33,950 nucleotides of DNA, taken from contig CAMEHL010000005.1 in NCBI GenBank assembly GCA_945917475.1, positions 1 to 33,950 of the forward strand. The letters are read 5' to 3'. Made by a program: the position numbers and the translations under genes. Within the stretch, counting starts at the first letter, position 1. The number at the start of each line of letters is the position of its first letter. This stretch comes from an uncultured Clostridia bacterium (lineage in GTDB: Bacteria > Bacillota > Clostridia > Christensenellales > Borkfalkiaceae). This document shows, piece by piece, positions 1 to 33,950 of the stretch. Under the pieces are notes generated by a model that worked only from the letters and a program-made list of their open reading frames with translations, ran no database searches and was not told the origin of the DNA.

Positions 1-387
1 CTATTCCATAAGATGCATAAGCCCGTGAATAACGAGATAGTCGCGTTCTTCTTCTTCGCTGTGTCCGAGTTCTTCCGCCTGCGCGCGGATTTTATCGTCG
101 CAAAGCACTATCGAACCTATAAAAATATATCTCCCGTCGAGTTCGGTATTGCATTTTTCGCGGCGGAGAATTTCGCCCTTTATGCCGTCTAAACTCGGAA
201 AGGACAGCACGTCCGTAACCGAATTAACGCCGCGCGCGGTTCTATTTAAATCCGTCATATCCGCGCCCGTTTCGAAAACGAGTTCGGCTTTAAGGTTTTC
301 TCTCTGTCCGAGCACGGTATACACCGCTTTCGCCAGATTTTTAAGTTTGACTTTTCTCTGTAAGCATTCTATTTTAAGTTTTCCCAT
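1..387 (-). CDS. ybeY: endoribonuclease YbeY (rRNA maturation factor); ORF ends inside the HGxxHLxGxDH motif
   Basis: Translation ...SVTDVLSFPS...GSIVLCDDKIRAQAEELGHSEEEERDYLVIHGLMHLME matches the YbeY family; adjacent to pgpH as expected. TAG stop at 1-3 on the minus strand. Confidence 0.85.
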   Translation of the reverse strand: MGKLKIECLQRKVKLKNLAKAVYTVLGQRENLKAELVFETGADMTDLNRTARGVNSVTDVLSFPSLDGIKGEILRREKCNTELDGRYIFIGSIVLCDDKIRAQAEELGHSEEEERDYLVIHGLMHLME

Positions 388-408
388 ATTAACGCTGACC
401 TGCCCGTA

Positions 409-1923
409 TTATTCCTGTTCTTCGCTCTGTAAATCCGCTTCTTCTTTTTTGACGTCTATGCCTTCTAAACTCACGGTGGGGTATTCTATACGCTTATGAT
501 ACACGCCCGTAAGTCTGTTCACGACGGTGTTGATTATTATGTTGATTTCCTTTATGGTAAGTTCGCACTCGTCGAACTGACCGAGTTGCATTCTGTCGCT
601 GACGATTTTTTTGACCGCTTCGTTCACCTTTTCGCGCGAACGGTCTTTAAGAGAACGCGCCGCGGCTTCGCACCCGTCCGCAATCATTATAATCGCGGAA
701 ATCTTGGACTGCGGTTTAGGTCCGGGGTAACAATATTGCAAAATAGGCACTTCGCCGTCGGTGAACTTTTTGGCTTTGGCGTAAAAGTACCAGATGGGCA
801 GCGTTCCGTGATGCTCTAAACACACTCTCGCTATTTCTTCGGGCAGTCGCGCTTTCTTTGCGAGCGAATACCCGTCCTGCGTGTGCGACTTGATGATGTT
901 TGCCGAAAGTTCAGGCGTAAGGTCGTCGTGCGGGTTTTCGCCGTCCGCCTGGTTTTCTTTGAAAAATTCGGGGCGGCGCAACTTGCCTATGTCGTGATAA
1001 TAGGCGCACGTCCTCGCAAGAAGCGCGTCTTCGCCTATCGCCGTGGCGCACGCTTCCGCGATATTTGAAACGACTATCGCGTGGTTGAACGTTCCCGGCG
1101 CCTGTTCGATAAGTTTTCTTATATACTTGGCTTTATGGTCAGTAAGTTCCGCATATTTAAAGCAGGTTACCTTTTTGAAAACCGATTCGAAGAAAGGCAG
1201 GAGAATCAAAAAACTCGCGATTGATAAAGGTCCGGAGAAAAACCCCGAAAGAAGAGTAATAAGCCTGTCCCCTTCGCTGCCGAATTCTATCATAGGCAGG
1301 GCTATACAGATAAGCACGGGCAGAGACACGGGAAAGGACAGCGCGAGAAGTTTCCCGCGGGAATAGACGTCCGCAAGCACGTAAACGGCGATTATTCCCG
1401 ACGCCGCGCCCATTACCAGAAAGAACACGACGGAATAGCCGTTCATACCCGTCGTAGAACCCGAAAACGCGTCGAACAGAAAGGTCAGTATGCAGAACAC
1501 GAAGTTCATAAACACCGCCGTACGGCTGTTGACGAGAAAGAGCGTGGTTACCGCGACGAACGCGAGCGGGCGCACGTAAGGGTTGATATAATTGCCGCAT
1601 ACGTAACAGATAATAAGTCCCGCTTCCATAATGAGAAAGAGCATTTCGCTGTTAGCGGGCGAACGGAGAAAGTCCCTGCTTTCAAACAGAAAGAACAACG
1701 CCATAACACCGATAAGCAGAACCAGCACCACGAGAAAACTGAAAAAACTGCTGAGCGACGAAAAATATTCGGCAAAAGGTTGTCCGCCGCGGCGACCGTT
1801 GAAAAAAACCGCGGCGATAAACAAGCCCGCAAGCACGAACAGATTGACGACGTATACCGCCGTAACGCCTATTACGTCTTTTTTGCCCCAGGGCAGTAAT
1901 TTTTTTGAGCCTTTGTTATCCAT
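409..1923 (-). CDS. pgpH: PgpH/YqfF-type membrane HD-domain phosphohydrolase (7TM-HD, c-di-AMP phosphodiesterase family)
   Basis: 504 aa; multiple TM segments, then HD motif 'ACAYYHDIGKLRRPEFF' and 'HTQDGYSLAKKARLPEEIARVCLEHHGT'; next to ybeY. Confidence 0.88.
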   Translation of the reverse strand: MDNKGSKKLLPWGKKDVIGVTAVYVVNLFVLAGLFIAAVFFNGRRGGQPFAEYFSSLSSFFSFLVVLVLLIGVMALFFLFESRDFLRSPANSEMLFLIMEAGLIICYVCGNYINPYVRPLAFVAVTTLFLVNSRTAVFMNFVFCILTFLFDAFSGSTTGMNGYSVVFFLVMGAASGIIAVYVLADVYSRGKLLALSFPVSLPVLICIALPMIEFGSEGDRLITLLSGFFSGPLSIASFLILLPFFESVFKKVTCFKYAELTDHKAKYIRKLIEQAPGTFNHAIVVSNIAEACATAIGEDALLARTCAYYHDIGKLRRPEFFKENQADGENPHDDLTPELSANIIKSHTQDGYSLAKKARLPEEIARVCLEHHGTLPIWYFYAKAKKFTDGEVPILQYCYPGPKPQSKISAIIMIADGCEAAARSLKDRSREKVNEAVKKIVSDRMQLGQFDECELTIKEINIIINTVVNRLTGVYHKRIEYPTVSLEGIDVKKEEADLQSEEQE

Positions 1924-1926
1924 TTT

Positions 1927-2850
1927 TTATTCCTTCGGATTTCCGGAATACAAAATCCTTTTGTAGTAAAGCGTAACTTTATAGACGAACTTGCCGTCTT
2001 TTTCCGTCTTTTCGACGACGCCGTCTACGGGTTTTTCGCCGAGCGCGTTCTCCGCGAAGATGAGCGCGGCGTCTTCTTCGCCGTCGTTATCGGAAACGTA
2101 TTCGTAGATAAACCGCGTTCTTATAACCGCGTAAGCGAGAACGGTCGTTTCGGTGCGCGTTTCTTTAATTTCGGCGTAAGGTTCTACCAGAACGTCGCCG
2201 CGTTTAACTTCGTCCCCCGCGTTTTTAACCGCCGTGCCGCGATAAACCCTGAGTTCTTCTATAATGCCGTCGGAGTCGGAGACGAGCGGCGTTTTTTCGG
2301 GCGAGATAACGCCTTCGCCGTTCTCTTTTAAGGCGATATCTATCACGAGCCTGTTGCCGACCTTTCTGCACTCGGCGAAAGTCAGGCGCGGATTGTCCGC
2401 GAGAATTTCGCCCGACAGCCTTTTCAGGTTCACGTCGGAAAAGCGCGAAAAACGCGTTACCCCGCGCGCCGCGAGATAATCTTTAACTTCTCTTTCGCAA
2501 ACCGCGCCCGTTCCCGTATAGGTGAACCCGAAAATAAAATCGTTTGAAAGCGCGGCGATAAAAACGAACGCCGCCGTGCCGAGCGCGAGTCCGAGATTGC
2601 GGATAAGTTTAAGAAAAACGAGCGTTTTCCCGTATTCTTTCACTTTTTTTATATCAGTATACCATAAATCGTTGCAAATTGCAAAAAATTTTTTATCGTC
2701 GCAGAATTTTATGCCGAGTCTTACCGTTTTTAAGCCCGTTTTTTTTACGCGGTAAACGCCCACGCCCTTTTTTTGAAGGCTGTTGATAAGCCCGTCGGTA
2801 TTCATTCCCGTGATTTCGTAAAGAGTATAAAGCCCGAAATCTTTTTTCAA
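1927..2850 (-). CDS. yqfD: sporulation protein YqfD
   Basis: YqfD-like sequence (SLQKKGVGVYRVKKTG..., single TM, ...LVEPYAEI...); the most plausible start is a TTG overlapping the yqfC TGA stop. The ORF track extends to 2901. Confidence 0.75.
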   Translation of the reverse strand: MKKDFGLYTLYEITGMNTDGLINSLQKKGVGVYRVKKTGLKTVRLGIKFCDDKKFFAICNDLWYTDIKKVKEYGKTLVFLKLIRNLGLALGTAAFVFIAALSNDFIFGFTYTGTGAVCEREVKDYLAARGVTRFSRFSDVNLKRLSGEILADNPRLTFAECRKVGNRLVIDIALKENGEGVISPEKTPLVSDSDGIIEELRVYRGTAVKNAGDEVKRGDVLVEPYAEIKETRTETTVLAYAVIRTRFIYEYVSDNDGEEDAALIFAENALGEKPVDGVVEKTEKDGKFVYKVTLYYKRILYSGNPKE

Positions 2851-3107
2851 GTTCTTTCCAACGTCTTTATCCTTCCGCACACGGCAACGTCTCCCGCACA
2901 AAATTTTTTTATAAAAAGGCTTTCGCCCGTAATTTTAAGCCCGCCTTTTTTAAGGACGAGTTCGATTTTATCGGGCGAATAACTCTTTACCGACGACACG
3001 TTTTCAAAATACGCCGCGCCGTCGCCCATAAGCACCGCGCGGAACGAACGTTCCGCGTTCAGTTCCGAAAGTCCTAAACTCTCGGCTATATTGTCTATAA
3101 AACCCAT
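2847..3107 (-). CDS. yqfC: YqfC/YabP family sporulation protein
   Basis: 86 aa, immediately upstream of yqfD; beta-rich YabP/YqfC-like sequence. Confidence 0.7.
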   Translation of the reverse strand: MGFIDNIAESLGLSELNAERSFRAVLMGDGAAYFENVSSVKSYSPDKIELVLKKGGLKITGESLFIKKFCAGDVAVCGRIKTLERT

Positions 3108-3141
3108 ATATAAATTTTATGCGGCAAAATAGCGTAAAATG

Positions 3142-3172
3142 AAAGCCGCGGCGGGTTTTCCGCCGCGGCTTT
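3142..3172 (-). terminator. GC-rich intrinsic terminator hairpin
   Basis: AAAGCCGCGGCGG-gttttc-CCGCCGCGGCTTT inverted repeat downstream of the 3219-5387 gene. Confidence 0.65.
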
Positions 3173-3218
3173 ATAAGGTTTTGCCTTTATTCTTTCGCTT
3201 TACCGCTTATGTCTGCGC

Positions 3219-5387
3219 TTATTTCTGATAATAATTGATAAGGCAGCCTTTTAAGATTATCTCTTTTTCCGCGTCCGTCAGCGCGTCTATACGGAGTTTT
3301 ACCGTGCGCTCGGTTTTACCCTTAACTTTCGCGACGAACTCGGTCTCGCCGTCTTTCAGTTTCTGCGCGACGTTCTCAACGTAAATAAGGTCGCCTGTTT
3401 CGAAGTCGTTTTTATCTGCCGTAAAAGGTATCATACCCCAGTTGATAAGGTTGCTTCTGTAACGCTTGGTTGCGTATTCGACCGCAATATTCGCCGCACC
3501 GCCCAGCACGCGCTGGCAGGACGCCGCCTGTTCTCTCGCAGAGCCGTCGCCCGGTTTTACCGAACATACAACGCTGCCGTACGTGGTCGTTTTTTCGTCG
3601 TAACCGCAATTTTCGGGGAATACTTCTTCTTTGACCGCCTTTGCCCTTTGAACGTATCCGGGGTCTTTTCTCGATAAAGCGAATTCCGCAAGACGGAGCG
3701 GATTGCTTCTGTAAGACGAAGTTTCACCCGACGGAATAAGTTCGTCCGTCGTGGTTACCGCGTCGTGCAGAGAACTCACCACGCGCAGCAACAGGTTTTC
3801 TTTAAGCGGCTGCATTTTCGGCCAGTCGGCAATGTTCGGTCCGTAGACGAGCGAAGTTGCGGCGTCCGCCTTGCCCACGCCGTTATATACGCGCGACTTG
3901 TAAATTCTGTCGTCGAATCTGTATTTCTTTATCTTGTCTTTATACTCTATTTCCGTTGCGGGGGTAATCGCGCCGCCGTTTCTCGCCGTCGCCGCGATGC
4001 TTCTCGCGTCCATAAGGCATACCGCCGCGAGTTGCCCTTCTTTGGGTTTGCTGCCTTCTCTGTTTTCGAAGTTGCGCGTAGTGTGTCTTATGGAAAGTCC
4101 GTTGTTCTGCGGCACGTCGCCCGCGCCGAAACAAGGACCGCAGAACGCGGTTTTAACCACCGCGCCGTTATCCATAAGCCTGCCTATATACCCGTTGTCC
4201 ACCAAACCTTTATACACGGGTTGGCTGGACGGGTAAACGTTAAGCGTGAAGTCGCCGTTTCCTATCGCCGAGTCGCCGAGAATCTCGGACGCTTCCGCGA
4301 TATTCTCGTAAGTTCCGCCCGCGCACCCGGCAATCGCGCCTTGCGTGGCGTAAACCTTTCCGTCCTTAATCTTGTCGATAAGGCAGAATTTGCCCTTGCC
4401 TTCGGGCAGAAGTTTCGCGCCCGCTTCTTCGCATTCGCGCAGCAGTTCGTACGGGCGGGACAAAAAGTCCTTTATGGTGTACGCGTTGGACGGGTGGAAA
4501 GGCAACGCAATCATAGGTTCTATTTCTGACAGATTTATAACCACCGCTCTGTCGTAATACGCGCCGTCCTGCGCTTTGAGTTCTTTATACGCGTTCTCCC
4601 TGCCGTGAACGCGGTAATACTCTTTTATTTTTTCGTCCGTTTCCCAGACGGACGACAGACAGGTCGTTTCGGTTGTCATAACGTCTATGCCTATTCTCTC
4701 GTCGGCGGTAAGCGTTTTAACGCCGCTGCCTATAAATTCGAGAACGCGGTTTTTTACGAACCCGCACTTAAACGTCGCTTTGATGAGCGCGAGCGCAACG
4801 TCCTGCGGACCGACGCCCTTTTTAAGTCTGCCTTTAAGATACACCGCTACGATTTCGGGCATATCCACGTCGTAAGTCTTATCGAGCAGTTGTTTGACGA
4901 GTTCGGGCCCGCCTTCGCCTATCGCCATAGTGCCGAGCGCGCCGTAACGGGTATGCGAGTCCGAACCCAGAATCATACCGCCGCCGAATGCGCGCATTTC
5001 GCGCATATACTGGTGTATGACGGCGATATGCGGCGGAACGAACGCGCCTCCGTACTTTTTCGCGGCGGACAAACCGAAAACGTGATCGTCTTCGTTGATT
5101 GTGCCGCCCACGGCGCACAGCGAGTTGTGACAGTTGGTAAGCGTGTACGGTATGGGGAATTTTTCAAGCCCCGACGCCTTTGCCGTCTGTATAATCCCGA
5201 CGTAAGTTATATCGTGAGAAGTAATCTCGTCGAATTTTATTTTCAGTTTTCCGTCTTCGCCCGAAACGTTATGCGCGGACAGAATTCTGTAAGCGACGGT
5301 TTTTTTCGCGGCGGCGTTATCGGGTTTTGCCGCTCTCACGAGTCTGCCGCCCGAATAATACACGCCGTATTTTTTAAGTTTTATCAT
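3219..5387 (-). CDS. aconitase-family hydratase
   Basis: 722 aa; aconitase-family features: 'GSDSHTRYGALGTMAIGEGGPE', 'GAIAGCAGGTYENIAEA', 'FCGPCFGAGD', 'NFENREG'. Confidence 0.85.
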   Translation of the reverse strand: MIKLKKYGVYYSGGRLVRAAKPDNAAAKKTVAYRILSAHNVSGEDGKLKIKFDEITSHDITYVGIIQTAKASGLEKFPIPYTLTNCHNSLCAVGGTINEDDHVFGLSAAKKYGGAFVPPHIAVIHQYMREMRAFGGGMILGSDSHTRYGALGTMAIGEGGPELVKQLLDKTYDVDMPEIVAVYLKGRLKKGVGPQDVALALIKATFKCGFVKNRVLEFIGSGVKTLTADERIGIDVMTTETTCLSSVWETDEKIKEYYRVHGRENAYKELKAQDGAYYDRAVVINLSEIEPMIALPFHPSNAYTIKDFLSRPYELLRECEEAGAKLLPEGKGKFCLIDKIKDGKVYATQGAIAGCAGGTYENIAEASEILGDSAIGNGDFTLNVYPSSQPVYKGLVDNGYIGRLMDNGAVVKTAFCGPCFGAGDVPQNNGLSIRHTTRNFENREGSKPKEGQLAAVCLMDARSIAATARNGGAITPATEIEYKDKIKKYRFDDRIYKSRVYNGVGKADAATSLVYGPNIADWPKMQPLKENLLLRVVSSLHDAVTTTDELIPSGETSSYRSNPLRLAEFALSRKDPGYVQRAKAVKEEVFPENCGYDEKTTTYGSVVCSVKPGDGSAREQAASCQRVLGGAANIAVEYATKRYRSNLINWGMIPFTADKNDFETGDLIYVENVAQKLKDGETEFVAKVKGKTERTVKLRIDALTDAEKEIILKGCLINYYQK

Positions 5388-5566
5388 AAAAGTCTCCGTA
5401 GTAAAGAATTTTCATAAAGTCCGCAAGCGCGGCAAAGCGTGGCGTAACCTTTATAAACACGCTGATATTTTAACAAAAAAACGCGCAAAAATCAAGCGTA
5501 TGCGGGCAGGCGGGCAATATTTCCGTTATTCTTGCATTTTCCGCGCGTATGGTGTATAATAAAAAT

Positions 5567-6052
5567 ATGAAAAACGACTTAAACACAAAAAAATTCAGAT
5601 TCAGGTATTCCGTCTGGGTAATAATCCTTTTGTCGCTCGTCTGCGCTTTTTCCGCGGGCGGCATCGTCTGGAACGTTTTAAGCATAATAAAAGCGTTCGG
5701 AAACGACTCCCCCGCGGCGACGTATTTCGTTGCCGCCGCGCTCAACCTTTCGCTCGTCGCGCTCGCCGTATGGAATCTCGCGGCAGGCTATTACTCGGTA
5801 AGCGGCAAAGGCGTATTTCTTCGCACGGGTCCTTTTAAGTACCGCACCGATATAAACGACGTATATAAACTCGTTCTGTACGAAAAGGCGAATAAACTTT
5901 TTCTGTTCACGCTGAGCGGAAAAGCGACAGCCGTCGTCGTCGCGCCGCAAAAGTACGACGAATTCGTCGCGGCGATAAGAGAGTATAACCGCGCCGTCAT
6001 ATACGAAGTCGCCGGGAACGGCGAGCCGTACGGAGACGGCGGAGCGGTTTAA
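5567..6052 (+). CDS. small membrane protein, two N-terminal TM helices plus PH-like domain
   Basis: ORF 5549-6052; in-frame ATG at 5567 preceded by a good -10; hydrophobic N-terminus followed by a soluble beta-rich segment. Confidence 0.55.
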   Translation: MKNDLNTKKFRFRYSVWVIILLSLVCAFSAGGIVWNVLSIIKAFGNDSPAATYFVAAALNLSLVALAVWNLAAGYYSVSGKGVFLRTGPFKYRTDINDVYKLVLYEKANKLFLFTLSGKATAVVVAPQKYDEFVAAIREYNRAVIYEVAGNGEPYGDGGAV

Positions 6053-6167
6053 GCGGCGAGTTAAGCGGCGGAACTCGACGGGAACGCGGAATTTTGCGTT
6101 CCGCACGGGTTTTTACGGGTTTTATTCCGCCCGATTAACAAAAATTTTTTTATTTGCGTAAAATATG

Positions 6168-6196
6168 TTGACAATATTTACAAACGGGATTAAAAT
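6168..6196 (+). promoter_or_regulatory. sigma-A-type promoter for M-box/mgtE
   Basis: TTGACA (6168-6173), 17-nt spacer, TAAAAT (6191-6196). Confidence 0.75.
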
Positions 6197-6214
6197 TAAA
6201 AACGAAAATAAGAT

Positions 6215-6362
6215 AAATATCCGGTAGGTAAGGCTACCATAGGGATACGGATTGCTACCGCGAAGTAGTGGAGACACTATAAGAAGGTCAAGAGATTTCG
6301 TCGAAACCAAGGCGTAATTTAACGCAGTTACACCGCCCTACGGAGTTAAAGCCAGCATGGTC
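6215..6362 (+). ncRNA. M-box (ykoK leader) Mg2+ riboswitch
   Basis: Diagnostic 'GGTAGGTAAGGCTACCATAGGGATACG...GCTACCGC...AAGGCGTAATTTAACGCAGTTACACCGCCCTACGGAGTTAAAGCCAGCA', directly upstream of mgtE. Confidence 0.93.
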
Positions 6363-6401
6363 GTTTCTTCGCGCGCCGCGCGGGGATTTGCTTTTACGTC
6401 T

Positions 6402-6426
6402 GCCCGCCGAATACGCGGGCTTTTTT
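6402..6426 (+). terminator. riboswitch expression-platform terminator
   Basis: GCCCGC-cgaatac-GCGGGC followed by TTTTTT, between the M-box and the mgtE RBS. Confidence 0.8.
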
Positions 6427-6445
6427 ACGCCCGAAAGGAGATACC

Positions 6446-7822
6446 GTGTTTACAGAACCGAAAGAATCGTTCGACGAACTCTACGACTGTTTTAAATCGA
6501 GAAAATTCGCGGATTTGAGAATACGGCTCCTTGATATGGAGCCGGTCGACATAGCCGACTTTATGGAAGAACGTCTCGACGAGACCGATCAACTGCTTTT
6601 TTTCAGGCTTCTGCCCAAAGAACTCGCTTCCGACGTATTCGTGGAAATCGATTCAGACACGCAGGAAGAACTAATAAAAAAGTTCACGGATAAAGAACTT
6701 AAAGCGGTTATCGACGATATGTTTTTAGACGACACCGTGGACATAATAGACGAAATGCCCGCCAACGTCGTCAAAAGAATACTCAAAAACTCCGATCCCG
6801 AAAACCGCAAGCAAATCAACGAACTGTTAGAATATCCCGACGACTCCGCCGGGTCTCTCATGACCACCGAATACGTTTCTCTGTCGGAGAATATGACGGT
6901 TGAGCAGGCTTTCGACAAAATAAGGAAAACGGGGCTTAACAAAGAGACGGTTTACACCTGTTACGTTACCGACGGAAAAAAACACCTTATCGGCGTAATC
7001 ACGGTGAAAACGCTGCTGCTCTCGGACGTAAAAGACGTTATCTCCGACATAATGGACACCAACGTTATCGCCGTAGAAACGCTCGAAGACAAAGAACAGG
7101 TCGCGATGAAATTCTCCGATTACGACTTTCTCGCGCTCCCCGTCGTCGATAAAGAAGGCTGTATCGTCGGTATCGTTACCGTCGACGACGCCGTAGACGT
7201 CTTAAAAGAAGAAGCCACCGAAGATATTCAGAAAATGGCGGCTATCGTTCCGAACGAAAAACCGTATTTAAAACAGTCGGTCTGGAGAATATGGAGTATC
7301 CGCATACCTTGGCTTTTAGTGCTTATGATTTCCGCCACGTTTACGGGCATTATCATAAACTCTTACGAGGGCAGGCTTAACCTTATAAGCCCCCTGCTGT
7401 TCGCCTGTATCCCTATGCTTATGGACACGGGCGGCAATGCGGGAAGCCAGGCTTCCGTTACCGTTATCCGCTCTCTCGCGCTCGACGAATTGCAGACGAA
7501 AGACGTCTTTAAGGTGTTATGGAAAGAAATAAGGGTTTCCGTCCTGCTCGCGGCAACGCTTGCCGCAGTATGCTTTGCGAAACTTTTACTTCTCGACAAT
7601 CTCGTGTTCGGCTACGACTATAAACCTATGATATGTCTCGTCGTCTCGCTGTCGCTGTTCGCTACGGTCGTAATCGCCAAACTCGTAGGCTGCTTTTTGC
7701 CGATTATCGCAAAGAAGATAAAACTCGACCCGGCGGTGGTCGCAAGTCCTTTCATAACGACGATAGTAGACGCGCTCTCTTTAATCGTCTATTGCAACGT
7801 GGCAATCGCCCTTTTAACCTGA
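6446..7822 (+). CDS. mgtE: magnesium transporter MgtE
   Basis: 458 aa; MgtE N domain, two CBS domains, C-terminal TM region 'CIPMLMDTGGNAGSQAS'. Confidence 0.95.
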   Translation: MFTEPKESFDELYDCFKSRKFADLRIRLLDMEPVDIADFMEERLDETDQLLFFRLLPKELASDVFVEIDSDTQEELIKKFTDKELKAVIDDMFLDDTVDIIDEMPANVVKRILKNSDPENRKQINELLEYPDDSAGSLMTTEYVSLSENMTVEQAFDKIRKTGLNKETVYTCYVTDGKKHLIGVITVKTLLLSDVKDVISDIMDTNVIAVETLEDKEQVAMKFSDYDFLALPVVDKEGCIVGIVTVDDAVDVLKEEATEDIQKMAAIVPNEKPYLKQSVWRIWSIRIPWLLVLMISATFTGIIINSYEGRLNLISPLLFACIPMLMDTGGNAGSQASVTVIRSLALDELQTKDVFKVLWKEIRVSVLLAATLAAVCFAKLLLLDNLVFGYDYKPMICLVVSLSLFATVVIAKLVGCFLPIIAKKIKLDPAVVASPFITTIVDALSLIVYCNVAIALLT

Positions 7823-7879
7823 TACGAGCGGTTATCCGTCATTTCTTTCAGACAATTACGGAATAATATATATTCAACC

Positions 7880-7909
7880 AAGTCCGACTTTTACCGTCGG
7901 ACTTTTTTT
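7880..7909 (+). terminator. mgtE intrinsic terminator
   Basis: AAGTCCGAC-ttttacc-GTCGGACTT followed by T-run. Confidence 0.85.
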
Positions 7910-7920
7910 ATTTAATACGC

Positions 7921-7949
7921 TTGATAAATATCTCAAAAAGTGCTACACT
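7921..7949 (+). promoter_or_regulatory. predicted promoter of the structured leader/sRNA
   Basis: TTGATA (7921-7926), 17-nt spacer, TACACT (7944-7949); predicted +1 near 7956, at the 5' end of the P1 stem. Confidence 0.6.
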
Positions 7950-7955
7950 GTATCT

Positions 7956-8154
7956 GCCAAACAAAACTTAATAGATTTTAAAAATGAGTAGACGAAGGAA
8001 TATTTTATTCCTTTTAACCCATACTCCCAATATCTCTATTTGTTAAAATGCAAATTTCGTATATTGGGAGAGTTTACTCACTCTATATAAGTTTTGTTTG
8101 GCGACAACCGAAATTTGCGTTTTAGTGCGTTAACTTCGGTTGGCGCACTTTTTT
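7956..8154 (+). ncRNA. candidate structured RNA / attenuating leader upstream of the methyltransferase gene
   Basis: P1: 7956-7970 with 8088-8102 (15 bp perfect); 7971-7975 with 8082-8086; 7985-7990 with 8075-8080; hairpin 7995-8002/8006-8013; hairpin 8024-8033/8061-8070; terminator at the 3' end. Confidence 0.65.
8125..8154 (+). terminator. intrinsic terminator with cUUCGg tetraloop
   Basis: GTGCGTTAAC-TTCG-GTTGGCGCAC (10-bp stem with two G-U pairs) followed by TTTTTT. Confidence 0.85.
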
Positions 8155-8195
8155 GTTTTAAAGGTGCGACTTTATTATACGAAAGGAGCGCCGAA

Positions 8196-9368
8196 ATGGG
8201 CAAAAACGCAAATTTAAGCAATGCCAAAAACGCAAAGAACGACGAGTTTTACACGCAACTCGCCGACATTGAGAACGAATTAAGGCACTATAAAGCGGAC
8301 TTTTACGGAAAAACCGTTCTCTGCAACTGCGACGACCCGTTTGAAAGCAATTTCTTTAAGTATTTCGCTATGAACTTTAATCATCTGCGATTAAATAAAC
8401 TTATCTGCACGAGTTACGACGATTCGCCCGTCGCATATACACAGTTATCCCTGCTCGACGATATCCCCGACAGAGTTATCCCTAACAGCGTAAGAAAAGC
8501 GTATAAAATAGAAATCACCGAAGTTGACGACTACAACAAAGACGGCGCGGTTGATTTGGCGGACGTTGAGTTTTTGCTTAAAAACGATAAAAACACTTTA
8601 AAACTGTTAAACGGCGACGGCGACTTCCGCTCGTCCGAATGTATAGAACTTTTAATGCAAGCGGATATCGTGGTAACCAATCCCCCGTTTTCGCTTTTCA
8701 GAGAATACGTCGCGCAACTGATAGAATACGACAAAAAGTTTATTATAATAGGCAATATGAACGCCATAACTTACAAAGAAATTTTTCCGTTAATTAAAGA
8801 CGGAAAATTATGGACGGGGTTTTCATTTAATAAGACGGTAGAATTTATTATGTCTGACAGTTATGAGTTAAAAGGAAAAGCGTATATCGACAAGCAAGGA
8901 AGAAAACACGGATTTGTTCCCGCTATAAACTGGTATACGAACGTAGATATAATTAAACGACACGAAGACTTGCCGCTATATAAAAGTTTCTCTCCGCAGG
9001 AATACCCTAAATACGATAATTACGACGCAATCGAAGTAAGCAAAGTTGCCGATATACCTTACGATTACGAAGGTTTTATGGGCGTTCCTATTACTTTTCT
9101 CGACAAGTACAACCCGGAACAGTTTGAAATAATAGGGCTGCTTCAATCGAGCGACGAAAAACTCGCGGGCGTTCCTATTTTGAGAATATATAACGATTTT
9201 AAAGAAATGCGGCAGGATATGACTTTTACGGGCTGTTCGGGCGTAAAGGCAAACGGTAATCCCGTACTTCCGGGAAAATCCCAAAGGGGTAATTTTTTAT
9301 ATAATCCGGACACAAACGAATATGTACATTCCGCTTACGCGAGAATACTGATAAGGAGAAGAAAATAA
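8196..9368 (+). CDS. adenine-specific DNA methyltransferase, M.EcoRI family
   Basis: ATG at 8196 with RBS AAAGGAG; 'NLSNAKNAKNDEFYTQLADIENELRHY', catalytic 'DIVVTNPPFSLFREY'. The ORF-track start at 8094 lies inside the leader RNA. Confidence 0.88.
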   Translation: MGKNANLSNAKNAKNDEFYTQLADIENELRHYKADFYGKTVLCNCDDPFESNFFKYFAMNFNHLRLNKLICTSYDDSPVAYTQLSLLDDIPDRVIPNSVRKAYKIEITEVDDYNKDGAVDLADVEFLLKNDKNTLKLLNGDGDFRSSECIELLMQADIVVTNPPFSLFREYVAQLIEYDKKFIIIGNMNAITYKEIFPLIKDGKLWTGFSFNKTVEFIMSDSYELKGKAYIDKQGRKHGFVPAINWYTNVDIIKRHEDLPLYKSFSPQEYPKYDNYDAIEVSKVADIPYDYEGFMGVPITFLDKYNPEQFEIIGLLQSSDEKLAGVPILRIYNDFKEMRQDMTFTGCSGVKANGNPVLPGKSQRGNFLYNPDTNEYVHSAYARILIRRRK

Positions 9369-10477
9369 TGAAAATCGAACTTCACGAAATTAAAATAGGA
9401 GAAGTGGTAGACGGTTACGTCGACAGTCAGGAAAACGGCGTGGTCGGGTACGGCGGCAAACTCAACATACGCCCCGCGTTTCAGCGCGAGTTCATTTATA
9501 AAGACGTTCAGCGTAACGCCGTTATCGAGACGGTGCTTAAAGGTTTTCCGCTCAACGTTATGTATTGGGTTAAAGACGACAACGGCAATTACGAACTTTT
9601 AGACGGGCAACAGCGCACTGTCAGCATTTGTCAGTACGTTACGGGTGATTTTTCGCTCGATGACCGTTATTTCCACAGCCTTACGAATACGGAACGGAGC
9701 AGCATTCTCGACTATCCCCTTATGATTTACATCTGCTCGGGAAACGATAAAGAAAAACTCGAGTGGTTCAAAACGATAAACATTGCCGGGGTGCGGCTTA
9801 AAAATCAGGAACTCCGTAACGCCGTTTACACAGGCGCATGGCTCTCGGACGCCAAACGCTACTTCTCCAAAATAGGATGCGTTGCGTATCTGCTCGCCAA
9901 CAAATACCTTATCGGCGAAGTGAACAGGCAAGATTATCTCGAAACCGCCCTGTCCTGGATTGCCGCAAAAGAAAATACGGTTATAGAAAAATATATGTCC
10001 GTTCATCAGCACGATTCGCACGCAACGCCGCTCTGGCAATATTTTCAGTCGGTTATCGCCTGGGTGAAGACCATATTCCCCGTTTATCGCAAAGAAATGA
10101 AAGGTTTGCCCTGGGGCATTCTGTATAACGATTACGGCGGCAACGTGTATGACCCGCAGATTATGGAAGAGAAAATCGCAAGTTTAATGCAGGACGACGA
10201 CGTAACCAGACGTTCCGGAATCTACGAATATTTATTGTCGGGGAACGAAAAACATCTCAATATCCGCGCTTTTTCGGACAACGAAAAGCGGCAGGCATAC
10301 GAGCGGCAAGGCGGAATATGTCCCCTTTGCGTCAATGAACACCGCGAAAAAACGCATTACGAAATAGAAGAAATGGAAGCCGACCACGTAACCCCCTGGT
10401 GCGAAGGCGGAAAAACAAACGCGGACAACTGTCAGATGCTTTGCAAAGAGCACAACAGAAGAAAATCGGACAAATGA
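9368..10477 (+). CDS. DUF262 (ParB/Srx-fold) + C-terminal HNH nuclease protein
   Basis: N-terminal 'IRPAFQREFIYKD...ELLDGQQRTVSI' DUF262 signature; C-terminal HNH 'CPLCVNEHREKTHYEIEEMEADHVTPWCEGGKTNADNCQMLCKEHNRRKSDK'; TAATG stop/start overlap with the MTase gene. Confidence 0.88.
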   Translation: MKIELHEIKIGEVVDGYVDSQENGVVGYGGKLNIRPAFQREFIYKDVQRNAVIETVLKGFPLNVMYWVKDDNGNYELLDGQQRTVSICQYVTGDFSLDDRYFHSLTNTERSSILDYPLMIYICSGNDKEKLEWFKTINIAGVRLKNQELRNAVYTGAWLSDAKRYFSKIGCVAYLLANKYLIGEVNRQDYLETALSWIAAKENTVIEKYMSVHQHDSHATPLWQYFQSVIAWVKTIFPVYRKEMKGLPWGILYNDYGGNVYDPQIMEEKIASLMQDDDVTRRSGIYEYLLSGNEKHLNIRAFSDNEKRQAYERQGGICPLCVNEHREKTHYEIEEMEADHVTPWCEGGKTNADNCQMLCKEHNRRKSDK

Positions 10478-10563
10478 CGACTCTATCCACCGTCCGCCCA
10501 TAAAACCGTATAAAAATCTTATTAGAAAAATGTTTATTTTTTCACGATTCGATAGATTTAAAC

Positions 10564-10585
10564 CATTACACGATTTCGTGTAATG
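10564..10585. repeat. palindrome CATTACACGA-TT-TCGTGTAATG
   Basis: Perfect 10-bp arms; core TTACACGAwwTCGTGTAA is shared with 10744-10783. Confidence 0.85.
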
Positions 10586-10743
10586 AGCATAATTATATAT
10601 AAATTAAGCATTATACAATCATACAAATTCTCTCATTATAAAGCCACTCACAAATTACACAATTTCTTTTAATAAAAATTGTATAAATAACGATTAACCC
10701 TGCACCTATAATACACATATCTACTGAAATATACATTTTATGT

Positions 10744-10783
10744 ATAATAACCCGTTACACGAAATCGTGTAACGGGTTATTAT
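10744..10783. terminator. 19-bp-arm palindrome, probable bidirectional terminator
   Basis: ATAATAACCCGTTACACGA-AA-TCGTGTAACGGGTTATTAT, perfect inverted repeat between the DUF262-HNH gene and the minus-strand lipoprotein frame. Confidence 0.7.
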
Positions 10784-10795
10784 TACGCATATAAG

Positions 10796-10930
10796 TTATT
10801 CCGCAGCCTGTTTTTCCGCTTTTTCCGTTCCGTCGGAACCGCAAGCCGTAAGGGCACATATAGGACCCGCCAGCATTGCAGATAAAGCAATCGCTACAAT
10901 TTTTTTCCTAATAAAATTCTTCTTTTTCTT
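10796..10930 (-). pseudogene. small lipoprotein frame lacking an ATG/GTG/TTG start
   Basis: In-frame translation KKKKNFIRKKIVAIALSAMLAGPICALTACGSDGTEKAEKQAAE* has a lipoprotein signal peptide with lipobox LTAC, but a TAA codon precedes the first Lys and no standard start lies upstream of the signal. Confidence 0.5.
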
Positions 10931-10937
10931 TTAACCG

Positions 10938-11531
10938 TTAAGCCTTTTTCTCTTTTTCCAGAAGTTCGACGATTTTCTTTAACAGGTCGGTTTCGGTGGG
11001 ATTCGCTTCGCGTTCTTTTCTGGCTTTTTCATCCGCTTCCGCTTTTTCTTTTTCTGCCTGTTCGGCGGCGAGTTTATCCTTTTCGGCGACGTATTCTTTC
11101 ACTTTATCGGCGTCGAAAAGGCTGATTTTACGTCTTTTTAACTCTTTTTTATCTTCTTTGGTCAATTTTTTATAGTCTTTAGTAAGTTTTTCGCCGCTTT
11201 CCTGAACTTTGTTTATCGCCTTGACGATAGTAAACAACACGAGCGCGACGAGTAAAAAGTTGATAATCGCGCTGATGAACGCGCCCCAGTCAATATAGAT
11301 TGCGTTTGCGATATCGGACGCGTCGCCCACGAGAAAGGTATAAACGCCTTCTATTCCGCCCTTAGAGCCCGACACGAGAAAGATAATCCAGTTGATGAGC
11401 GGTTGAAGAATATACTTGGTAAGACCGTTGACGATTGCGGTGAATGCTCCGCCGACGATAACGCCGACCGCCATATCGAGAACGTTGCCGCGCGTAATGA
11501 ATTTTTTAAATTCTCCGAAAAATTTTTTCAT
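10938..11531 (-). CDS. mscL: large-conductance mechanosensitive channel MscL
   Basis: 'EFKKFITRGNVLDMAVGVIVGGAFTAIVNGL' MscL signature; long charged C-terminal helix. Confidence 0.93.
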   Translation of the reverse strand: MKKFFGEFKKFITRGNVLDMAVGVIVGGAFTAIVNGLTKYILQPLINWIIFLVSGSKGGIEGVYTFLVGDASDIANAIYIDWGAFISAIINFLLVALVLFTIVKAINKVQESGEKLTKDYKKLTKEDKKELKRRKISLFDADKVKEYVAEKDKLAAEQAEKEKAEADEKARKEREANPTETDLLKKIVELLEKEKKA

Positions 11532-11579
11532 TTGTTTCTCCTTTGCTTTATAAAATTTACTCTCTTTTTAAATGCGGAA

Positions 11580-11720
11580 TTATCGCCGCGTTTTACGCGT
11601 TTTAAGGTTATTGAGTTTTTTCACGAGCGCGGCGCACTCTCTCGGCGCGGCGCAGGCGAGCGCGTTTATAAGTTCTCTTTCCCGTATACGGGCTTGCGAT
11701 TGCGTAAAATCTTCTTTCAT
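11580..11720 (-). CDS. small hypothetical protein (46 aa)
   Basis: MKEDFTQSQARIRERELINALACAAPRECAALVKKLNNLKTRKTRR*, ATG preceded by AAGGGG; lies between uppP and mscL on the same strand. Confidence 0.45.
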   Translation of the reverse strand: MKEDFTQSQARIRERELINALACAAPRECAALVKKLNNLKTRKTRR

Positions 11721-11729
11721 AACGACCCC

Positions 11730-12515
11730 TTATTTCCCGATAATCGCCGTAATCACGGTAAAGATTGCCATAACGCCGAGATACAGCGAAAACCATTTAA
11801 AGTTTGCTTTTCTTATTAATTTGAGCATAAAAGTGATTGCTATGTATCCGGTAACCGCGGCGGTTATCACGCCAAACAGGAGCGGAAGAACGTCGACGTT
11901 TCCTATCGTGCCTGCCTTGACGCATTTAACGCTTTCGAGCAGCGCCGCCGCCAGAATAACGGGCACGCTCATCAAAAACGTAAAATTAGCGTTCGAGTCT
12001 CCTTTCACTTTTGCGAGAATACCGAAAGAAGAAGTGGTGCCGCTTCTCGAAACGCCCGGGAACACGCCCACCGCCTGACCGCAACCCATAATAAACGCGG
12101 TTTTAAGGTTCACGTCGTTGACGAGCGCGGTTTTTTTAGCGCGCCGTTCGGCAAACAGCAGTTCCGCCGCCGTGAACGCGAACGCGATGGCGAGCAGCCA
12201 TATATGTTCTGAAAAGAGCGCGTCAAGATCCACCGCGACGGCGAGAATTATGCCGATTACGCCCGCGGGAACGGTCGCGACGACGAGATACAAAAGTTTG
12301 TTGAACGGTTTTTTAAACAGCGATATGATTTCTCTCCATAAGACGACGATTACGGGCAGAAGCGTGCCTAAATGCAGCATTACGCTGTAAAACACGACGT
12401 TGTTTTCTATGCCGAGCCAGTGCTGCAACAGAATAAGGTGTCCGCTGGACGACACGGGCAGAAATTCCGCCAGTCCCTGTACCGCCCCGAGTATTATAGC
12501 CTGCCATACGTTCAT
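11730..12515 (-). CDS. uppP: undecaprenyl-diphosphatase UppP/BacA
   Basis: 'GAVQGLAEFLPVSSSGHLIL' and 'GVFPGVSRSGTT' motifs. Confidence 0.95.
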   Translation of the reverse strand: MNVWQAIILGAVQGLAEFLPVSSSGHLILLQHWLGIENNVVFYSVMLHLGTLLPVIVVLWREIISLFKKPFNKLLYLVVATVPAGVIGIILAVAVDLDALFSEHIWLLAIAFAFTAAELLFAERRAKKTALVNDVNLKTAFIMGCGQAVGVFPGVSRSGTTSSFGILAKVKGDSNANFTFLMSVPVILAAALLESVKCVKAGTIGNVDVLPLLFGVITAAVTGYIAITFMLKLIRKANFKWFSLYLGVMAIFTVITAIIGK

Positions 12516-12661
12516 AATTACTTTCTCCTTTTAACTGCTTTTAACGGCGACGCATTAGCGCGGTTGCACCGCAGTGCGTTCGCATACGGCGTTTGCCGTT
12601 TTGTTTTTTTATTGCCGCGTTTTAATCGCGCGTTACGCGTTTTTGACTTATATCTTTAATT

Positions 12662-13597
12662 TTACGTTTTATCCGCCTTAACGCCCGCTTTATTATCTTT
12701 CACGTTATTTATTTTATTAGTGATAAGTCTTATAAATTCCCGCACGGCGAAAGTCAGATTCTCGTCTTTGGGAAGCGCGAGCCCTATCGCGCGCGACGGA
12801 AGCGCGGGGTCGGTCTTTATCTCTTTGAGTTCGCCCGCCGCCAACTCTCTCGCGACGAATTCCCGCGGGATACACGCTATGCCTATGCCGTTTTTGGCGA
12901 GTTCCGCCATAAGTTCTAAACTTTTAAGTTCTATTTCGGGATGTAAATGCACGCCCTGGCTCCCCGCGAACGATACAATCGCCTGTTGAGTTGCCGCAGA
13001 CGTTTCAAGCATTAAAAGCGGGTAATCCTGCAACCGTTTAAGATCTATCACGCCGCTCGTCAACTCATCGAAGTTATCGTTCGCCACGAACGCGTCGTGC
13101 AGTTGCATTACCGAACTTAAAAGGTTTATGTCGCTGTCGTCTATCGGGAGATTGACGAAGCCCACGTCGCCTTTCTTGTTTTTCAGCGAGTCTATCGTTT
13201 CCGCCGAAGTGCCGTTCATCAGCACGAGATTTACGTCGGGATACTTTTCGTGGTACTCTTTTATGAACGGAATAAGAAAATGCGTGCTTACCGTGTCGGA
13301 CGCGCATATTCTCACAACGCCCGTAGCGGTGTCTTTCAGTTCCGCGTATTTGGACTCCGCTTCGTCGAACAGTTTAAGCGCCTTTTCCACTATGGGAAAA
13401 ATCTGTTTTCCGCCCGTTTCGGACAGTTCCACGCCCTTGTGCGTGCGGTAAAAAAGCGTTCCGCCGAGTTGACTTTCGAGTTGCTTTATCGCCTGCGAAA
13501 CGGCGGGTTGAGAAATGAAAAGTTCTTCCGCCGCTTTGGTCAGACTGCCGCACTTGGCGACGGCGTAAAACACTCTGTACAATTCGAGATTTACCAT
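12662..13597 (-). CDS. LysR-family transcriptional regulator
   Basis: N-terminal HTH 'VAKCGSLTKAAEELFISQPAVSQAIKQLESQLGGTLFYRTHKGVELSETG'. Confidence 0.92.
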   Translation of the reverse strand: MVNLELYRVFYAVAKCGSLTKAAEELFISQPAVSQAIKQLESQLGGTLFYRTHKGVELSETGGKQIFPIVEKALKLFDEAESKYAELKDTATGVVRICASDTVSTHFLIPFIKEYHEKYPDVNLVLMNGTSAETIDSLKNKKGDVGFVNLPIDDSDINLLSSVMQLHDAFVANDNFDELTSGVIDLKRLQDYPLLMLETSAATQQAIVSFAGSQGVHLHPEIELKSLELMAELAKNGIGIACIPREFVARELAAGELKEIKTDPALPSRAIGLALPKDENLTFAVREFIRLITNKINNVKDNKAGVKADKT

Positions 13598-13687
13598 AAA
13601 ATTCTCCTGCAGCGACTGTGCCGCTATCCACAAAACCCCGCGTAATTATGGAACGAGCCGACCGTTCCGCTGCTATTTTTATTCCGT

Positions 13688-14083
13688 TCAGTAACCCCGT
13701 CTTACCGACGCGGCTATTACGAACAATACGAAGAAAAAAACTGCGGAAAGAGCAAAAAGCGCGCGGGCGCAGATTGTTGCGGCTTTACTCTCCGTCTTTA
13801 CCGCGTTTATAACGGACGCTATGACCGAACAGACTATAATCGCGAACGACAGGTACATAAGAAAGGACAGATTTTCAGTCCCGAGATTATCCGCAATGCT
13901 GTAATAATAGTCGGTTCTCGACGTTAAAAACTCGCCCGTTATTTCGGAATAACCCGGCAAAACAGCGATATCGTGAAAACATTTTATGAAAAACGCGGGA
14001 ACAAAAAACAGGTTAATCGCGATTTCGCCGACGGATATCCAAAACGCGCTCTTTTTTAAATAAGATTTACCGTTAGAAACCAT
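13688..14083 (-). CDS. hypothetical membrane protein
   Basis: ~131 aa with three hydrophobic segments; ATG at 14083. Confidence 0.55.
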   Translation of the reverse strand: MVSNGKSYLKKSAFWISVGEIAINLFFVPAFFIKCFHDIAVLPGYSEITGEFLTSRTDYYYSIADNLGTENLSFLMYLSFAIIVCSVIASVINAVKTESKAATICARALFALSAVFFFVLFVIAASVRRGY

Positions 14084-14085
14084 TA

Positions 14086-14122
14086 TCATATCCCCCTGCC
14101 CCTTACTCTTTAAGGGGTGGTT
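14086..14122. repeat. direct repeat copy 1
   Basis: TCATATCCCCCTGCCCCTTACTCTTTAAGGGGTGGTT; near-identical copy at 14287-14324. Confidence 0.85.
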
Positions 14123-14219
14123 TGGTTGAAAAGTTTTATTCTGCGTTTCCCGAGTTTCTCCGCCCGATTAAAAAGTCGTTGCCTTCGTTCGCCGAGTTTT
14201 TCTTTTTATGCTTTTTTTC

Positions 14220-14264
14220 GTAAGGGGAAGGGACTGTTTTCCGAGTCCGTCCCTTTCCCCTTAC
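14220..14264. repeat. inverted repeat / hairpin
   Basis: GTAAGGGGAAGGGAC ... GTCCCTTTCCCCTTAC (one-base bulge). Confidence 0.75.
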
Positions 14265-14286
14265 TATCCCTTTCCCTGAAAACTCC

Positions 14287-14324
14287 TCATATCCCCCTGC
14301 CCCCTTATTCTTTAAGGGGTGGTT
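14287..14324. repeat. direct repeat copy 2
   Basis: TCATATCCCCCTGCCCCCTTATTCTTTAAGGGGTGGTT, one insertion and one substitution relative to copy 1. Confidence 0.85.
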
Positions 14325-14400
14325 GCGGACAGGCGTGAACGACTGTTCATAACTGTTCGCGCAAGTTCTTTTGACAAAGTATTGCGTGATGATAACGTCG

Positions 14401-15735
14401 TTATTTCCCTACGCAGAACTTGCTGAATATATTATCTATTATATCTTCCGTTGCGGTCTTGCCCGTTATCTCGCCTAAACTTTCCCAGGCGGATTTTACG
14501 TCTATGGAAAGAACGTCGAGCGGCTGAACGCCCACGGCGGACAGCGCGGAAATCAGACTCTCGCGGGCGCGTTTAAGCGCGGACAAGTGTCGTTCTTCGC
14601 ACAGATAGTCGGCGGAAGTATCGACTTTGCCCACGGCTTTTTCAAAAATAATCTCTTTTAACTTTTCTATATTTTCGCCTGTCGCGGCGGAAACGTAAAT
14701 ATCCGCTCTCGAATCGGCGTAATCGTGCGCGTCGCACTTATTCACGGCAAAAACACAGTTTTCGCCGCTCACCGAAGAATAAATTTTTTCGTCTTCGCCG
14801 TCCATTGCGCCGCCATCCGCAACGAAAAGAATAACGTCGCTCTCTCTCGCGATTTTTTCGGACAGTTTAACGCCTAAATTTTCCACTTCGTCGTCCGTTT
14901 CGCGTATGCCGGCGGTGTCGTAAAAATTAAACCGCACGCCGTTATAGTCTATCGAACCTTCAACCACGTCTCGCGTAGTGCCGGCAATGCCCGAAACGAT
15001 AGCCTTGTCGTAATTTAAAAGGGCGTTTAACACAGAACTCTTGCCCGTGTTGGGTTTGCCGACGATGCCGACCTTGACGCCGCTTTTTAAAACTCTCCCC
15101 GTCTTAAAAGACGAGATAAGCGCGTCCGTACGGGCAAGCACGTCTTCTAAATCGCCCGTAACGGCGGTTTCGGACGTTTTCTCTAAATCTTCTTCGGGGA
15201 AGTCCATATCCGCGTCTATCTGCGAAAGCGCGTCTAAAAGCGCGTCCTGCATTTCGCCCACTTTACGGGTAAGTTTTTCGCGGTACAGGGCGTAACCGGC
15301 GCGTACGCCGCTTTCCGTTTCGCTGTTTATCATATCGATAAGCCCTTCCGCGGAAGCGAGCGAAAGTTTGCCGTTCATAAACGCGCGCCTCGTGAACTCG
15401 CCGCGCTCGGCGAGCCTTGCGCCCGAACGGAGTATTTTTTCAAGCACGCCCCTGACGATAGCCGTGCCGCCGTGGGTGTGAAATTCCACAACGTCTTCGC
15501 CCGTGAAGGATTTGGGCGCTTTAAAATACACGCACATTCCGTAATCGGAAAACCCGTCCGCGTTAATCTCCCCGACGTACATTTTATTCGGCTCGAAATC
15601 GCCGACGGGCGTTTTACCTGCGGGCGTAAACAGTTTTTCGGCGACCGACAAAGGCGAATCGCCGCTTATACGTATAACCGCAACACCCGCCGCCCCGAGA
15701 GCGGTGGATATTGCGGCGATATTGTCGTTATTCAT
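14401..15735 (-). CDS. mnmE: tRNA uridine-5-carboxymethylaminomethyl(34) GTPase MnmE
   Basis: 'MNNDNIAAISTALGAAGVAVIRISG', GTPase motifs 'GKPNTGKSSVLNAL', 'DTAGIRETDDEVE', C-terminal 'IFSKFCVGK'. Confidence 0.96.
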   Translation of the reverse strand: MNNDNIAAISTALGAAGVAVIRISGDSPLSVAEKLFTPAGKTPVGDFEPNKMYVGEINADGFSDYGMCVYFKAPKSFTGEDVVEFHTHGGTAIVRGVLEKILRSGARLAERGEFTRRAFMNGKLSLASAEGLIDMINSETESGVRAGYALYREKLTRKVGEMQDALLDALSQIDADMDFPEEDLEKTSETAVTGDLEDVLARTDALISSFKTGRVLKSGVKVGIVGKPNTGKSSVLNALLNYDKAIVSGIAGTTRDVVEGSIDYNGVRFNFYDTAGIRETDDEVENLGVKLSEKIARESDVILFVADGGAMDGEDEKIYSSVSGENCVFAVNKCDAHDYADSRADIYVSAATGENIEKLKEIIFEKAVGKVDTSADYLCEERHLSALKRARESLISALSAVGVQPLDVLSIDVKSAWESLGEITGKTATEDIIDNIFSKFCVGK

Positions 15736-16579
15736 CTTTATCGTCTTCGTCTTTTCCGTTCGGGCGGTCGGACGAGAAATCGGAGAACGGGTCCCCCGGG
15801 TCTTTCTCTCCGCGCCCGGCAAATTCTTCAAAGGGGTATTCGGGCGGTTTTTCCGTGTTCGGCGGAGTCCGCCCGTAATAATCGCCGTAATAGCGCGACC
15901 TTAAATAGTCGGCGTAGTTCATTGCAGGTTTGTTTCTCACCGCGAAAACGAATACGGGGAAAAGCCCCATAAACGACAGCACGGCAGCCAGAACGTAATG
16001 CTGCGGCCAGAATTTTCTGAAAAGGCTTATATACACGAAAACCGTAAGCACCATAGTAACGAGCGAAATCACGTTATTGACGTAATAAATAACGTCCGTG
16101 GCGACTTTAACCGCGTTATAGTCGGAATACGGATTTAAAAAGTCGTCTCCGACGGATATTCTTAAAAGTCCGCTTTCTTCCACAAACGTAACCGTGCCGC
16201 CCTGAGAGATATAGCCGATTACGGGGATATAGTTCAAAGAATAGTATACCGCGTTCAGAACCCCTTCCAAGGCGAACACTATAAGCGCGGCGAGCGCGAT
16301 ACTCTTAAACGACAGCCCGAAAAAGCGACAGTCGGCAATAAGCATACAGGCGACGTATATCCAGGCGCACGGAATCCAAGCCAGAAACGCGTGTTTTACG
16401 CCGTTCTTTTTCGCGAGAACGAAAAGTCCTATCGACCTTAAAAGGTAAAACGCGAGCGAAACCGCCAAAGAACAGCATATAATTGCGATAAGTCCGCCGA
16501 AAGACAACATATTCGCGTAAGTAATGCCGTCTACGGCGACTCTTATCCCGTCTTTAATATTGATTGCTATTTCAAGCAT
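15728..16579 (-). CDS. hypothetical multi-pass membrane protein with acidic/proline-rich tail
   Basis: 283-aa ORF with several hydrophobic segments, overlapping the mnmE start by 8 bp. Confidence 0.6.
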   Translation of the reverse strand: MLEIAINIKDGIRVAVDGITYANMLSFGGLIAIICCSLAVSLAFYLLRSIGLFVLAKKNGVKHAFLAWIPCAWIYVACMLIADCRFFGLSFKSIALAALIVFALEGVLNAVYYSLNYIPVIGYISQGGTVTFVEESGLLRISVGDDFLNPYSDYNAVKVATDVIYYVNNVISLVTMVLTVFVYISLFRKFWPQHYVLAAVLSFMGLFPVFVFAVRNKPAMNYADYLRSRYYGDYYGRTPPNTEKPPEYPFEEFAGRGEKDPGDPFSDFSSDRPNGKDEDDKDE

Positions 16580-16600
16580 CTATAATAACCCCCTTCGGGC

Positions 16601-18034
16601 TTAATAAGCCCGGGCGAAAATGACTTTGTGTTTTGCGGGTTTGCCGCAGATTGCGCAGCGTTCGGGAACGCCTTCTTCGTCCACCATAACCCTTGCGGTG
16701 GCCTGCGTGTAATCTTTAACTTTATCTTCGCACTCGCGGCAGCCGCACCAGCCCGCTTTTACGAAGTTTTTGTTCTCTACGCCCGCGAGTATGCCGTCTA
16801 AACTGTCCGCTTCTACGATACGCTCGTCGCGCCGTTTTTCGGACGCCTTTAACATATCTTTCTGAACGGTTTCCAGAAGGTCTTTGACGTAAGCGGCGAG
16901 TTCACCGATTTTCACGGTGAATTTTTCGAGCGTGTCGCGTCTCATAACGACCGCGACGCCGTTTTCGATATCTCTCGGTCCGACTTCTACGCGGACGGGC
17001 ACGCCTTTCATTTCCCAGTCGTTGAATTTTCTGCCGGGGCTCATATCCCTGACGTCCGTTTTAACCCTAATATCCGCCGCGGCGAGAGATTTTTCTATTT
17101 CAAAAGCCTTTTCCGTAACGCCCGCTTTGTGCGCCGCCACGGGAACGATTATCGCCTGAACGGGCGCGACGCGGGGCGGCAGAACGAGACCGCGTTTATC
17201 GCCGTGCGCCATTATTATCGCGCCGATAAGGCGGGTGGACGTCCCCCAGGAAGTGGTGTAACCGTATTTTAACGTCGCGTCTTTATCGAGATATTTTATA
17301 TCGAACGCTTTCGCGAAGTTCTGACCGAGATAGTGCGAAGTCCCCGCTTGCAGACTCTTTCCGTCGAGCATCATCGCTTCCATACCGAAAGTGGCGACTG
17401 CGCCGGCGAATTTTTCCTTTTCGGTTTTTCTGCCGCAGATAACGGGAATAGCGAGCGTTTCTTCCGCGAAGTCTTTATAGACTTTAAGCATTCTCATCGT
17501 TTCTTCCATGGCTTCTTCTTCGGTGGAGTGAACGGTATGACCTTCCTGCCACAAAAACTCGCTGGTACGCAAAAACGGGCGCGTGGTTTTTTCCCAACGC
17601 ATAACGTTGCACCATTGATTCATGATAACGGGCAGGTCGCGATAAGACTGTATCCATTTAGAATACATAGTGCCGATAATCGTTTCGCTGGTAGGTCTTA
17701 TGGCAAGCGGTTCTTCGAGTTTCGCGCCGCCCGCATGCGTAACCACCGCTACTTCGGGCGCAAAGCCCTCTACGTGTTCCTGTTCCTTTGTGAAAAAACT
17801 CATAGGGATAAGCAGCGGGAAGTAGGCGTTGACCGACCCCGCTTCTTTAAAACGCCTGTCCATATCTTTCTGTATGTTTTCCCAGATGGCGTAACCGTAA
17901 GGGCGGATAACCATAGTCCCTTTCACGGGACCGTAATCCACGAGTTCGGTTTTTAACACCACGTCGGTATACCATTGAGCGAAATTCTCGTCGATATCCG
18001 CTATTTCTTTAACAAATTGCTTGTTGTCGTCCAT
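16601..18034 (-). CDS. proS: prolyl-tRNA synthetase (archaeal/eukaryotic-type)
   Basis: Class II aaRS motifs 'GYAIWENIQKDMDRRFKEAG', 'LAIRPTSETIIG', 'FLWQEGHTVH'; C-terminal Cys cluster CGCRECEDK...CAICG; ends in ...FARAY. Confidence 0.95.
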   Translation of the reverse strand: MDDNKQFVKEIADIDENFAQWYTDVVLKTELVDYGPVKGTMVIRPYGYAIWENIQKDMDRRFKEAGSVNAYFPLLIPMSFFTKEQEHVEGFAPEVAVVTHAGGAKLEEPLAIRPTSETIIGTMYSKWIQSYRDLPVIMNQWCNVMRWEKTTRPFLRTSEFLWQEGHTVHSTEEEAMEETMRMLKVYKDFAEETLAIPVICGRKTEKEKFAGAVATFGMEAMMLDGKSLQAGTSHYLGQNFAKAFDIKYLDKDATLKYGYTTSWGTSTRLIGAIIMAHGDKRGLVLPPRVAPVQAIIVPVAAHKAGVTEKAFEIEKSLAAADIRVKTDVRDMSPGRKFNDWEMKGVPVRVEVGPRDIENGVAVVMRRDTLEKFTVKIGELAAYVKDLLETVQKDMLKASEKRRDERIVEADSLDGILAGVENKNFVKAGWCGCRECEDKVKDYTQATARVMVDEEGVPERCAICGKPAKHKVIFARAY

Positions 18035-18159
18035 ATAAATCTCCGCGCCGAATATTATTATTATCGTCATTAAACGATTATTTAAAAACGAATTAGTATA
18101 ATTATCGCACGATGTTTAAGGTTATGTCAAGTTTTTTGTTACATTTTACTTTAAAAGAC

Positions 18160-18188
18160 TTGAAAAAGACTTGAAAATAACCTATAAT
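18160..18188 (+). promoter_or_regulatory. sigma-A-type promoter for tkt
   Basis: TTGAAA (18160-18165), 17-nt spacer, TATAAT (18183-18188). Confidence 0.75.
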
Positions 18189-18246
18189 ATAAATAAACAC
18201 ACGCGCGGCATTCCCGCGGGGAAAACGCGCAATTCAGGAGGAAACT

Positions 18247-20223
18247 ATGACAGACGTTAAACAACTGACGGTGAACGCGATAAGAATGCTTTCCGCAGAC
18301 GCCATCGAAAAAGCAAAATCCGGTCATCCCGGTATGCCGCTCGGCGCGGCGCCCATCGGATACGCCGCGTTCACGAATATGACTTTCAATCCGAAAGACA
18401 CGGCGTTCGACAACCGCGACAGATTCGTTCTTTCCGCGGGGCACGCGTCTATGCTCGATTATTCGCTTTACTACCTTTTCGGGTTCGGGCTTAAAAAAGA
18501 AGATCTTATGAACTTCCGTCAACTCGGCTCGCGCACGGCGGGACACCCCGAATACGGCGTATGCCCCGGCGTGGAAACTTCTACCGGTCCGCTCGGACAA
18601 GGTATCGCAAACGCCGTCGGTATGGCGATTGCCGAAAACTATCTCGCCGCGAAATTCAATAAAGACGGTTTCCCGATAGTTGATCATTATACTTACGCTA
18701 TCTGCGGCGACGGCTGTATGCAGGAAGGTATAGAAAACGAAGCCGCTTCGCTCGCGGGCGCGCTTAAACTCGGCAAACTTATCGTTTTATACGACGACAA
18801 CGACATAACCATAGAAGGCAGCACGGACATCACCTTCACCGAAGACGTGGGCAAACGCCACGAAGCGCTCGGCTGGCAGGTTATAAAAGTTAAAGACGCA
18901 AACGACATCGGCGCGCTTAACCGCGCTATAAAGAAAGCGAAAGCGGAAACGGAAAAACCGTCTTTAATCATAATCAAGTCGGAAATCGGTTACGGTTCTC
19001 CCCTGCAAGGCAAAGCGAGTTCGCACGGCGCGCCGCTCGGCGAAGAAAACGTAGCCGCGCTCCGCAAAACGCTCGGCTGGGATTTGCCACCTTTCGAAGT
19101 GCCGGAAGAAGTGTTTAAACATTGCAGAAAGTTCGGCAACCGCGGCAAGAAAGCGGAAAGAGAGTGGAAACGCTTATTTAAAGATTACGAAGAAAAGTAT
19201 CCCGAACTCGCCGCCGAATACAAGGCGTGGAAAAAGAACGACTTTGCCGCCGCGCTTAAAAACGCGGACGAGTTGTGGGAGTTTGAAAAGGACGACGCGT
19301 CCCGCGGGTACGGCAACACCGTGCTTAACAAACTCGCAAAATACGTTCCTAATCTTATCGGCGGTTCAGCCGACCTTGCGCCTGCAAACAAATCCAACAT
19401 CAAGGCGCGCGGCAGTTATTCCGCAACCGAAAGAACGGGTTCTAATATGCACTTCGGCATACGAGAACACGCTATGGCGGCGATTTGCAACGGCATTTAT
19501 CTGCACGGCGGACTTATGCCCTACTGCGCGACTTTCGCCGTGTTCTCCGACTATATGAAGAACGCTATGCGTATGTCCGCCATTATGGAAATCCCCGTTA
19601 CTTATATCTTAACGCACGACTCAATCGGCGTAGGCGAAGACGGACCTACCCATCAGCCCGTGGAACATCTCGCGGGGCTTCGCGCAATGCCGAATATGAG
19701 AGTTTACCGTCCCGCGGACGGCAGAGAAACCGCCGCGGCGTGGATTTCGGCGGTTACGGGCAAAAACCCGTCCTGCCTGTTCCTTTCGAGACAGACTCTG
19801 CCTATGATTGACGGCACGGGTAAAGACGCGTTCAAGGGCGGCTATATTATCGCCGACAGCAAAAAGAAAACCCCCGACCTTATATTTATAGCGACGGGTT
19901 CGGAAGTGGGTCTCGCCCTGTCCGCAAAAGCGGAACTCGAAAAAGACGGCGTGGACGCGAGAGTCGTGTCTATGCCCTGTATGGAAGACTTCGAGGCGCA
20001 GAGCGAAAAATACAAACAGAGCGTACTCCCCGACGAAGTGAGAGCGAGAGTCGCCGTTGAAGCGGGTTCGCCCATGTGCTGGTACAAATACGTGGGACTC
20101 GACGGAAAAGTCGTCGGTATGGAAACGTTCGGCGCGTCCGCTCCCGCAAAACAGTTGTTTACCAAATTCGGATTTACCGTAGAAAACGTAGTCGCCGCGG
20201 CGAAAGACGTTCTGGCAAAATAA
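18247..20223 (+). CDS. tkt: transketolase
   Basis: 658 aa; 'SGHPGMPLGAAPIGYAAF', 'GDGCMQEGIENEAASLAG', 'HDSIGVGEDGPTHQPVEHLA'; RBS AGGAGG. Confidence 0.96.
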   Translation: MTDVKQLTVNAIRMLSADAIEKAKSGHPGMPLGAAPIGYAAFTNMTFNPKDTAFDNRDRFVLSAGHASMLDYSLYYLFGFGLKKEDLMNFRQLGSRTAGHPEYGVCPGVETSTGPLGQGIANAVGMAIAENYLAAKFNKDGFPIVDHYTYAICGDGCMQEGIENEAASLAGALKLGKLIVLYDDNDITIEGSTDITFTEDVGKRHEALGWQVIKVKDANDIGALNRAIKKAKAETEKPSLIIIKSEIGYGSPLQGKASSHGAPLGEENVAALRKTLGWDLPPFEVPEEVFKHCRKFGNRGKKAEREWKRLFKDYEEKYPELAAEYKAWKKNDFAAALKNADELWEFEKDDASRGYGNTVLNKLAKYVPNLIGGSADLAPANKSNIKARGSYSATERTGSNMHFGIREHAMAAICNGIYLHGGLMPYCATFAVFSDYMKNAMRMSAIMEIPVTYILTHDSIGVGEDGPTHQPVEHLAGLRAMPNMRVYRPADGRETAAAWISAVTGKNPSCLFLSRQTLPMIDGTGKDAFKGGYIIADSKKKTPDLIFIATGSEVGLALSAKAELEKDGVDARVVSMPCMEDFEAQSEKYKQSVLPDEVRARVAVEAGSPMCWYKYVGLDGKVVGMETFGASAPAKQLFTKFGFTVENVVAAAKDVLAK

Positions 20224-20275
20224 TCGCATATCGCGTATAATCTTTAAGCGGCTAATCCGTAGCGTAATACGGTAA

Positions 20276-20317
20276 GCGGCGCGGCGATAAATACTTATCG
20301 CCGCGCCGCGTGTTTTT
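20276..20317 (+). terminator. tkt intrinsic terminator
   Basis: GCGGCGCGGCGATAA-atac-TTATCGCCGCGCCGC followed by T-run. Confidence 0.85.
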
Positions 20318-20333
20318 TCTCGGGATAAAATTT

Positions 20334-20376
20334 CCGCCCGCAACTCCTTTAAAAAGGAGTTGCGGGCGGTCTTTTT
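20334..20376 (+). terminator. second tandem terminator-like hairpin
   Basis: CCGCCCGCAACTCCTTT-tt-AAAGGAGTTGCGGGCGG-style 17-bp hairpin followed by TCTTTTTT. Confidence 0.75.
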
Positions 20377-20511
20377 TCGGTTTACGCTTTACCGTATTTA
20401 AGTTTTCGGTTCAGGGGTTTCGGTTTTAATTTTTCCGACGTTACCCCGTATCCGTTTTCCCTTTTTTCGCATATCCGCACATGGCCGCACGGATTGCCTT
20501 CGCCGCGCTGT

Positions 20512-21429
20512 TTATTCCGTCCGCTCCGGATCCACGCCGCACGGCTCGGCTTTATCGCACGCCGCCGTTTCCGCACACGCTTCAAAGCGTTCGCGCGGGT
20601 GGGTTGCTCCGTTTTCCGCATCGATTTCGGAAAGCGCGGCTTCCGTTACGGAAACGGGGTCGGCTTCTTTATCGGCGGCATTTTTGCGTTTCTTTTCCTC
20701 GCCGCTCTCCGTCTTTTTGACGAGAAGAAGTTTTTTGTTTTTCTTTAACCCGATATATCCGATAACCACCGCGACGAATGCGCCAACCGAGTCGGTTATT
20801 ATATCTTTCATAGTATCCGCAAGCGCGGCATGCCCCGTCAGCACCGTTCCGTCGGCAGTCATAAACTTCTGCATATTAAGCCCTAAAAGTCCGTCGAAAG
20901 TAAATTCGTAAATTTCCCACAATGCGCCCACCGTTACCGCGAAACAGAACGCGAACAGGCACAGAAAGAACGGCGAAAGATTTAAAACGGTGTTCTCGTC
21001 TCTGTTTATAATGCTTATTACCATAAACCCGAAAAATCCGAGCATAAGACTGCTCGTTCCGTGCAGAAAACTGTCCCACCATTTGAATTTATAATAAAAA
21101 CTTCTCACTTCGCCGAGAAAAATCGCACAGTACAAAAAGAAAATATAAAATATATACAAAAACGGCGGCACTTCGAACTTGAATTTCTTGCCTAAAATGG
21201 TCGGAACGTTAATCACCACCGCGCCCAACAGGCACTGAATTATCATAAGAATATAATCCGCGTCAGAGTGATAACCCGCGTCGTTTTGGGGCAAGTCGCC
21301 GAAAATTATTTTGAATATAAGATAAATAACGGGCAGAATAAAACTCGCGAGCGCGATTGAATACGCCGCTATCTCGATTTTTTCGTGTTTCGTTCTGCGT
21401 CTCTTTTCGTGTTTTTTCTTTTCTTCCAT
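20512..21429 (-). CDS. membrane protein, possibly DUF2238/YjdF-like
   Basis: Multi-TM with 'FKWWDSFLHGTSSLMLGFFGF' and 'VGALWEIYEFTFDGLLGLNMQ'; acidic C-terminal tail. Confidence 0.6.
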   Translation of the reverse strand: MEEKKKHEKRRRTKHEKIEIAAYSIALASFILPVIYLIFKIIFGDLPQNDAGYHSDADYILMIIQCLLGAVVINVPTILGKKFKFEVPPFLYIFYIFFLYCAIFLGEVRSFYYKFKWWDSFLHGTSSLMLGFFGFMVISIINRDENTVLNLSPFFLCLFAFCFAVTVGALWEIYEFTFDGLLGLNMQKFMTADGTVLTGHAALADTMKDIITDSVGAFVAVVIGYIGLKKNKKLLLVKKTESGEEKKRKNAADKEADPVSVTEAALSEIDAENGATHPRERFEACAETAACDKAEPCGVDPERTE

Positions 21430-21557
21430 TATTACTCCGTAAATACCGTAATCCGTTCCGCCGCGTGCGGTATCATAACGTCTGCGCCGCCGTACGGGGA
21501 TATTGCGGGGATATAGATATTATTATAAGTATAAAAATAAAAAAGTATAATCCTTTT

Positions 21558-21633
21558 AGCGGATTACGGCGTTTTTCTCTTTTCTTCGTATCGTTAAACA
21601 GCGCAAAACGGAAAGGTTCTGCGCTGTTTTTTT
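21558..21633 (+). ncRNA. possible short sRNA ending in an intrinsic terminator
   Basis: TATAAT at 21546-21551; hairpin AACAGCGCA...TGCGCTGTT followed by T7 at 21627-21633, on the strand with no coding gene. The -35 is weak. Confidence 0.3.
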
Positions 21634-21645
21634 AAGTATAATATA

Positions 21646-21933
21646 TTATTTGCTTTTCTTAGGCGCACTCTTTTTCGCGGTCTTTTTCACCGCGGTTGCC
21701 GCCGCTTCCGCCGCGGCGGGTTTTTTAACCGCCGTTTTCTTGGGCGCGGATTTTACGGCTTTTTTGCCGCCCGCCGCCTTATTATATTTCGTATACGCTT
21801 TATCGCAGGGGTTTTCCTGCGTTTTGTCGCATTTAACGCAATAATCGAACGAACCGCAGGCGTCTTTGCCCTCTTCTTCGCTCTTTATCCATTTGATTTT
21901 GTCGAGTTCAATCTGTTTTTTCGTAAGCGACAT
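21646..21933 (-). CDS. small protein with N-terminal Cys motif and histone-H1-like Lys/Ala/Pro-rich tail
   Basis: 95 aa: CGSFDYCVKCDKTQENPC then GGKKAVKSAPKKTAVKKPAAAEAAATAVKKTAKKSAPKKSK. Confidence 0.7.
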   Translation of the reverse strand: MSLTKKQIELDKIKWIKSEEEGKDACGSFDYCVKCDKTQENPCDKAYTKYNKAAGGKKAVKSAPKKTAVKKPAAAEAAATAVKKTAKKSAPKKSK

Positions 21934-22075
21934 AACGGAAATCTTCTTTTTTCGGTTTCATCGGTTTTTTTATAATATAACAGAAAAAACCCGTTTTGTC
22001 AATAAATTCGCGCCCGTTGCGCTCCGAAAGTTACCGTCTCTGGTCGCCCGCACGGCGGCGCGCCGCTTATAACGA

Positions 22076-23950
22076 TTACGAAAGGGCTTGTTCGGCGGTT
22101 TTAAGGTTCATTTCGTTAAGGCACTTCAATTCGTAGAATTTCCCTTTTTTCTTCATAAGTTCTTCGTAAGTACCCGTTTCCACGGCGACGCCGTTTTCCA
22201 TAACGACAATCCTGTCCGCGTCGCGAATAGTGGAAAGTCTGTGCGCCACGATGAAAGTGGTTCTGCCCTTTATGCACGACGCAATCGCTTTCTGAACGTG
22301 ATATTCGGATATATTGTCCAGCGCGGAAGTCGCTTCGTCGAGTATGAGAATTTCGGGGTTGCGGATAAGCGCGCGGGCAATGGTGATTCTCTGTTTCTGA
22401 CCGCCCGAGAGTTTGTCTCCGTTTTCGCCGATACGCGTGTCAATACCCTGAGGCAGTTTATCGATAAACTCTTTTAAGTTAGCCATTTCTACCGCTTTAT
22501 CGAGTTGTTCCTGCGTATACGAGCCGAGTCCGTAAGTGATGTTATCCTTTACCGAACCCGAAAAGAGTATACTGTTCTGCGGCACGACTGATATATGGTG
22601 GCGATATTCCGAAAGATTGAGCTCGGTCAGCGGCTTTCCGTCTATTTTCACGACGCCTTCGGTAGGCGTTAAAAAGCCGATTATAAGATTCATAATCGTA
22701 GACTTGCCCGAACCGGACGCGCCGACTACCGCTATGCACTCGCCGCTTTTCACGTTAAGACTGAAATCCTTTATAACCAAATCTTCCGAACCGGGATATT
22801 TATACGAAACGTGGTCGAATTCCACGTCGCCGCGGATATCGGGAATTTCTTTTTTGCCTATGTTTATCTCCACGTCTTTGGCGTTCATTATCTCGGAAAT
22901 AGAAGAAAGCGCTTCCGTTCCCGCGGAGAGTTGCGGGAATATGCTTATAAGTGCGGAAATCGAGCCGCTTATAGACGAGAAAAGCGACTGATAAAGCACG
23001 ACTTCGCCGACAGAGATTTTACCTATCAGCGCAAGCGAAGCGCAGAACACGAGACACACCGCCGAAAGCAGAGTGTTGGTAACCCAGGAACACGCGCCGA
23101 ATTTGCCGAACGCTTTATCCATTTCAAGCCCCGAACCCGCAAGTCTCGCTATCGACTTTTCCACGGACGAAATTTCCGTGCTTTCGAGACCGTGCGCCTT
23201 GGTAACGGGCATCATAGTCAGCATATTCGTGAGTTTCACCGAGACGGTTTCGTTCTTTTCCCTGAAATCGCGGTTGACTTTTTTCATCTTGCTGCGGAAC
23301 AGCCACGTCAGCCCTACGTTGACGGGAATAACGAGCAGGAAAAAGAGTGATATAAGCCCGTTGTTGTAGACGGAAATGGATATGGAAACCACCGTGTTTA
23401 TAAGGCTTTGAATAAGCGAAAACGCCACCAACCTGAAAAAGTTGTCCGCTTCTACCGTGTCTTTTAAGAATTTCGCCTGAATTTTACCCGATTCTATATC
23501 TTTATGATAAGTGATTGAAAGGCTTTGCAGTTTACGCACGACAGAACTTTTCAGTCCCGCGCTTATTCGCCGCAGCATTTTGCTGTTGATTTTCCAGCAC
23601 AGCATAGTAGTGGGAATATTCTGCAATATAAGCACTGCCAAAACGAGCGCGTTTATAATTATGCTGCGCCACGCTTCCGCGGAAACGCCCGTGCCTTTCG
23701 CAATCGCGTCGGTCGTAACGTTTATTATGTTAGAAGTGATTATAGGCATTGCCCAGGCGGGCGACGCCTGCAAAAGATAAACTATCGCCGCAAGCAAAAG
23801 CGTCCAGGCGTTCATTTTAAGAATTTTTCTTAAAATATGCGGGTTTTTCTTGCCGCGCCTGTTAGTTTCTTCTTTGAACAGAAACTCGTAATCGGGGATT
23901 TTGTTGATTTCTGCTATTTCTACTTTACGTCGGTGTTTTTCCGCGTCCAT
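22076..23950 (-). CDS. ABC transporter, fused permease/ATPase (exporter type)
   Basis: Walker A 'GASGSGKST', signature 'LSGGQKQR', Walker B 'ILILDEATSALD', H-loop 'AHRLST'; N-terminal TM domain. Confidence 0.95.
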   Translation of the reverse strand: MDAEKHRRKVEIAEINKIPDYEFLFKEETNRRGKKNPHILRKILKMNAWTLLLAAIVYLLQASPAWAMPIITSNIINVTTDAIAKGTGVSAEAWRSIIINALVLAVLILQNIPTTMLCWKINSKMLRRISAGLKSSVVRKLQSLSITYHKDIESGKIQAKFLKDTVEADNFFRLVAFSLIQSLINTVVSISISVYNNGLISLFFLLVIPVNVGLTWLFRSKMKKVNRDFREKNETVSVKLTNMLTMMPVTKAHGLESTEISSVEKSIARLAGSGLEMDKAFGKFGACSWVTNTLLSAVCLVFCASLALIGKISVGEVVLYQSLFSSISGSISALISIFPQLSAGTEALSSISEIMNAKDVEINIGKKEIPDIRGDVEFDHVSYKYPGSEDLVIKDFSLNVKSGECIAVVGASGSGKSTIMNLIIGFLTPTEGVVKIDGKPLTELNLSEYRHHISVVPQNSILFSGSVKDNITYGLGSYTQEQLDKAVEMANLKEFIDKLPQGIDTRIGENGDKLSGGQKQRITIARALIRNPEILILDEATSALDNISEYHVQKAIASCIKGRTTFIVAHRLSTIRDADRIVVMENGVAVETGTYEELMKKKGKFYELKCLNEMNLKTAEQALS

Positions 23951-24108
23951 AAAACTTTCTCCTTAAAAAGGAAAGGCTTTAACCCTGCGGATTAAAGCCT
24001 CGTTTATGCAAACAGTTTAGCACAGTCAAACGTTTAAGTCAACGGTTTTACTTAAAAATTTTTTTTATTTTTACGCGCGGATTTTTTCGCGGATTTTTAC
24101 GCGGAATT

Positions 24109-25401
24109 TTACGCCGCGCCGCCCGCCGCCGCGATGCCGAGCAGTTTTCTGACCTGTTCCGCAGTCGCTTCGTCTATTTCGCCTTCCGATTTAAGCATTT
24201 CGAGTTCCGTCTCTATTATCGCTTTATCATCCTCTCCGACTTCGGGCATAAGACTGTTTTCCTGAACCACCGCGGAAATAAGCGTCTCGTTTTTGGCGAT
24301 ACCGTTTACGATTGCTTTCGCCTCGTCGCTCGTAAGTTGTTTTTCTTCTTCCGTCTTGCTCTCGTCGTTGACCCTTGCGTTAAAGTCGTAAAGCGCTTCC
24401 ACCGCGTCTACCGCCGAACCCGTATCGAGCGCGGTTATGTCGAAGTCTTCGGGCAGGCTGATTCCTTCAGAACCTTCCGAGCCGTCGCCCGTCATACCCG
24501 CCGCGCTTACGATTATGGTGTTTAATATATTTTTGGCTGCTTCGTCCTTCAACTCTTCGTCCTGAACTTCGCCTATCGTTTTAAGCATATCCACGAGCGC
24601 GTTTTTGCCTTCTTCGCTAAAGCCGCCGCCCGCGCTGAAAGAGTTGCTTATGGCGTCCATATTCGCGCTTATGCTGTTGGTAACTTTTACGACCGCTCTG
24701 ACGGCGTTGATTGCGGAATCGAGCGAGATGGGGTCTCCTTCTTTATCTTCGACCGTCGTCAGCATTTTGTAAGCCCAACCGCCCGATTCGGTATAAATTT
24801 TGCACATAACCGAATCCTGATATTCGTCTAATCCCGCTTCCGCGACTTGGTTCTGCACTTCCGCGCTGATTACCGAATTCCCGTCGAGTTTCAGGTCGGA
24901 CAGACTTGTCATTAAGGTGTTAGCCTGAATGAGCAGTCCGTTGACGGGCACGCAGAACGCGAACGCTATTACCGCGCCCTGAATAATTCCAACGATACCG
25001 CCGAGCAACGCTCTCTTTTTCGCGCCTTTTTTCACGAACAGTTTCATTATCGGGAAAATAATCGCCCAGCCCACGAACTTGAACGCGATAAACAGAACCA
25101 TGAAACACACAACGTTTATGAATATGCGCACGATTACGAAAATCAGGTCGGAAAGGCTTTCGGGAACGTTCGCCGCGCCGCCGCTTAATAATCCCGATAA
25201 AAACTCTTCGATCGTTTGTCCCTGAATTTTGATTTTCAACAGCAAATCCACGAACACGTGTCTTAAAAACCAGGCGGCAAGCAGTGCCGCCACGACGAGC
25301 AACAGTCTTAAAAAAGACCTGTTGAAGCCGCGCACGAGACCCATAATAAGTCCCCACACGACGAAAAACGCGGATATTCCGAGAACGATATAATTTATCA
25401 T
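24109..25401 (-). CDS. CvpA family membrane protein with long acidic C-terminal extension
   Basis: N-terminal 'VWGLIMGLVRGFNRSFLRLL' CvpA-like TM region; 430 aa in total. Confidence 0.75.
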   Translation of the reverse strand: MINYIVLGISAFFVVWGLIMGLVRGFNRSFLRLLLVVAALLAAWFLRHVFVDLLLKIKIQGQTIEEFLSGLLSGGAANVPESLSDLIFVIVRIFINVVCFMVLFIAFKFVGWAIIFPIMKLFVKKGAKKRALLGGIVGIIQGAVIAFAFCVPVNGLLIQANTLMTSLSDLKLDGNSVISAEVQNQVAEAGLDEYQDSVMCKIYTESGGWAYKMLTTVEDKEGDPISLDSAINAVRAVVKVTNSISANMDAISNSFSAGGGFSEEGKNALVDMLKTIGEVQDEELKDEAAKNILNTIIVSAAGMTGDGSEGSEGISLPEDFDITALDTGSAVDAVEALYDFNARVNDESKTEEEKQLTSDEAKAIVNGIAKNETLISAVVQENSLMPEVGEDDKAIIETELEMLKSEGEIDEATAEQVRKLLGIAAAGGAA

Positions 25402-25421
25402 AAATATTTCCTTTTCCGCGG

Positions 25422-25895
25422 TCAGCCGCGGGTTTCGGTTTTTTCTTTCTGAAGGACTTCGATAAGTCCCTTTACGCCGCGGACTACGTCCGTGAACGTC
25501 TTTTCGTAATCACCCGTCCAATACGGGTCGGCAACGTCTCCGCCGTCGCCTGCAAAATACAGAAGTTTTTTTATCTTGCCTTGCGCGTCTCCGCCGAAAA
25601 TGCGCGCCATATCGCGCACGTTTCTCTCGTCCATGCCGATAAACAGGTCGCTTTTCGGGTAGTCTTCGGCTTTGAGTTGTACCGAACGCTTGCCTTCGCA
25701 GCCGATACCCATGCGCGTTAAAATTCTTTTGACGGGCGGATAAACGGGGTTGCCCGCTTCTTCGTTGCTCGTCGCGGAGGAATCCGCACGGTATACGCCC
25801 GACAGCCCCGCGTCTTTTATAAAATCGTTGAACAAAAATTCCGCTAATGGCGACCTGCAAATATTGCCGTAACACACGAAAGTTATCTTTATCAT
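25422..25895 (-). CDS. low-molecular-weight protein-tyrosine-phosphatase
   Basis: 'VCYGNICRSPLAEFLF' CX5R active site and 'DPYWTGDYEKTF' aspartate motif. Confidence 0.93.
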   Translation of the reverse strand: MIKITFVCYGNICRSPLAEFLFNDFIKDAGLSGVYRADSSATSNEEAGNPVYPPVKRILTRMGIGCEGKRSVQLKAEDYPKSDLFIGMDERNVRDMARIFGGDAQGKIKKLLYFAGDGGDVADPYWTGDYEKTFTDVVRGVKGLIEVLQKEKTETRG

Positions 25896-26056
25896 TATAT
25901 TCACAGTCCCCCGATTGCAGTCAAATTCGGTAAATATGCGTTCCTGTCGTTTATTTCGCGACTACATATTAGCACATTTTGCCGCGATTTGTCAAAATTT
26001 TAACGCTTTCTTTTATTTTTTGCAAAAATTTCCTGCTTTGCCGCCGCAAAAGCCGA

Positions 26057-26539
26057 TTATTTATCCAGAATAAGTTCCATCTGCGTTTCTTTTACAAACA
26101 TTCCCATCTTGTCGTAAAACCTGACGGCGTTGTCGTTGCCCGCCCATACGTTAAGGGTTATATCATAACACCCCGCACCCTTTGCAAATTCTTTCACGAA
26201 CGAAAAAAGCGTTTGCCCGACGTGCGAACCCCGGCAGTTTTCGTCCACGCAAAGGTCGTCTATAAACAGAGATTTTACCTTTCTCATATTCGTGGAAAAA
26301 GGCGGATCTTTTATCTGACAAAACGCGTAACCTTTCACTTCTCCGTCGTCGCCTTCCGCAACGAACACGGGCGTTTTTTCGTTTTCTATAATCGCCGCAA
26401 GCTCGGACTCGGTATATTTGGTCGTTCCCGAAACGAAAATGTCCGGACGAATAGCCGCGTGCAGTTCTAAAACTTCGCGCAACAGCTCGATGATTTTATT
26501 TATATCTTTTTTTTCGGCTTTTCTGATAAATATCTGCAT
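26057..26539 (-). CDS. GNAT family N-acetyltransferase
   Basis: 'IDDLCVDENCRGSHVGQTLFSFVKEFAKGAGCYDITLNVWAGNDNAVRFYDKMGM'. Confidence 0.92.
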   Translation of the reverse strand: MQIFIRKAEKKDINKIIELLREVLELHAAIRPDIFVSGTTKYTESELAAIIENEKTPVFVAEGDDGEVKGYAFCQIKDPPFSTNMRKVKSLFIDDLCVDENCRGSHVGQTLFSFVKEFAKGAGCYDITLNVWAGNDNAVRFYDKMGMFVKETQMELILDK

Positions 26540-26555
26540 AATTTCTCTTTTCCGA

Positions 26556-27251
26556 TCAGACGGTCGCGGGAGACGGCGTTTGCTTCCTTTCGGAATACTC
26601 TTTAACGTCTATCGCGTAGTTTTTTGTACCGCTTGCGGCTACGTATACGTTTATTTCGTCCCCGACGACAAAGTTTTCGTAAACCTCGCACAACAATTTA
26701 GTTTTATAAACGTTGCCGCTTTCATCCTTGCAGACGAGTTTTGCTGGGTGTTTATTTAAAACCGTGGACTTTCTGTTTACGAAAAAGGACTCTATTTTAG
26801 CGACGACAAGTTTTTTTCTGTTTTTAAACCGTTTAAGCTTCGCTGCTCTTATCATACCTGTTATTACTATTATTTCAAACAAAAAAAGCACGCCCGCCGA
26901 GCAAAAGCTTATTATCGGCAGCACGTAGTTTGCTTTTCCGTAAGAAAAATCGTCGGGATTACCCGGCATATAATAAACGGGAACGGTATCGCCTTTTTTC
27001 ATTCCGCCAGCGTAATAATCCAACTGACCTTTGTGCTTTACGCCGTCAACGCGGAATTCGACGAGAACGTCGTAACGCAAGTTGTCTTCGTCGGAATCGG
27101 CGTTTACCGTAACGTTCGTTATCGTGGCGTCGGTTTTAACGCCGTTTTTAACGTATCGATCCTCTTTAACAAGTGTAATCGCGCCCACCGCCGCAAACGC
27201 GACGATTGCGATAAACAGTGTAATAAACAGACTAACGCTTTTATTTTTCAT
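26556..27251 (-). CDS. DUF3592-like membrane protein
   Basis: 'GVKTDATITNVTVN...YDVLVEFRVDGVKHKGQLDYYAGGMKKGDTVPVYYMPGNPDDFSYG'; in-frame ATG at 27251. Confidence 0.7.
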   Translation of the reverse strand: MKNKSVSLFITLFIAIVAFAAVGAITLVKEDRYVKNGVKTDATITNVTVNADSDEDNLRYDVLVEFRVDGVKHKGQLDYYAGGMKKGDTVPVYYMPGNPDDFSYGKANYVLPIISFCSAGVLFLFEIIVITGMIRAAKLKRFKNRKKLVVAKIESFFVNRKSTVLNKHPAKLVCKDESGNVYKTKLLCEVYENFVVGDEINVYVAASGTKNYAIDVKEYSERKQTPSPATV

Positions 27252-27407
27252 AGTAATATAATAATAGCACAATGAAATATAAAAAGCAATTACGGCACAC
27301 GGTTTGCGTAAGATAACCGATAAAATTTGCTTAAGACTTTTTAAAACCGTGCGGCGGCGACATTCAGTCGCCGCCGCAAACATTGCTTTTTATATCGATT
27401 ATATCTA

Positions 27408-28082
27408 TTATTCGGTAACGGCTTCACCGTCCTGCCCGTCGGCTTCCCGTGTTATCTCGTTTTGCGATACCGTCGTTTCATCGGGCTTGTCGCAATCCGC
27501 TCCGGCGTTCTCCGCTTCCGAAATTTCCGTTGCATTAAGTATAGCTGCCTGCTCGGCGGTATTGTCGTTTTTTTCCGGTTTAAACCTGAACATGCTGATT
27601 ACAATCGAAGTTATCGTGATAGATTCGCTCAGCACGCCGGCATAAGATTTTACGAGAAGGTTATAAATAAGCCAGCAGCTGCTCGTTATCAGAATCATCA
27701 CGCGCATAAAGACAAGATTTTTGCTGCCGTAAGCAAACGTAGAAAGAACCTTCGCAAATCCGCTCAATATGCTCTTTACCCCCGCCCAGGTCAATGCGAT
27801 AAAAATTATAAAAATCGCGCTGAACACAAAACGCATAGGCACGGTGTTCTTTTTTCTCTTCACCATTTCGGCAAACACAATATTTCTTATACTTCCGAAA
27901 ACGTTCATCGCGCAACCCGTGTACGCGCCGAGAAAAACGTATTGCACGGCAAAAAACATTTCGTTTGCCGTGCGAAAAATCATTATGGACTTGTGCTTTT
28001 TACACTGAAACGCCATCGCCGCGCAAATCATACCAACTACGCCTATTCCTTGTATAAAAATCGCAAACCATATTCCGTCCAT
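27408..28082 (-). CDS. YgjV-like inner-membrane protein
   Basis: 'QGIGVVGMICAAMAFQCKKHKSIMIFRTANEMFFAVQYVFLGAYTGCAMN' typical of the YgjV family. Confidence 0.75.
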   Translation of the reverse strand: MDGIWFAIFIQGIGVVGMICAAMAFQCKKHKSIMIFRTANEMFFAVQYVFLGAYTGCAMNVFGSIRNIVFAEMVKRKKNTVPMRFVFSAIFIIFIALTWAGVKSILSGFAKVLSTFAYGSKNLVFMRVMILITSSCWLIYNLLVKSYAGVLSESITITSIVISMFRFKPEKNDNTAEQAAILNATEISEAENAGADCDKPDETTVSQNEITREADGQDGEAVTE

Positions 28083-28318
28083 TCTTTACTTCCTTTTTTC
28101 CGTCTTTTTTCCGTTGCAAATCGCTCGCGTTTATGTTAAAATACAAGCGAAAAGAGTATCAAATCATATACGATTCAAATTGTTTTTATAACATAATACA
28201 ACCAAAACGGGTTGTTGTCAACACAATTGCCGCGTGTTTGAAAATGTTAGAAATGTTTATAAACGAACATTTGGGCAAACTTGATTTTTTTGTAGTTTAA
28301 GCGATGAACCCCCATTAT

Positions 28319-28365
28319 GTCATTCCAAGGAGAGGCGAAAGCCTCGACGTGGGAGTCTCATTGAC
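28319..28365. repeat. probable dispersed intergenic repeat
   Basis: GTCATTCCAAGGAGAGGCGAAAGCCTCGACGTGGGAGTCTCATTGAC; imperfect inverted repeat (GTCA...TGAC, GAGGC-gaaa-GCCTC). Confidence 0.5.
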
Positions 28366-28443
28366 GTTATTAAAATAGATTGCCGCGCCTCAAACGCAAA
28401 AGCACATATAAAAAAAGAAAACTTAAATTTCGGAGAAAGAATT

Positions 28444-29136
28444 ATGAAACTCAACGAACGACAAGAACAAATATTAGAGCTTTTAAAAAGCAAAAAAAGA
28501 GTTTCCGTAAAGGAGCTTTCTTCCCAACTGTTCGTTTGCGAAATGACGATAAGAAGAGACCTTTCCGAAATGGAAAAGTGCGGATACTTAAACCGCTATA
28601 ACGGCGGCGCGGTGCTTTCTCAGTCCGAGGGGTTTCTTCCTATAGAAGCAAGAATGAAATTACACGACAAAGAAAAAAAACTTCTCTCCGACAGGATAGA
28701 GAAGCATCTTAAAGACGATATGACCGTTTACGTAGACAGTTCGTCCACATGCCTGCACGTTATACCCGTTCTCGCAAGGTTCAAAAACGTAAAAATGGTT
28801 ACTAATTCCGTTCTTGCCGTGCTGACGGCGGCAAAATACCACGTACCATGTACGGTTTGCGGAGGAAGATATTTCGAAAGAGATATGTGTCTTGTCGGCA
28901 GCATCGCAGAATCCGCGCTCAACGATATAAACGCAGACGCGGCGTTTTTCTCCGCAAGAGGAGTTTCTGCCGACGGACTTATAACCGATGACGACGAGGC
29001 TCAAACAGCCGTGAGAAAAGTGGTTTTAAAAAACTGTCCGATAAACGTTTTTCTGTTTGACGGCAGCAAGCTGAATAAAAAATACGTATACACCGTCTGC
29101 CGCAAGTCCGACGTTGCGGAAGTGATTATTATTTAG
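28444..29136 (+). CDS. DeoR-family transcriptional regulator
   Basis: 'RQEQILELLKSKKRVSVKELSSQLFVCEMTIRRDLSEMEKCGYLNRYNGGAV'; DeoRC sensor domain. Confidence 0.92.
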   Translation: MKLNERQEQILELLKSKKRVSVKELSSQLFVCEMTIRRDLSEMEKCGYLNRYNGGAVLSQSEGFLPIEARMKLHDKEKKLLSDRIEKHLKDDMTVYVDSSSTCLHVIPVLARFKNVKMVTNSVLAVLTAAKYHVPCTVCGGRYFERDMCLVGSIAESALNDINADAAFFSARGVSADGLITDDDEAQTAVRKVVLKNCPINVFLFDGSKLNKKYVYTVCRKSDVAEVIII

Positions 29137-29204
29137 CGGCGTACGCTTTTTAGATTCTATATTTAAAAAATAAGAAACTTTACGCAACAACAAAGGAGCG
29201 CATT

Positions 29205-29777
29205 ATGTTTTTATATTTAAATGATTTTTTTCAGAAAAGGCTTTTTCATGTTTTGCTGATTATTTTCTGCAGTCTTTTGACGCTTAATTCGATTATGACT
29301 TTGGCTGATTTAAAAAACTACGAAGCGGTAATCGATTATTCGTCAAATCCGACTTATTATCACATCTTAAAATCAAACGGAAAAACACAGGTTACTTTTG
29401 ATCGTCCTCTTGTGAAAGTCAAATATAAATACGCGAATATGCCGTATAAATTCACTTGGGCAAACGGACAATTGCTGGGCAAAAACTTAAACTTAAAAAG
29501 CTATACCGTAGAATACAAGGTTTATAGCGGCGCGTCGCAAAGAGATTTATCGGATAGTTTCAAAATAACTTTTAAAACTTTCGGTTATTCGGATATCGCT
29601 CCTATCCAAAAAGAATACGCCCATTCCGTCAAGGCGGTCTCTTTGAGCGTTGTCGATTACGATATAAAATTCAACGCCCGTGTTTATTTGCCACACGCTT
29701 TCGTAATCGCGGCAAGCCTGTTCTTTATTATTCCGTCTTCCGTAATGATTTTTAAAATTAAAAAAGAAGAAAAATAA
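29205..29777 (+). CDS. hypothetical protein with N- and C-terminal TM helices
   Basis: 190 aa; RBS AAGGAG upstream of ATG 29205. Confidence 0.6.
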   Translation: MFLYLNDFFQKRLFHVLLIIFCSLLTLNSIMTLADLKNYEAVIDYSSNPTYYHILKSNGKTQVTFDRPLVKVKYKYANMPYKFTWANGQLLGKNLNLKSYTVEYKVYSGASQRDLSDSFKITFKTFGYSDIAPIQKEYAHSVKAVSLSVVDYDIKFNARVYLPHAFVIAASLFFIIPSSVMIFKIKKEEK

Positions 29778-29815
29778 ACAAAAATACACGGTATATTATT
29801 TAAAACCCGACCTTT

Positions 29816-30085
29816 TCAGTTTACGTCGATAATCGCAACGCCTTGTTTTTTTAGATCGAACTCCAGCTCTTTTGCGTTATAGTTCGTATATACGCTCTCT
29901 TTTACGAGCATTTTGTCTGCGAATAACTTGCTGACCGTCACCTTCTCGCCGTGCAAAACGCCATTAAAAGTCAATTTGAATTTTTCGTCGTCATTATCGA
30001 AATTCACTACGATTATTTTAGAAACGCCGTCGGAGATATTTAAAAAATTTCTCCGCCCGAAAGCACGGTTTACATAGGGGATATT
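29816..30085 (-). pseudogene. C-terminal remnant of a glycoside hydrolase
   Basis: Frame reads (N)NIPYVNRAFGRRNFLNISDGVSKIIVVNFDNDDEKFKLTFNGVLHGEKVTVSKLFADKMLVKESVYTNYNAKELEFDLKKQGVAIIDVN*, like a beta-sandwich GH tail, with no catalytic domain upstream. Confidence 0.5.
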
Positions 30086-30103
30086 ATTTTAAATGAAAAT
30101 ATC

Positions 30104-30139
30104 GCCCACTGCGCTTCGCAGTTGCGAAGCGCAGCGGGC
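30104..30139. repeat. strong hairpin, possible terminator
   Basis: GCCCACTGCGCTTCGCA-gt-TGCGAAGCGCAGCGGGC, 17-bp arms with one mismatch. Confidence 0.7.
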
Positions 30140-30270
30140 TATTTCTTGTCCGCAAAAGAATGGTAAGTTTTATATATCAATCTCACGGCTACGGCACGAA
30201 TATAACACAACAATCGAACGCTTTCCCGTATAAAAAAATCTTTTAACGGTTTCACCGTTATACGGCAACG

Positions 30271-32241
30271 TTATAACGCGCCGTTAAAATATTCTTTTCC
30301 GTTTAACAGTTCGTAATAATAGATAGGCATTGCCGACCAGCCATGGCACAGGCTGCCGGTATTCGCCAGAGATTTTTCGCCTTCTTCCGTTTCCCAGAAC
30401 GTCGTCGCGCCGAGTTTTAACATTCTCGAATACTTTTTATCTATATCGTTCAGAATAAACGTTTTATATCTGTCTTTATCCGCCTTCAACAGCGCTTCGT
30501 AAAGAAAAGTATTCATAGAGAGCGTTATAGGCACGACGTTTTTATCCGAAACGAGCCTTTCGGCAAACGCGGAATCGCCTAAACCGCAAAGCAGTGCCAG
30601 AGCGTTTCCGAGACAGGTAAAAATTTTTTCGGATTCAAGGCTTGACGCTTTATAAAGTCTTTTTTCTTCGTCGTAAAAAGTTTTTCTTATCGCGGTTTTC
30701 ATCGCGCTGCCGTCGAAATCAAGTTTTTCGCCTTTGATTTTGCAGATTTCCGCGAAAAAGCCCGACGCATATAAAAACATACAGTTCAAAATAAGGTCGT
30801 ATTTATGCGGATAAAAATCGGCGGCGGTTCTGTTTATCTGATCTCCGTTATCGCTGCCCGGCGACCACTCGTAAAAATTCCAGTACGGATACGGAAAATT
30901 TGCGATAAGACCGTTATTCTCTATTTTTGACGAAAACGTTTCAAATATAGTTTTCAGAACGTGAAAAACGTCGTCTATAATAGTTTTATCTCCGCTTGCT
31001 ACGACATATTCGTAAACTTCTATAAAGTACGTCAGCGAAAAGAACGGAATGGGAATATCCCTTCCCGCCGGATAACAAATACTTAAAAGTCCATCCTTTC
31101 TTAACCCCAAAGAGATAAGAAACAAATTGGAGCGCGCAAACTTATAATCGCCGAACGCTTTATACGTGCAAAGCATTTCGTTTCTGCTGTCCATTGTATA
31201 AAGAGCCTGTTCGCGCCACGGGGTGTCTTCGTAATGCTCATGCATACAGGCGGAAAGAGTTCTTACGCTGATCTCATATATTTTATTTCTCGTTTCGCTC
31301 CTGAAATTCGGTTTTTTGGCGGTAAGCGGATATTTTATCGGGCGAATCCCGGCGTAAACGATAGTCAGAGGATATTCGCAAAATACTTCGACATATCTGC
31401 CCGATAACCGACGGAAACAATTCATATATTTATTTTTACCGGCTCTGGCAACATATTCCACACTGAAATCCATAGAGCCTATAATTCGTTTTACCCTTCC
31501 GTTATCGAGAAACTGCGAATAAGCGATAAGCAGATTCTGTTCCTTCGGCGAATCGATTTCCAGATCAAGAAAACCGGTGGTTTCGGCGTGCAAATCTATG
31601 AGATAAGAGTTTTCCGTCCGCGTTACGGAAAAAGGCACTCTGTCGAGAATGATGAGTTTATCGTTCGGGCGCGGATTAAGATTGTACGACTTATCCGTAA
31701 TAACACTATCCTTAAACGCCTCTACGTTTTCCCTGTTGCCGTAATACTTGAACGAAAAGCCTAATTGCGACGTGATAAATTTTCTGTAACCGTTTTCAAA
31801 AAGGGTGCACGTTCTCGAAAGTGTTTTTTCCGAAGAAACCGCAACCGTCTTCTCGCCGCAGACCAATTCGTAAATCAGTCCCGGCGCGTCTTTTATATAC
31901 GTCTGCGTGTCTTTTCCGTAATACCATACGATTATTGCGGCTTCGTTTTCTCCGTCGCGCACTTTGCCCGTAATATCTATCGTATCGTAAAACTTATAAT
32001 CGGGATAATCGGCATATTGTCCGAAATCGACGAATTCGCCGTTAATAAATAAATTATAATTACTGTCGCAGGCAAGGTGAATTTTTACGCCGAGCGACTT
32101 GTCCGCGTTAAAATTAAATTTAAACTCGGCGTATTCGTCCTCGCCGTATTCTTTTTTGTTCCATATCCACTTTGAATTTTTAAACCGTCCGTCTTGCATA
32201 AAATCAGTCTCCGTTAAAGTTCCGCGATAAGTATTCCGCAT
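30271..32241 (-). CDS. GH78-like alpha-L-rhamnosidase
   Basis: 656 aa; beta-sandwich N-terminus, catalytic 'CMHEHYEDTPWREQALYTMDSRNEMLCTYKAFGD', C-terminal 'TTFWETEEGEKSLANTGSLCHGWSAMPIYYY'. Confidence 0.82.
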   Translation of the reverse strand: MRNTYRGTLTETDFMQDGRFKNSKWIWNKKEYGEDEYAEFKFNFNADKSLGVKIHLACDSNYNLFINGEFVDFGQYADYPDYKFYDTIDITGKVRDGENEAAIIVWYYGKDTQTYIKDAPGLIYELVCGEKTVAVSSEKTLSRTCTLFENGYRKFITSQLGFSFKYYGNRENVEAFKDSVITDKSYNLNPRPNDKLIILDRVPFSVTRTENSYLIDLHAETTGFLDLEIDSPKEQNLLIAYSQFLDNGRVKRIIGSMDFSVEYVARAGKNKYMNCFRRLSGRYVEVFCEYPLTIVYAGIRPIKYPLTAKKPNFRSETRNKIYEISVRTLSACMHEHYEDTPWREQALYTMDSRNEMLCTYKAFGDYKFARSNLFLISLGLRKDGLLSICYPAGRDIPIPFFSLTYFIEVYEYVVASGDKTIIDDVFHVLKTIFETFSSKIENNGLIANFPYPYWNFYEWSPGSDNGDQINRTAADFYPHKYDLILNCMFLYASGFFAEICKIKGEKLDFDGSAMKTAIRKTFYDEEKRLYKASSLESEKIFTCLGNALALLCGLGDSAFAERLVSDKNVVPITLSMNTFLYEALLKADKDRYKTFILNDIDKKYSRMLKLGATTFWETEEGEKSLANTGSLCHGWSAMPIYYYELLNGKEYFNGAL

Positions 32242-33767
32242 TTTTTTAGCGTATACCCACGGTTAATCGATACGTTTTCGCATAGTATTGCGTTTTTAAT
32301 TTTTTCCTTTATTTCGTATGCGTTTTCAGTAGGATTTATAACGATGAGAATTTTTTCTCCGTCTTTTTCTCTGACGAATTCAAGCGGATAACCGCAATTT
32401 TCGTCAATAGCGATATCCGCGTCGAAATCGAAAGCGGCATACCGTTTTTTTATACGAATAATCTTTCTGACGAAATTGTAGAGCGAATTTTCGTCTTTCA
32501 TTTGTGTTTCCACGTTTACGCCGCTCCTTCCGACGGGCAGATAAAGCCGTTTATCGCTATCAGAAAAGCCCGCGTTTTTACCGTTGCTCCAACGCATTGG
32601 CGTCCTTGCTCCCGTACGTATATAACCGCCGTCTTTATTAAGTTTGAAATTGTGTTTTATCCCTATTTCGTCGCCGTAATATATCATAGGAAGGTTTTTA
32701 TAAGCGAACAAAAAGGCAAAAATACATTTCATCTCTTCAACGGATTTATAAGTCGCTATTCTCGTTATATCGTGATACCCCGTGGGAACGGCGTAATACT
32801 TTTCGGCTCCCAACTTTTTCGCGACCGACAGCGAATATTTTAAGAACGCGCTTATATCGCCTTTGCCGTTCTCGGAAAAATAACTGTTTCCGCACTCGAA
32901 CGCCGGAAGAATGTTGCTGCCCTTTTCTCCGCGGAACAATTCGTTATATCCCACGGAACAATGATTGAAATAGTCGACGTCGAATCCGCATTCCGAGGAA
33001 TCCGTCGGGTTTCCCCATTCCGCCATAAAAACAGCGTCCGGAAACTTGTTTTTAACCTCGCCTATTAGCCTGCTCCACAACCACTTTAACGCGGAAACGT
33101 CATAATTGCCCTTTATAAGACTATTGGCAAGGTCAACGCGAAAACCATCTGCGCCTCTCCCGAGCCAGAACAGCATTATTTTTACTATTTCTTTCCTTAA
33201 CGGCTTTAAACTGTCGTCTTTATAATAAGTTTTCCATTCGTCCGATTTCCACGGATCCGAACTTTCTTTTTTTTCAATATTGAACCCGTAATTGAGCGCG
33301 GGCTGAAAAGAATAGTAATTAACCACGTAGTTGCCGTTTCTTTTCGCCATCCCCTTGATCGTATTTTCGCCGCCCACGAAAACGTTGTTGGTCCAGACGT
33401 AATAATCAGAAAACTCGTTGCGCTTTTCTTTTTTTGATGCTTTGAACCACGGATGCTTATCTGAAGTATGCCCGATAACGAGGTCTAACAGAATTTTTAA
33501 GCCTAAAGAATGCGCTTTCTTTATAAGCGCGTCAAAATCGGATAAATTTCCGAATTTTTTGTCCACGGAATAGTAGTCTTCGATATCGTAACCGCCGTCT
33601 CTGAACGGGCTTTTGAAAATAGGATTAAGCCAGATTATGTCCGCGCCAAGTTCTTTTATATAATCGAGTTTTTCGGTTATTCCGGCAAGATCGCCCGTCC
33701 CGTCGCCGTTCTTATCGTAAAAACTCGTCGGATAAACCTCGTAAATAACGCTTTTATTCAGATTCAT
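32214..33767 (-). CDS. GH13 alpha-glucosidase / oligo-1,6-glucosidase-like
   Basis: 'VIYEVYPTSFYDKNGDGTGDLAGITEKLDYIKELGADIIWLNPIFKSP', 'DGFRVDLANSL', 'FMAEWGN', 'MIYYGDEIGIK'. Confidence 0.92.
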   Translation of the reverse strand: MNLNKSVIYEVYPTSFYDKNGDGTGDLAGITEKLDYIKELGADIIWLNPIFKSPFRDGGYDIEDYYSVDKKFGNLSDFDALIKKAHSLGLKILLDLVIGHTSDKHPWFKASKKEKRNEFSDYYVWTNNVFVGGENTIKGMAKRNGNYVVNYYSFQPALNYGFNIEKKESSDPWKSDEWKTYYKDDSLKPLRKEIVKIMLFWLGRGADGFRVDLANSLIKGNYDVSALKWLWSRLIGEVKNKFPDAVFMAEWGNPTDSSECGFDVDYFNHCSVGYNELFRGEKGSNILPAFECGNSYFSENGKGDISAFLKYSLSVAKKLGAEKYYAVPTGYHDITRIATYKSVEEMKCIFAFLFAYKNLPMIYYGDEIGIKHNFKLNKDGGYIRTGARTPMRWSNGKNAGFSDSDKRLYLPVGRSGVNVETQMKDENSLYNFVRKIIRIKKRYAAFDFDADIAIDENCGYPLEFVREKDGEKILIVINPTENAYEIKEKIKNAILCENVSINRGYTLKKCGILIAEL

Positions 33768-33771
33768 AATA

Positions 33772-33950
33772 TTATTCCGTAATAGTTTTTATATAATCGG
33801 GAACGTTTGCGACTTTTACGCCCTTTGCGTTGCATCCCCTGAAATCCACGGCGTATTCGACTTTCGGTTTTTCCGAATAAAATACGTTGGATATCGAAAT
33901 GTTTTCGTAATCGAAAGGTCCGTTATTCTCTCTTAAATATCCGTATCCCT
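33772..33950 (-). CDS. partial C-terminus of a probable beta-helix glycosidase (GH28-like)
   Basis: Open frame to window edge: GYGYLRENNGPFDYENISISNVFYSEKPKVEYAVDFRGCNAKGVKVANVPDYIKTITE*. Confidence 0.4.
   Translation of the reverse strand, partial: GYGYLRENNGPFDYENISISNVFYSEKPKVEYAVDFRGCNAKGVKVANVPDYIKTITE

Follow-up and report, generated by a model that had tools for sequence, protein, structure and literature searches.

Transcriptional riboswitches and protein-controlled attenuators, such as the trp/TRAP leader of Bacillus subtilis and the ANTAR/EutV leaders, place mutually exclusive antiterminator and terminator helices before a gene. Restriction-modification systems are usually described with control by a protein, the C-protein. 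Among structured RNAs of about 200 nt, raiA (ModT) is conserved in many Clostridia (PMC11706538), and a phage-encoded AbiF system of Clostridioides difficile is reported to combine one protein family with its RNA (PMC12373285).

Here we describe a putative leader RNA ahead of a restriction-modification gene pair in a 33,950-nt stretch of DNA from an uncultured Clostridia bacterium (GCA_945917475.1, contig CAMEHL010000005.1), hereafter the window. Like the riboswitches and the TRAP and EutV leaders, it presents exclusive antiterminator and terminator helices before a gene, but it differs in a 14-bp loop-linker pseudoknot that seems to serve as an anti-antiterminator, and in that a single unit made up of promoter, RNA and terminator recurs before dozens of unrelated accessory genes in many gut Clostridia. 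It resembles raiA in size, structure and spread in Clostridia; however, the raiA Rfam family is not matched, and the leader occurs in many copies per genome, each with a different gene. In the AbiF system as here, a regulatory RNA accompanies a defence gene carried by mobile DNA of Clostridia, whereas AbiF is one protein family with its RNA and the genes behind the leader are non-homologous. Finally, the two genes in the window match the MTase_II and REase_II models for Type II systems of the M.EcoRI/GmrSD-HNH kind, but in contrast to the usual protein control, they stand behind a putative RNA attenuator and a hairpin over the ribosome binding site (RBS).

A structured RNA with its own promoter and terminator

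An earlier note on this DNA had proposed a promoter with 17-nt spacing, a 15-bp closing stem, two hairpins and a 10-bp UUCG terminator followed by six U residues. All of these were recovered (Table 1), except that the terminator, present as described, includes two G-U pairs. The 199-nt RNA had a minimum free energy of -73.4 kcal/mol, compared with -32.6 ± 4.0 kcal/mol for 200 dinucleotide shuffles (z = -10.1), and when it was folded alone and unconstrained, the antiterminator formed while the terminator did not. The earlier note had recognized no known RNA family here and had listed an Rfam match to a known element among the outcomes that would count against it. No such match arose: neither the window RNA nor 34 further loci of the long and short subtypes (see below) matched an Rfam 15 family at gathering score; a lax search with the leader gave sub-threshold matches only. 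Within the window, Rfam matched only an M-box magnesium riboswitch (6213-6368), which precedes an MgtE-like gene. A hairpin with a T-run at the position upstream of the promoter was found in 74 of 130 copies, and the one in the window may equally be the terminator of mgtE. Two related palindromes of the TTACACGATTTCGTGTAA type lie between the nuclease gene and an MscL-like gene, at 10563-10586 and 10741-10788, the latter being terminator-like in appearance.

Table 1. Features of the leader RNA region and the downstream genes (window coordinates)
Feature	Position	Strand	Details
Terminator-like hairpin AAGTCCGAC/GTCGGACTT with T-run	7880..7909	+	Directly upstream of promoter; read from sequence
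Promoter	7921..7949	+	TTGATA 7921-7926, 17-nt spacer, TACACT 7944-7949; extended -10 TG 7941-7942
Putative attenuator RNA, from predicted +1 through the U-run	7956..8154	+	R1 match 7956-8153, E = 2.7e-27; fold z -10
P1 domain	7956..8102	+	Closing stem, GCCAAACAAAACTTA 7956-7970 with TAAGTTTTGTTTGGC 8088-8102
P1 domain, inner hairpin	7995-8013	+	Read from sequence
P1 domain, inner stem (hairpin 8024-8070)	8024-8033 with 8061-8070	+	Read from sequence
P1 domain, weak apical hairpin	8038-8042 with 8051-8055	+	
Pseudoknot, apical loop strand	8045..8059	+	Pairs with 8109-8123, outside closing stem; covariation in 103 copies
Pseudoknot, linker strand	8109..8123	+	Shares 8109-8113 with antiterminator strand
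Antiterminator, 5' strand	8105..8113	+	Partner 8134-8142 within terminator; covariation
Intrinsic terminator	8125..8154	+	8125-8134 with 8139-8148, UUCG loop, U6 (8149-8154)
Second hairpin GGUGC/GCGCC	8163..8192	+	Overlaps RBS GGAG 8185-8188
EcoRI-type adenine DNA methyltransferase gene	8196..9368	+	PF13651, E = 2.2e-138; PADLOC MTase_II
GmrSD_N (DUF262)-HNH nuclease gene	9368..10477	+	PF03235 and PF01844; PADLOC REase_II

A large family of leader RNAs in Clostridia

A DNA search of the host genome returned one full-length copy, which alone would have pointed to a singleton. With a relaxed E value, 43 of the 44 genus genomes gave matches, and many of these were strong. We then used a covariance model, R1, built on an alignment of 30 full-length copies and supplied only with P1, the apical hairpin and the terminator as structure. 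R1 matched 35 of the 44 genus genomes, with up to 8 copies per genome, as well as 168 of 301 genomes at the wider rank of family, 83 of 396 at that of order and 82 of 342 at that of class. Its E values, which are rough, went down to 1e-30. Most of the genomes searched were fragmented metagenome assemblies. Among 300 genomes sampled from the phylum, the host genome alone gave a match, and the RNA was not found in plasmid records. Weaker matches of 145 to 175 nt, in other families of the Clostridia, represent a short subtype that shares the P1-pseudoknot-terminator layout; it too is without an Rfam match and reaches 7 copies per genome (loci L374-L393). No description of such an RNA family was found in the open-access full texts searched. 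The RNA of the window thus appears, on sequence comparison, to be one member of a large and apparently undescribed family of approximately 200-nt leaders with hundreds of copies. Tandem arrays ahead of one gene were also observed, with three copies in L226 (701-1573) and two in L275 (701-1181), every copy with a promoter and a terminator of its own.

Promoter and gene spacing are maintained

The 130 best-scoring places were fetched with their flanks. A -10 box was present in all 130 copies and the TGn extension in 121, while -35 and -10 boxes occurred jointly in 121 of 130, compared with 8.5% at random positions. Spacing within the promoter was mostly 17 nt and the RNA started 6 nt past the -10 box, indicating that the promoter is part of the re-used unit. 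Downstream genes were identified with a simple rule. An RBS-preceded open reading frame of at least 40 amino acids starting no more than 63 nt past the terminator was found in 115 of 127 copies, against 12.9% for random positions within these loci, and a few copies had no nearby downstream reading frame. The median gap between terminator and gene was 21 nt, which is too short for a second promoter. A candidate mini-ORF within the terminator (GGAG and GTG) was dropped, since its start and stop differ between copies.

Competing helices covary across copies

We aligned 103 copies with R1 and used pairing with a slid partner as the control. Covariation of the helices in related loci, which the earlier note had named beforehand as a test, was evident: 15 of the 17 paired columns of P1 had changed on both sides, and 99.5% of the terminator cells were paired. 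Two further helices, overlooked in the earlier note, were found. The 14-bp pseudoknot, which crosses P1, was paired in 92.7% of cells, compared with 28 to 65% with a slid partner, and seven of its pairs had changed on both sides; the antiterminator was paired in 94.7% of cells, compared with 23 to 68%, with 33 two-sided changed cells, for example, from A-U to U-A. Since neither helix was part of the structure given to R1, these counts are not circular. They are not fully independent, the copies being related, a kinship addressed by the slid controls and by the recurrence of helix variants in 38 sequence clusters. In the short subtype, the loop and linker sequences differ, with their complementarity kept. 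Within a genome, pairing within a copy was better than pairing between copies for both the pseudoknot (53 wins, 17 losses) and the antiterminator (76 wins, 26 losses), indicating that the pairing acts in cis; trans pairing among paralogous copies, being weaker, was rejected.

The overlaps between these elements define which can coexist. The pseudoknot shares 8109-8113 with the antiterminator and 8051-8055 with the apical hairpin, and it is compatible with the terminator, while covariation and folding both showed the antiterminator to be exclusive with the terminator. When the linker-terminator tail was folded alone, the terminator was open in 74 of 103 copies and closed in 29, whereas with the pseudoknot strand occupied, the computed folds had it closed in all 103. 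Median energies were -16.8 kcal/mol for the pseudoknot duplex, -16.2 for the antiterminator region and -12.6 for the terminator, values from nearest-neighbour folding that leave out co-transcriptional kinetics and pseudoknot loop costs. Almost all conserved nucleotides belonged to the switching strands or to outer P1, and the inner region varied between copies.

Proposed transcription attenuation and the alternatives

An intrinsic terminator lies between the promoter and the gene, on the same strand and with the gene start close behind. A cis-acting transcription attenuator is in our opinion the best explanation of the leader, and we hold it with good confidence as a reading of sequence data. 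RNA polymerase would start at 7956 and produce the P1-closed domain; the linker, once emerged, would pair with the apical loop to form the pseudoknot, removing half of the antiterminator strand, so that the terminator could form and transcription would stop at approximately 200 nt (OFF). Were some signal to hold back the apical loop, 8105-8113 would instead pair with 8134-8142, blocking the terminator and allowing polymerase to read into the methyltransferase and nuclease genes (ON). Given the shared strand and the computed closure of the terminator, the pseudoknot is best read as an anti-antiterminator, off when made and on when prevented, and most likely represents the OFF state in the folding model. 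We infer that pseudoknot formation is the regulated step, as well as the direction of the switch and the existence of a sensor.

What the sensor might respond to bears on a different reading, that of a small-molecule riboswitch in which the P1 domain or the pseudoknot would bind a metabolite and the helices described above would be the expression platform. A structured domain followed by rival antiterminator and terminator helices at the head of a gene is indeed the architecture of a transcriptional riboswitch, and several copies per genome would suit one, but the inner region is variable, no conserved core was seen outside the switching strands and the downstream genes share no common pathway, which leaves this reading conceivable although rather unlikely. 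Because the conserved nucleotides seem to fall almost entirely in the switching strands without forming a core of their own, we favour as trigger a protein, a further RNA or some general signal of transcription over a metabolite, this pattern making a classical metabolite aptamer less likely.

The earlier note had also offered a free sRNA, that is, a trans-acting RNA with its own promoter and terminator, the next gene being transcribed otherwise. This has become the weaker reading and we consider it improbable, since an RBS and start codon follow so closely that no space is left for a second promoter, and since the antiterminator covaries, which the terminator of an sRNA would not need. It would nevertheless account for the strong terminator and the separate promoter, for the tandem copies, which a simple attenuator does not need, and for a terminated product that would be stable at around 200 nt. 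The occurrence of near-identical copies before non-homologous genes, some within small cassettes, could also suggest a MITE-like mobile palindrome, with P1 as the terminal inverted repeat and a structure that matters as DNA; homology continuing beyond P1 on both sides, the fixed promoter and gene spacing and the deep compensatory helix changes across the class make this highly improbable. We give scarcely any credence to a leader-peptide attenuator or to the RNA partner of a retron, ToxIN- or AbiF-like system. Within the leader of the window, the ATG in AAAATGAGT could open a reading frame, but a leader reading frame with an RBS was present in only 25 of 103 copies and is not conserved; likewise, defence genes among the neighbours speak for an RNA partner, but the protein partner varies completely, the downstream genes being non-homologous, and the most frequent downstream families include no single recurring toxin or reverse transcriptase.

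Downstream genes and a second hairpin at methyltransferase genes

The window genes constitute, judged by homology only, a methyltransferase with an adjacent nuclease, as in a Type II restriction-modification system. The earlier note had suggested an attenuating leader controlling this pair; the leader part of that suggestion is strongly supported, while specificity for the pair is not, as EcoRI-type methyltransferases made up only 11 of the 111 downstream proteins in a Pfam search. The others included BspA-type leucine-rich repeats (12), zinc ribbons (7), Rho_N domains (5), Listeria-Bacteroides repeats (5), SPFH domains (3) and one each of TIR, C5 methylase and D12 methylase, many proteins being without a family; a simple lipobox pattern was found in 32 of 122 downstream proteins. 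Defence genes occur among the neighbours of the RNA. Eight related proteins of approximately 100 amino acids with a Rho_N-like domain and a GRP motif (L237, L265, L277, L285, L288, L292, L300 and L301) were the only recurring small nucleic-acid-binding targets and are possible regulators.

A GmrSD-type nuclease reading frame directly followed the EcoRI-type methylase in 7 of 9 full-length cases examined, four of them confirmed by Pfam, and a D12 methylase was followed by a TdeIII-type nuclease. In a sample from the family, the RNA was present at 9 of 30 EcoRI-type methylase loci, showing that the association recurs, yet neither partner requires the other. The second hairpin, GGTGCGAC...GGAGCACC, lay over the RBS in the window itself (8163-8192) and in 8 of 130 fetched copies. 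Each of these eight stood ahead of a DNA methyltransferase, of three kinds in total; L303 had the first half of the hairpin only. RNA and second hairpin were again found before an EcoRI-type methylase in a human gut phage record (MT835503.1).

Re-use and mobility of the RNA unit

Among pairs of copies sharing at least 80% identity over 150 nt, 121 of 132 had non-homologous downstream genes, including copies 98 to 99% identical from different genera. Homology between copies stopped right past the terminator, while its upstream end varied, up to approximately 110 nt before the RNA start. Near-identical RNAs before unrelated genes indicate a module that moves or is re-used separately from the gene it precedes. 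Copies 92 to 99% identical, in different species and before non-homologous genes, formed the groups L237/L238/L308, L240/L246/L259 and L231/L251/L323.

We lean, with some reserve, toward a gene-independent control module in which promoter, pseudoknot switch and terminator are re-used together and would put newly acquired accessory genes (restriction systems, surface lipoproteins and phage-borne extra genes) under one shared signal, giving a common RNA-controlled regulon of mobile Clostridia genes, its methyltransferase members carrying the second hairpin over the RBS. If so, a single family of RNA switches would govern some of the accessory genome in a large but little-studied portion of the gut microbiota, and the regulated genes would include restriction-modification systems, for which expression timing is a classic problem. 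This raises the question of a single signal answered by unrelated mobile genes, and annotation of the genes so regulated can start immediately with the covariance model.

Roughly ten RNA units sit in small cassettes with recurring ends inside host terminator hairpins. These cassettes (L308, L323, L246, L259, L399, L400, L402, L410, L411 and L413) measure 0.5 to 2.4 kb, carry varied genes and have the ends TAGGGATTTAAATT ... AAAAATCCCTA together with a right-end element of approximately 120 nt with two hairpins; the host hairpins are those of bidirectional terminators. No enzyme was identified in the cassette-like elements, and of the 44 genus genomes, 33 contained the right-end element, in most cases with the RNA absent from it. 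On the phage contig L373 (6439-7493), one RNA copy leads two genes for small membrane or secreted proteins, which lie, moron-like, among phage genes of the opposite strand.

Follow-up and report, generated by a model that had tools for sequence, protein, structure and literature searches.

A probable family of attenuator-type leader RNAs, absent from Rfam 15, in gut and rumen Clostridia

Upstream of an EcoRI-type adenine methyltransferase gene in the window (the whole 33,950-nt stretch of DNA analysed here, from an uncultured Clostridia bacterium) lies a leader RNA of about 200 nt, at 7956-8154, which has its own promoter and is situated 41 nt 5' of the methylase ATG. The initial annotation had read this leader as a three-state switch, in which formation of a long pseudoknot frees an intrinsic terminator and opening of the pseudoknot favors antitermination, and the locus raises the question of whether such pairings are peculiar to one sequence or are the parts of a regulatory RNA that relatives have kept in front of their own genes. 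The anatomy of the RNA, its conservation, the covariation of its alternative pairings, and its placement before genes were established computationally. In the absence of transcription, probing, or mutational data, we think it probable that the window leader belongs to a new family of cis-acting RNA leaders whose mode of control is transcription attenuation.

Anatomy of the leader in the window

The features of the locus are collected in Table 1. The expected transcription start, at about 7956, is the first base of helix P1, and this register is constant across relatives: of 114 relatives found with the covariance model described below, 86 have a promoter spacer of 17 bp, and in 91 the RNA starts 7 nt past the -10 hexamer. 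The 216-nt leader folds with an energy of -74.9 kcal/mol, against -35.6 kcal/mol for shuffled sequences (z = -9.6).

Table 1. Features of the leader RNA and of the genes behind it (window coordinates; A5 is the alignment of model hits)
Feature	Position	Strand	Details
Sigma-70-type promoter	7921-7949	+	-35 TTGATA 7921-7926, 17-bp spacer, -10 TACACT 7944-7949; read from sequence
P1, 5' strand	7956-7970	+	pairs with 8088-8102; 15 nt, 100% complementary
P1, 3' strand	8088-8102	+	inverted-repeat search
P2, 5' strand	7985-7993	+	pairs with 8072-8080; MFE fold
P2, 3' strand	8072-8080	+	MFE fold
Side hairpin P2a	7994-8014	+	7994-8002/8006-8014; MFE fold; a modelled helix in A5
P3, 5' strand	8024-8033	+	pairs with 8061-8070; 10 nt, 100% complementary; covaries in A5
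P3, 3' strand	8061-8070	+	inverted-repeat search
Apical hairpin P4	8038-8055	+	8038-8043/8050-8055; competitor of pseudoknot; isolated fold, -2.5 kcal/mol in window
Pseudoknot strand A (apical loop)	8044-8059	+	inverted repeat; compensatory rewrites in diverged relatives
Antiterminator, 5' strand	8105-8112	+	pairs with 8135-8142
Pseudoknot strand B (P1-terminator linker)	8109-8124	+	overlap with antiterminator strand at 8109-8112
Intrinsic terminator (T)	8125-8154	+	stem 8125-8134/8139-8148, loop 8135-8138, T-run 8149-8154
Possible second layer (methylase-linked copies only)	8163-8192	+	GGTGC 8163-8167 pairs with GCGCC 8188-8192 across Shine-Dalgarno region
EcoRI-type adenine methyltransferase gene (regulated gene)	8196-9368	+	PF13651, E = 2.2e-138
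Putative restriction endonuclease gene, GmrSD_N + HNH	9368-10477	+	PF03235 4e-18, PF01844 5e-6; PADLOC REase_II 3e-142

An inverted-repeat search recovered both of the long-range pairings on which the three-state reading had been built. The pairing of 8044-8059 with 8109-8124 spans exactly 16 nt, with 15 of 16 positions Watson-Crick and one a U-G wobble, and the perfect 8-nt pairing of 8105-8112 with 8135-8142 is contained in a 15-nt inverted repeat (8101-8115/8132-8146). The mutual exclusions reported for these strands were likewise correct, with pseudoknot and antiterminator competing for 8109-8112 and antiterminator and terminator for 8139-8142; the terminator 3' arm is common to the last two. 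The longest apical-to-linker stem in the window, G-U pairs counted, is 19 bp, against 15 bp, reached once, in 3000 dinucleotide-preserving shuffles. A fourth pairing, P4, had been overlooked; when the 5' domains of relatives were folded alone (MFE), the apical strand sat in a local hairpin in 106 of 113. Some bases, A4 and A6 of P1 and A2 and C3 of the linker among them, are conserved beyond the needs of pairing (P1 positions 4, 6, and 7 and linker positions 2-3), perhaps on account of promoter escape or because a binding site lies there.

Directly 3' of the methylase gene in the window is the GmrSD/HNH gene, and this order is that of a conserved gene pair that occurs with or without the leader RNA; from the sequence, the restriction-modification (RM) pair is inferred to be the unit that the leader controls in the window. 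Further upstream, an M-box (magnesium) riboswitch (6213-6368, 83.8 bits, Rfam) precedes an ORF at 6446-7822 whose position and sequence suggest a magnesium transporter of the MgtE type.

Relatives of the RNA and conservation of its pairings

Upstream regions of methylase homologues were read, and the same RNA was found 5' of five of them (loci L007, L008, L009, L011, and L014) as well as before a diverged homologue (L026), with another such locus (L030) added by the model. This covariance model, R1, was built from five methylase-linked sequences, the window included, and found matches in 87 of the 396 genomes searched from the same order and in 80 of 391 from the class; in a phylum sample of 399 genomes, only the window's own genome gave a match. 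An exact 23-base core pattern found at least 120 matching stretches in GTDB genomes, and the matches listed are mostly from metagenome-assembled genomes of gut and rumen Clostridia. All 80 loci fetched from core-pattern matches score with R1, and the fetching of a further 80 model hits resulted in a total of 195 distinct RNAs.

Many genomes hold several copies of the RNA. A pattern count that allowed two mismatches gave 0-6 copies per genome in 20 genomes (zero for the reversed control), which excludes a high copy number of dozens per genome, and no second copy was present at the DNA level in the window's own genome. Spread by viruses or plasmids found no support in exact matches to IMG/VR (0) or in matches to plasmids (none). 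Two or three copies stand in tandem at L046, L070, L112, L131, L248, L250, and L263, several with their own promoters. An unverified and unannotated record from human faeces labelled 'Bacteriophage sp.' (L282; MT835503.1, 1-4555) carries the RNA, the methylase, and the GmrSD/HNH gene, followed by an ORF for a MATE-like transporter; the record may be a mislabelled bacterial contig.

No Rfam 15 family exceeded its gathering threshold over the window leader, the unrelated M-box being the only one to pass in the window, and no match was obtained at E 0.5 for 12 loci with relatives, diverged members included. The best permissive match over the leader was to a miRNA model and is put down to chance, at 21.5 bits where the threshold is 48. 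A search of the open-access literature, with subscription papers, preprints, figures, and supplements outside its scope, found no matching Clostridia leader RNA; the leader is uncatalogued in the sense that it is absent from Rfam 15 and was not found in the literature text searched. Orphan candidates from two IGR-based ncRNA surveys, of 26 and 50 bacterial genomes (PMC8632094, PMC11109978), are also conserved terminator-bearing leaders with no known ligand, and the text of these papers, figures and supplements excluded, ties no motif to lipoprotein, leucine-rich, or methyltransferase genes.

The helices were evaluated in an alignment, A5, made up of hits from the model and not of core-pattern matches. 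Of the cells of P1, P2, P2a, P3, and T in A5, 91.4% are paired, a share that falls to 35-45% after the partners are slid by 1-3 columns. Changes on both sides occur at 53 of 56 modelled pairs, and the cells so changed number 1191, versus 372 in shuffles. Compensatory changes fall at 15 of the 17 modelled P1 pairs, both sides change at every modelled P2 pair, and the terminator helix is 97.7% paired, with covariation; P2a is missing from short family members. Since A5 was fitted to the model, these helix figures lean towards it.

The pseudoknot was scored in an ungapped 14-nt register in 113 relatives, where real linkers scored 12.0 versus 8.1 for shuffled and 8.6 for reversed linkers. Scores of at least 9/14 were reached by 107 relatives (21% of shuffled linkers) and scores of at least 11 by 84 (1% of shuffles). 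In fixed columns, both pseudoknot arms of the canonical group (linker 23) are nearly invariant, and a canonical linker pairs as well with the apical loop of another member as with its own, so this group says little on compensation; a covariation count in a floating register had overstated the compensatory changes and was replaced by the fixed-column count. As read from the aligned sequences, the compensatory evidence for the predicted pseudoknot is mainly that of the diverged members. In six of these, both arms have been rewritten away from the consensus and still pair, in some cases with small bulges: GTAGATTAGTGTGTC/GACACGCATCTAC in L248, AAAAGCGTATGCCC/GGGCAATACGTTTT in L250, AAAAATGCTTC/GAAGCATTTTT in L263, AAAACACGATCCC/GGGGACGTGTTTT in L270, AACGTATGCTCTC/GAGAGTTACGTT in L272, and CCAAAGCTGCTATCTCTT/AAGAGAGTTAGCGTTTGG in L273. 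For L248, L273, L111, L112, and L250, the RNA's own pseudoknot partner is clearly better than one drawn from the family.

The antiterminator has 8 or 9 of its 9 positions paired in 82 of 90 relatives with linkers of 22-23 nt, and in 43 distinct arm pairs 91% of cells are paired, compared to at most 59% when the arms are slid, with both-side changes at 8 of the 9 positions. The linker dinucleotide after the first C changes with the terminator 3' arm (AA/TTG, TA/TAG, AG/CTG, GA/TCG, and TG/CAG), and the terminator 5' arm usually follows these changes; a strand that covaries with either of two competing partners is what marks a switch. All three pairings recur among the 195 distinct relatives with compensatory changes. 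A fold-back hinge, in which P1 and the inner arm would be of matching length, was also considered and was dropped, there being no positive correlation (r = -0.36).

Genes behind the RNA

An ORF lies downstream in 181 of the 188 copies with enough sequence, its start codon at a median of 22 nt past the terminator, and the orientation of the RNA relative to the next gene is consistent; the remaining seven copies have no gene behind them. The ORF caller takes starts up to 250 nt away, and a few of the downstream ORFs are consequently doubtful. Among 150 downstream proteins, the domains recorded were LRR_5 (20), zinc ribbons (about 9), EcoRI_methylase (8), Listeria-Bacteroides repeats (5), Big_2 (4), collagen (3), DUF898, DUF4236, and others. 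A simple lipobox test is positive for 59 of the 181 downstream proteins, and PADLOC identified few defence proteins among them apart from the methylase. By these domain and motif predictions, the targets are mostly surface proteins and lipoproteins, in a broad regulon that for the most part is not metabolic. The RM pair of the window is a minority target, as most downstream proteins are of other types, and the triggers that the initial annotation had put forward, SAM and phage infection, are left without support because the element is not specific to methylases and mostly precedes surface-protein or lipoprotein genes.

Controller (C) proteins and antisense RNAs of type II RM systems likewise regulate methylase and endonuclease genes, whereas the window has a same-strand leader RNA common to many unrelated non-RM genes and does not qualify as dedicated antisense or C-protein control. 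In Clostridia, c-di-GMP riboswitches (GEMM-I and c-di-GMP-II) control surface and adhesion genes. Their regulon resembles that of the new RNA, but their Rfam models match neither the window leader nor the diverged members.

The element probably represents a new class of leader RNA of the attenuator type, its effector unknown: a common RNA, absent from Rfam, with at least 195 distinct examples and present in about one-fifth of the sampled genomes of the order and class. Its regulon of LRR surface proteins, lipoproteins, collagen-like, Ig-like, and zinc-ribbon proteins, and an RM system suggests that one signal adjusts both surface presentation and the restriction of foreign DNA in uncultured gut bacteria.

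Proposed mechanism and competing explanations

With a terminator 5' of the ORF and a conserved antiterminator that excludes it, the leader has two of the features expected of a transcription attenuator, and its conserved structured 5' domain with covarying helices is what is expected of a riboswitch. As in riboswitches that act by transcription attenuation, the structured leader carries an antiterminator and an intrinsic terminator that exclude each other, and it precedes many genes within a single taxonomic group; it differs from them in having no known ligand or Rfam match and in that its alternative pairing is an unusually long pseudoknot between apical loop and linker.

We propose that RNA polymerase would start at the first base of P1 from a strong promoter, so that regulation falls on elongation, and that the 5' domain would fold as P1-P2-P3 capped by P4. 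The linker emerging after P1 could then pair with the apical loop in a pseudoknot of about 14-16 bp, which can form first because strand B is transcribed ahead of the terminator. As the pseudoknot takes up the antiterminator strand, the terminator would form just 5' of the ribosome-binding site and the gene would be off; were the pseudoknot prevented, the linker would pair with the terminator loop and 3' arm, and the gene would be transcribed. If an effector held P4 in place or masked the apical loop, the antiterminator would be free to form; an effector that stabilises the pseudoknot instead is equally compatible with the data. The core of the three-state reading is supported, in that its exclusive pairings recur in the predicted order ahead of a start codon. 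Its off/on direction, like the action of an effector at the apical loop or the P1-P2 hinge, the identity of that effector, and condition-dependent read-through, is an inference. The isolated-helix energies in the window (pseudoknot duplex -17.2, antiterminator hairpin -14.2, terminator -12.6, and P4 -2.5) offer only a hint that pseudoknot plus terminator may be the default state, since the pseudoknot figure omits loop and geometric costs. Since each of the three pairings is specified to the base, in vitro work on the mechanism and on the search for an effector can begin at once.

As to the effector, a tentative possibility is that gut and rumen Clostridia possess in this RNA a new class of riboswitch, in which a ligand, perhaps a second messenger or a signal tied to the envelope or the community, opens the long apical-loop pseudoknot and thereby controls surface adhesins, lipoproteins, and an RM system. 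The same attenuation could conceivably answer to a protein, an antiterminator that binds the RNA and either holds P4 or keeps the pseudoknot from forming, and this variant remains as plausible a candidate without being established: it would suit the broad, mostly non-metabolic regulon of surface proteins, lipoproteins, and RM genes and the lack of an obvious strictly conserved unpaired ligand pocket, most of the conserved bases lying in two alternative helices, although no candidate RNA-binding protein is linked to the RNA. A conserved short ORF with regulatory codons, as attenuation by a leader peptide would require, was not noticed when the leaders were read by eye.

Switching itself might be absent if the 5' domain merely stabilised the mRNA or insulated the promoter while termination was constitutive and partial. 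The effector is unknown, and the predicted stability of the pseudoknot is so high that termination might be constant; we nevertheless find this improbable, because it would leave without a role a conserved, covarying antiterminator that excludes both terminator and pseudoknot. Similarly improbable is a stand-alone sRNA that acts in trans and only happens to lie upstream of genes, its hairpin being an ordinary sRNA terminator. Possession of its own promoter and terminator, the arrays of two or three units, and the seven of 188 copies without a gene are in keeping with an sRNA, and tandem copies are awkward for a pure leader. The ORFs behind all other copies, at so short a median distance, nonetheless argue for a leader, as does the covariation between antiterminator and terminator 3' arm, for which the terminator of an sRNA has no use. 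A DNA element, whether a mobile repeat bounded by terminal inverted repeats or a palindrome to which a protein binds, could account for the perfect 15-bp terminal inverted repeats of P1 but is mostly refuted by covariation on one strand, the stems differing between copies yet still pairing, and is further opposed by the lack of a second DNA-level copy in the window's genome and by the consistent orientation to the next gene, such that we give it almost no credence.

Attenuation by the leader may be accompanied in the methylase-linked copies by a second, translational layer of control. A hairpin covering the ribosome-binding site was read in the window, L007, L008, L011, L014, and L282 (partners GCGCC/GTACC/GCACC/GCATC), and the conserved GGTGCGACT of these methylase-linked copies has an alternative partner in the freed 3' arm of the terminator (GGTGCG in the window); that the hairpin exerts such control is possible on sequence grounds only. 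A perfect 13-nt complement between 8111-8123 and 8203-8215, at the start of the methylase ORF, was set aside as coincidence, being absent by eye from L007 and other methylase-linked copies. The RNA is kept before the strongly diverged methylase homologues of L026 (1276-2304), which has a catalytic-type motif NPPQ in place of NPPF, and of L030 (1486-2130), which is short (215 aa). Among 14 relatives whose methylase lacks the RNA, four (L006, L015, L016, and L025) have an upstream ORF resembling an XRE-type helix-turn-helix regulator, and integrase-like ORFs lie upstream of the methylase in L010, L012, and L013, which are likewise without the RNA.
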